Positions 1-64,000 of a stretch of DNA of 64,000 nt are shown here, piece after piece. The stretch's first letter is position 1. Each line of letters begins with the position of its first letter. The DNA is from Owenia fusiformis (lineage: Eukaryota; Annelida; Polychaeta; Sabellida; Oweniidae), in contig CAIIXF020000010.1 in assembly GCA_903813345.2 (NCBI GenBank), positions 23,913,740 through 23,977,739 on the forward strand, written 5' to 3'. A program made the translations under genes and the position numbers. The notes beneath the pieces are model-generated. The model was not told the origin of the DNA. It saw nothing but the letters and a program-made list of their open reading frames with translations, and searched no databases.

Positions 1-377
1 AGGGTCTTATAATGTTCAGGTATTCAGATGTTGTTAGAAATTCTCATTGCCAGTTTCTATTATGTAAGTATACATGTAATTAAAAAAGTGAAACTAAGAC
101 ATGTGGGAACATTAAAATGTTTTCTGGTCAAGCTTTACAAATACAAATAATAAGTCAATGCTTAGTATTTGATTTAATTCCCTGAACTTTTTTTAAATTA
201 TAGCAAAATTTTTCCCAGTCAGCAAAACAAAATTCCTAAGAAAAATCTTGGGACAATCTCCAGAACAATTTAGAAAACACTGTCCTTCTGGCACAATCTA
301 GAAAACAATGTCCCAAACCTAAAAAACAATAATGAGTACAATCTAGATAATACGAACATAAAAAACTACATGGAGAT

Positions 378-1103
378 TGTACAATCATTTGCACAACCTA
401 CATTGTGCAATCATTTGCACAACCTTGGCTGTATAATCATTTACACAACCTAGACTGCACAATTATTTGCACAACCTTGGCTGTATAATCATTTACACAA
501 CCTAGACTGCACAATCATTTGCACAACCTAGACTACACAATCATTTGCACAACCTAGACTGCATAATCATTTACACAACCTAGACTGCACAATCATTTGC
601 ACAACCTAGACTACACAATCATTTGCACAACTTAGACTGCACAATCATTTGCACAACCTAGACTGCATAATCATTTGCACAACCTAGACTGCACAATCAT
701 TTGCACAACCAAGACTGCATAATCATTTGCACAACCTAGACTGCACAATCATCTGCACAACCTAGACTGCACAATCATTTGCACAACTTAGACTGCACAA
801 TCATTTGCACAACCTAGACTGCATAATCATTTGCACAACCTAGACTGCACAATCATTTGCACAACCAAGACTGCATAATCATTTGCACAACCTAGACTGC
901 ACAATCATTTGCACAACCAAGACTGCATAATCATTTGCACAACCTAGACTGCATAATCATTTGCACAACCAAGACTGCATAATCATTTGCACAACCTAGA
1001 CTGCACAATCATATGCACAACCTAGACTGCACAATCATTTGCACAACCAAGACTGCATAATCATTTGCACAACCTAGACTGCACAATCATTTGCACAACC
1101 AAG
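378..1103. repeat. 26-bp satellite, about 28 copies
   Basis: Head-to-tail units of the type TGCACAATCATTTGCACAAC plus CTAGAC. Variants alternate between 'cctagac' and 'ccaagac' and between 'gcacaat' and 'gcataat'. The first few units (378-520) are the most diverged. Each unit carries two GCACAA words. The array sits just downstream of the last visible exon in gene orientation, so it is either intronic or 3' flanking. Confidence 0.95.
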
Positions 1104-1580
1104 AGAGCACAACTATTGGTGCTATCCAGCAAAGACATTTCTTGTCACAATCTAGAGGAAGAAAGATGGCGCCACACAACTAACCTATCAGAGCAACCTA
1201 ACAGGGCAACTTTCACATACATTTTGAATCTGAAAGAAATGAGACAACACAATTAAAAAACACAACTAAATACTGACTACCCTAAACATGGATACTATAT
1301 GTAACACATTAGCCATCATAAAACAAGGTGCAATACATGTATGTGTTTCTCATTTAAAATCAATAGATTTGAATTGGTCTTTCAATAATGGCTAATCAGT
1401 GTGACATACATTATGAACATCCTATTATATATGTGGCATCATTTCAGCAACAACTTTCCTCATTTATTTAGTATTTTTAGCAACATGATATTTTTAATGG
1501 CACACAACTCCAAAGTTCTATGTTTTACATGCGCCTCCTTGGCATTAACAAAGGAATTCTCAGTGGTATTTAAAGAGCCA

Positions 1581-1755
1581 GGCCCATAGCCTGGGGGTGA
1601 GGTTGGGGGGTTTCAAGGCAAATTTTTTTCAAAATCATGCAGATTTTCACCATTCTGAGCACTTTTCAAGTGATTTTGGCCAAAGTTGTCCAAAGTGAAT
1701 CTCCCTGGAAATTTTGAAAAAGTGAACCCCTCTTGGCAAATCCTGGCTACAGGCC
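1581..1755. mobile_element. Short TIR element, copy 1
   Basis: It starts GGCCCATAGCC and ends GGCTACAGGCC, an imperfect inverted pair. Between them is a G-rich stretch followed by 'tttcaaaatcatgcag' and 'caccattctgagcactttt'. Related copies lie at 3531-3704 and 25609-25760. No coding capacity is likely. Confidence 0.7.
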
Positions 1756-1943
1756 TGACAGCCATCATGTTTTGAAACATCAGTAAATAAATAGAGATGA
1801 GTTGATGCAAAAATGAGCCTTCATGTGATGTTAAACATTTAATAAATACAACATCATGCCTAGTTGAACTGAACCATAATGAGATATCCCTGAAAACATC
1901 CCATGTTCCAACTCAGCTAGGCATCAATAAGAAATAATTTAAC

Positions 1944-3083
1944 CTTTGGCTATTAGTTGAATCCCCTGGGTACTGTTTATCAGATCTGCTCCCTTGGGTT
2001 TGTTCACTTTCCATGGAGTCTTGATAATCCAAAGGCTCCTTGTAACGATCACGATTTTGGTTACTATTGTAATTTTTATCACTGTAATCATCCATATTGG
2101 GATCATATAAATCCTTACTGTTTCTACTTGAATATTCATCTTTGTCATATATATTTTGGTCATAATCTCTATTAGGGTTTATATAATCGTCATAGAGATC
2201 ATGGTCTTGGAGTGAATCCTGCCTATAATGTGATTTGTTATGACTGTATTCATCTTGCATATTGGAACCCTCTATAAGTGAAGACCTCGAGAATGGAGTA
2301 TTATCTGAAGGATAGATGGCATTGCGATCCATAGTTGGAGTTGGAATATAATCCTCACGTGTACTTGGCTGACTCAAACGATCCTCACTACGTGCGCCAT
2401 ATGAGGAACCATTGTCTAACTCTCTGTCAGTCTCAGATCTTAAATCATCTATAGGGTTGGTCAAATATGACCCTACACCCCGTTTTTTCTTTGATCTAGC
2501 GAGTGGAAACATGCTATCATTATTTGGTGTAGAAGGGGAATCTGACATATAGGGATCACGTTTTTTCTTCATTAGATAAAATGGATCTTTGCTGTCACGC
2601 AATGGAGTCATTGGGGAGTCAACATTTGACTCAAGTCCACGGTCCCTCGAACTTGCAATACTATCCCCGCTACTTTTGGGAGGTATGCTTTCCTCTTCAA
2701 ATGAAGAGTTCCTAACTGCTGGGACACGTGGTAATTGGCGTCGCCTTCGACCTTTTGTTGAGTTTTTTGCATCCTTTTTACTAGCTCTACCATCACTAAA
2801 GAGTTCATTCTTGCTGCCACGGATACTATTGGTTCCTGATATTGTACTGATGCTGGCAGTCTCAATGGGAAGATCATTTACTATTCTCCAGTCCTCTTCA
2901 TCTAAACTACCAATCCCATAAAATCCCTTCTTCTTACGCTGCTTAGTTGCAGTACTTGCAATTGTTGATGATGTATCGCTCTGAGGAACAACATTCTCTT
3001 TTTGTTTATTTGAACGTCTTCGGCCAGATCTTTTGTGTCCTGAGTCATGGCGACTGGAACTACTTAATAACTCAGAAGAGTGA
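1944..3083 (-). CDS. Large exon of a disordered scaffold-like protein (RIM-like candidate), most downstream exon in window
   Basis: This open exon of 1140 nt encodes about 380 residues. It starts after a TATTTTAG acceptor and in the same phase-2 frame as the exons upstream. The protein is low in hydrophobics. Its first half is Ser/Lys/Arg-rich, with KQRKKKGFYGIG at about residues 48-59, EEDWRIVNDLP near 63-73 and the basic motif RRRRQLPRVP at about 113-122. Its second half is a run of Asp/Tyr/Asn/Arg (for example DDYINPNRDYDQN). No folded domain is visible. The end is uncertain. A donor-like CAAAG|GTTAAA at 1944 would keep the phase-2 pattern of the gene and send it past the left edge of the window. 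Otherwise the frame stops at 1913-1915 after the residues NYFLLMPS. A basic RQLPxxP stretch is what I recall from the RIM linker between C2A and C2B, which would place C2B further left. That identification is inference. Confidence 0.75.
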
Positions 3084-3530
3084 CTAAAATAAATACACTT
3101 CTATCATTTAGTTACTGAGAAAGGTTGATAAAAGAAAACAATATTTTATGGTTTTTAAAAATGGAATATGGTATTGTTAATTTATATGTTAATTCACTAT
3201 GTTATTTTAGAATTTCACAAAATGTTATTCACAAAACTCATAAATGAATTGCAATGCAATATTAAAAAATACATGCACATTGTTGTTTAGTTATTTTAAG
3301 TAACTCATTATGCTTATATTTCATTATTATTATTTTGTTGATATTAAATAACAAACATTAAATGGTAAAATTGCAAATTATGCTGCAGAATATGATGTCA
3401 CCTGTCTATATGCATACAATGTTTATATGACATCATTATACTATATGCAATTGCAAATGTCATCTATTGCTAACCCATCATCTTACAAGCATGCAATGTT
3501 TATATGACATCACTATATTACATGTACAGT

Positions 3531-3704
3531 GCTGTAGCCAGGGGGGGGGGGGGGGGGGTGATGGGCTTGATGCACCCTCCCCTGGTCAAATATTCTTTCA
3601 AAATCATGCAATTTTTCACCATTCTGAGCACTTTTGACCAAGTGTCAAAATTGTCAAAAGTAAACCCACCCTAGAATACTTTTTAAAAATCTGGCTACAG
3701 GCCT
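3531..3704. mobile_element. Short TIR element, copy 2, with an 18-bp poly-G run
   Basis: Same family as 1581-1755: it starts GCTGTAGCCAGG and ends CTGGCTACAGGCC. The internal G run (3541-3558) is unbroken and may be length-variable or a G-quadruplex former. It is intronic to the minus-strand gene. Confidence 0.7.
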
Positions 3705-4691
3705 GCATGTACATGTATATGCAAATGTCATCTAGTGCTAACCCATTATCTTACAAGCATGCAAGGTTTTCTTATGAAGCTAACATAGGATAATTGAAGC
3801 TCAAACATTTGTTCACAAACTTGTTATTATAATTACAAATACTTTGTTACTTGCTTATTAAGGCTTTAGAGCAAGCTATAGTATATGAAAGAATTCTCAT
3901 TACATACATGAGGGGTTTCAAATAAACCTGTGTAATGGAGTATACCTATGTATTGTAAATACAGAACCATGACTACAGGTTGGGATGCTAATACAAGAAT
4001 TGTTTGTGCGGGTCTTTTTCATATAATGCTGTATTTATGACAACCTTAAATATAGGATCAAAATACATTTCAACTAACCCAGCCCAAGGGATACTGTTTA
4101 ATTCATATTATAGAAGAATACAAGGAAGAATATTTGATAAACCACTAACTCATGAAATATTAATCCATGGAATGTGTGGTATGGACTTATTGCTTCACAA
4201 CATTCTCATCATTGTCTGTGCATGTGCATGGAAGCAGCAGCGTGCTACAAAGCAGAATAGTAACTCAAAATTATTGCAACATTTCAGTTAAATAATATTA
4301 AATCCAATGAAGTCATACTCTACAAATGATACACAGATAACTGTTCATCTAAAAATAAATAGACCAAACAAACAACTGAAACAAAACTACCAAAACTAAA
4401 TCAACAGTCCTAAACTGAAACAAAAGGGCTTAATTATAAAGCCATACTGAATAGCCACCAAAAGCAATAGATGGAGAAACTGCAAAAACATAATAATAAA
4501 ATCATATCTTTAAATCACATTGAACTGCAAAGAAATAATAATTCTTGAGGCAGTGAAGGTATTGCATGCAATGCAGCATAGTGTTCAAGTACAACAAAGC
4601 TACGGCTATATCTACTGCTGTATCCTAGTCTACACACAAAGATGCCACACAATAAAATGTACATGCTCATGTGTAACTAAATGACAAGCAC
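3705..4691. other. Intron sequence, no feature seen
   Basis: AT-rich sequence between two exons. A short degenerate repeat of 'gcaaatgtcatctattgctaa' type occurs at 3450-3480 and again near 3720-3745. Open frames here look like chance. Confidence 0.5.
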
Positions 4692-5063
4692 CTTTGTTGA
4701 CTCCTGTAACTATTATCAACGTAATCTTTGTATTCTTCTCGACTATATTCCTCACGTGGTGACTGCCTCCCACTGCGATCCATTCTGACCTGATCGACCC
4801 TTGTGTCACGATATTCTGGTTCTCGTGGTGATCTATCCCTATAGGGACCCCTATTGGTGGAATCAGAATCTGGGTATTCGTCTGGTTCCCTGTAGCGCTC
4901 TTGGTCTCTGTAGTCATTATATTCAAAGGACTCAGTGTGTTTGCTCTCACGAGGGTATCTAGTGTCAAATTCAAGTGAATCTTGACGATCTCCATAGCTG
5001 TCAAAAGATCCGCGACGTTCATACTCCCCATAAGACCTACGCATGTAATGATCTTCTTCCGGA
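4692..5063 (-). CDS. Symmetric cassette-type exon (372 nt), Arg/Tyr/Asp/Glu-rich
   Basis: The acceptor is ATTTTAG|T and the donor AG|GTGCTT. The exon contributes 1 + 371 nt, so it starts and ends in phase 2 and could be skipped without a frame change. The first codon, joined to the preceding AG, is Ser, giving SPEEDHYMRRSYGEYERR. The exon has repeated RD, REY and YRD words (for example REEYSREEYKDY) and ends in SYRSQQ. This composition suggests a disordered, charged linker. It lies 1.6 kb upstream of the last visible exon and 2.1 kb downstream of the 129-nt exon. The donor begins GTGC, not GTAAG or GTGAG, which suggests a weak, regulated site. Function is not recognisable from this exon alone. 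Confidence 0.8.
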
Positions 5064-5240
5064 CTAAAATAAAAAATCAAAATAATTAAATAACAATGAC
5101 TAAAAATGAAAAAAAAACATTAAACCTTGGAATACTGAAAAATAATTATCTTAACTCAGGCATTTCAGTTATAAATTTTTATGAAAAAAATATACATTAA
5201 TTATTTCACCAAATAATGTATAATGAAATAATATAGACTG

Positions 5241-5891
5241 AGGGGAGGCACCAAAAGTTCGATGTCGGATCGGAAACGAAATAAATCTAGTTTTGACTCT
5301 GAAACCCCCCCCCTCCACCCAAAAACTACATACCATGAAAGTTGATCGCTGACTTCCGGTTTGAGAATTTGAAAAGTTATTGCTAAATACGATCTAGTTT
5401 TTGTTAATTCCTATCATAATTTGCAACTTTTAACAACTATTGATAGAATAGAATCCATTGGAATGATCTTGACGAAGAAAGCATCAGGTAAAATCTTTAT
5501 TTTTAAACCATTCCAAGGCATTCTGAGTCGAAATTGCCAAAAGTTTGAAATGTTGAAATTTGTCGGATAGCAAACTGAAATGGGTTTGAACCCCCTCCCC
5601 CTAACTAGATTTATTTACAAAGTTGTTGATTTTCTTTCTCAGAGATATTTATTTTTCTTTTTGACGTTTCGTAGGATGTCCATCCTACTTCTTCAGAAAT
5701 AAAATTATATTTGAATCAAACTGAAATAATTAATTATTACATAACAATGAGACAAATAGCAACCGTTACTATAAAATAAATATCTCTGAGAAAGAAAATC
5801 AACAACTTTGTACATTACTACCAGAGAGATGAAAATTCATAGTAGATTTATTTAGTTTTGTATCCGACATCGAACTTTTGATGCCTCCCCT
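5241..5891. mobile_element. TIR element (about 650 bp) carrying a nested foldback
   Basis: The ends AGGGGAGGCACCAAAAGTTC and its inverted partner (about 5842-5891) match over roughly 45 bp. The interior has no intact gene. A second, foldback element is inserted at 5617-5811, next to the right end. It lies in the intron between the 372-nt and 129-nt exons. Confidence 0.75.
5617..5811. mobile_element. Foldback element, long form
   Basis: The arms ACAAAGTTGTTGATTTTCTT and its complement enclose a loop with GACGTTTCGTAGGATG followed by CATCCTACTTCTTC. A GACGTTTCG-plus-hairpin motif is known at the ends of some retroelements such as Penelope-like elements, so this may be a terminal fragment. That is inference. 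The same flank (TACATTACTACCAGAGAGATG) follows both copies in the window. Confidence 0.7.
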
Positions 5892-7189
5892 TATAATACT
5901 ATTGTACACTTGACAGATATAAGTCCACATGAATTTGCAGGAAACGCTAATGCAATGAGAGGAGCAATGTTCGAAAATGATTCAATGATCCTATACTAAT
6001 AGACAACGCCAATCATGCAAATAAGGAACTTAGTTCTTTGAACATATCTTAATAGCTACCTTAACAGAATTTTGTTTTTTGAAAAATGTACCCAAATCTC
6101 AAAATAATATACACAGCAGTTTTTCTGCAATAATACAATAAATTGTAATGCTGCAGGTTCTCGAAGATTATGAGTGAAATTTATGAATTCAAAAATCATG
6201 ATTTTAGGAATGACAGGAGCTCATAGCTGCCATCTATTGATATTCTGAACCGTTCACAACTAAATATGTAAAATGATGTATTTATTCTAACTTGCATATT
6301 CTGTATCATTAGGCACAGTGTATCATGTTATATTTCTAAAAGGAAATGCCCCTGACATAGCCAGCCCTGACATAGCCGGCCCTATAGCCAGGATCTAAAA
6401 AGTGAGGCAAAATTAGGCTAAAAGAGATGTCATTCTAACAATTGACTTCACCACCATACTTAGAGGTAAACCTGCCTCATATCAAACTTTGCCCACGTTA
6501 TTCCTTTATTCTTATTTCAATGACCCCCTCCACTGTGCCAAAATGATGCTAACTGATGACATCACAATACTGTAAAGAAAGTGGCATCTAACTGAACCTA
6601 AAAGAACTATGACATGTATTATAAAAATAAAGAAGCTGAAATAGAGTTGTAAATAATCAAAAAATAATAACATTATTTATACTAAATTGTGATCCAATTT
6701 GTGATTTTAGTAAAGAATGGTTTCTAAAATATGATAATGCATTAATTTTGTTAATACAGTCATGCATGTCCTATGGGAGGGATACTGGATTGTAATGGTA
6801 AATGAAACATGTGTCACAAAACTACAAAAACTGAAATCACAAATGGATGCTTAATTATGACAATAGAGGTGGTGGTATTACCATATAGGCAAGCTGAAAG
6901 TTTCAAAATTAAATTAGAATAACATTTTAAAGGATAAGAAAAAACTAATATCACTGTAAAGTTTGCCATTTTACGATTGGTCAAAGGATAAAGAAAATAC
7001 ATGTAATGACTTTTTATTTTCAATCGTCTATTTTGCACCTTTCAAAACCATCAAAAATTGATAAGAGAATATATGATATCCCAACCTCTTTTGTCCTTGC
7101 CTCAAATTAATGACAAAATATCAAGGGAACATATTGATGCCTATGCATAGTATGCAGCATGGATAGGAAACAATGTAAGGTGGCAGCAC

Positions 7190-7318
7190 CTGAGTTGAGT
7201 GGGCGAGTAGTCTGGGTTGAGATCAATGGGATTCATGTGTGTCTCGAAAGCATCCTCTACTCCAAGGATAGATGGCACTGAACCTCTACGGGAATAATCT
7301 GGATCGCTTGGTTCCGGG
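7190..7318 (-). CDS. Symmetric exon (129 nt) of the same gene
   Basis: The acceptor is TATGGCAG|C and the donor AG|GTGCTG. The phase is 2 at both ends. It encodes SPEPSDPDYSRRGSVPSI followed by LGVEDAFETHMNPIDLNPDY and SPTQL. This is the least repetitive exon of the set. The LGVEDAFETHMNP stretch looks like a conserved short linear motif rather than random disorder. The RRGSVP part resembles a basophilic kinase site (R-R-x-S type), which is inference. It lies 186 bp downstream of the 66-nt exon, the shortest intron in the gene. Confidence 0.8.
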
Positions 7319-7504
7319 CTGCCATAGAAGAAAAAGCATTAAAACCAAGCCTTACATTTAACCAAAATCTGATAAACATCTTTGCAATTGATCTGATATA
7401 TTAATGTTCTTAAATCAGAATTTCTGTACTGCAATGTACAAACTTTGACAATTAATGTTTAATTTGAGATAAATGTGTGCATTAAAGTAAAGATGGCGCT
7501 GCAC

Positions 7505-7570
7505 CTTATTTCCTGTGCGGAGAAATAGTTAGCTGGAGTGTAGTAGTCCTGTGAGGTCTGCTGACTCTGA
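7505..7570 (-). CDS. Short symmetric exon (66 nt), Gln/Ser/Tyr-rich
   Basis: The acceptor is GCTCTAG|T and the donor AG|GTGCAG. The phase is 2 at both ends. The peptide is SQSQQTSQDYYTPANYFS AQEI with no break. Assignment rests on the frame, the acceptor, the Ser junction codon and its place between two similar exons. The donor is poor, so optional inclusion is likely. A short intron (7319-7504) separates it from the next exon. Confidence 0.65.
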
Positions 7571-7879
7571 CTAGAGCTTAAAATAATAAATACAGAACAT
7601 TATTTTCAGGTGGGCAAAGGGAGTTATAGGCTAGAGGGAGTACAGGATTTGACCCTTTAACCCAAAATTATTGAAAAATCATCAAGTTCTCATAATTTTT
7701 TGTGATAGTTTCGAGAATTGGTAGCTATGTGGTTAACTAAATTGAACACAAATTTGTCTTAAGTCAGCCATAAAAAAATTCTGAAAAAATATATATTGTC
7801 TATTTAATGGTCATCTTTTGAATGGTAACATTTTATTTGAAAAATACACAACTACTTTTTTATATATTGTTTCAAGAAA

Positions 7880-8020
7880 ACTCATTCGACAATTATTTTG
7901 TTCTGAGTACCATATGTTTGGAAAAAAATGAAACATCTTTCAGAACCACGTTGGAACAAACTGACATATACACAATGTTTTTAGGTCTCTCAATTTTGTA
8001 ATTACACAAATAGTTCACTC
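7880..8020. repeat. Copy of a dispersed repeat shared with 54290-54540
   Basis: The stretch with 'gaaacatctttcagaacc' and 'taggtctctcaattttgtaa' matches, with substitutions, sequence at 54290-54540 in the inverse orientation. The latter lies in a 2.3-kb TIR element, so this may be a diverged fragment of the same family. The rest of 7640-8600 is AT-rich with no other clear signal. Confidence 0.5.
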
Positions 8021-8879
8021 AAAGAACTATCTTGTTAATGAAATAAAAGGTATACTTTAATTTTATCTATTTAGGGGGTATTTGTGTTTATTTTGTTATA
8101 CTACTAAAAAACAAAAATTGTTTACTAAAACAATTATATAAAATATAATAAATAATAATAAATAATTTTTACTTTAATTGTTGTCAATGGTCATCGATGA
8201 CCATTATATAAAGGATGTGTTGTGTTGAATGTTGAATTTAGTTCACCAATACTTTCTTAACATTTATGGAAATTTTCTCTTCCCCATTAAAAAACCTTGA
8301 AAAAACATTTTATCCACTCATCAATCATATCCTTTCTCAAAAAGAGACCTATTCATGATTTTTCAAATATTTTATGTTCTGGTCTTCAAAATCCTTTTTT
8401 CGCTATTAAATTCTTTGGCCAAAATTCTCAGGGAAAGCAATCTATAAAGGAAAATTATTTAAAAAAAGATTTTGTACCCTGTTCCAATTCAGAGCTAATT
8501 TATAAAAATCATATATATTTTATTAGATCTTACAATCCAAAATGCTAGATAAACATTTGTACAATATAATGTAATATCTTTTTCTCTCAAAAACATGTGC
8601 ATAAAGGTAAATGAATGTTCAATGCTTTAAGAAACCACACTTTTGATGACTTGCCTAAGAAATTTATTAAGTTCATTCAAAGACAATATTATATGGACAT
8701 CTATATCACTTTATACATGCATGTACATACATGTATCATGAAAACAGATAAAAACATCAAAGGTATTAAATAAAAATTGCTGCACTTTAAACAATAGCAT
8801 CAGACAAACGATTAAATCAATATTCAAGCGATAGACCATAGAAATAAATTTGGCAAACTGTCAGAAACAACATTTAGGC

Positions 8880-9012
8880 ACAAAGTTGTTGATTTTCTTT
8901 CTCAGAGATATTTCTTTTTCTTTTTGACGTTTCGTAGGATGCCCAAAAAGAAAAACGTAGAAACGTCAAAAAGAAAAATAAATATCTCTGAGAAAGAAAA
9001 TCAACAACTTTG
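8880..9012. mobile_element. Foldback element, short form
   Basis: Same arms as 5617-5811 but with most of the loop missing, so the two arms (about 60 bp each, nearly perfect complements) almost touch. It would extrude as a hairpin. It is followed by the same TACATTACTACCAGAGAGATG flank. Confidence 0.8.
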
Positions 9013-9189
9013 TACATTACTACCAGAGAGATGAACATTCATAGAAACATTTAGGCAGAAAGTTTAAAGGCATACACAGGTGACAACTATCAGCACAAAT
9101 CAAAAGATTTGAGACATGCAAATGAAAAGAGAAAGCATGCTAATATAGCTCTACCTGTTCGAGAACAACTTCTACCACAATGACCTAAA

Positions 9190-9319
9190 ACAATGTCTGT
9201 GGTTCCACTCTATTGCTCTGTAATATTTGAATACAATGTCTGTGGTTCCACTCTATTGCTCTGTAATATTTGAATACAATGTCTGTGGTTCCACTCTATT
9301 GCTCTGTAATATTTGAATG
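9190..9319. repeat. 43-bp tandem repeat, three copies
   Basis: Units based on CAATGTCTGTGGTTCCACTC are nearly identical, so the duplication is recent. It lies 300 bp downstream (in gene sense) of the 138-nt exon. Confidence 0.9.
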
Positions 9320-9623
9320 AAGTGTCCGATTCTATAACATTTCTATTCAATTGTTGACAACACACCTGTTGACTTTACTCATTGAATATTCATTTCTTTT
9401 CGACTTTATTTTGTATTTCAAACATGGCTATTTTAAGTAAAATTAGATTGAATAAAGACAGTACATATAAGAAGGATGTGAGCATTTTCAAATCAACTTG
9501 CCACACAAGGACAGTAGCATACTCCTTAAAAGTCAAAAATAAAAGGGTCAATGCAATACCACATGGTACATTCAAGGGTCACAAATGCACAGCGAAACAA
9601 CTATAGCATGCTTAGAGTAGCAC

Positions 9624-9761
9624 CTTAGTCTGTCGGTAGGAGGATAATCATCACTATGGCGATCATAAATATCAGGATCATCTTCTCCATAGTAATCGTT
9701 ATAACGATAGTCGTCATGATAATGGGTCCCATGTCTGTTGTCTGGTTGATTATAAACAGGA
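9624..9761 (-). CDS. Symmetric exon (138 nt), Asp/Tyr/His-rich
   Basis: The acceptor is TTTTTGTAG|T and the donor AG|GTGCTA. The phase is 2 at both ends. It encodes SPVYNQPDNRHGTHYHDDYR, then YNDYYGEDDPDIYDRHSDDY and PPTDRL. The many Asp-Tyr pairs match the other exons of this gene. The predicted peptide is acidic and disordered, and no domain is seen. Confidence 0.75.
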
Positions 9762-10988
9762 CTACAAAAACAAAATTTAAAATAAATGTTCACCAAAATT
9801 ATGAATGAAGATTCTGCCACCAGCTTTGTCTTTCAGTTAAGAACAACTACACAGGTATCAATACTACAACATACAGCAAATTTTTGGTGGCATCATGAGC
9901 AAGGCACCTCAGTCTTATATATTTATAGACACTTGCATTATCTATGATACCATGAACAAACTCATGGTATGATCGGGTCTGGATGATGGCACCCATGAAC
10001 AACATATAAGAAATTAAAATTAACTTCCACCATGATTGTGTTTAAGTACACAAAGAGTAGAACCTGATGTAGTTACACAAAGAGATTAACAGATGGTATA
10101 ACATAACATATATTTATGAACCCAAACCACATTAACTTAATTATTGAGTAATATCATCCTAGATGTCAATTAAGTGTTAGAATTGTTAAAGTGAGCAGAA
10201 ATAGAAAACAATCTAGGGCCAGTTGTTTAAGGAATTTCTTTGTTGACTTTAATACAGATGTTCAAACAAGGTTCAATATTTGGGAAATTTTCATCTGAAA
10301 ATATTATAATGATTGATTCAGAGTAGGCCCCATAACAGATGTAAAATATTACCATAATGCCACTAAATATGCTAAATATGAATTAGTTGATTGCTCAGTC
10401 TCAAAAGCAAAGGAGGAATTACCCAGCATCATTTGAAGACTTTTAAAAAATATTATCATAATCCACTGGTGTGTTCATCTGAAACATTTTCATTTATGAG
10501 CCAAACAATTAATTACATTAGCAACAAATACATATAATATCAGTTTCAACTTCATCAAACTCAAGGTTATATACAAATTAGCCCGAATCCATCCAAGAGC
10601 ACCTCTACTGTATCATTATACAGTGCTTTTAGATCTTAAAAAGAGTGATTAGAGTGAACAAATTAGGCAGAAAAATACTCAGTGGTCTACTTCTTTAGAA
10701 TACAATTGCCAAATATGGTCTGATGCTCCATGAATCGACTGCCCTTTTATGAATCATTTTAAACTTTTGCGAAAAGTGAAAAAGTGATGAGACTGAAAAG
10801 ATGAAAAATGTTGGCAATGAAAATGAAGAAAGAAACTTTTGAAAAAGAAAGGTCAACAAAAAAGGGATATTTTAATTCTAATTGATGGATACAACTGATT
10901 CACATTTTTCCCACAGAAGCTTTAAATTCCTGCCACCATTACTGGCCCTAGCTTGTATTTGGATTAACACCTTTAGTCATACACATAC
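9762..10988. other. Intron sequence, no feature seen
   Basis: AT-rich intron between the 138-nt and 54-nt exons. I found no repeats or convincing exons. Confidence 0.5.
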
Positions 10989-11042
10989 CTGAATTCTTGG
11001 GGTTGCTTCTGGGGAGGGGGTGCAGTGCTGTAGTCACTGGGA
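10989..11042 (-). CDS. Micro-exon (54 nt), Pro/Gln-rich
   Basis: The acceptor is CAATTTCAG|T and the donor AG|GTATGT, the best donor among the downstream exons. The phase is 2 at both ends. It encodes SPSDYSTAPPPQKQPQEF. The SPxDY opening matches the other exons of the set, and the PPPQKQPQ part could be an SH3-type or profilin-type ligand, though that is only a guess. At 18 codons it is a classical size for a neural micro-exon. Confidence 0.7.
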
Positions 11043-11928
11043 CTGAAATTGGAAATGTTGAAAGTCGGTAAACAAATTCAGGTCTCCATAGTCCTGCTTC
11101 AAACCCTCTTGAAAAGGTGAAGTAGATAAGGTGGTGGGATATTTTGTTGTTATAAGCTTTGTAAATCCTAAAATAATATGCACATATATTTAACCCAGCT
11201 AGATGTATAAAATGTTTGGTAAAAATGGAAATCAATTAACTACAATTGGTCCAACTGTAACTTACATGCAAAAACATTGTGAATTTCCCTAAAGTCTAAT
11301 GTTTGATGGTACCTATAAATTACATAATCTTAAATCCATAAGTTTAGCTATTTTGTTGTTCTATGACCAGTGATGAATATGTGATTTTAGGTTAACACAC
11401 CTTTGGGAAATCATATCCAACAGTATATAAAGCAGGTGTCGTTTCATAAATGTAGTTTATAGAAAAGGGATCATTTGGTCAAGACCCCATATCCTCTTTT
11501 GGAATTCCCAATATCTCCATGAAAGGATAAATTAATCCTATATTTTGGAAAATAGTTTATAACAGAAAACAGTTTTTGGGATTAAAATTTCAAAAGGGCT
11601 GCTTTCACAGAATGCAAAAAACTAATAAGTTCTAAACTTCCATATCAAGAAACATCACTTAAAATTTAAGATCAATCCATCAAATAGTTTGACTAGAAAC
11701 TTGAAAACAAAAATTAACCAGCAAGATTTTAGGATGGAAAATCAAAAATGGCTGCCTTGACTGCCCATGGCCAAAAACTAATCATTTCTATACTTTAATA
11801 CCAAGATTATATCCCTAATGATTTCAGATCAATAGATCAAAATGTTTGGCTTAACATTTACCAAGAATGCCACAATAATGACAAAAAAATTAGTCTAAAT
11901 AAATGATTTTTGAAAGTGCTAATACAAC

Positions 11929-11996
11929 TTTGATCTGCATGAAGTCCATAGTCCCCATTATCTACATCTCCAGCGAGGGGATAACTTGGTTCAAGA
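11929..11996 (-). pseudogene. Possible decayed or non-standard cassette exon
   Basis: After an acceptor-like GGGACAG|T the frame reads SLEPSYPLAGDVDNGDYG LHADQ in the same phase as the neighbouring exons, again beginning with a serine codon. The EPSxP word is shared with the 7190-7318 exon (SPEPSDP), which suggests exon duplication. At the expected 3' end the sequence is CAAAGTTGTA. The AG|GT that the other exons have is missing, and the only GT nearby (AAA|GTTGTA) would end the exon in the wrong phase. It may be a duplicate exon that lost its donor, or a chance open stretch. Confidence 0.3.
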
Positions 11997-12540
11997 CTGT
12001 CCCATGCATGTTAATTATGGGATGATCACAAAGTCTAGTGAAGAAAGCATGTTAATGGGTGGAAGCAACATAAACAATGAAATGCATGAATCCACCAATT
12101 TGAAATGATCCATTATTCATGATACAAGTACACAAAGAAATTATTAGTACACCAAAGCAATAAAGAAAATAATCTATTTCAAAAATGGAAAATATAAGAT
12201 GGAATTAGCAAGAAATTGAATTGTGAAAATGAAAAGAGAACACATGTGTTCACTAAATATATAAAGTAGAACAAATGAAAATGGAACATCAATCTGAACA
12301 AATAAGGCAAATACAAAAGCCTTGGAGATTAACTTCTGTCTAATTACACCACCTTTGGGAAACCAATTATCTGCATTATCTTGATCCAGAAGTGTTTTTC
12401 TCTGTCTGTTTTGACCAATAGATCAAGTAAATTTATTATTTGCAGCATACAAAATAATAGAAACAAATCCATAGAAGGTCAAAGCTCATAAAGGGAAAAA
12501 ACTTTCACATAAATCCAGGGATACAAATATAACAACCAAC

Positions 12541-12832
12541 CTGTCATTTGCATAGTTCTGTGGGGGTCTACTATTGTAATACAAGGGTTCTGAGTCTGTA
12601 TCACTCCGTGGTTGATGATATGGACTTTCCTGGTTGTCATAGTAACCATGTTCTCGATCATATTCTCGATCCATTGGATCGTAATTAAAATCTCTTGAAT
12701 CCCCACTCTCCTCACGAGTAATGTTCCTAGCATACGGGTGTTCACTACGGAACTGATGTGCAGAGCTGTTGTGTTGATGGTTGGTAGGGTAATTGATGTC
12801 ACTTGTATAATCACTGTCCTCTGACATACCAG
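12541..12832 (-). CDS. Exon (292 nt), Asp/Tyr/His/Asn-rich
   Basis: The acceptor is TGTTACAG|CT and the donor AG|GTTGGT. It takes two bases to finish the codon begun in the 46-nt exon (T+CT = Ser) and ends in phase 2, so it is the one asymmetric exon that switches the gene into the phase-2 block. It encodes SGMSEDSDYTSDINYPTN near its start and SDTDSEPLYYNSRPPQNY near its end. The serine-acid clusters (SEDSDYTSD, SDTDSE) look like casein-kinase-2-type sites, which is inference. Just upstream in the intron (12838-12935) is a run of short degenerate repeats based on ACATAGAA. Confidence 0.75.
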
Positions 12833-12837
12833 CTGTA

Positions 12838-12935
12838 ACATAGGATATTATAGGTGTAGCATAGAACATGATACATGTAACATAGAATATTACATCTGTA
12901 ACATAGAACATCATATAAAACATCATACCTATAAC
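12838..12935. repeat. Short degenerate tandem repeat near an acceptor
   Basis: About six repeats of a 14-20 bp unit around 'gtaacatagaa(c/t)at' directly upstream of the 292-nt exon in gene sense. On the minus strand this gives a pyrimidine-poor tract with repeated TTCTATGT words. Confidence 0.7.
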
Positions 12936-13707
12936 ATAGAACTTAGAATGAATTAGATGTCCCTACCTAGAGATAAAGATTGACTCAGAGATGATATGAT
13001 TGGACTTTAGGACAACAATTTTTGATCATTGTTAAAATACCAAAATCATGAAGCAGTTGAGGTCTTTGGCAATGGGGGAATGAAATAAAAAATCAAGGTC
13101 TTTGTTACAACTCTAATATGAAAATAAATCAGAAAACATTTCCATAAAGAATAATAGAATGATGAAGGTCAGTGAATCTGAGGCTCATTGAACATAGTCA
13201 ACTTCCTTGTCTAGATGACATGCCTCAGCCCAATAAATTGACTTTTAACAGCAAGTATAGCTGACATGCCTCAGCCAATACAATAATTGGGTTTCCTATC
13301 AATTATATATTCCCTACTGATGCATGGTGGTCTGCATGTAGGAATAAACCAATTGACTCACTCATGAGATAATATAATGACCTGAAAACCTTTTTCTGAA
13401 GTATAGGAAGGACTTATAAATAGTATATTAACTACACTGTCTATTACTACACTGTCACGTTAATTCATGGAACTACAGTAAATACTGGGACCAGCCAGAA
13501 ATATTTGATAAACCTCTATTCAGAACACTTTCCAAGGTATGATGTGTTCATACCTTGGAATATCAGGCTGATATTTCTGACCAAAACCCTATTAATTTGT
13601 CATAGATTGAGGATTCTGATGAATGAGATATCATCTTATCCAGCCTACATTATGCTAATTCTTATGTATTAGGTAAATAGAGGCTGAGAAGTCAACCTCA
13701 TTACTCA

Positions 13708-14232
13708 ACTAGACAACAGCAACGCCAAAGCATAGCAAATCCTATGGAACAGCCATGGCTGGTATTTTTACAAACAAAGTATATAGCAAAAATGGCAGCC
13801 ATTTTTCAAAATGGCCTTTTTCTACCGAAAGTGTCATCATTAGACAGTGTGCCATGCTTATAGTATTCACATACTAAATATGAACAAAATCGCTCCACTA
13901 CTTTTCGAGTTACAGCAAAAATCGAGTAAAGGCCGCCATTTTTCAAGATGGCTGCCATGTGCTTCTTTAATATGTACATTTCTAGCTTTATTAATGTCCT
14001 ATATAATTTTTTTACATTTAAAACATATTGCTATTACAGTTTTACATACTGCACCTAAATTACTGTAAAATCGACACTAAAATGGCTGCCATTTTTAAAT
14101 GAGCAGTCATTTTGAAAATCGCCTTTCGAGCAGAACTTCTACCCCCATAGGATATATATACAAAATATGAACAAAATCGGGCCAACGGTATTTGAGTTAT
14201 TGCCCAGACGGACGGATGGACGGACATCTTGT
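13708..14232 (+). mobile_element. Pearl-like non-autonomous element
   Basis: It begins ACTAGACAACAGCAACGCC and has 'aaatggcngccatttt' blocks through the middle. It ends with 'aaaatcgggccaacggtatttgagttattgcc' split around a short (GACG)n tract at 14210-14224. Related copies lie at 43347-44165 and 41979-42060. The ACGG tract and layout match what is known of bivalve pearl elements (Helitron-like), inferred by resemblance. Confidence 0.65.
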
Positions 14233-16183
14233 TTATATGCTGTAAAATGTATATTTCAGTTCCAATAGACTTATCATTGAAATACTGTGGCATGATAAAA
14301 ACCTTGGTAAGAACCTTTTTAAACCCAAGACATATACATGTCTAGAAAAATGAATCCACAATCTAGAACACCTACAATCCAAGACATTTTACTTTTCTCA
14401 TAGAGTTATACCTCAGATAAGTTCAAAAGGACTAACTGATGAACATGATAATAGTTAAAAAACCATGGGAAATCTTGGATTCAACATAGAATTTCTGATA
14501 TTTACAATATTATTTCATGTTGATCTTGGCTGTAGAAAATTATGCTAGTAAAGATCAATAATTCATAGAAAGTAGGATCAAAGGGTACAATTGTAACTGA
14601 GATGCGTCCTGAGGTGGAATCAATATATACTATTACGCATACATTCTTGCACTATATATTGCATGTTATGGCATGAATGGGCAGACTAGTTCATCTGCTA
14701 CTAAATCCTTTGGAGATAAGAAGAAACATGTGGAAACTAGACACTTTCTTTGTACAAAAATCCTCAATGGCGGCTAAGTGGTTTTTATATTCTTGTACAT
14801 TTTACATTTTTATATAAAACATGCAATGTAAGTTGATGATTTGAGAGTTATGGTGTACATAGTTATTTTAATGTCAGTACTGGAACATGAACATTGCCTA
14901 ATTCTCCATTTCGCGGTTCGCTCATGAATCGAGAAGGTACGAAATATGTACTTATAAAGCCCCCCAAAAAGAACAAAATTTGATTGGTCGATATTTTCTC
15001 ATGATGCATTTTGCGTAGCTATTTGCGTGACCTGAAAGTAGAGAACAAAACTGATTACGCAATTTTGTTTTTAAACCTGGACGCTAAATAAAACAGTGAC
15101 ACCCTCAGCTGTTTTGTCCTTTTTCATTACTATAACGGCCAGGATAATGATCAAAAATATTCGGAAACGAGTCCTCTAGATTTGCTTTCGGACACTGCAC
15201 CAACTGACCTAGATAATAGCGACACATCTTCTTCAGTCAAAGTTTGTTGATTTTCAAAGAAACTCTATAATGTAATTTGAAGATGAGTACTTTTATTCAA
15301 TTGTTGCATTGATATTGCAGTTTGTAATGCGGTTAGGATGGAATGAAAGGTTGGGAAAAGGTGGAAAGTCGAACAAAGTTATTTTTTCCAATATGGCGAC
15401 TAGTCAACTGATCACATGACCTTCTCTATTGGGAAATATTCCCTCTCTTCACACGTTGTTTTCACAACGATGTGAGCAAATACAATGATAATGATAAAAA
15501 TGTCTGCTATGAAAAGGATATGAAAAGACCAATTGTTTATGATACTATTTTTGTCTATTTTGGACGGAGATTTGATAGAACATAGCGATTGAAAAATAGG
15601 TATGTAAATCCACATGCTAAACCAACGAGGGAAAAACAAGGAAGTAGGAATTTGTTCCCCTAATATTTTGTCCATATAAGGAAAAACACTGAATGGGAGA
15701 ATTGTGTTTCAAAATTGTAGAAAGAATGCTTCTTGTTCACATTCCAAGAAAAATCTTATTTTGTACTTTTCATAATCAAAGAAATAATTCAAAAATAAAA
15801 AAACAAGATCATATGCGTACATTTTGATAATATTATGCAAAATAGATTTCATCATAATTATAGAAGTAATGAAAGTGTGAATTCTCTCACAAAGTATATT
15901 TTTACTGGAATGTGTTCCTGAATAATTACCCACAATGCAGCATTTGAGAAGTAAATTTTGATACCTCTTCTTATTGGTCATTTTTGATTTTGACCATGGT
16001 ATAAGGTTACCCGTGGGGTTATTCCCTTGGATGATATTGATATCATCCTTGTGATATTCCCCATTGCATATCAAATCCCTCCTGGTGATTGACGATTTTT
16101 AGTCTACTAATGATAATTCATTTAGTCCTTTGTTTCGGCCAATGGTGGATAATATCAGTAGACATTAGTTGATAATAGAGAGA
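14233..16183. other. Intron sequence, nothing firm
   Basis: There is no exon with good splice sites and no clear transposon ends. A moderately CpG-rich part near 14910-15420 looks like old repeat material. Open frames of 80-120 codons here are AT-rich and without recognisable motifs. Confidence 0.4.
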
Positions 16184-16690
16184 TTTCGCACATAAGTGAA
16201 AGTACAACTTATACGTATACGTATAGTTTAAAGAGTCATGTCGAACTATTATATTTACTAAAATCAATTTTAAATTGTACTTAATGGAACATAACTATTC
16301 CCGTTATAGAAAAGCTCCATCAACTAGAGACTATGAATGCACTGTCATCTGCACGTGTAGATTATGCACATTATAATTAAATGCTTGCTTTCGTGTCCTT
16401 GTAGTTGTAGTGTATTATAAACACGATCCTTTAAAGGGAGTCATGATTCTTTAAAGTGAGTCATTACATAAACAAGTTGATTATTTCAATGTTTTCATGA
16501 TCAGTATAAGTTCAATGAACTTACAAAACGGTATGTTTACGTAGATGATAACGTATACAGTTGGATCTCCGTATAAAGATTTGCCTACATGTGTGTGGAA
16601 CAATTGACCGCAAGCATTTTTTAAAATTAATTGGCTGAGTGGGAACAGTATCCAATCAAATACTTTACATTAGCAATAATATTTATTTTT
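16184..16690. mobile_element. Partial copy of the AGAGAGATTTCGCACA TIR element
   Basis: Matches 32706-33190 at high identity over about 500 bp. It starts at the same terminal AGAGAGATTTCGCACA, contains 'tatacgtatacgtata', and ends at 'caatcaaatactttaca' with no right terminal repeat, so it is truncated on the right. Confidence 0.8.
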
Positions 16691-16815
16691 CAAAATTTTA
16701 TCACTAATGATAAAAGTGATATTCCGCATCTAAATGCAAAAAAATCTAATATGTAGAATATGTACTCCTATGCGATTGAGGGAATATCATATATCTGCTA
16801 ATATGAAGTATAAAG

Positions 16816-16966
16816 GATATCCTATGATTTTTGAGGGATACCATTTTTATCCATGAGTGGATATCGCTCATTTCCACGAGTGAGCGCAGCGAATGAGTGA
16901 AGATCGGCGATATCCAAGAGTGGATAAAAATGATAGCTGAGAAAATCATAGGATATCATATTTATC
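16816..16966. mobile_element. Palindromic element (GGATATCCTATGATTTTT arms)
   Basis: Arms of about 60 bp meet at a CpG-containing centre with 'gagtgagcgcagcgaatgag'. Related palindromes occur at 58266-58440 and 63595-63740. There is no coding content. Confidence 0.75.
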
Positions 16967-17635
16967 CGATGGTCGCTATTTTTGTATGGACTTCAAATAA
17001 TTAGACCTACAAGTTGTTGTTTTCTATTTCTTTTCAGTGGGAACCCACAGAAACATATTCAACAGATCGATAAATGCATGAGGAAAACATCGAGGTATGA
17101 TATTATGTTATCTAGTTGGAGTGAGTCCAGTTTTAAAGAGGAAAATCATAAAACACCCTATTATCGCCCAATTTTTTTTTCACAAATCCCCGGGGATTTT
17201 GTCATTTGAGACATCTTCTTGAAAAGAATTTGGTAAATGCACAGTGCATTTATTGGAGACAATACAGTATATAGTCAACACAAAACATATAATCAGTAGT
17301 ATAAGTGCTTCCTATTGACAGAGTGGCTAAATAAGCTTCAATATGGCAAAATTTGGTAATAAAAGGCTAGATGTTTATCAAAGACAACTTCTGAATACAG
17401 GCTAATTAAGAGACAGAATTTTGCTATTATCACTTTATTTGGTATTTCAAAATATCAAATGAAGAAATTGATTAGAATACTAGTTCTATCAATTTGGCAT
17501 TTCAATACAAACATACAGGAACTTGAAAAAGATTGTAAACTTTTCAGTAGTCTTTCATCCAGACCCTGTCCATACATCTCACTACACTAGGAGGAAGACA
17601 CAGGAACTTCATTTAAGTCAAAATACTCTACTTAC

Positions 17636-17681
17636 ATTGTGAATATGTTGGCCTCCTATGCTGCTCCTTGATGGTCATCAT
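17636..17681 (-). CDS. Micro-exon (46 nt)
   Basis: The acceptor is TTTTTCTTGCAG and the donor AAT|GTAAGT, both strong. It encodes MMTIKEQHRRPTYSQ and ends with one base of a split codon. The frame agrees with the exons on both sides. The IKEQH word followed by a Pro/Thr/Ser stretch recalls IKEEH in the N-terminal Rab-binding region of vertebrate RIM2, but the match is short and recalled from memory. An internal ATG pair at its 5' end could also serve as a start for a shorter isoform; this cannot be judged here. Confidence 0.65.
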
Positions 17682-18098
17682 CTGCAAGAAAAACAAATGA
17701 TTTGGTTCAATACACAGTATTCTCATTTAGACCAACATATAGTTATTTCACATATGTGGGAAGTTGGATATCATTTTACTAGCATGAATCACACGCTTTA
17801 AGAATATAATTCATTAGTGTTCATTGTTCATTTATAAGTACAACATCATTAAAATTAAATTCATAAATGATGTTTTCAGACGTGACATGTTGAACATTTA
17901 GTGCTTAATATTTAGATGGAATGTTTGTGCAAAAAAGTACATGGTGACACCAAAAATGAAACCCATATAAAAAAACATTTATAACTTTGATTCACATGGT
18001 GAAGGATACAAAAGATAGATTAGAATATTTCTAAAAGTTCGTTAAAAAATGTACATTTATTTACAGATCAAATATGAACAAGGCATTAACATGCAAAA

Positions 18099-18197
18099 TG
18101 TCACCACCATTTGATACAGACCCCAACCGCTGATAGCCAACTGCTGTCACAAAACAGAGACCATAACAATATGTCACTACTTTTTGGTGTTGACATA
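18099..18197. mobile_element. Short GTCACCACC element (99 bp)
   Basis: Starts ATGTCACCACC and ends GGTGTTGACAT, an inverted pair. Its inner part matches both ends of the larger element at 22829-23431. The flanking 18200-18500 is diverged pearl-like sequence with 'caagatggctgcaatg'. Confidence 0.65.
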
Positions 18198-18600
18198 ACA
18201 AAATCGCTCTACTAGTTCCCAAATTAAAGCAAAAATCATAAAAACAGTCACCATTTTTCAAGATGGCTGCAATGTTTGTTTATATACTACACAAATTTTA
18301 GTAATTAAAGCATCATATATTAGTTTTTTATGTTGTACCTAAAATACTATAAAATTGACACTAAAATGATAGCTATTTTAAAACTGGTGGCCATTTTCAA
18401 AATCAGCTTTCAAGTAGAACTTGTACTCACATTGGGCATGTAGGTATAAAACATATAAATGATATTGGGCCAATGATATTTAGGTAGATGGGACATATGT
18501 ATGGATGAATGGAGCTATTCTCTAAATAACCCCCAAAATGCATTCATTGGGATAGTCACTGCTTCCCACATTGACCACTCTTAACAACCAAAGTCAAATA

Positions 18601-19348
18601 CAGGGTGTTAAAAAAAAAACGCAACCCAAAGAAATCGCTATATCTTGGAAAATACTAATTCAATTATGTTCATTTTTTCAGGAAAGAAAGAAGAGACTGT
18701 GTATGTATAGCTCCTGTAGTTGGTAAGTTATAAAACTTGATGCCTTAGACACCTGCTCAAAAGACATTAGTATTGGAAAGATACGAAAAACGCAGTCAGG
18801 GGTGACTGCCAGAGCAATAAAACTGAATAACTTTATAATCATAGTGTTTTAGCTCTTCAAATTTGGCACAAATCATCTTCATTCAAAGTATGGTAAATCT
18901 GTAGAGTGAAATCAAAATCACTCCAGGGACTTCACAGTTATGTTCGAAATGCGTTCAAAACGCAGTCAAACGTCCTGGTTCAGGCAGACATAAGAAGTTA
19001 TTTTGACCATTACTGTAAAGTCCCTGGAGTGATTTTGATGAAACTCCACAAATTCACCACACATTGAATGAGGATAATTTGTGCCAAATCTGAAGTGCCA
19101 GAACACTATGGTTAGAAAGTTATTCAGTTTTATTGCTGTGACAGTCACCTTTGACTGCATTTTTCGTATCTTTCTCATTCTAATGTCTTTTGAGCAGGCG
19201 TCCAAGGCTTCGTGTTTTACAACTAAATAATTACAGGAGCTCTACATGCACAGTCTCTTCTTTCTTTCCTGAAAAAATGAGTGCAATTGGATAAGTATTT
19301 TCCAAGATATAGCGATTTCTTTGGGTTGCGTTTTCTTTGAACACCCTG
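18601..19348. mobile_element. TA-flanked long palindrome, mariner/Tc1-type ends
   Basis: Ends CAGGGTGTTaaaa and its complement, bordered by TA on both sides (18599-18600 and 19349-19350). The arms are about 350 bp and mirror each other almost to the centre (near 18965). Near each arm's inner end is a CGCAGTCAnnNGTGACTG word. No intact transposase is present. Confidence 0.85.
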
Positions 19349-21169
19349 TAGATTCCTTCAATACTGTTAAAGTTATTCCAAAATTGCAGTGTCACATTTT
19401 TGTGTCACCCTGTACATGTAAACTGTGAACTCATAACATTTATTAAGGCTAATCCCAAGTAAGATAATTATTAAAACATCAATCCATCATCTTTATTGAA
19501 GCTGGTTAAATTAATTTGATTGCAGACACACAAGACAACTTAAGGAACAAATACAACAATAATATTCGGTTGTCTTGACATGTACATTGTTGTTTCTAGG
19601 AATGCAATCTGATGTTTATATTATCAACTTGTTAAGTCTTGTAATCCGATTTGACATATTATTAGGCTATTTCTTATCTTATAAACAGTTTTTATATGAA
19701 GGATATAAAAGAATCATCCTCCCCAGGAAAATTTTTTCGAAGACGTCATTTGGTGCATTCTGAGCATTTTCAGATAAAATCAAATTGGTGTTTATATGAT
19801 TTATCAGATTAATATAGATTTTGTGTTTGGGTGGGGGGGCTTTTGGTAATGGCTGCGAGGGAAGCGAACCAAGAAGAGTGAGTGCAGCGAACGAGGGCCA
19901 GTGTAGGGGGATCTCGGGGTTCTCCCCACAGAAAATATCAAAAATTGAACATCATTCGGTGCATTCTGAGCATTTTCAGAGCACAATATCCTTCACATAA
20001 AATCACTTTGTAATTTTTTTTAAAACGTTGGTTTAGGGGGGGGGGGGTGCTCCCCCCTTGAATTACACCTCCCTATTTTCGAACGAAAATACTTGATAAC
20101 TAGGATTACGAAAAAGTTTAAAACGTGAACTGATTATTTTATCATTCATTGTTAAAGGATGTACATACCGGCAGCCAGTTTTAAACTTCAGTGGAGTAGA
20201 ATATTTACATCTTGAACTTCGGAATTAGAGGGGGAGTAGCCGATTTCTGTTACAAAAATTCAACTAAACTGTAATAGTTATTTTTTCCCGAAAAAGTTTA
20301 CAAATAAATCGCTAAATGTACAGGTGAATCTTATGGTGAATTGAAACCTGGTATTTTTGGTTTTTTCTTAACGGATGTACAACTAAGGTGCGAGATCTAT
20401 TAAAAAGGCATGATATCTATAAAACCGTGATATCTAAAACCCAAAAACCATAGAGACTAGGCCAATAGAGAAGTCTGCATCATATTTGAAAAGGGTGGTG
20501 CGTTTTCCAGAAAATATAGATGGCTAGGCAAGTGATGGCTTAGAAGGAGGCTGCGTACCTGGGGGGGGGGGGGGTCTGGGACATGGTCCCCATGAAATTT
20601 TTTGTCACTGAAGATGTTATTTGGTGCAATCTGAACCATAAATAGTTGTTTTCTGAGATAAAATAGCATTTTTTGAAGTTTCACTGAGGAATCTTATCAA
20701 AAAATATTTTTGGGCAGTTTCAGAGGGGGGGAGGGTGCATTCACACCCAATGCACCCCTGTTTCTGATGCCCATGGATATGAGGGACCAGATCAATATAT
20801 CCATGTATGCCCTCAAATATATCTAATTTCAATTGGGGTGAGGGTAAAATCATTTATGTTTTAGTATTTGGTATACCAATTCTAAAATACAAATCCGCTG
20901 CTACTTTTCTGACTAAATACTTGGCCAACATGACCTGATCATCCCTGTGATTGGGGTGAATGGGGTGATGAATGAGTTGTATAAGATGCTGCTCATGAAT
21001 CAAATATCATTGTCCTGTAAACAACCTCTATCTATGTGTTGCCCCCTCCCCTCCCAATTTTCTAGTTTCTCAATCAGTATTTGAGAAAATATGGGGAGGG
21101 CATTAGAGCTTGATTCAAGAATCAATATGGACATGAAGTAAGCTTATAATGTGTGTGAATATTAGAAGT
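19349..21169. other. Repeat-rich intronic stretch
   Basis: It contains three copies of a 'ggtgcattctgagcattttcag' word (about 19750, 19960 and 20620) next to G-runs (20037-20049 and 20561-20574), and a 'gggaagcgaaccaagaagagtgagtgcagcgaacgaggg' segment near 19858. These look like fragments of one dispersed repeat family. No gene is seen. Confidence 0.5.
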
Positions 21170-21818
21170 GTCACGGTCCAAAAGAATTTCGGTACAGTAC
21201 GGAACGGTACAAATGGTTACGGTACATTCAGGACGGGACAGAACATTAAAAAATGATGCAAGGTCTGATGATGCCAGTTTCACTTTCAATTTCACTTTTC
21301 AAAATCATATTCAGAAATAAAAAACGTCAATCAAAATCTAATATAACATATCTGCCGCGAATGTGATCAGCATTTCACATAGTCTGCACGGTGTACTATC
21401 ACCAATTCGTTTGTGATATCGAAGTTCCAAAATACTTCCAAACTGCCGACTTTTTCGACTTAGATGCCGGCTCGATTTTTCAATTTCTTTCCTACATCCG
21501 GCATATTGATAATGCACTCGATTTGCGAACAATGATGAAGAAATTTACTAACAAGCATTACCATCTACCTGAAATTGCGGGTCCGTTAATAACACTTTTC
21601 AATGCAAAGAAGTGTAATCTAGGTACAAGGTAAGTGAAAATATTTAATTTTTCAGAACGAAATCGGAGGTGTTCCCCGCTATTTATACACGTTTTTATGC
21701 ATTTTATGGAAGGAATTTATGTACCTATACCGAACCGATATTAACTCTTTCTGTCCCGTGTCCCGAACTGAAGCATCTGGATCGAAATTCGGTCCAATAT
21801 CGGGAAACCGTGACACCT
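21170..21818. mobile_element. hAT-like TIR element with an exon-like open stretch
   Basis: Ends GTGTCACGGT and ACCGTGACAC, with further inverted similarity (ATTTCGGTnCA / CGAAATTCGGT). These ends resemble hAT termini, but I could not find a convincing 8-bp target duplication. Inside, 21370-21630 is open and reads about 80 residues (for example YFQTADFFDLDAGSIFQF) up to a near-perfect donor ACAAG|GTAAGT at 21629. The stretch is unrecognised and may be captured or decayed coding sequence. Confidence 0.6.
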
Positions 21819-22085
21819 CTCGTGAATATGTTACTATAAACCCTCGAACTCAACCATGAATTTGCCATTACGGAGCTAAAACAAACATATGCATGTTTAG
21901 GATGGTGCAACCATGAATCCAATGTCTCCTTTAAAAATATAAAACTGGAGATAAAATTGTTGAAGCTCACAGCTAGAGCAGATCTAAGTAGCTTTATGAA
22001 AAACATGTATGTATTAGAAAAAATAAAACAGGTAGTACTTTCAATTTCTAAGCACATCTTGACATAAAAATGAATGTTTAAGATA

Positions 22086-22654
22086 CAGGGTGAGCCAAAA
22101 AAGGTAACACTAATAAATGTTAATCACTCAGTCATCCAGCATGGGTTTATAATCATATTTGGAACAATTGAACCCTGTTCTATGTTTTTTCATTCTACTA
22201 AGTTTCATTGGTCTACTCTAAATGATCACGATTTTATGGCCATTTTACAAAACATAATCAATATGGCAGTCTCATCTCTGGAGGTAAATTTGAGTGCAAC
22301 AGGTAAAGTTGTTCTGACCATGGACTTTCAAGAGAAAGCCCATGTTCTGACTACATGCTCACAGATATCTTGTGTAATAGCCTGCATTTTCTTTGTTTCA
22401 ACTCTTTGATGCTTCTAGGGTCGTTAGTATATTACAAAATCTTTGAAATAGCCCCAAAGATGGGGCTTCATATTAGGTGATTTTGACATGTTTTGGCACA
22501 TTGAGCATGTTTTTTAAAATGGCCACAAAATCATAATCATTTGGAATAGACCAATGAAATTTGTTAGAAAGAAAGAACATTGAAAAAGGTTAACATGTAC
22601 CAAATATGACTTAAAACCTATTTCTTTGGGTTACTTTTTTGGGCTCACACCCTG
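22086..22654. mobile_element. TA-flanked long palindrome, CAGGGTGAGCC ends
   Basis: TA borders at 22084-22085 and 22655-22656. The ends are CAGGGTGAGCCAAAAAAGGT and its inverse. The arms contain matching inverted blocks around 'tttcattggtcta' and 'aatggccacaaaatc'. It is mariner/Tc1-type by TA target and end form, without an intact transposase. Confidence 0.85.
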
Positions 22655-22828
22655 TATATTTTTGACAACAAAAATACCAGTGATGTTAAAACACCTTGAT
22701 ATTATTGTCAATCTATAGACTAAGCTATAAACTAAACTAAACAAAGTGGCAGTCTTTTTGAAATTTTGCAAGAACTTTAGCCAAATTTCTGATGAAACAT
22801 ATATAAAAAAGGCATTAACATTACAAAA

Positions 22829-23431
22829 TGTCACCACCTACTTGGCTCACAATATTATTAGTTCAATCTTAAGTTAGAATTTGAATTTCTGAGATCTTCT
22901 AGATGATTTTGAAAAATTGGTGAAATTTGAAGCAAGTTAAAAAATATCTTTTTTGATTGACCCTGAGAAGGTCATTGAAGGTGAAATCTCAAATCTAAAG
23001 TCAGATTTGAACTTCTGAGAATTTGTAGTTGATTTTGAAAAAGAAAATTGTCAATTTGAAGCAAGTTGAAAAAGACCTTTTTGACATTTTTTGACCTTGA
23101 GAAGGTTAAATCTCAAATCTAAAGTCAAATTTGGACTTTTGATAACTCGTAGATGATTTTTTTTGAGAACTTGTAGATGATTTTGAAAAAAAATTGGTCA
23201 ATTTGAAGCAGGTTGAAAAAGACCTTTTTGACCTTGAGAAGGTTATTGAAGGTCAAATTTGGACTTTTGATAACTTGTAGATGATTTTGAAAAAATAGTC
23301 AGTCTAAACAGTGTTCGTTAAGTTATTTGAAGTTGTAACAATTTGTTACAGACTTCAACTGCTGATCGCCAATCGCCACCACAAAAAACGGAGACCATAA
23401 TAATATGTCACCACTTTTTGGTGGTGACATA
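22829..23431. mobile_element. GTCACCACC element with internal tandem repeats
   Basis: Ends ATGTCACCACC and GGTGGTGACAT. The interior holds about three or four diverged copies of a unit near 110-125 bp with 'gtagatgattttgaaaaa', 'ggtcaatttgaagcaagttg' and 'gacctttttgaccttgag'. Ends plus an internal tandem core is a layout known for several non-autonomous elements. Confidence 0.75.
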
Positions 23432-25608
23432 AAAATGAGCTTGACAAAGCTCACAGCAGATCTAACTATAGCATGTATGCAAAACCCTTGAACCCAAAGC
23501 CTGCTCAAATAGAGGATATCAAGAGCCCTAAGCTTGGGTCTAAAGTGAATATACTGTCACCTTTCGAGAAAGAGAGTCTCCTCCTGCTACTCCCTACAAA
23601 TATAGAGATATCTTGTAACAAACAGTTTTACAAACTTGCTCGAATGCAAACATGTACAAAGTAAGGTTTATGTGTGTATGTCATAACTTCAATAACTAAG
23701 ATGTAATCATATATAAATGTGATAATGAGTTCTTCTTGTTCGATTGTAGTGATTGTGGTCAAACTAGTTCAACTACTTATATTCCAATGTGCATGTAAGA
23801 GAACCATATCACTCATTTATATAAAACTAAAGATTTGTGTGATTCACCAAAGCAGATATCCATTGTCTCTCTGCATTATATTACTCAATTATACACATAT
23901 ATGATTAATAACGTGAAGATGATATTCCAATATCAACATTGTGCAGTTGCAATATCTGATCTGATCTGCAAGGCAATTATGTAAAAATCACGAAATTTAA
24001 TTATTTTTCTTAACACATTTTTGACCCAAAAACATGTTTCAACACCTTATCTTTCCGGGTAAATCTCAATAGCAATGAAGGACCCTAGTTACCTTACAAC
24101 TGTTAGACATGATTTGCCAGCTCATTAAAATAGATGTGCTCATTATTTTACTGGTTCTAGTCTACTATAGTCATTTTCTTATTTTTGTTTCTGCATGTAT
24201 CTTACATTTATTCTAATGGCTTTAAAATTACAATGAAGTAATCATTCAGTTCACTTCTATTATAACCTAATTCTAGATATATGTATATTTAACATTGATG
24301 AACGTGAGCATACCATCCAAAGAAAATCAAGAAACAGCATATTTGGTGTTTTGCTTTCAAATTAACCTCTTGAATTGGTTATGTCTGTAAGAAATTCTTC
24401 TGAGAACATAAAAGGTTAAAATGACATTTATCCAACATTATAACTAGAAATCTATGGTAATCTATCAAGCTATACTATTACCAATAGCATTTACCTGATA
24501 ATTCTGCCTTTCTGCTACAATATTTTTCTTGCATTGTATAACTCTGCCTATTTATTGGCCTTCATATCAATAAATGCTATTCTGTAAAGTCGTGTAATAT
24601 CCTAGTTACAGACTGATTCACACAACCATTTTATCCATGTGAAAATTACAGATACTTTGATGGAGACTTTAACATCACTGTAATCCTATTGATCACAGCA
24701 TTGATAATTAATACCATAACCTTCAAAATTCCCTTGAACTTTGCTGGTTATGTCTGTTCTCCTAATTTTTACATCCAATATTGTAATTACATGGCTCCCA
24801 ACTCATTTTTCAATGGCAATTGTTTCTTATACTATACTCTACTATAGGTATAATTATAAGAAAAGGAACACTCCCATATATCCTAATAAATATCACATGA
24901 CCACATTCAACCAATCAGCAAACAAGAAAACAATACTGTGAATCTACATAGCCTGTAACTGTGACACCTCTTTTGCGATATTCTTGGTCTATTATTTATG
25001 CATACTGGCACTATAACCAATCAATTGCACCAGACCAAAGGACCCAATAAATCTTGAATCAAATTTCACATCCAGAAGGTCCTTAAGAACTACAAATGTT
25101 AAATATAGTTGACAAAGGATTGAAACATGTTTCTTATTTTCAAAACAAAAACAGAAACATTTTCATAGAGAAGATTTTGTTGCATGCTAATCAGGTATCT
25201 GTTGTCTGTTCCCAGGGGAAGTGTCTTCACAATTCCATCACATGTTTATATTGCTACCATTCAAGTAGCATGCATGTCAGAGAATGTATGTGCATGACTT
25301 TATCAGGGTACTAGAAATATGATTTCATCTGAGGGCTTTCAATGTGGTCATGCTTAACTATGAATGTGTTAACAAGACTTAAATTCACTTTGTCATCAGA
25401 TGTGATCCTCATATTGTCAACTGCCTTGATTTTTATTTTGAATAACCCTGTAGAATATATATAGACTGTATTTTTGTATGCCAGCAGTGCTTGTGAATTG
25501 CGTAATATTTTAATGAGATTTCTCCCCAGGTATCACTAAGCCACCTCATGCAAACTACATGCCCATGTATTTTCAACAAAAATAGTTTATCCAAACACAC
25601 ATACACCA
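23432..25608. other. Intronic sequence, no feature seen
   Basis: AT-rich; the open frames are short and lack recognisable motifs or good splice sites. Confidence 0.4.
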
Positions 25609-25760
25609 GGCCCATAGCCAGGATTTGCGAAGGGGGGTTCACTTTTTGGAAAATTCCAGGGGGAAGTTCGCTTTTGACAATTTTGGTCCAAAAAGTGCTC
25701 ATAATGGTAAAAAACTGCATGATTTTGAAAGAATTTTTGCCCCCCCCGTGGCTATGGGCC
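25609..25760. mobile_element. Short TIR element, copy 3 (best ends)
   Basis: GGCCCATAGCCA at the left and GGCTATGGGCC at the right form a perfect 10-11 bp inverted pair. The interior is G-rich then 'aaaactgcatgattttgaaag', in the opposite orientation to copies 1 and 2. Confidence 0.8.
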
Positions 25761-25895
25761 TATCCATTCACATAATTCTGAATTAATTGATAACGACCAC
25801 AGTTTATTGCAGTGGAACTCCTGCGTTACACTAGCAACGAGCAGACGCGGTTGACATACAGGAGCAGCCTACGCCAGTGTAATTAGCGGTTTAAT

Positions 25896-25989
25896 AGTCT
25901 TGCTTCAAGACCCTGAACCCCCTATCTTCTTTTCATCATGTGTTGGAGAAGGAGATAAGGGGGTTCCACAGTCTTCAAGCAAGACTAGC
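25896..25989. repeat. 94-bp hairpin repeat
   Basis: Arms AGTCTTGCTTCAAGACCCTG and its near complement enclose 'ccctatcttctttt'. It would form a strong hairpin and is probably a small foldback element. Confidence 0.75.
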
Positions 25990-26141
25990 GGTGTAAGTGC
26001 GCTTGGATGAACTGCTTTTGTTGAAAACTTGTGAGCATGTAATTTGCAACGCATGGGCTCATTGTTCTTTTTCATGATACCTAGGGGGAAAACTTATTAA
26101 CTATTATGCAATATACTTGCACCGCAGGCAGTTCAAAAACA

Positions 26142-26518
26142 CAGTCTAAGCTTGTATTCGTGAATGCGACTAACGGCTACCTGCTACTGGATTAACTATT
26201 AATTTGCATAAATTAACCTGTCAGTTTGAACTTGTAGTTTACGAACAACCAACAGTGATCATGTAAATTTTATACTATTGTCACATGATCGAACAAACTT
26301 AAACTTCCGCTATTTAATAATTCTGAACACCTCAATAGTTGGTAAAGTTACTGCTTTAATACCAGATTAAACCCTTATTTAGGTCAGCTTTTGCTTTTGA
26401 GGGCGAGAGCTGGCAACTAACGGGATGCAGAACAGGTACTATTCATATCTAAATGAGCCATTTAATCTACCCGATAGATGATAGCCGCTATTTGCACTCG
26501 CGAATACAAGCTAAGTCT
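26142..26518. mobile_element. 377-bp MITE
   Basis: Terminal inverted repeats of about 36 bp: AGTCTAAGCTTGTATTCGTG at the left and its partner CGCGAATACAAGCTAAGTCT at the right. It has no coding content. Confidence 0.8.
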
Positions 26519-27516
26519 CATGTTTTAAATGATCTCACATTTCTATATTTATGTCAATATGACATTGCTCAATAAAACTTTCAGTTTCTACATAATACTA
26601 TATCAATTGTATCCTCCATCATTTATAGCATCAATTATATGTACATACTATACATACAAACTCATAGCGACACAAATTCAAACACATGGCAAAGTCAATT
26701 ATAATACATTTGGATCAAGAGGTTGCCTACAGTGTTCGCTTTATTTTGCACCTTGGAAAGTTTCAAAATTCAAAAACACCTCCTTAAAACCATTTTCATA
26801 AGCTCCTATATATGAAAGAAGTCAGAAATCTCAGGGAATATCATGTATGTCATATATCATTTTCTGCCAAGAATGGTGCTTATTAAGTGGTGAATGCTAA
26901 GTAAGAGAGAATAAGGCCCTTTAATTTCATGTAACAATAGGAAAACAAAGGGGAGGTTGGCAATACTTATAGAGCACTAAAATTAAACTTTTACAATCAA
27001 TAAATGCCCTTTGCAGTTTATATATTGAAGTATTCTTATAACTAAATATTCCCAACCACATTAGAAGTAAATGGTTCAAAAATCTGCCTTGTCAGCAGAG
27101 GAAACTAGACATGGAGATGAATGGTAATGTCTTATTAGGTGGAGGACTATATTTTGGGGATTTTCTTAATTTTCAGCAAATATTTTTGAGGACTGTTATA
27201 TGTACAGCATTTCCTAATGAAAGACCATTTTAAAGTTTGTAATTTCATTTTGTCTATTAATAATTTGATAGAAATTTTATGTGAAGACAGCTCCAAGTAT
27301 AATATATTTGCTTAGTCAGTGAAATATAATAGCACTGACAAACAATAAATACAGTTTGCTCTATATCATAGTATATTGATGTATTTCTGAACCAATTTAA
27401 CTTGTCAGCATACAAACTAAACTCATAACCATACCAATTTAACTTCTAACCATGCCAATTTAATTTATAAGCATACCAACTTATCAGCATACCAACCTAA
27501 ATTATCATCATACCAA
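26519..27516. other. No gene seen
   Basis: AT-rich sequence. From about 27400 a degenerate forerunner of the 42-bp satellite appears ('cataccaatttaacttctaacc'). Confidence 0.4.
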
Positions 27517-27903
27517 TAGACAAGATGCGAGAAGAAATCTTGATTTACGTCATTAAGAATTCAAAATTCAGTCAAAGTTAAATCAAATTATTTGAAATCT
27601 ACATGTAAAATTACAACAAGAAATATGGTTTTAAAAAGTATTTATCTTTAAAAATTTAATTTTCTTAGAAAATGTGATTTCTAGGTCGGGGAGATTCCCC
27701 AAAGACCCAATGTTATAAAATCACAGAAAGTGAAATATCTTTTCTTATATTAGACAGATAATATTTTCTTTTACTGGAAATATTTTGATTTGTTTAACTA
27801 TCAGATACACAAATGTAATATGGAAATTGAACCACTAAAGCTGATGAATCTACCCCAAATTAGCTACCTGGTGGTGAAAAGGATATCTAGCTACTCGCTT
27901 CTG
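27517..27903. mobile_element. AGATGCGAGTAG MITE, copy 1
   Basis: Starts near AGATGCGAGAAG and ends CTACTCGCTTCT. The inner landmarks shared by all copies are 'cttgatttacgtcatta', 'ggggagattcccca', 'gacagataat' and 'acctggtggtga'. It directly abuts the 42-bp satellite on its right and degenerate units of it on its left, so it probably inserted into the array. Confidence 0.75.
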
Positions 27904-27904
27904 G

Positions 27905-28748
27905 GTAATTTAACATATCAGCATACCAACTTTACTCATAAGCATCCCCATTTAACTCATCAGCATACCAACTTTACTCATAAGCATCCCCATTTAACTC
28001 ATCAGCATACCATCTTATAAGCATCCCCATTTAACTCATCAGCATACCAACTTTACTTATAAGCATCCCTATTTAACTCATCAGCATACCAACTTTACTT
28101 ATAAGCATCCCCATTTAACTGATCAGCATACCAACTTTACTCATAAGCATCCCCATTTAACTCATCAGCATACCAACTTTACTTATAAACATCCCCATTT
28201 TACTCGTCAGCATACCAACTTTACTTATAAGCATCCCCATTTAACTCATCAGCATACCAACTTTACTCATAAGCATCCCCATTTAACTCATCAGCATACC
28301 ATCTTATAAGCATCCCCATTTAACTCATCAGCATACCAACTTTACTTATAAGCATCCCCATTTAACTCATCAGCATACCAACTTTACTCATAAGCATCCC
28401 CATTTAACTCATCAGCATACCAACTTTACTTATAAGCATCCCCATTTAACTCATCAGCATACCAACTTTACTTATAATAAGCATCCCCATTTAACACGTC
28501 AGCATACCAACTTTACTTATAAGCATCCCTATTTAACTCATCAGCATACCAACTTTACTTATAGGCATCCCCATTTAACACGTCAGCATACCAACTTTAC
28601 TTATAAGCATCCCCATTACCAACTTTACTTATAAGCATCCCCATTTAACCCATCAGTATACCAACTTTACTTATAAGCATCCCCATTTAACTCCTCAGCA
28701 TACCAACTTTACTTATAGGCATCCCCATTTAACTCCTCAGCATACCGA
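27905..28748. repeat. 42-bp satellite, about 20 copies
   Basis: Units of AACTCATCAGCATACCAACT plus 'ttacttataagcatccccattt'. A few units are shortened by about 12-17 bp. Since 42 is divisible by three, one frame stays open for several units and reads a 14-residue His/Thr-rich period; this looks incidental. Confidence 0.95.
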
Positions 28749-29340
28749 CTTTGTATATTATTGTACCAAATGAAATAACATCCAAATCAAATGTCATAAC
28801 ATTGCAATATAACAAAAGGGCAATAATGGTTTAATCATGTTCATCAACTTAACATTTGTGGATCAATAGATGTGCTGCCACTACATGCCAGATATAATAG
28901 ATCAACATTTCCTGAGTATGATGCAGATCTTATACATGTGAACAAGGATGTTGTATCATATAGAGAGGTAAATATTGTATCTTGTGTCAGGATATATGGA
29001 ACAGAAGCTAAAGATAATATAAAGAAGCAAATCCAGGTATAAGAGGCTATAACCAAACTCAGATATTGTAAGATTGTAACATAATTTATATATTGAAGAC
29101 TGTATTTAAATACAGATACTTGAGATGGTCCACTGAAGATTATGAGTAAGAACAGGTACTAAAGATTATACCAAACAAAAAAGTTGCTAGTTTTCTGGAC
29201 AAAAGTCCAAAATTGCCTATTTAAATTTACCCAAAATGCCCCAAAGCTTATCAGTTATATATTTCTAAACCAAGAAACATCCTTAAACAATCCGTTAAAT
29301 GGTTTGCCTTGAAACCTGTAAACAAGACTTCACATACAAC

Positions 29341-30588
29341 ATTGGTCAGTTCCAAGTGAAGGTAATGTATGGCTGTTACCTTCGCATTTAACATGGCAGA
29401 TGATAAATGGTGATTTTCATATTTTTTGTTTTTATCAAATAGACTAGATGCGAGTAGAAATAATCTTGATTTATGTCATTAAATATTCAAAATTCAGTCA
29501 AAGTGATGTCATATGTCATATTTGAAAGCTGCATCTGTTACATCTAGAAGTACATCTAGAAATATGGTTTCGATATCATGAAAATTTTTTTTTTTTGAAA
29601 ATGTGACTTCTTGTTCGGGTTGATTCCTCATAGACCCCATGTTACAAAGTCACAAAAAGTGAATTATCTTTTCTTGTATTGGACAGATAACATTTTCTTT
29701 TACTGGACATATTTTAATTTGCATAACTATTAGATACATAAGGGTTATATGAAAATTGAACCACACAAATAGATGTAATTTAAGTTAAAGGGAACTTTCT
29801 ACTATACCCACCATGCTATCTGACCCGAACGAGCCACCTGGTGGTGAATCTGGTAACTACCTACTCGCATCTGCGTTATTAAACTAGTTTATAGTTATCA
29901 TAATGCTTTGGTATTTGAACTAAATCAGGCTTAATCCATTCAAAGTTATTTGACTATCAAATAAAACAATTTTTACAAAATGGTGGCGATTTTGAATTGT
30001 GTAGCCATCTTGACATTTTTTAATTTAAAGACCTCCTCTGTCCCTCAGGTATCAGCAAATGAAATTTAAACTACATCTATACACATCTTTGATTTATTGA
30101 CGACTATTTTTTCAAGAACAATGGTCGTCATATTGAAAATTCCGCAGCCAGTAAAATTTGAACCCAATCTATCAACCAATATCTAAGTTATCGCCTGAAA
30201 CGAATGAATGAATAACCAAACGAACAAATGGATGGATGAAACTAGAAACTATATAACTTAAAAATGCATAAACAAGCAAAATGCCTAATCAAGTGCTACC
30301 CGAATGGGCCCTTGCTCTAAACTGTTTTTAATATAACTGATGTGAAAAATATCCCTTGAAAAATATCCCTTGATCCTTGACATTGGAAAGAAGTGGCCAT
30401 GGGTGTTTGTAGCCAGTGCAGAGATTCAATCTTACGTTTCGTGAGGTATGCCACTTATATAAAGCACTACATCAACAAAAAGTAGCTTAAATCGATGAAA
30501 ATTAAAAATATTGAAATGGACAATTACCCTCCCCCATCTTTAATGTGAAGGTTATGGCCGTAACCTTTGCTTGATACTGACCAATGGA
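29341..30588. mobile_element. TIR element (about 1.25 kb) with nested insertions
   Basis: CATTGGTCAGTTCCAAGTGA at the left and its inverted partner near 30535-30588 (ACTGACCAATG) match over about 55 bp. Inside are a complete AGATGCGAGTAG MITE (29441-29873) and a pearl-like stretch with 'caaaatggtggcgattttg' (about 29880-30300). Confidence 0.7.
29441..29873. mobile_element. AGATGCGAGTAG MITE, copy 2
   Basis: Ends CTAGATGCGAGTAG and CTACTCGCATCTG form a clean inverted pair. The interior is the same as in the other copies. Confidence 0.85.
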
Positions 30589-30684
30589 TTCTTTACTATT
30601 TCCTATTCACTTATATTCTGATCACACTAGAATCATCCATCTTTTGAAGCTTACTAAGCCAGGACAGGAAACCACAAATCCAAT

Positions 30685-31091
30685 AGACTAGATGCGAGTA
30701 GAAATAATCTTGATTTACGTCATTAAATATTCAGAATTAAGTCAAAGTGATATCATATTTGAAATCTACAAGTAAAAGATCATCTAGAAATATGGTTTTG
30801 AAAATTGTTTATTAACTTTGAAAATTTAATCTTTTGGGAAAATGTGACTTCTAGTTCGGGGAGATTCCCCATAGACCCCATGTTATAAAATCACCACAAA
30901 TAGCTGAATATCTTTTCTTGTATTGGACAGATAATATTTACTTTTCACTGGACACAATTTGCATAACTATTAGACATAAGGGTGATATGAAAATTGAACC
31001 ACTAAAATTAATGAATATTTAGTTAAAGGGAACTTTCTACCATACCCGCCATGCTATCTGACCCGAAAGAGTAACTACCTACTAGCATCTG
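30685..31091. mobile_element. AGATGCGAGTAG MITE, copy 3
   Basis: Starts CTAGATGCGAGTAG and ends CTACTAGCATCTG. It lies only 46 bp from the donor side of the 71-nt exon, so it is inside the 13.5-kb intron right next to that exon. Confidence 0.85.
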
Positions 31092-31136
31092 ATTTATTCA
31101 TTTCTAATAATGAGATACCCCAAATACGTTACCTAC

Positions 31137-31207
31137 CTCTTGATCCATGATGTTGTTGAGGACCTCAAGTTTATTCTGCAGTTCAGCAGCTTCTGACTCT
31201 GGTAAAT
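31137..31207 (-). CDS. Upstream exon (71 nt), helical/coiled segment
   Basis: The acceptor is TGTGTTCCAG and the donor GAG|GTAGGT. Two bases complete a codon from an exon outside the visible set, then 23 codons read LPESEAAELQNKLEVLNN IMDQE. The spacing of Leu, Ile and Val fits an amphipathic helix, the only ordered-looking stretch in the visible protein. The next exon lies 13.5 kb downstream, and no earlier exon could be found up to the right edge, so the 5' part of the gene is either in very short exons I missed or outside the window. Confidence 0.6.
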
Positions 31208-32705
31208 CTGGAACACAGACAAAATTCCTTTGAAATACAGATTATAATAACATAATAAAAACAAGAAACGCAGTGATAAAGATCAAACATTAGTCAACTC
31301 AAAATTAGAATCCAGTCGTTTTATATTCTATGAAAGAGAAATCTATCAATATTAAAGAGAAAGCTATCAAAACTTTAATGTTAGACAGTATAACAGAACA
31401 TTTCAAAAACTAATCAAAATTATTTCATTGCTTTGTTTGATGTTTCTGATGAATAAAGATTAATGTATTAAAATCCAAATTTTAAAAGCAAGTTTCTTTT
31501 CATCATACCAGATAGGATATATCTTCAATCATGGACTTGACACAAATAACCCCAAAATGACAAACAACCTTACTATTATTATGATTCTTAAAATGAATAT
31601 GTTTTATATTAAAAAATTGAGGATTAAAGTAATTATTGACCTAATTTAATAATACCATTCAATGGAACAGGATGAATATACTAATAAGACTTTGTCAATT
31701 TTTAATCGAGGCTGGGCAAAAAGTGTACATCTATAAATGTTATCTTAATGTTTGTTACTGTAGTAGTTAAGTTTGTCTTTTGTACTCTTATACCCTATAA
31801 GGGGTGAATTGAGAAATCAATAAATAAATATAAATAAATATAAATATAAATCAAAGTACATTTAGTTCTAGTGGAATTGCATATAATTCAAATGTGTCAT
31901 TAAAAAGAAAAAGAAAGAAAACTATTATTATTAATCATAAATGATGAACTAAATGCAAATCTCCTAAAATCCCATTAAAAGCCTCTATCTTAGATATAAG
32001 ACTTCCTATAACAAAAATGTGTAATGATGCTTTTAACATCAGGGTACAGCTACTTTGAAAATGATTTAAATAGAATGGGACTAAATTAATCTGCATATGA
32101 ATTGATTTGGGATATACATATTAAGCTTCTTAATAAAAATTGAAATCTTACCACTATTCATAATATTTCAGTCCAATAACATCTGATGGTGGTACATAAA
32201 AATGTTAACTTCACTCAGTAATAATATATAATAAAAGATATAATATAACATAATATATATAGTGATTATCAACATTATCACCTTTTGAACGTAACTGTTT
32301 CTATAGTTACCATTGCAACACAAAAATACCTGTTAATATCCAGTACCATCAATAAGTAAACATGAATGAGTCATTGAGAAGAAGAATGATAACATAGTAT
32401 ATCATGTCCAGACATGTGTAACAACACGTTGCAGATCTGATTTCAGAAAATAAATCTTAAAATGGCTAACTCAAACATATCCCTACATGCCTAAAAACTG
32501 ATTCTAGATTTTCAAACAAAACATTTCAGAAAAGAATTCATCAAATAGTTCGCCCCAAAGCAAACCTTCACAAGCATTTTTATTTTATGAACTTTGCTAG
32601 GAGACTACCTCTAAAATGTGGTTCATGTCCGCCTTTCATTGCATATTGACAAAAAGGTCATATCAATCTGATTATGATAAAGTCAGAAATGTTTTTACAA
32701 TATAA
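31208..32705. other. AT-rich sequence, no feature seen
   Basis: Upstream of the 71-nt exon in gene sense. There are short A/T simple repeats near 31820-31850 and 32220-32270. No exon was found. Confidence 0.4.
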
Positions 32706-33562
32706 TAGAGAGATTTCGCACAAAGTACAACTTATACGTATACGTATAGTTTAAAGGGTCATGTCGAACTATTATATTTACTAGAATCAATTTTAAATTG
32801 TACTTAATGAAACATAACTATTCCCGATACAGAAAAGCTCCATCAACCAGAGACTATGAATGCACTGTCATCTGCACGTGTAGATTATGCACATTATAAT
32901 TAAATGCTTGCTTCAGTATCCTAGTAGTTGTAGTGTATTCTAAACACGATCCTTTAAAGTGAGTCATGATCCTTTCAAGTGAGTCATTACATAAACAAGT
33001 TGATTATTTCAAAGTTTTCATGATCAGTATAAGTTCAATGAACTTACAAAATTGTATATACACGTAGACGATAAACGTATACAGTTGGATCTACGTATAA
33101 AGCTTTACCTACATGTGTGTGGAACAATTGACCGCAAGCATTTTCTAAATTAATCGGCTGAGTAGGAACAGTATCCAATCAAATACTTTAACCATCAATT
33201 TGAAACACCAATCAAACCAGTAGGTTCTAGCAATTCCTGGAAACGACCCATTCAGTAGCTCAACAAATGACATACAGGGTGTTTCATAACGAGCATCTCC
33301 AAAAAGTCAATTTGAGAAGAGATGGGTCTATATGTATGTACTAAATATGAGCCTATTTTATTCTAGACAAACACATTTGGATCAACTAAACATGCTACAA
33401 TTCAAGAAAGTACAAATGGCATCCCTTTGACCTTTATTTATTACAGTCCGAGAAGATCTTTCCTGACGAAATACCCACATTATGAAACACCTTGTACGTC
33501 TTCTTATAAGTATAAGTATATGTTATAAGTTGTACTTTACGTATGTGCGAAATCTCTCTAAT
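32706..33562. mobile_element. AGAGAGATTTCGCACA TIR element, both ends present
   Basis: The left end AGAGAGATTTCGCACAAAGT and the inverted right end (TATGTGCGAAATCTCTCT) match over about 40 bp, flanked by AAT on both sides. It contains a second element at 33275-33496. No transposase is seen. Confidence 0.8.
33275..33496. mobile_element. TA-flanked MITE nested in the 32706 element
   Basis: CAGGGTGTTTCATAA at the left and TTATGAAACACCTTG at the right, each bordered by TA. It is a typical mariner/Tc1-derived short element. Confidence 0.8.
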
Positions 33563-34699
33563 GTCATCTACCTATATCCTTATGCCTTCTACATAAAATG
33601 TTCTGCCTACAGGGTGAGCAGGGTCCAGGTACCTCACTCCCAAACCTCTGACCCATAATTCTGGGATAGTCTGTATTTTATCGATAGTCTAATATTCCAT
33701 TTTGCACAAAGCAAAAGATTTCCTAATGTCTATTTCTTTGTAAATTGACATTAACCCCTAATATGAGTTTTTTTCTTGTGTTTAATATATTTTTCAATCT
33801 GTGATACTCTCCCTTATTCACGATCACAAAAAGTTTTCTGTCCTTATATATGGTTACAGTGTCTAATTCATTGCCACATAGTGGTATCATCCCACATCAT
33901 ATCTTGTAGTTTTGTTTAGCGTATACTTCTTTGATCTTCAAATGTCTTTATTCAATGGTAGCAGTTGATGGGATGCATCCAGAATGCTTAATTCCACAAA
34001 CTTGATTATATTACAAATTGCTGCATTTTAATGTCTCCCAGGCATACTTTTTGCACACATTTTCTTTGAAAAACTTGAAAGAAATGTCTTTATTTTTGTC
34101 ATTTCTATAAGATTTTGCATGTTCACTACAAGTCTGTTTATTTAATTCCTTGCTGATTCAATTCCTCCCCACACAATTACATACAAAATTGTATTCTAAA
34201 TGGCCACAGTGACATTTCTCCTTATTGCCAACAAGATCAGGCAAATTGATGACTCCCTGCACATATCATTGATAGTTGTATCAATTGCTTTGGAAATATA
34301 CTTTTTTTCCCTGTCATAGATCAAAAGAAGTTGTAAATGTTCAGAAAAAATATTCAAGCCTTCAATGAACCATCGTAAAACATGGAGAGATATGTGCCTC
34401 ACAAAAAAACATTTTAGGAACATTCTGACTGAGACTGACATCTCCAGTTATGTTAACAGGGAGGTAAATATGAAGTCCAATTCAATCTATCCATTAATTC
34501 CAATCAAAACTTGTCCATATATGTAGCGTGGGAATATGAAAATACCAAAGAGCATCAAGGGTCTGCTTTTGGGACTGAGAGTTATCCAAACTTGTTCTTC
34601 TTAATTCAACTGCTAAATATGCTATGGTGGTACTCCATCGATGTCACTGTTGAAAATGTAGACGAACCCGGATGTAGACAAAGTTGTACCATACATGAA
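33563..34699. other. No gene seen
   Basis: AT-rich; the open frames are chance-like. The repeat fragment described next follows it. Confidence 0.4.
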
Positions 34700-34940
34700 C
34701 AGTTTTCCTGAAATGGCGATGACAAGATTTTCCAAAACCCTTCAAAATGGCTGCCAGAAAACAAGATGGCCACCCAAATGTTAATCAGCTCTAGAACTTT
34801 ATATCCTTTATCATGTGTGCAAATTTGGAGAAAGTCTGATGAGTGGTTTTCCTGAAATGGCGATGACAAAAAAGCGGGACGATCACGACCACGATCATGA
34901 TGACTATGACGACTATATCCCATCGATGGTGTGATAAAGA
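34700..34940. repeat. Fragment of an 'aaatggcggc'-type dispersed repeat
   Basis: Contains 'ttcctgaaatggcgatgacaa' twice (34706 and 34849), 'caaaatggctgcca' and a terminal imperfect (GACTAT/GATCAC)n tract at 34880-34915. It resembles the 3' part of pearl-like non-autonomous elements. Confidence 0.5.
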
Positions 34941-35815
34941 TACATCACAAATATGTAGACTAGTTGAAGCAGTTTATGCAAATAGGGATCTGCCTGCACA
35001 TCTAAAAATATATAAAAGTACAAAAGGGGGATGGTCAAATCAAAAATAATTGAAAATGACCCTCAATGTAGCATACACCATTATAAATCATTCACATGAA
35101 TTCCCAACTGGATATCAGACCTATATCAAACACAAGAGGGAGAGAAAAATCTATATCTAACACCAACACTCTAGTGTTAAATGGTAATTCGGTCATCCAA
35201 TGAGAATTAATACCATCCTGTGTCAGTTTATGAGAGATAATAGCTGGACAATCTAACAAACTGGCAATTCTAATGTTTATATCCTGTATTGAACTTGTAA
35301 GTCAATGCCAATGGAGAGGTGAATCAATGTAAAATGCAGAATCACTATAACTTACAAGATGATAGTTGTATTCTAGCATTTATCTTATTTCCGCTAAGTT
35401 AAGAAATATCCGTGCCATTATTGCTATACAAGCATGTTGAAGTGCTGATAATGTTTTGTAAGCTGTAATTACAATTGACAACCCAATAAGTGTCATTACT
35501 CAAATTCTGTCTTGAAGTCTCTAGAATCCGTCCCTGGCTCTCATATCATCTTTGATCTTGCAATATACAGAATACTCTTGGTGTTATTTTGATTGATTTA
35601 AGAATGATGCCTTTGGTGTTTTAGTGGTGGCCATAATGCCCTCGCTGTAACAATGATGCCCTCTATGTTATAATGATGGCCTTAATGTTATAATGATGCC
35701 CTAAATGCTCAGTGTAATGATGAATGTTATAACAATGCCTTCCAATGCTATATTATATTTTTGCCCTCATGAAATATAATAGCTTATTCCACATGTTATA
35801 CACCCCCAAAATGCA

Positions 35816-35985
35816 ATCTGATTTTCGACGTGTTTTGGTGCCAAATTTCGGTGCCGTTTCGGCACCAAATGGACTGACTAGTCCGGTAGCAAATTTTGGT
35901 GTCGAAAGGTTTCAGTGCCGGAACGGTGTCGAAACGGTGCCGAATTTGTTCGATGCCGAAACGGTGTCGAATTATATTGGCTGTG
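35816..35985. repeat. CpG-rich 'cggtgccgaaacggt' repeat patch
   Basis: Runs of GGTGCCG, GGTGTCGAA and GCCGAAACGG in both orientations form a small GC-rich island in AT-rich DNA. It is probably the end of a TIR element of the same broad type as 21170-21818. Just upstream (35630-35745) is a minisatellite of 'aatgatgccctnnatgttat' units. Confidence 0.55.
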
Positions 35986-36612
35986 TAACTCAAGTTCTTG
36001 TTACACTAATACAGTTGCTATATGGGACAATATGACAATATTAACCAAACAATTATCTCAAATATAGAAACCAAGGCAAAGAAGTAAAATGTAAGAAATG
36101 ATACAAATGCAGCATTCATAATTCATAAACAGAACTGTTGCATGAATAACATCATTTCACTGAATAGGCATTTTGGAGCCAAATGATAAGTAGCCTAGAT
36201 ATATTCACTGCAGAGTAAAGAGTGGGATGGTAAGAAGCAAATGAAATCCCTATTGACATTGTGTGTCACAAATTGCTTGCTTCAACCATTAAGTGTTTTG
36301 GAAGATTACATTTCAGTAATAGATCACTATTGTAAACAGACAGAACAAGCAAAACAACTAAAACAATGGCATATTCCATAATTGTTCCTCACCTCACCTG
36401 ATATAACCATCTAATGTATTTCCATTAGCCTAGTTTTGCCTTGGTTTCTTTATATTCAATTGTCTCTTTGCCTATATAATTTCACAAGCAAATCCCAACA
36501 GTGTTTTAGAGCATCGGGGAGAATGGTGTTATTCACCATTAATTGGAAGGTTCCCACCATGCTAAGCTACTTTATTTTATGAACAATATATATATTTCTT
36601 TGCAATTATAAA

Positions 36613-37325
36613 ATTGTTGATTCTACCAATAGGAAAGCAGAATCCAGTCTTTAGTTGGTGATTTAACCAATAGGAAAGCAGAATCCAGTCTTTAGTTGTT
36701 GATATAACCAATAGGAAAGCTGAACCCAGTCTTTAGTTGTTGATATAACCAATAGGAAAGCTGAATCCAGTCTTTAGTTGGTGATATAACCAATAGGAAA
36801 GCTGAATCCAGTCTTTAGTTGGTGATATAACCAATAGGAAAGCTGAACCCAGTCTTTAGTTGGTGATATAACCAATAGGAAAGCTGAACCCAGTCTTCAG
36901 TTGGTGATATAACCAATAGAAAAGCTGAGTCAAGTCTTTGGTTGGTGATATAACCAATAGGAAAGCTGAACCCAGTCTTCAGTTGGTGATATAACCAATA
37001 GGAAAGCTGAACCCAGTCTTCAGTTGGTGATATAACCAATAGAAAAGCTGAACCCAGTCTTTAGTTGGTGATATAACCAATAGAAAAGCTGAACCCAGTC
37101 TTTAGTTGGTGATATAACCAATAGAAAAGCTGAACCCAGTCTTTAGTTGGTGATATAACCAATAGAAAAGCTGAACCCAGTCTTCAGTTGGTGATATAAC
37201 CAATAGAAAAGCTGAACCCAGTCTTTAGTTGGTGATATAACCAATAGAAAAGCTGAACCCAGTCTTTAGTTGGTGATATAACCAATAGGAAAGCTGAACC
37301 CAGTCTTTAGTTGGTGATTTAACCA
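36613..37325. repeat. 41-bp satellite, about 17 copies
   Basis: Units AACCAATAGGAAAGCTGAAC plus 'ccagtctttagttggtgatat'. The units are very uniform, with sub-variants 'ataggaa'/'atagaaa' and 'tctttag'/'tcttcag' clustered in blocks. This suggests local expansion of several units at a time. Confidence 0.95.
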
Positions 37326-40300
37326 AAAAGCAGCAACTAACACAGACTAATGATCTGTTTGCTAATTCAACTGGGAGGCTTTATTTATTATAAGCATTCG
37401 TTACTGTTGCATAAAGTCATGTGATCACTATTAGTTGACTGATGGTTTGATAGTTATTAGAACTTCAAGATGTGAGTTGAATTTATGCAGATTACCTATG
37501 AGGTAGAAATAAATATTAGAGACAAAAAGTGTGATACCAATGTATGTATTAAAGTCACTATTAGAATGAACTCAGATTGAGATATCAGATCGAAAGGTAA
37601 ATACTCTTGTAGTTTGGGATTAATATCAGTCTTCAATTAAATTCACCATTGACCGATATAGGATATCACATATATTTCTTCAAAATGTAAAAATAAATAA
37701 AATTCTAATATGAAATCTTTAAGTACGTGATAATGTATATAGTACTAATAATGAAAGATCAACTATGTGAATTTTGGAACCATTTTGTGAACAACATACA
37801 ATTGGATATAGTAACAACAAGTAAAAAAACATACAAGTAGTAAAACAATGAATGAATTCTAAACAGAGGTATATTATGTCTTAGCTGATTAATTAGCATG
37901 TTAAACTTTTCATATTAACTCATTAGATATATCCCTCTCTATACATTCTGTGTCAAGGCTGATCATCTGATTCATTGAATCTCTGTGAATCATTTCTAAC
38001 AAATTAGCTTGATGGCACTGATACTTTCTAAATCAAGTCACAGAATAATCAAGCAATTGACAATATCTAAATTATAGATCTTTTTAATTTGAGCACTTTT
38101 GAAATTCAGATATGTTTATTCCATAAAATGCAAGCTTTGCATCCTATGTATGGTATGATGATATCACTGTAATTCTCTGATGATTTTCGTTTGAGAGAGC
38201 GGGTGAAGATGCTCTGAAGCAATATGTAGATTTGTACAGTGAATGTAGCTCTTTCCCTGTCATCTTAGGCCAATCCTTTAAATATCACGTCTTTGAAATC
38301 CTATATAGCTAACAGAAAATGAAAAATACAACTTAAGTATATAATCTGGACATTCTTAGGAAATAAATTAACAATAAATTAGACATCCTCCTCATAAATC
38401 CATTTTCTTTGTTAGTTCCATGAAAACAATTAAATATTTTGTGAGGTGTATTTGCATTCTCAAGTCGTGCTATACTTTTCTAGCGCAATTCTCCAAATGA
38501 GATTGCAGTGTCGCAATTACAAATATTTCTACTCTATTAGTTCGAAGATTTGTCTTGACACTTTGTCCTTTATTTCCTCCATAATATGGGAATCTCTCTG
38601 AATTCCTGAAATATTTCTTAATTGTTTTTAGAAGAAACTACTTGATAATTTATCACAATCTACCATTTCAATCGTACATATAATACCAACTCACACATAT
38701 CTACATGTACAACCTAACCCACATCTAACTCTACCTGACTCAAACTCTACCTCAATCTGATGATCTATCACGATCCACCATGTTTAGGACCCTGTTCTAT
38801 GTCATCCACATCACTATGGTAATAAGTATTGCCAATGTCACAAGACAAATCAGGTCTAAGAAGCAAATAATTTTGAGGAAGCGCTATATGTTTCAGAACG
38901 TCAATATTAAAAAGGTACTAAGGTTGCATCAAAAAGTAACAATTATGGATAAATAGAGAGATTACCAAACCGAAGAAACAGTTCAAGATATTGTTGTAAG
39001 ATTGCATCAAAGATTTTCATCTCAATAAACCTTTATGATGTATCTGCTATGCCTGATTGATTTATGATCTCAAATGACACACGTTTGGGATTCAGTGCTC
39101 ATACTGAACATTCTTGGATTAACCTTGACGGATGAATGGGTCAAAAGAGCAATTGTTGAAAGGGGCCTAGTTGATATAACTATGTTTCTGCTTGGTGTGT
39201 CTAAAGTTACTTCAACAATACTATGGACACTCTTCTTTCTTCTCAAACAAAGTTCATTACAACCCCCCTATTGTCAGGATCTAGCCATGGTAATGATACA
39301 ATGTGCCTATTTTTCGGTTATTCAATCTCATATTCTTTCTCATTTGTTTGTTGAGTCAGTTGGACATTTCTTTTGTGGGCCTGGTTCTTCTGGCTATAAC
39401 TGCTCTATTTTCATGATAAACCATGACATCTCATTTCTTCTCAGCCCAAGTGAAATAGAAAGATGTTATGAGTATCAGAATGCTGCTCTATCATCTTCTC
39501 CCTTTTAATTCCAACATTTTATCAACTGTGTACTGTTATGCTCTTTTCTATTACCACCCATTTAATGCCAGTATACTCAGAACCTGCTCATTACATCACA
39601 TCATAAAACATCTATATAGAATATAGAATACATACTTTTTTATCGGATAATTGATTTTGTTATCAAAATCATTGGGTCATTAACTCTAATGGAATCCTTT
39701 CAATCAATTTAAGCCAATAACTAGACAATGCAACCTTTGTATTATTGATAATGGCAGAGCATGGAGATGCAGATTTTCAGTTTATAGTTTTTAACTTTAG
39801 TTTTAGTCTAGCTAAAAGCCCTTGTTTTGTGTGGTGGAGCATCTAAGTACTTACAAGGAAAATATGCAAGGTCAAGAAGAGAGAACAAGAAGAGGGTAGA
39901 CAAGACTGAGCTCTTGCAAAAGGCAATATTTTACATGATATCTTGAATCAATCTAGGTAGTCATCAAACTTCACAACTTGTTTTCATATTATCAGTAAAG
40001 CCATCACAAACAAGCACAAGCATGCTTTTTCATCAGGATTTAACACTTCAGATCATAGTAAACATATTGAGAAGGGCATGCAACCAGAAATATTCTTGAA
40101 GATGAATTTTCCAAAATCAAATAGATGTTTTGTATATTGCTTCAATTGCTTTAGCAAATTTATCAACTAATTTTGAAAAAGGATAATCTGCAAATAAACA
40201 ATGATGTATGTTTTATATGAAGGTCATGTTGATCCCTAAAGCCTACCTCAGGAAATATACAATAAAATGTGAAAGACATCCATATAAGTATGTAGTGGCC

Positions 40301-42690
40301 ATATTATTATATTACCCATTGGTTGAATAGCTTTGATATAACTGAACAAGGTATCATTAATCCATTTCACTAAATAAGGAAAGGGAATGTGAGCTCCCAT
40401 TCACACTAAAGCTAAAGAGGGAAAAGATGAACAACCCACAGAGTATAATCAGGAACTTTTAGGAAATCAATAACAGATGCAAAATTAGTGTCTCGTGCAC
40501 ATAACAAAAGAATCTAGGCCATCGATTCCAATGGTTGTCGCGGCTATCATTATTGGGTGGGAGAGCAGTCACATGACTGGGTGGATAAAACATGCTCATT
40601 CATCAAATTGATTATCATCTAGGCCTTCTCTTAAAATATCACACTTGGGAGATGGGAATGCCGAACATAAGACAGCCCATAGAATAAATAAAACATTACA
40701 CAGACAAAAGTCAGTGTTGTCACATATTTAAATAAAGGACAGATTGGAACAACCAAGGTGTAAACAAAGCAGATATTGTATAAAACTTTTGGTTCAGTTA
40801 ATACATTTATAGACAGTTTAGAAAGAAATGGAAAGCAACAATGGTACTGCAAGTCAAAATATAAGGCATGGGTGTCTGTTATCTAATACTATATAACCCT
40901 TTGTGACACATCACACTGGGGTACTCTCATGAATACAAAAACATGTCAAACCTCTAGAGATCACATCTAAAGCACATTAAAACTATAATTCTGGTTAGCA
41001 AATGAAGTTGATTGTTGAATAATACCCAAGGTGAAAAATAAATGAAACAATTTAAAACTTGGTCACATTCCATACCTTTCATATATTGAATCTCCAAGGG
41101 GCTAGGAACACTAACCTCTACCCTCTATATCATATGACTGTTATATATGATTTTATTTGAAATTAAAGAGTGTATAAGGAATAGAAGTTCTTATATGAGT
41201 ATGTGTGCAAGATCGTCCATTCTTGATGAGCTTTGATAAACATTATCAAAGCGAGTCATAACAATATTGAAGAAAATACATAGATACACGTGGCAAAGCT
41301 CCATTGTTATGACGTCACAACTTAATTTTGTAGAATTAGCTTGGAAACTCATAGCAATGGTGTGTCCCTTGCCATGTTGTTAATGTTTATAGACCAGTGA
41401 TGTCACAAGTAAATCTCATCTTGCACATGTGACTTTTTAGGATGAAAGATGGCAATATCTTGCATGGGGTAAAGATGGCTGTATCTTTGTTAGTCATATG
41501 AGAAATTGAAATCTTAACAATTCAATGATGTATATTTCCTTCTTACATTCTAGTCCTATTTATCCTGAGCATTTATCTTTCTGTTCTCCTGTAGCAACTA
41601 TGGTATAATCGACAAGCAGCTAACATTCATTGGCATTAACAGTTACATCCACGACTACTCCATGTTATGTCAGGACATTACTTGTCAAACTGACCAGTAT
41701 GTAAATGTCAAAAGACTGAACCAGGCAAAATACATTGAGCATTTTCAAAATCAAACTGACAAGGTAGAAATTACCCATAATATGGCAGATCTTCCAAGGT
41801 GTTAATTGCCTCAAGTGCACTGTTAGTAATCTAATTTAGGGATGAGACTATCACTGAATTGGTTGTCACAATTATGTCCTCAATAATATGACTGATATTA
41901 AAGAAAATTGCAGGAATCAAACAGATTGTAATTTTATGCTTCAACAACAACAAAAAATGCACAAACTTTATATTTTAACTAGAAATCGGCAACGCAGCAG
42001 AGTAACAAATTCCAACGAACACTATATTCATGAATCTCTATTTGTCAAAATGGAATTATTTACCATATAATCTACCCTTGATCAAATTGACAGATATAAA
42101 AAGACATACATTAGAGATCAAATTGATTTAAGCATTTGGGCGAGTATATCATAATTTCTACTGATTTCAATAAAAATATAGAGCTCAAAGTAATAGCCAT
42201 AATCACCCATTTCAAATCAAGATTTTACCACTTTAAATATCAGTTTTCCCTTTTACATGCCTGTTTACATTATTCCTTGTTAATTACATTCTTGACTCTA
42301 TATTACGTTCCAATGATGTCTAAAGATTATATAACAGATTGATATTGTTTCTAAATGATATGGATGTCATTGCAATCTTTCTAGTATTGACCTTGCACCG
42401 AATGCACCAACGATATATCCATATGATGAGTCATGTTAACCATAACCTTGGAATAACTATGAAGGATAACTTTAATGCAACTGGGGTTATGAAAGTTTCA
42501 ATTAGGCTTTAAATAGGTACTAGGATGTCTATCAATTACCAACTAATAGTAAAATATAATAGACATATAGAAATGTTCAACTGTAAAGTGTTGGACAGAA
42601 TGTCAGTACAAAGGCACTCACCTTCAGTTTGTGCTTTGTACAACATTCTGTCTCATGCTGAATTTTACCATATTGAATGGCCTATCATTA
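37326..42690. other. Long AT-rich stretch without recognisable gene
   Basis: I looked for exons, TIRs and satellites and found only a pearl-like 5' fragment at 41979-42060 ('actagaaatcggcaacgcagcag'). The longest open frame, 39074-39508 on the plus strand (144 codons from an ATG), has hydrophobic patches but no family resemblance. One such frame is near what chance allows in this amount of AT-rich DNA. Confidence 0.4.
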
Positions 42691-42693
42691 TAC

Positions 42694-42760
42694 AGGGTGG
42701 GCCAAAAAAACAGTACCCAAAATTCCCTTTCCCTCCATATTGCAGTCACAGCTGCACTCA
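42694..42760 (+). mobile_element. Single TIR end, CAGGGTGGGCC type
   Basis: TA followed by CAGGGTGGGCCAAAAAAACA has the form of a mariner-type terminus. No matching opposite end was found nearby, so it is probably a truncated copy. Confidence 0.5.
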
Positions 42761-43165
42761 ATATGCTTGACTGAATCATAATAAATTTATTTCAGAGTAA
42801 TACACAGTTGATAATCAATTAAAAATATATAAGTATTATTGCTGAATTTTACACTATACTTGTATAAATGTACCTCTTTTGAAGGTGCCAAAGTTCAAAG
42901 GAGGAGGGAAAGTATCGCAACAGATTTTGAACAGTCATATGTTCCATTTTAGCTATTGTCTGAGGATTTAAACAGGTGCATATGTTAGGCCAATGCATTA
43001 CCTCCAGAAAAAGCACACCTAGAGATGATAAAATAATTTCGACTTTGAGACAGGGAAGATGCAAACAACCCACCCACATGTTTTTTCTGAAATGTTTTCC
43101 TAATTTTCAACCCCTTCCACCCCTGCTTTTTAATCTTTCTTGCATCAATATGTTGTTTTGATATA

Positions 43166-43311
43166 CAGTTAACCCCTTTAAAGGAATAAGTGATTCAAAT
43201 TAGCTGAAAGCAATGGATCGCATGAGTTTTCCCTATGGGAAAATAACATGGGAAATATTGTTTTCCACTTTATCTAAAGGGAATCACTTATTCCTTTATA
43301 GGGGTTAACTG
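43166..43311. mobile_element. Palindromic element, ACAGTTAACCCCTTTA ends
   Basis: Arms of about 35 bp (ACAGTTAACCCCTTTAAAGG and its inverse) around a short A/T-rich centre. The matching bases outside it ('tcaaaacacaacatatcgatgcaag') show that it sits inside the outer repeat's own palindrome. Confidence 0.8.
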
Positions 43312-43346
43312 TGTGTCAAAACACAACATATCGATGCAAGAAAAAC

Positions 43347-44165
43347 TAGATAACGGCAACTCCGCAGAGTAGCAAATCCCAACGAACAAAATATTAATTA
43401 GCGAATTCCAATCAATTATACTCATTACTTTGGTTAAAATTGAAAAAATTAGATTTTAGAATTGCGAATTCCTGCAAAGCAGCCATTTTGAATTTTCTGA
43501 GATACAAATCTGAAAAATAATACCATAATTGTGATCTACTCCAAAATTCCTTCAATTTGAGTATAATATAACCAACTTTGAAGGGATCGAAAAATTATTG
43601 CGAAATCGTACATTAGACGGCCATTTTGAATTTTACGAGGCTCGAATCAGGAAAAAAATACAATATTTGCAATCTACTCTTAATTGCCTTTCATTTGAGT
43701 ATATTAAAGCTATACTTTAGAAAGATCTAAAAATTAGCGAAAATTTCTGTTTTCCTGTCCCCCCATACACAGCCCCTGGGGGTCAGGATGAAAAACACGG
43801 AATATATGTGAAATAGATAAATGTTGTGAATATACTACCAAAATTTCAAACAATAATATTAATTACTTTGGTTCAGAATGAAAAATCTATGATTTTTGCG
43901 AAAAAGTCCCGTCATTTTTAAAGCGGCGGCCATCTTGAAAAATTTTTTTTGCGTAAAACTATTCACCAATATACATCTTTCCACTAAATATGAAGAAAAT
44001 CCGTCTACTAGTATTTGAGTTATCTTCCGGACAGACAGACGGACTGACTGACTGACTGACTGACTGACTGACTGACTGACTGACGGACTGACGGACTGAC
44101 GGACGGACAGATGGACGGACGGAGGGCTTCACTATATCCCTACCGAACTTCGTTCGTTGGGATAA
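43347..44165 (+). mobile_element. Pearl-like element with ACTG/ACGG microsatellite
   Basis: Starts ACTAGATAACGGCAACTCCG, with internal repeated 'cagccattttgaatttt' blocks. It ends with 'ccgtctactagtatttgag', a long (GACT)n/(GACG)n tract at 44033-44125 and 'cgaacttcgttcgttgggataat'. This is the clearest copy of the family, whose composition and microsatellite match bivalve pearl elements. Confidence 0.75.
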
Positions 44166-44279
44166 TAAAAATGGAGGGGTGGAAGGGGTTGAAAATCAGG
44201 AAAACATATCAGAAAAACATTTCAGTCTTCATTATATTTTGAGATGAGATGAAGTAATGTGATGAAGTGAAATGTTATG

Positions 44280-44640
44280 GGCTGTCCATAATGCTCTTGT
44301 TTTGTATGTTGTTTACCACCAATGAAGGTGAGCAATACCTCTTGGGTATATCCTGTATATTATATGGTTGTAATCATGGAAGGCAGACCCAGGAACCCCT
44401 CCTTGAAGGAGCCCTGTGTTCTTTTATGTGCACTCATACATAGTCATACAAGTACATACCACAGCCTTTTAACGAGTTGTGAACAACTCAGTCAAACACC
44501 CTGAAATACTTTATGCCAACAAGCAAATTAAGTATTGCCTGAACCGGGGATTGAATCCTGGGGACCTATTGCATAAGAGGTACACGCTCTATCTCTGAGC
44601 TATAAAGGTGGACTCTGGGTTAAGCCTGGATCCTTTCCAT
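44280..44640 (-). mobile_element. tRNA-derived SINE
   Basis: Read on the minus strand from about 44605, it shows an A-box-like TAGCTCAGAGATAGAGCG and a B-box-like GGATTCAATCCCCGG about 30 bp later, as in a tRNA-type pol III promoter. An unrelated body of about 250 bp then runs down to 44280. The tRNA part does not fold as a full functional tRNA that I can see. Confidence 0.6.
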
Positions 44641-46065
44641 AAACGTTAACAAATATTATTATGAGATAGCATACAAATAGTATGACTAGTCTAGTCTGTT
44701 TTTCATTGAAAAGTTGTTTGTGAGGACAATAGCCCCGGGACAATAGTCTTAATCAAAAAATACTAATATATAAAAATAAAGAAATGGGAAAATCATTTAC
44801 AATACTGCTCGAAATTAGGTAGTCACTTTATTATATACCTGAATTTTGACAATACCTGTTTTCTCAGTGAAGGCCAAAACAGGATGATTTGGAACTGCAG
44901 CTATGATATATTTGAATAGTTACGTATTCATACTCTTCTCAAAAGCTCCCATCTTGATTTGAGAGTTCTAATCAGAATACTAAGAATAAGTTGCATGGTG
45001 TTAATGTTGCTGTGTAGCAATGTACCTCTCCTCAGTCGATGCACATTGAGTCAATCTAAATTGTGCAATTTACAGTTGTTCAGTTCAGTCTGTTGGTGAA
45101 ATACAATTAACACAATATAACACAAAAGCAAGAATGTTCATCTCAGTGCAGTATTTATAGATTCCTTCACAAAACATCAACTTTTTTCTATGAACCTCCA
45201 AATGAAGTATAAGTACCCTATTTGATATTCCTTTATACTTTCATAAGTATCAATTATATTTAGTTACATGTATTTGCTTTATTTCTCGCTAATTCCACTA
45301 TTGTACATAATGTAAAATGTGTCCAAATAATGCTTGTTTTTCTGAATCAGAAACTGTTCACATTGATTCATTGTCAGAAAACCTGATACAAGTATATTCT
45401 CACACATAACCAAAAATAAAAAAAATACTTGAAGGCGACAAAAATTCTAGAAAGTAATCCAAGGGAAATTGAATATTTTTTCTCGTGATAAAGCTAGTTT
45501 TGATTTGGTATGTTTGAAAAAGCAATAATCTGCTCTTACTACAGCATTGCTCATGCTCATTCTCAAACAACCTTTATTATTTCAAATTAATCAGGTATCA
45601 ACAGAATTCAGTGAATCCAATCAATTAATAGCATTAATTTATCAACTGAGAACAAGCATTTGTCAGACCATTGTATCCAGTCAATGACTTTATTCTTGGA
45701 CCAGGTCTAGAACATTCAAGACACTTAGGCAATTGATTGCAAATAAATAAGGATAACACCAGGATAAATTAAAAAATATATCCCTTCAAAAATTATCAAC
45801 ATAAAAATTTGATTTTTTTACAACTTTGTATGACTTTTAAGATTACAATTAATAAGCAAATGAGTGGAAATCTTACATCATGCAAAAGAGCATGATTTTG
45901 ACTATTAAGAACTGTTTGAATGGTATTTGGCTGAGTGATGAATTAAGCCTGAAGATATTGATCAGGACTCTCAGAGTTGGCATATTATAATGAACCCAAT
46001 CTCACTAATGATAGAATAATGGCTCTTGATGACCTGCATGCCTTGGGTTTAATTATAGTCCCTTC
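44641..46065. other. No gene seen
   Basis: AT-rich, unremarkable sequence between the SINE and the 76-bp array. Confidence 0.4.
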
Positions 46066-47633
46066 TGCTACAGACCAAGAGAGGGGTAGACATGCAACAC
46101 TGAAACATGCTACATTCTCAACATAATGTTCAAAGTGCTACAGACACAGGCCAGGAGAGGGGTAGCCATGTAACACTGAAACATGCTACATTTTCAATAT
46201 AATGTTCAAAGTGCTACATACACAGGCCAGGAGAGGGGTAGCCATGCAACACTGAAACATGCTACATTTTCAATATAATGTTCAAAGTGCTACAGACACA
46301 GGCCAGGAGAGGGGTAGCCATGCAACACTGAAACATGCTACATTTTCAATATAATGTTCAAAGTGCTACAGACACAGGCCAGGAGAGGGGTAGCCATGCA
46401 ACACTGAAACATGCTACATTTTCAATATAATGTTCAAAGTGCTACAGACACAGGCCAGGAGAGGGGTAGCCATGCAACACTGAAACATGCTACATTTTCA
46501 ATATAATGTTCAAAGTGCTACAGACACAGGCCAAGAGAGGGGTAGCCATGCAACACTGAAACATGCTACATTTTCAATATAATGTTCAAAGTGCTACAGA
46601 CACACGCCAGGAGAGGGGTAGCCATGTAACACTGAAACATGCTACATTTTCAATATAATGTTCAAAGTGCTACAGACACAGGCCAGGAGAGGGGTAGCCA
46701 TGTAACACTGAAACATGCTACATTTTCAATATAATGTTCAAAGTGCTACAGACACAGGCCAGGAGAGGGGTAGCCATGTAACACTGAAACATGCTACATT
46801 TTCAATATAATGTTCAAAGTGCTACAGACACAGGCCAAGAGAGGGGTAGCCATGCAACACTGAAACTTATCACATGCTCTGTAAAATTCCAGTAATCTGA
46901 TTGGTTGATTACCGTGTGAGTTTTCCCGTCTCACACGGGCGTCTCACACGTTACTAGAGGCAACCAGTGATGACGTTTCATATTTTGCCCATACAATATG
47001 ACGTCATACTATTTCACAAAAAGTACGAATACAACGGTATGACGTCATATTGTTTCAAAGCGAAATCAAAGATTATAATAGTTACCAGGAGTACAGTGTA
47101 CTGAAAACAATCATAACTGACCAAATCAAAATGCCTCAAAATTCCTAGACATGTGATAAAATCGTCATCACACGTTTCAGCTTATGTGATACATGAAATA
47201 TTCCACTCGGGTAACAATGTATCACCACTCAAGCTTCGCTTTCGTGGATGATACAGTATTACCTTTCGTGGAATATTTCCTGTATCACATGCTGAAACGT
47301 GTGATAACTGATAATGCTACATTTTCAATATAATGTTCAAAGTGCTACAGACACATGCCAGGAGAGGGGTAGCCATGCAACACTGAAACATGCTACATTT
47401 TCAATATAATGTTCAAAGTGCTACAGACACATGCCAGGAGAGGGGTAGCCATGCAACACTGAAACATGCTACATTTTCAATATAATGTTCAAAGTGCTAC
47501 AGACACAGGCCAGGAGAGGGGTAGCCATGCAACACTGAAACATGCTACATTTTCAATATAATGTTCAAAGTGCTACAGACACACGCCAGGAGAGGGGTAG
47601 CCATGTAACACTGAAACATGCTACATTTTCAAA
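46066..47633. repeat. 76-bp satellite, about 15 copies, split by an insertion
   Basis: Units contain GCTACAGACACAGGCCAGGA, 'gaggggtagccatgcaacactgaaacat' and 'gctacattttcaatataatgttcaaagt'. Some 10.5 units lie left of the insertion (46867-47314) and about 4 right of it. Units are 97-99% alike by eye, with shared variants (ACACG, CATGT, CCAAGAG) in separate units. Confidence 0.95.
46867..47314. mobile_element. 448-bp element inserted within a satellite
   Basis: Starts TTATCACATG and ends near GTGTGATAACTGATAA. It contains an internal palindrome at 47169-47307 (TCACACGTTTCAGC arms) and several TGACGTCA words. It interrupts the sequence 'ctgaaac|atgctaca' of a satellite unit, and no clear target duplication is visible. 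Confidence 0.8.
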
Positions 47634-47949
47634 CAAATCAAGCTCTTGTGAGTGATTCACTTTTACTGATTGCTTCTTCTTTCATCAATGTCTCCATAGC
47701 TGAATATCTATCATCATTTTCATCAATTTCACTATTTTTGGAAACTAATCTTGGAGTCTGCTTTTATATCATTGATACTAGATGGGTTGTCATCCCATAT
47801 GTACTTGCCAGCTACCGATTGGATGTTGAGATGATTTTCCAGGCTTTGTATAAAAAACCTCCTACATCATACCCACCTACTCACGTACGTTGAACATGAT
47901 ACAGTCTTTGAAGGGTTCAATTTTAGTTTATTAAATCTTAGTTTATGAT

Positions 47950-48180
47950 GAATTATAGATGCATTTGTAACGACCCTTGATAGCAAGTTGCTACTACAGC
48001 CCAGCTGGGTTCGATTCCCACTCGAGGCATCAAATTTAGCACACTTTCTTTCAATTTCTTTATCTGGCTGGTTGGACCTATGCTCGCAGTCGTTAGTTAG
48101 TTATTTCCCTGGGGCACCCTCGGGTCATTCCACATTACAATGCACCCATATTCCTTTATTTATGGATCTGTCATGATTTA
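47950..48180 (+). mobile_element. tRNA-derived SINE (partial)
   Basis: Contains a strong B box, GGGTTCGATTCCCAC (about 48006-48020), preceded by 'gatagcaagttgctactacagcccagc', as in a tRNA T-arm and variable region. A SINE body with 'ttatctggctggttggac' follows. The A box is not clear, so the 5' end is missing or diverged. Confidence 0.55.
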
Positions 48181-48254
48181 TGTATTTGCCTTTCACTATG
48201 TCACTGTGGCAATAATGTATGAAACAACTGAATTTCTTCACAAATTTTAATTAC

Positions 48255-48530
48255 AAAGGTGCCACTAGGTAGTTCCTAGTTTCACCACCAAGGTCAGATA
48301 ACAATGCAGATATTATAGGAAAAAGTTCATCTCAGCTTCAATATTCGTTATACTTATTGGATCAATTTTCATATAACCTTTTTGGCTTTGATAATCATAT
48401 AACTGAAAAATATGTCCAGTAAAAATATTGTCTGTCAAGAACAAGAAGAAACTCTACTTCTTATGATTCTATAACATGGGTTCTATGGGGAACCTACCTG
48501 ACCTAGGAGTCAAACTTTCAAAGATACTGA
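48255..48530. mobile_element. AGATGCGAGTAG MITE, inverted partial copy
   Basis: Minus-strand landmarks of the family are present ('ttcaccaccaaggt', 'atgtccagtaaaaatattgtctgtc', 'ctatggggaacc'). The ends are lost. Confidence 0.65.
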
Positions 48531-48739
48531 AAGAACAGGTCCATTTAACAGATATTGGTCCACTTAGACTTTTTCCAAAAACACTCATTCTTCCATTTAC
48601 TTTTAAAACCGATTGCATGCTGTAGATAAACCTTCTTTCTTGAGATGTGCAATTTCAAAAAGTGGCATAAGTTTTCAGTTTCTTTGAAAAATTGGCAGTA
48701 AGAACCCCTATTACAAGGCTGACTGAATATGGGTACATA

Positions 48740-49734
48740 CAGGGTGTCCAAAAAAAACAGGACCATAAGAAAGTTGAATAACTCGGTCAATTTTACGTAT
48801 TTTGCCTTGAAATTCCATAATTATTGAGTTCATTCAATGTGAATTTTGTTCTGAAAGTGTGATGAAAATCTGTATATTGTGTCAAAAACTACAGTCCTTT
48901 CCAAAACATGCTCAAAGTGGGCACTTCTCCTCTCTATGCACAAACGAATCCTGCAAACAAAGTTGTTAATGACCCTTACCTATACACATTAATGTGGATG
49001 GTAAATATTGGGGTAGTTATTGCCCTCTTAAGATTGTTAGGGGCCTGTCAGTATACACATTGGCTTTGAGAAATCCTCAAAGATAAAAATTTGGGGGATT
49101 TAGATCAGGCGAATGAGCTGCCCATATGGTTTGCATTCTGCAACTGATGAGCTGACCACCAAAGCATTGCCTAAACCATTTCAGCATATCATTTGCAGTG
49201 TTGGGGTGGTATTGGCTTGTTAAAACCACTGCTTAATTATCTCCTTAGATGTCCCTTCTGGTGCTTAGTGACCTCCAAAACTTGGTGAGAACTTACTGGT
49301 TCTTGTTCATGGTGATAGCAAGTCCCCAGTCACCTTCGAACCAAAAGGGACTGATGATTCCATGTTTCCTCATTGCCACCCAGGCAGTGCATTGTTCAGA
49401 ATGCAATGGATGCTGTAACCCTTCATCAGGAGGATGTAAGCCCCAGTAGCAATTGTCCTTGGAACAAACTTGTCCATTCAGTAAGGCATGTGTGTGGGAG
49501 GATCATCAACAACTTTGTTCGCCGGATTGAATTGTGCATAGAGATGAGATTCACACATTTGGGGCATGTTTTGTAAGGAGCTGTAGTTTTTGACTCAATT
49601 GGTAGATTATGTTCAAACTTTCACAACAAAATTCACATTGAATGAACTAAATAATTCTGAAATTTCAAGGCAAAATATGCAAAATTGACCGAGTTATTCA
49701 ACTTTCTTACGGTCCTGTTTTTTTTGGACACCCT
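48740..49734. mobile_element. Decayed mariner-like transposon, long palindrome
   Basis: TA borders at 48738-48739 and 49735-49736, with ends CAGGGTGTCCAAAAAAAACA and its inverse. The arms are about 230 bp. On the minus strand, near 49140-49030, one frame reads WAAHSPDLNPPNF followed by a stop where the family has Trp, then GFLKANVYTDRP. This is the third catalytic-Asp region of mariner-type DDD/E transposases (SPDLNPxxFxLWGxLK). Both arms also encode the transposase C-terminus (HFEHVL-like at 48905-48950 on minus, HLGHVL at 49550-49576 on plus), pointing away from each other. Confidence 0.85.
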
Positions 49735-49736
49735 GT

Positions 49737-51759
49737 AGTATGTTTACCATCAAAATAATATCAAACGTATCATTATATAGAATTTATTATATGGAACATA
49801 TGGCATACAAGCATTGGGAGTAGATCATTGACAAAATCAAGGTCAAGTGTTAAAACTCTCAGAAATCACATTTTTAGTAATAAGCCATACTTCCTCTTCA
49901 ATTCAATGTCAATATATATACTTGTTTTGTAGGGGAGCTAAAAGAGGGGTTTATAGCCACCTGTCTTTTAAGTCTGTTCATGACATTTTTAATGTAATCT
50001 ACCAAGAAACACAATTTGAAAGAACTATATATATTTGTAATGGCCTATATGTAAGATAGATATGAGAAATTCCCTCATTATCCTCACTATTGATAAAATA
50101 CCTTTCAAGATAAAAAATCTATTGAATATGCCTTTAGACTCCCACTTCTAACACAGAAGATATCAATCTAATAACATTAATCCTGAAATTTCCATTTGAT
50201 TTTGCCACAACAAAGGAATAGATCTATCACATGCCCAATGTTTGCAAACTTAGAATATCCAAATTCAATAATCAGCATCCAGGTTTCAGAGATATTAAAT
50301 TTCTTTACTATGTTTATTGAGTTAAGGCATCAATGAAACGACATTCATTCATGAAAATAAGGGGACTAGTCTCTTTGTCTGATAAGTTCTTTTGATTGAT
50401 TATTATAGATATTTCAATGAGTTTTGATATATGATATCATATCCCTTTAGTGTCATCATGGTATCTTCAACTTCAAGTCTTCCAACGTCTGGACTATTTT
50501 AATGAATTTGAACCATATCTATACAGTACATGTATTTTCAAATGAAATAACATAGGACTTCATAAACTCTTTTAGAAATACATATATGAATATGAAGAAA
50601 TCAAGGTGATTGGGGTTTATTAGCATAAATGATGAGGTTCAGTCAATTGTGTATCTTAGTTGTTCAGCTATAGATACATTTTGCCATTTGTTCATTTCTT
50701 ATTACATAACCATCTGCCATCTGATTGACTGATTAGCCACATTCTAATAGATTAAAGCACTTACCATGTTTGAAGGGTGGAGCATATAGATTTGTAATAC
50801 GACAACCACTTCTAAGCTTTTTAAAGGACGTATATAGATTTTTTCATGAAATCATTCAAAATAAGGATTGCTGGTAAATATATTCAATGAAGTGAGAAAT
50901 CTAAAATTCAGCTGTACGTAGTGACAACTTTGAGGCTATGACCATACCTCAATTTTACATATTACCAAAATGAAAGCTTTGAAGTCTATGGAATGTTTTA
51001 CTCATTTCAATACTCATAAGGGTGGTAGGATGACGTGTATTAAGTGCATGTATATATATATATCTATAATAACAACAATTGACCTTTATCTTAGAAAATA
51101 TGTTTTTATATTAACAAGATCTTAATGTTGCTTTCAGCCCTATTTTCAAACTTGCCTAACATGGTGTCTTGCCAGCCAAAATATCATAGTTAAGGGTTAC
51201 ATGACTTAAGTTGTAACAAACATTGAAATTGAAATATATTTTATGACAATTTTAACTACATTTTCTATTGACTTAATTGGCCCACTCACAATCCTTACAC
51301 TGTCTCTGTCAGAACAGTAAAATGTCAACTGCCTACATGAACGCCACTCCCTAATTCACGACAGTTGCCAATGTAAAAGACGATTATGCTACCAATGAAA
51401 CAGACGATGGAGAAAAGTATCATTCAAGTGATCAATGATGAATGATGCCTATAACACAGCACTGCAAAAGATATTGATCTCTAAATAAACTCAACTATGA
51501 ACATGTGGAGGTGTAAATGAAAAAGTAATAAGAACATTCTGCAATTAGCACATCTATGAATAAGGAAATCATAAGTACACCATTTAATGTGTCAAATTAT
51601 GAAATGATCAATAATGGGTGAATGCTGTATCTTTAACATTTTCTTTGATAAGTAGCCTAAATGATGGACTATCCATCCAAGTACCTGTCAATCAATAAAC
51701 ATAATATGTCTATTAGTAAAGTAAATACTTTATATTTCACTTGTCAAAACCACAGGGTA
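49737..51759. other. No gene seen
   Basis: AT-rich sequence with a short (TA)n near 51048-51062. The open frames are short and unrecognised. Confidence 0.4.
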
Positions 51760-52590
51760 AATTCAATTAGACAGAACGGAAAATCTGAAGTAATGAGGTA
51801 ACTCTGAAGTAATGAGGTTAACAGACAGGAGTAATGAGAGAAGTAACACAGGAAGAGAGAGGTAAATCTGAAATTGCTCAGGTAAACAGACCAATAATCT
51901 GAATTGGCTAGGTAGACAGATAAGTAAATCTGACATTGCCCAGGTAGACAGGTAAATCTGAGGTAACTCACGTAGACAGATGAGTAAGTCCGAGGTAACT
52001 CAGGGAGACAGACAGGTAAATCTGAGGTAACTCATGTAGACAGATGAGTAAGTCCGAGGTAACTCAGGGAGACAGACAGGTAAATCTGAGGTAACTCATG
52101 TAGATAAATGGGTAAATCTGTGATAACTGAAGAAGACAGAAAGATAAATCTGAGGAAACTCAGGTAGACAGATAGGTAACTCAGGTAGACAGATGTGCAA
52201 ATCTGAGATAACTCAGGTTAGCAGGCAGGTCTGAGGTAATTCAGGGAGACAGACCGGTCAATTCGAGGTAACTCAGGGAATAAGATGGTAAATCTGAGGT
52301 AATTCAGGGAGACAGGCCGGTCAATTCGAGGTAACTCAGGGAATAAGATGGGTAAATCTGAGGTAATTCAGGGAGACAGACCAGTCAATCTGAGATAACT
52401 CATGTAGACAGAGGAGTAAATCTGAGGTAACTCAGGAAGACAGGACGAGGTAAACCTCTAAACAAACTCAAGACAGACAATTTAATCTGATGTAACTCAG
52501 TTACAGAGACAGGTACATCTAAGGTCTAGGTTGTATATATACAAGTTATTCTTAGCTAAATCAGGGAGACGGACAGGTCAATCTAAGGTA
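51760..52590. repeat. Degenerate tandem array, unit about 30-35 bp
   Basis: Diverged units of GTAAATCTGAGGTAACTCAG plus 'gnagacagac'. Unit lengths vary, and a higher-order unit of about 65-70 bp repeats near 51965-52090 and 52225-52370. It is older or faster-decaying than the other arrays. Confidence 0.9.
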
Positions 52591-53848
52591 AATACTATAT
52601 CTTAAAAAACATTCAGTGTTATTACTTATGAATATAACATTTAATTCTGGTTATTAAAACATATCATACTTACTTTCTTCATGATGGAATAATCAATAAA
52701 ATCCAATGTTATTGTAAACATGTATTGATGATATATATAATTATGAATCCATTGAAAGGCTCACTTTTCTGAAATTCAAACTAAATGCATTTGTGTAACT
52801 AACTTAGCACGCAATGAGTCTATTATCCAATCGCACAATGTTAAGTCAAATGAGGGGCCGTATGGTAGATGCCAATAGCTAGAACCGTAGATATCCAAAT
52901 ATCTCTCCCATGGGTTCATATATCATTGTGAGCACAATGGACTGGCGTCCTGTATACCAAATTTGTTTCTCGTCACTAAATCCCCAAGGTCAGTTGTCCA
53001 TGTATAATTCTAGATAAATCCATTTATTTTATTCTAGATCAATCCAAATGTGTCAAGAAATACTAGAACAAACAAAAACCAGCGTTAACGAACGCTGTTA
53101 GATGTAATTCCTTCAGAGTAAATTAAAATTTGATTCATGTTACTGTGTTATCTGCAGTATTGGTTTCACTTTAGCTGCACTTGACGAAGCATAACAGAGC
53201 AGTGTTCAGACCTGTCATCAATGGAATAACCAATAACCAATATATAACACAATACACAGTATTTCCATTCTGTTAGTATAGCTGTTGAGGAGCGCCTACT
53301 GGTATAAGATGAGGCTCTCACCTATATTCTAATATGTATGCATGTATATAAACAGATCCAGGTTAATACAATAGGTGCTCTTTTATTAAGGTTATACTTT
53401 ATTATATCTAGTATTATGTTTTCTATTAGATTCATCCTCAAAATACTACTCGATCAAAGTGATCCTCATAACAATAGCGGAGGAAATGTAACTCCAAGAG
53501 GTACTTTCACTGGTATATTCTGGAATGCAGGTCCTCTAATACTGGGTTTATCAAAATACCACATGCGCCTAACTGCAGTATTTGCATGATTCCTTACATT
53601 CTATCTATCCAGTGAGTATAATATTGAATGACCATCTCTGAACTAACCAGCTCCAAAGTTTAAAATGACACAACTGGTCATTATGCATTGTCATTTCTCG
53701 CTATTAATGCCCAACTTAAAAACAGCATGCAACTTTGAAGAGTAACAACTGCCACCATATTTGGAAAATCCTATGAAGAGTTCTGGCAGCTAGACTTTGG
53801 TTCATTTTGTTAAGGTCAAGGACTTGTTCCTAAATAGGGCCTCGTCTA
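52591..53848. other. No gene seen
   Basis: AT-rich, no clear repeat or exon. Confidence 0.4.
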
Positions 53849-56177
53849 CAGGGTGGGCAAATAAAAATTGGACACTCACATATATTGTATTTATCAAAAC
53901 AGCAGATATGAACCAAATTTCATGAAAATTAGGGAGTATAAAGAGCATTTCTGTTCATGTACACAGGCAAATTACATCTGATCCTGTACAAGCCCGTACG
54001 GAGCTCGTTGTGTCAACAGACCCTGTACAACCTCGTACGGGCCTCGTTACGAATCTCGTAATTGCTTGTAATTTTCGAGCCTCGTAAGAGCTTGTGATTA
54101 CAAGGCCCATAATAGCTCGTAATTTTCGACCCCCTTACTTGACCGTACGGTGCCCGTAACAAGCATCATAATCGTAAAAGCATCGATCTGGAATGATTAA
54201 ACATACACAGCATGTTCTGGATAAAGACGTGAAGCATGTAGCATGACAGCAATTAAGTTTTAGTTCGGAGTTCGATAACGGGCCTCGTACACATTGTGTT
54301 TAGGTCTCTCAATATTGTAATTGTACAAAGGAAAGTTTGGTGGATTAAAAAAAAATATTTTGTAGGTTATAATACTTTTTGTTAAATCAACCATACTTTC
54401 CTTTGTATAACTATTATATTGAGAGGTCTAAGAAAATGTTGTATGTGCTATTTTGTTCTAACAAGGTTCGGAAAGATGTTTTATTTCATTCTCAAGAATT
54501 GGTGGAAAGGAACAAAAAATAATTGCACTAAAAGACAAAAAATGTGAACAAAAGTCATTATTCGAATTGACCTTTTTCCATATCAATGGAAAATAGATGA
54601 TATCATGGGTATTAGTAGGGCTATAGTAGGGCTAGAATACATGGAAATGTATTGCCAGAGTCACTTAATTTCTTGATTTCAGAAGTAATTTCATTTGGAT
54701 CAACTTCAAACACCATTGGAATGTAACTATATGATCCTATTGACATGTGGATTGTGATTTCACATTAAAAGTGTGATCCTTGTAAAAGAAAATGGACTTT
54801 TAAAGGTTTTTCAGCATTGTGTCAATGGGGATTTAGCCCGACCTTTTTTAGACAACTAGAAAATCATTAGAATTTGTATAAAGGTAAATAACAGTGCAAA
54901 TCAAAGTTGTTTTGATAGAAAAAATTACATAGAGAATTCAAATATGCCATCAAATAGAAGAAAAGTTTAGTCTTTAGTGGTTAAAAATGCAGATCTCCTA
55001 AAATCTCAACAAAAACGAGACTCTAACGAGATTTCAAAGCTATATGGAAAAAGGATCTTTCCAGGTGGTTATAACACCCCTTGGAACATTTAGCCGATTT
55101 TTCTGTCCCATTACTGTGTGGTGGTTCATTTCCGTGTATTTTACCACGAATGTGTCCAAATATTCATTACATAGTAAGTAACCACACTTACAAATGATAA
55201 TTTTATGGCACTTAATGAGGTGTCTATTAAAAAAAGCTATTGAACTGATGAAGACTGATGAAGACCATGCTCATATGCATTTGGTTTGTTTACTTAGTAC
55301 CCCACAGGAAATGTCACTAACTTTTACACTTCTTTCATGAAATGTGGAACACATGTTCTTTGGACTATTCTTAACACTCAAATCTAGAGGTTATGGTGTC
55401 CAAAAGCATTTTTGTATTGATTTTTAGATTTTTTGCAAAAATGTAGCAAAATCACAGCAAATTGCAGGTAATATGTGTTCCAAAGTACATGCGGTTCTAA
55501 AAAGTATGAAGGGTATAGAAGGATTTGTTTCAGAGTCTTTCAACCTTACAACTGCTATGCATACTTTACAAACCTGGAAAGTACCAGTATCAATGTATTT
55601 ATGCTACCCTCTACTGAACATATGCTCAACCCTGGAGAGTTGTTCAATAAAGCCATCCAGCAGAGTGTATGCAGATAGCATCCACTTGACTCACCAAGGG
55701 ACAAGTATGGTCCCATAATTGTTGGTCCTCTGCCATTTGAGGAGTATCTTCAAGCACTAAAATGATGCCTTGAAGCAAATTAGAGACTTAAGAAGTATCT
55801 GCTTATTTTTATCAAAACAAATTGAAGTTAGAATGACTCATGAATGGTATCAAAAGTTACTTGAAGGCATGCATAATGTACAATAATGACTTTCCTGAGA
55901 TTGAGAGCTATTATTACAGATAGAGGCAGACATATTCGACATCCTTTTCATTAATATCTTCATTTTTACATTGTAAAATCTGTTTTTTGTGAAATGTGAT
56001 GTGACATCAAAAACTGTTACAATTTCTATAACACTGAGGATAGCCTCATAATATTACATCTTGTTAAAGCTAAACAAATTCCCCATATTTTTGTATATAA
56101 TATATTATGGTTTATTGTGTGATCCTAAATACTTCTAAGAATAATACAATGTGTCCCATATTTTATTGGCTACCCTG
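53849..56177. mobile_element. TIR element of about 2.3 kb with coding-like remnants
   Basis: CAGGGTGGGCAAATAAAAATTGG at the left (preceded by TA) and ATTTTATTGGCTACCCTG at the right form an imperfect inverted pair. Inside are a CpG patch (53970-54175), a foldback (54284-54430) and, near 55470-55770 on plus, frames with non-random residue runs such as TSINVFMLPSTEHMLNPG and DKYGPIIVGPLPFEEYL. I cannot assign a transposase family. The pairing of these two ends across 2.3 kb is inferred. Confidence 0.5.
54284..54430. repeat. Foldback, TAGGTCTCTCAATATTGTAA arms
   Basis: The left arm (54299-54340) and the inverted right arm (54390-54430) share TAGGTCTCTCAATAT and 'gtacaaaggaaagtttggt' with few differences. 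A diverged relative lies at 7880-8020. Confidence 0.75.
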
Positions 56178-58045
56178 TCATACAGATCCCTAGAGCAACT
56201 TTTGAGAAAAAAACAATATCAGTACATCTCTCTGAAGACCTAATATACTCTTATCCAAAGTTAAATCTGTAATTCTTTAATTCTATTCCCCAAACACAGA
56301 CCTATTGAACTCATCTACTTAGAAAGATCCTCTCCTCGCATGATCACTGAAGCTAGCAGCAACAGAATGCAATTATTTATCAGAACATTTGTGGTTTGAA
56401 AAGTATGCCCATACATCATTCTACAATCGAAACATTCTGGGAAATACCTCTGTCACTTTCGGAAGTAATATTCCCCTCATCCTCCAGGCATCAGGAAATA
56501 GTACATGTGAAATCCACAGTTATAATTATTCCTCTCAATAGAATGAAATATTTGATATGGATTTAGGGTCAGGGGTATTTGCTCCTATAAAAATGACAGG
56601 TTATGTACAGTCATCCACTGGGAAAATTTAATGATGATCTGAAATCAATTCTGTATGCATATTCAACATATCATCTGAGCCCACTTGTGTTCTAGTAGTC
56701 TCTACAAGTCCTCTGTTGTAATATCATATTATTGTAGTCATGTGTCTAATGCAGATTTGAATAGAACAAGTTGAATCAATCTGAATAGATCTGAATCACT
56801 CAGAATGTTCTTTCTTCATAACTTTGGTTCCTCTAATGATATAAGAAGCTTTACGCCACCACCCCCCCCTCTCTCTATAAGAACCTCTCCTTAATTACAA
56901 AGAAGGAGACGGCTAATCAAATATGTTATAAAGGACACAAGTGATATGGCCTTGATTGACCAAGATGAGCCACAGGTGCAAATCAAGTGAAATGGTCCAG
57001 ACTGTTAATAGTAAAGGCCATAGAAACACACCATAGGTTTCCCAAGGAGGACCAAGGGAAATGAAAGAAGCTTGATGACAAGATGAATCCTTTGCATGCT
57101 GTCTGAGTTGAACTAAACTGTCAAACTATGGTAGCTGTAGTAAAGCATGAAATAAGTGTTAATTGTCCTTTCATATCCTCAAACATGGCTCATAATTGTA
57201 TTAAATTAACAATTATTCCTGTCTTTTAGGTAAATATTCTGATAAAAAATTAATCTGGAGTGGCAAACTTATTAGATCACATGACCTAAATGATTCCTTC
57301 TGGGAAATCACATCCTGTGATAAAGTTCAATAAAGGTTTTTATAGATATAAGATAGGTTTAGAGAAATGGTCAATTATTGGACAGTTATCTGCCTGTATC
57401 GGGTCATAAGAGGGTTTGGGATTAATTGGATGGATGGTAAATGGATGAATAAACTTCAAGTAATCTCAGTTACATAGTGTTTCAAGGAGCTTTCATGTTG
57501 TAATAAGCAGGAAGCTATGAGTAATGACATAAGTCTAACTCATGCTATAAATGATACATATTGAAAAATTACATCATCCAAAATTCCAAATTCTTTTGAT
57601 AGGGTGCTCCGTGTATTGATCAATTTATCTTAGTTCTTGTTCTTCAAATTATATCAATGAAAGGTTTAATGTCAATATGAATTTTTCCTGACGTAGTTGA
57701 AGCAACATTTCCTCATCCAAATCTAAACACTTATGTGGCTTTTTTGACAGTTTTGATGTTACAAATTAGAATTTTGACTCTGGTACTGAGGTTACTCACA
57801 ATGGGGATAATAATTCAGACATGCGTGAGGAATTCCATCTAACAAAGCCGCTAAGCACACATCAATTATACATTAATATATCTTAAAGTCTACAATCAAA
57901 ATGATTCATTTTCAATGTCTCACCTTCACCCATTAATGTGTTAAAAAGTACTTTTCAATATTTATTTCAGAATCAACCATGAATAAGAGAACTACTTTTT
58001 ATCCTACACTTAGTGCACTAAATGTACAATAACATTTAAAAATAG
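56178..58045. other. No gene seen
   Basis: AT-rich sequence with no exon, TIR or array that I could recognise. There is a short C-run at 56864-56871. Confidence 0.4.
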
Positions 58046-58640
58046 ATATGATATCTATTGGCAAAATGAGTAACCGGAGGATATCGCCACGACATACTCC
58101 GGAAAACCAATATGTAGAGGATATCGTGATGAGATACTCAGGAAAACCAATATGCGAAAGATATTGTAACAATATACTCCACTTGTTGATTTCCCGCCAA
58201 ATTGAACGATTTGAACTACATAAAATTTATTTTTCAATCATATTATACCGATTTAGTTCACTACTAGTAAGTGTAGGATAATAAGAACATCCTATGATTT
58301 TTTCAGAATATCATTTTAATCTACTCGGTGATTTTAAATCTGTTTGCTTCGCTCTCTCATGCATATATCAATATCACCTCGTAGATAAAAATGATATTCC
58401 TCAAAATCATAGGATATCCTATAATTATCCTACACTTAGTGTACTAAATGTATAATAACATTAAAAAATAAATTTGATATTTATGGGCAAAATGAATATC
58501 CGGAGGATATCGTCACGATATACTTCGGGCGGAGGATATCGTGACGATATACTCCAGAAAACCCAATATGCGGAGGATATTGTGACGATATACTCCGCTT
58601 GTTGATTTCCCGCCAAATTGACTCTATTTGGCATGAAATT
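58046..58640. repeat. Cluster of 'ggaggatatcgtgacgatatactcc' repeats and a palindrome
   Basis: Two similar segments (58046-58210 and 58465-58620) carry GGAGGATATCGTGACGATAT-type words, each followed by CTTGTTGATTTCCCGCCAAATTG. Between them is a palindrome at 58266-58440 with AAGTGTAGGATAAT ends. The two flanking segments look like one element split by the palindrome or duplicated around it. Confidence 0.7.
58266..58440. mobile_element. Palindromic element, AAGTGTAGGATAAT ends
   Basis: Arms with AACATCCTATGATTTTTTCA and its inverse enclose 'gcttcgctctctc'. The copy at 63595-63740 is nearly identical but lacks its right end; a more diverged relative is at 16816-16966. Confidence 0.8.
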
Positions 58641-59599
58641 CATTTTGCAATGATATTATAGACAAGGTGCATTTTCATCTAGAGCAAATGTGGTAGGCGT
58701 TTAGTGTTAAAAGTGTTCTGACAAGTGTTTCTTATGTAACTTTTTATGCTGAATCCAAAAAAACATGTTGGCAATCTGAAATATGATTATTTAACCCTTA
58801 AAATACCATGTTAGTCCCCCTACCCCCAAAATTCACCCCTATCAGGGGGAAAAAATTCTTCAACCTAAAATAACTTTGATTTTATGGTTTTTGTAAGTGA
58901 AATACATGGACATTGTATAAAATAAACATTTAAAGTATGAATGATACGGATTACACTTAAGAAATTTAAATAAAAGCAAAAAGTATGTACCCCAGGGGGC
59001 AAATTTATGACCCATTTTTTACTTTTCGTGTCATAACTTTTTTATTTGACAATGATGGATGCTAAAAAAATCCGTGTAAAAGGCTTAATACCTGGTCTAC
59101 TAATCCTGCAAGAATCAAAGTAATTCCTTTGATAATTGCCTTGAAAAAAATTAGTGAATTTAAGAAAAAAATGACATTTTAGCTGGGACTGATTTTATGT
59201 GTGACTATAACTGACCCCTATTGCTTTAACATTTATCCCTCTGTGTTCATATATTTGGCATTTTAGAATAAATCTAAAATATAAAACTTATTTTAGCTAA
59301 GTTTTAGGAAGATTTAAGCTTTCTAGCATGTTCAAATATTAAAAATTCATGAAATATGATGTCTAAAATTGATAAGTTATAGGTATACCCTTGGAAGACC
59401 CCTATAATTTCTTATTTATGAACATATTTGTACCAATATTAGTTTTCTAGCTTAGACAAATAATGTATGATATATCCTGGCTTGGCTTTCTGGTGGTTTG
59501 AACAATCTTAGGTGTTATCATTGAAAATTCATTCTTAAATCATAGGTCTGCAATTAAATTCAAGTATACCATTAGCCTAGTATCATTCTACTGGTACAG

Positions 59600-60130
59600 G
59601 GTGTCCAAAAAACAGGACCGAAGAAAAGTTAATTAACTTTGTCAATCCTGCATATTCTGCCTCAAAACTTCAGAATTATTCAGTTCATTCAATATGAATT
59701 TTGTTGTGAAAGTTTCATGATAATCTGCCTGTGGAGTCAAAAACTACAGCACTTTACAACATATGTCCAATGTGGCCACTTCTCCTCTACATGCACAATC
59801 AAATCTGGCGAAGGAAGTTGTTCAATTGTCCATGGCGTGACTAAAATCTATCTAGAGAAGTAAAACTAGTGTCAGACAAATTCTCAGATGTTCTTCAATT
59901 TTAAGTGCAGAAGCTTTGCAATCCATGTTGGTATGTGTAGGAGAGTCATCAACAGCTTCGTTGGCTGGATTGGTGGCCACATGGGGCATGTGTTGTAAAA
60001 TGCTGTAGTTTTTTTTACTTTATTTAGCAGATTATCATTAAATGTTCTCAACAAAATTCACATTAAATGAAGTAAATAATTCTGAAATATTAAAGCAAAA
60101 TATGCAAGATTGACCAAAATAATCAACTTG
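59600..60130. mobile_element. Mariner-like palindrome inserted in the left arm
   Basis: Starts CAGGGTGTCCAAAAAACAGG after TA. It is the same family as 48740-49734 but internally deleted, and its extreme right end is lost. Both halves again retain the family's C-terminal word (GHMGHVL on plus near 59975-60000; its counterpart on minus near 59770). Confidence 0.8.
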
Positions 60131-60813
60131 AACAAGCTATGATTTCATAGATTATTTTGATGTATGACATATTCCGAGCTGACTCTCTATTTAAACCATC
60201 TAAGAGGCCTAATCATTGAAAATCATTACAAATAAAGGTCTAAACAGACAGTATTAAGGTATACTATTAGAATACCCTTATTATTTCCAGGCTTAGAGTT
60301 TATTGGTACCTACTACTGTTTCATAGCTCGGAGGTTTAATATATGATATATCCTGACTAGTTTTTCTGCAGATTTGAACCAATGACAGGTTTAATCATTG
60401 ATTATACTTCATATACTAGGTCTAAAATTGAAGCTTTCAATAGAACCCTCTATGAAAATTCAAAAAAAGATTCAAAATGACATTAACCTCAACATTAGAT
60501 CTGAATAAGGATTAAAATCCTTCATAGAGCTGAACAGGGAAGACAAGGCTAACTTCATTCTGGTGTTGATACATGGACCTGGTCCAAATCTTGCTATACT
60601 TCCTCCAAGCCCAAAGAAAGGGAAATTAGGAGCTTCATCTCAATGCATTTCAATGCATGATCCCTTATTTCATGACCACCAAAATTATGGAAGGTGTGGC
60701 ACAGTAAACTTAGAGGAAATGCACTAACTATTAGAATATACTACCTGCTGCAGTTGATTTTTGCATTGAGACTATGTGGTGAAAGGCTCTACAAATTCAA
60801 TCAACCAAGTTGA

Positions 60814-61754
60814 TTGACCCCTATGCCAGTATGCTATTGGTTAGAAGGGTGGCAGAATTGTAGGCATAACACAAAGACAATATCTGCATTGAACAGATGG
60901 ACACCGGGGTATAATCTTAGGTCACACATGGGGAGTCCAAACAAGAATGATGTTTGGACTTGCGTTTTGAGATTCCATAGAGGGGGGGGGGTGGTAATTT
61001 GCAAATCAAAACAAGAATCTATGGAAGAAGATAAAATATGTGACATGCTGCTGAAGTTTGGCATGTTTTCAGAAGATCCATTACTTAATCTCCAAAGTAT
61101 ATGTACAAAAGATGTACTCACAGAAACAATCAACAGGCTCGACAGTTTGGCCAACAACAACTGGATGTCTTTGTGTCTTAGAGGTTGATACCAACAGGGT
61201 CAAATGAAAGACACAACATTTCTTGATCTACTGAGCAAGCACCAACATTTTTTAAACTATATGCCTAATTTCAATATAAACAAGCAGAAAGTTGTTAAGG
61301 CAGACAGGAATGTTTTGCAGAATCTTATCACTGCATATGAAGCTAACCACAGACCTGTGGGCATCAATGAAATCATGAAACATGAGCTGATGTCTTTTTC
61401 AATAGCCCTCATTGACGAATGAAACATTCAAGCCAACTCAAATGTACTCTACTCCTTAACTGTTTAACAAATGGTATTGAAATGCCAACCGTAATATTTC
61501 CAATATATGATCCTTCTTACAAATTAGCATCAATTGCATCTACATCTGAGGATTTGGCTAGTCTTCAAGGAAGCAAAACTTCAGCAGTGATTGTGTACTG
61601 TGCCCCATCTTGCATACTTTTGGTGGTCATATCTCATGAAAAGGGGGATCATGCATTGAAATACATTGAGATGAAGCTCCCAATTTCCCTTTCTTTGGGC
61701 TATGGTGAAGCGTATCAAGATTTGGACCATGTCCATGTATTACTACCGGAATGA
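60814..61754 (+). pseudogene. Coding remnants in the centre of the 4.9-kb element
   Basis: Plus-strand frames with non-random composition, broken in several places. One part reads VVKADRNVLQNLITAYEA and then a HELMSFSIALI stretch. From memory, this resembles a recurrent uncharacterised multi-copy protein family in cnidarian and mollusc genomes (ADRxL...HPLGPLPWALA type), often annotated near repeats. No nuclease, polymerase or other enzymatic motif is visible, so function is unknown. It is kept here only as a fossil inside the large inverted-repeat element. Confidence 0.4.
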
Positions 61755-63594
61755 AAAGTAATCCTTGTCTTCCTTGTTCAGCTCTATGAAGGATTGTAAT
61801 TCTGATTTACAAGAGTCATCCGAGATCACATCAATCAGTTGCTTTATTTGATTTCGAAATCCAATGTTGTGGTTAATGTCATTCTGAATCTTTTTTGAAT
61901 TTCCCATATATGGTCCTATTGGATTTAAATTTCCAAAATTGCTACTCTGCAAAAACTCTCATTAACTTAAACATCCCACTAATTCAAAATGTTGTCAAAG
62001 TGAGTATACGCCATTTGTCAAGAATTTCTGCATTAACTCCCAAGAGTAACACAGAAAGGTTAATGGGGACAGGGGGGGGGGGGATTTTTTAATATGACTA
62101 AACATTGTTCAGGGAAGAAAACTCCATAAAATGAAGATTTGTATGAATCATTGGTACTTTTGCTCTCACGTCATGCTATTGTCAGGCTGCTTAGAATGAA
62201 ATTAGCCTTGTCTTCCTAGTTCAGCTCTATGAAGAATTGTAATTCTGATTCAGATCCAGTGTTGAGGTTAATGTCATTCTGAATCTTTTTTGAATTTATC
62301 ATAGAGGGTTCTATTGAATACTTCAATTTTAGACCTAGTATATTAAGTATATTCAATGATTAGACCTGTTAGGTGGTTCAAATCTGCAGAAAAACTAGTC
62401 AGAATATGTCATATATCAAACCTCCGAGCTATGAGACAGTAGTAGGTACCAATATACTCTAAGCCTGGAATTAATAAGGGTATTCTAATAGTCTACCTTA
62501 ATACTGTCCATTTCGACCTTTATCTGTAATGGTTTTGAATGATTAAGCCTCTTAGATGGTTAAAATCACCAGAAAGTCAGCTCGGAATATGTCATACATC
62601 AAACAACTAATCTATGAAATCATAGCTAGTTCAATTATGCTCATACCAGTAGAATGATACTAATGGTATACATGAATTTAATCGATTGCAGACCAATGAT
62701 TTAAGAATGAATTTTCAATGATAACACTTAAAAGATTGTTCAAACCACCAGAAAGCCAAGCCAGGATATATCATACATCATTTCTCTAAGCTAGAAAACT
62801 AATATTGGTAAAAAATATGTTCATTAATAAGAAATTATAAGGGTCGTCCAAGGGCATACGTATAACTTATCAATTTTAGACATCATATTTCATGAATTTT
62901 TAATAGTTGAACATGATAAAAAGCTTAAATCTTCCTAAAACTTTGCTAAAATAAGTTTTATATTTTAGATTTATTCTAAAATGCTAAATATATGAACACA
63001 GAGGGATAAATGTTAAAGCAATAGGGGTCAGTTATAGTCACACATAAAATCAGTCCCCGCTAAAATGTCATTTTTTCTTAAATTCACTAATTTTTTTCAA
63101 GGCAATTATCAAAGGAATTACTTTGATTCTTGCAGGATTAGTAGACCAGGTCTTATGCCTTTTACATGGATTTTTTTAGCATCCATCATTGTCTAATAAA
63201 AAAGTTATGACACGAAAAGTAAAAAATGGGTCATAAATTTGCCCCCTGGGTTTGCTTTTATTCAAATTTCTTAATGGTAATCCGTATCATTCATACTTCA
63301 AATGTTTATTTTATACAATGTCCATGTATTTCACTTACAAAAACCATAAAATCAAAGTTATTTTAGGTTGAAGAATTTTTTCCCCCTGATAGGGGTGAAT
63401 TTTGGGGGTAGGGGGACTAACATGGTATTTTAAGGGTTAAATAATCATATTTCAGCTTGCCAACATGGTTTTTTGGATTCAGCATAAAAAGTTACATAAG
63501 AAACACTTGTCAGAACACTTTTAACACTAAACGCCTACCACATTTTACAGAGAGACCTTTTGCAGAAAAGCACCCGGTCTATTAAGTACACTCC

Positions 63595-63740
63595 TTGTAA
63601 GTGTAGGATAATAAGAACATCCTATGATTTTTTCAGAATATCATTTTAATCTACTCGGTGATATTGATATATGCGCTTCGCTCTCTCGTGCAGATATCAA
63701 TATCACCTCGTAGATAAAAATGATATTCCTCAAAATCATG
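63595..63740. mobile_element. Palindromic element, truncated copy
   Basis: Near-identical to 58266-58440 from AAGTGTAGGATAAT through the centre to 'cctcaaaatcat', then breaks off. It lies just outside the right arm of the 4.9-kb element, with its twin just outside the left arm. Confidence 0.8.
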
Positions 63741-64000
63741 AAAGTCTAGTAGGGATATAGAGAAGCTGCTTGACAGTCTCGTGATAACTCAAATATCAAT
63801 TGACAGATTTGGTACAAAGATTTGAAACTGGAATGCTAGATCCCTAGTTCTGCATCAACTCGCTCCAACCCATTTGTAATATACGGACCTGATATAAGAT
63901 TACCCTTTGCATTCGTTCGACTTCACATCTTAAAAGAGAGCTTCACCTTCACTCTTTCAGTTTACAATAAATCTTTGAACTCACCAAGCCAATCAGAGTT

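Follow-up and report, generated by a model that had tools for sequence, protein, structure and literature searches.

UNC-13 readies the vesicles of nerve endings for release, and its N-terminal part sets the site of vesicle priming relative to calcium channels as well as release readiness. In C. elegans, the N-terminal isoforms UNC-13L and UNC-13S are reported to tune release (PMC11991699, PMC3821175, PMC10023163), and the two main isoforms originate from different promoters combined with alternative splicing (PMC3821175), whereas the locus described here carries candidate cassettes in the linker. The N-terminus of UNC-13L is reported to position the protein and to affect release probability (PMC3821175), and deletion of X from UNC-13 leads to higher release (PMC11991699). 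Like the predicted linker described below, the X region of UNC-13L is an unstructured stretch that extends from C2A to C1 and contains a calmodulin site (PMC11991699, PMC3821175, PMC10023163); the linker that joins C2A to the calmodulin site forms part of it. In C. elegans, MBL-1 and EXC-7 control, according to neuron type, a cassette microexon that lies between the calmodulin site and C1, with reported counterparts in Drosophila and, at the same position, in mammalian Unc13c (PMC12287369). Similar to the exons described here, it is an in-frame segment in the linker of the same protein; however, it measures 9 or 6 nt and lies past the calmodulin site, whereas our candidates measure 54 to 1140 nt and lie between C2A and that site. 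Text searches of a subset of the open-access literature showed no run of symmetric phase-2 linker exons among the matches listed.

The window, a 64,000-nt stretch of Owenia fusiformis contig CAIIXF020000010.1 (C10), contains six such exons, and a seventh lies outside it. We assign a probability of roughly 60% to the reading that the UNC-13 linker made up of these seven symmetric phase-2 exons includes at least some regulated cassettes whose skipping tunes the linker. If they are cassettes, the seven frame-neutral exons would allow natural variation in linker length, a possible gradation beyond the main long and short isoforms, and linker forms counted by neuron type could be related to release.

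Identity and layout of the gene

The gene that carries the six linker exons is UNC-13/Munc13 in its C2A-containing long form, with domain exons arranged in protein order on the minus strand of C10. Upstream of the linker on the same strand, three exons encode C2A, with 52-70% identity to Munc13-1 C2A and E-values of 2e-10 to 7e-8, the query having been checked against PDB 2CJS/2CJT. Downstream, also on the minus strand and in this order, are the calmodulin-site, C1, C2B, MUN and C2C exons. The segment before C1 at C10:23908673-23908584, in an exon 5 kb beyond the window, is 53% identical over 30 residues to the Munc13-1 sequence used as query (E 0.004), and we take it to be a putative calmodulin-binding site. 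The presence of C1 and MUN identifies the gene as UNC-13 rather than RIM, and neither PDZ nor FYVE_2 is among the matches listed near the window. The preliminary description of this DNA had pointed to neural tissue, a hint that fits because the gene is UNC-13.

Munc13-1 and ubMunc13-2 have C2A, linker, calmodulin site and C1 in the same order as here (PMC8762327), yet tblastn with the Munc13-1 query gave zero matches at E<=1 to the intervening stretch from C2A to the calmodulin site. Three further exons, all on the minus strand, lead from C2A into the linker. The first, behind the C2A exons at 31137..31207 (71 nt, phase 1 to 0), has a high exon-chain score, and its translation resembles the segment behind C2A in Munc13-1, as judged by eye, not by alignment. 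The second is a small exon at 17636..17681 (46 nt, phase 0 to 1) found in the exon chains, with an acceptor of 12.3 and a donor of 7.8 bits. The first large linker exon, at 12541..12832 (292 nt, phase 1 to 2), is backed by exon chains and splice scores and opens the phase-2 run. For the exons selected, phases from C2A through the linker to C1 are compatible with one predicted transcript.

Exons E1-E6 make up most of the UNC-13 linker between C2A and the calmodulin-binding site. The linker had been anticipated to be of the disordered kind, and its composition is indeed disorder-like, from which we infer disorder. A Pfam search with E2, E4, E5, E6 and the preceding exon returned a single match, to DUF1139, at an E-value of 0.16 and below the cut-off of that family.

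The run of symmetric phase-2 exons

The preliminary description listed six consecutive symmetric phase-2 exons, with a serine at every entry, and both statements are confirmed on the minus strand. The exons measure 54, 138, 66, 129, 372 and 1140 nt; every length is a multiple of three, and each exon runs from phase 2 to phase 2. Each is free of stops in the phase-2 frame, is preceded by AG and followed by GT, and itself ends in AG. Five of the six start with T and one with C, so all six entry junctions encode Ser. Proline, which was said usually to follow this serine, does so in four of the six exons and in five of seven when the exon outside the window is included; E3 has Gln and E6 has His instead.

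E1 (10989..11042, 54 nt) starts with Ser-Pro and is present in the exon chains, with a leave-one-out coding score at P=0.002. E2 (9624..9761, 138 nt) also starts with Ser-Pro and has a GTGC donor; 0 of 1000 null stretches scored as high in the leave-one-out test, whereas the domain-trained score gave P=0.24 and E2 is absent from the domain-trained chains. E3 (7505..7570, 66 nt) starts with Ser-Gln, has a GTGC donor, and reached P=0.005 when domain-trained and P=0.003 in the leave-one-out test; a tandem acceptor 6 nt upstream at 7576 gives a 72-nt version that keeps both phase and Ser. E4 (7190..7318, 129 nt; Ser-Pro, donor GTGC) has a leave-one-out P of 0.008 and is found in the exon chains. 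The same Ser-Pro start and GTGC donor mark E5 (4692..5063, 372 nt), which rests on exon chains and a boundary check, and E6 (1944..3083, 1140 nt; Ser-His start, weak acceptor and donor) rests on exon chains and splice scores. At E<=10, the proteins encoded by E5 and E6 each matched nothing in the genome other than themselves. The run extends further than first described: the exon chain places a seventh symmetric exon, E7, of 84 nt, at C10:23911721-23911638 on the minus strand, about 2 kb beyond the window. The final junction, into the calmodulin-site exon at C10:23908737-23908590, reads AG/G and encodes Arg, and in one of three domain-trained chains that exon is entered in phase 0 through a different acceptor.

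An eighth candidate, a 45-nt exon at window 1229-1185 that starts with Arg and runs from phase 2 to phase 2, was picked in the first exon chain and at two of the three penalties of the domain-trained chain. Its coding support was weak (P-values of 0.14 and 0.24) and a 26-nt tandem repeat lies directly beside it; we rejected it and left it out of all counts.

Exon chains hold many spurious exons in long introns, and we used those with homology, a high score or phase continuity. The codon table of the first chain was partly trained on linker exons, and the analysis was repeated with domain-only training. At all three penalties then applied, five of E1-E7 were recovered; E3, as 7576-7505, appeared at one and E2 at none. 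Codon scores trained on domain exons alone gave P-values of 0.003 (E1), 0.24 (E2), 0.005 (E3), 0.043 (E4) and 0.045 (E7). Synonymous-codon scores alone were weak, at 0.048, 0.605, 0.020, 0.087 and 0.420, respectively, with E5 and E6 close to the null. In leave-one-out scoring, with the remaining linker exons as the training set, P was <=0.008 for each of the five exons covered, E1, E2, E3, E4 and E7; this measure also captures amino-acid likeness. Acceptance of E2 and E3 depends on which composition test is applied.

The eight consecutive phase-2 introns exceed chance expectation (permutation P=0.004, from a list of 37 introns, 15 in phase 2, in which tandem exon pairs count once each and the last exon and uncertain exons near the MUN end are excluded). 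The P-value becomes 0.009 without E2, and 0.024 without both E2 and E3 (9761-9624 and 7570-7505), the two least certain exons. Among control introns of the gene, 8 of 31 are in phase 2, a tally to which each of two tandem exon pairs contributes twice.

That any exon or group of exons could be removed with the frame kept, as had been claimed, holds for the enlarged set. None of the 128 subsets of the seven exons produces a stop or frameshift, and entry into each exon encodes Ser whichever member of the set precedes it. The subsets specify 112 distinct lengths, from 0 to 661 aa, so that judged by reading frame the exons are candidate cassettes and one gene could, in principle, supply many tether lengths.

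Splice sites and the case for regulated skipping

Scored with generic splice matrices, the splice sites of this small set of seven linker exons are weaker than those of 32 control exons from the same gene. The median donor scores 5.5 versus 8.3 bits (P=0.025), the median acceptor 4.7 versus 8.1 bits (P=0.018), and the sum of the two is likewise lower (P=0.006). In 5/7 linker versus 3/32 control exons the donor does not exceed 6.1 bits, and GTGC donors occur in 4/7 versus 0/32 (Fisher P=0.0004). Such weak sites fit regulated skipping, yet may also occur in constitutive exons. Among splicing-factor motifs (eight motifs in four windows, 32 tests), upstream T-runs (P=0.001) alone survive correction; T-runs are common to acceptors in general. 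Downstream YGCY (P 0.006) and TGTGTG (P 0.002) fail correction for the 32 tests.

Alternatively, the exons might be constitutive and always included, with the phase-2 symmetry an inherited and functionally silent trait of a disordered region. In favor of this reading, the donors of E1 and E7 are strong, at 10.3 and 10.8 bits. Disorder is reported to be enriched in alternatively spliced human exons; in the same paper, the link between disorder and symmetry is reported to vanish mostly without collagen genes, leaving a modest preference (PMC4838654), which is also in keeping with silent symmetry. The five weak donors, four of them GTGC, argue in the other direction, as does the regulated cassette reported in the neighboring linker of the same gene family (PMC12287369). 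We consider constitutive inclusion possible, if somewhat improbable.

The identity of the gene, the order and phases of its exons, the open reading frame of every subset and the weak splice sites are established; the interpretation offered in the preliminary description is partly supported, its observation being confirmed. The regulated skipping that we favor, together with its regulator and its effect, is proposed. Weak and partly unusual splice sites would permit linker exons to be skipped cell by cell, which would alter the length and composition of the linker while leaving C2A and the release machinery untouched. The resulting forms may tune the reach of UNC-13 and the strength of the restraint that the linker places on release, a likely effect given that the linker connects the C2A anchor to the C1-C2B-MUN priming part. 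Quite unlikely, in our judgment, is the more elaborate version in which the linker is a combinatorial tether of up to 128 forms. Splicing would then set both its length and its number of proline-directed phosphorylation sites, most modules carrying their own junction Ser-Pro, and the four consecutive GTGC donors would form a shared control point, possibly for muscleblind protein.

Origin of the run

The linker may once have been one or a few long exons, later split by intron gains at AG/T sites in Ser-Pro codons, an origin compatible with either regulated or constitutive splicing. Gain at such sites would yield identical phases and Ser-Pro junctions without exon duplication. Ser-Pro occurs at 5/7 entry junctions, compared with 7/106 of the other serines encoded by the linker and the exon before it; for this feature, chosen post hoc, the binomial P is ~2e-5. 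The exons show little similarity to one another, and E6 is still 1140 nt long, both as expected from splitting. Against this, the eight introns do not look like members of a single family. When they were compared with one another by blastn, only the pairs I2-I4 and I5-I6 showed matches, which were repeat-like, and we rejected an introner-like intron family. Overall, we regard intron gain as unlikely, though worth entertaining.

Duplication of a founding symmetric exon in tandem, as had been suggested, is unsupported overall and appears highly improbable. The shared phase, AG end and Ser-Pro start would agree with it. In-register identity over the 12 bases that open the exons and the 30 that close them exceeds that of the control sets (P<0.001 each), a comparison confounded by the different phases of the controls. 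Shuffle P-values of 0.04 or less were obtained for 6/21 DNA pairs among the matches listed, the seven phase 2-to-2 candidates scoring at least 17 in that comparison including the rejected 1229-1185 and excluding E2. However, 4/5 inspected DNA matches are out of register, the best shuffle P among the 28 protein pairs formed by the seven exons and the one before them is 0.013, start-anchored protein similarity gives P 0.235, and the introns resemble one another less at their starts than control introns do. Looking for the in-register exon similarity of a recognizable tandem array, we found none beyond a short near-register intron match between E4 and E7, consisting of 13 identical bases that lie about 75 nt upstream of either exon. 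For these two exons, an old duplication is possible.

Gene identity and extent of the exon run

In an assembly of 498 Mb and 525 contigs, the window occupies 23913740-23977739 of contig CAIIXF020000010.1 (C10). C2-domain matches lie past its low end on the same strand as the exons, together with C1 and a series of MUN exons, and on the upstream side three exons match a Munc13-1 C2A query (verified against PDB 2CJS and 2CJT) with 52-70% identity. Searching by tblastn with Munc13-1 gives, in order, C2A (three exons), a segment at C10:23908673-23908584 that we take to be the calmodulin-binding segment, C1, C2B, MUN and C2C. Judged by this ordered series of domains around the exons, the gene is UNC-13/Munc13. 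The exon run lies between C2A and the calmodulin-site segment, an interval without a match to Munc13-1 at E<=1. Outside the window, in the intron after the second C2A exon, two weak tblastn matches (C10:23999885-23999829 and 23999717-23999601, E 0.23 and 0.35) resemble incomplete copies of that exon.

The preliminary description had placed six exons here, each joined through a serine codon, and all were found on the minus strand with the same ends: E1 (window 11042-10989, 54 nt), E2 (9761-9624, 138 nt), E3 (7570-7505, 66 nt), E4 (7318-7190, 129 nt), E5 (5063-4692, 372 nt) and E6 (3083-1944, 1140 nt). Each runs from phase 2 to phase 2, is a multiple of three in length, lacks stops in that frame and is preceded by AG and followed by GT. 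All six end in AG and begin with T (five) or C (one), so that every entry junction reads AGT or AGC, that is, serine, as described. A potential alternative acceptor 6 nt upstream of E3 leaves frame and serine unchanged.

An exon-chain search recovers E1 to E6 (E3 starting at 7576) and, within the window and upstream of them, three further exons at 31207-31137, 17681-17636 and 12832-12541. It also finds a seventh symmetric phase-2 exon with a Ser-Pro start, E7 (C10:23911721-23911638, 84 nt), and the calmodulin-site exon at C10:23908737-23908590, whose entry junction is in phase 2 and reads AG/G, an arginine codon. Seven symmetric exons and this entry make a run of eight phase-2 introns. When the phases of 37 listed introns of the gene, 15 of them phase 2, were shuffled 100,000 times, a run of at least eight arose in 0.4% of shuffles (0.9% without E2, 2.4% without E2 and E3). 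A chain trained on domain exons enters the calmodulin-site exon at a different acceptor, in phase 0, at the lowest of three penalties, and as in the first chain at the two higher ones. Window 244-1245 is occupied by tandem repeats of 26-nt period.

Coding support and origin of the exons

Because linker exons were partly in its training set, the first codon table leaked, and it was replaced by one from domain exons only. With this table, coding P values are 0.003 for E1, 0.24 for E2, 0.005 for E3, 0.043 for E4 and 0.045 for E7; on the synonymous-codon score alone they are 0.048, 0.605, 0.020, 0.087 and 0.420, respectively. E5 and E6 are near null on the latter score; on the full score, per 60 codons, they lie one to two standard deviations above the null. 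Neither matches the genome at E<=10 besides itself. Whichever of the three penalties is used, the domain-trained chain retains E1, E4, E5, E6 and E7; it includes E3 solely at the lowest penalty and never chooses E2. Trained on the other linker exons, a leave-one-out score, which also captures amino-acid likeness, gives P values of 0.002 (E1), 0.003 (E3) and 0.008 (E4) against 1000 stop-free intron stretches per exon, and 0 of 1000 stretches reach E2 or E7. Across the 17.5-kb interval, the gene strand holds seven phase 2-to-2 candidates scoring at least 17, namely E1, E3 to E7 and a 45-nt stretch at window 1229-1185 that the exon-chain search had picked and that was not accepted. The other eight phase classes hold two to four each, and the opposite strand has none of that score in any class.

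Duplication of a founding exon, raised earlier as an origin, is not supported overall by comparison of the exon sequences. In 28 pairwise protein comparisons no shuffle P falls below 0.013, and similarity anchored at the exon start gives P 0.235. Of 21 DNA pairs (exon plus 80 nt either side) six are listed with P <=0.04, and four of the five inspected match out of register. In the fifth, E4 and E7, a stretch of 13 identical bases lies some 75 nt upstream of both exons. In-register identity of exon starts and ends is greater among linker exons than among control exons, a comparison confounded by the differing phases of the controls. Intron starts are less similar among linker exons than among controls. 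A possible alternative is that intron gain at AG/T sites within Ser-Pro codons produced the run. Two related intronic inverted-repeat elements, mobile-element-like and 91-99% alike where aligned, lie at window 5603-5842 and 8866-9044.

Skippability and the encoded linker

The proposal that any exon or group could be removed with the frame kept holds throughout: between the 12832-12541 exon and the calmodulin-site exon, all 128 subsets of the seven are open, giving 112 distinct linker lengths from 0 to 661 residues, the latter being E1 to E7 together. Scored with generic matrices rather than species-trained ones, splice sites are weaker in the linker exons than in 32 control exons of the gene (median donor 5.5 versus 8.3 bits, P=0.025; median acceptor 4.7 versus 8.1 bits, P=0.018; sum, P=0.006). 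The donor scores at most 6.1 bits in 5/7 linker and 3/32 control exons, and it reads GTGC in 4/7 versus 0/32 (Fisher P=0.0004); E1 and E7 have strong donors. In 32 motif tests, upstream T-runs, a common component of acceptors, pass correction (P=0.001), and downstream YGCY (0.006), TGTGTG (0.002) and GCATG (0.047) fail it. A precedent for regulated skipping is the 9-nt cassette of C. elegans unc-13, between the calmodulin site and C1, reported to be controlled by EXC-7 and MBL-1 via the downstream intron (PMC12287369).

Prominent among the 661 residues that the seven exons encode are Ser (15.3%), Asp (12.3%), Arg (9.7%), Pro (8.2%) and Tyr (7.7%), and E2, E4, E5, E6 and the preceding exon have no Pfam match past cut-off. 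The composition of the linker, and the account of its C. elegans counterpart, the X region, as unstructured (PMC11991699), suggest that it is disordered. Proline was said usually to follow the junction serine; it does so in five of the seven exons, E7 included, and not in the other two, compared with 7 of the 106 non-junction serines across linker plus preceding exon, for a binomial P of ~2e-5, which is optimistic since the feature was spotted prior to testing. Given that Ser-Pro is reportedly favoured by ERK1/2, GSK-3 and Cdk5 (PMC4894758), the junction sites might, speculatively, be phosphorylated.

In C. elegans, the UNC-13L N-terminus is reported to contribute to active-zone placement and release probability (PMC3821175), and X-region deletion enhances release (PMC11991699), implying that this region restrains it. 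Tight versus loose coupling has been ascribed to UNC-13L and UNC-13S (PMC10023163), and in Drosophila Unc13A and Unc13B have distinct N-termini (PMC8762327). The choice of linker exons would probably alter the reach and restraint of UNC-13, with C2A and the priming part unchanged. UNC-13 is already known to vary in cassettes and promoters; no array like this one appeared among the papers listed by text searches of an open-access subset on its splicing and isoforms.

Duplicated exons and a candidate first exon elsewhere in the gene

All of the following lie outside the window. The first C2B exon has two copies (C10:23808172-23808031 and 23806431-23806290, each 142 nt, phase 1 to 2), which look mutually exclusive because together they shift the frame. 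The second C2B exon also has two (C10:23804045-23803918 and 23803080-23802953, each 128 nt, phase 2 to 1), differing mainly in the segment following WDED. A late MUN exon occurs twice as well (C10:23787165-23786937 and about 23786860-23786635), its copies 76 nt apart and both ending AGG/gtaatt; they too are candidates for mutual exclusion. No paper on Unc13 with tandem exon duplication was found in the open-access subset. A 1003-nt open stretch at C10:23864866-23863864, with an early ATG and a phase-0 end, fits in phase with the exon at C10:23826327 and is a candidate alternative first exon of a short UNC-13 form.
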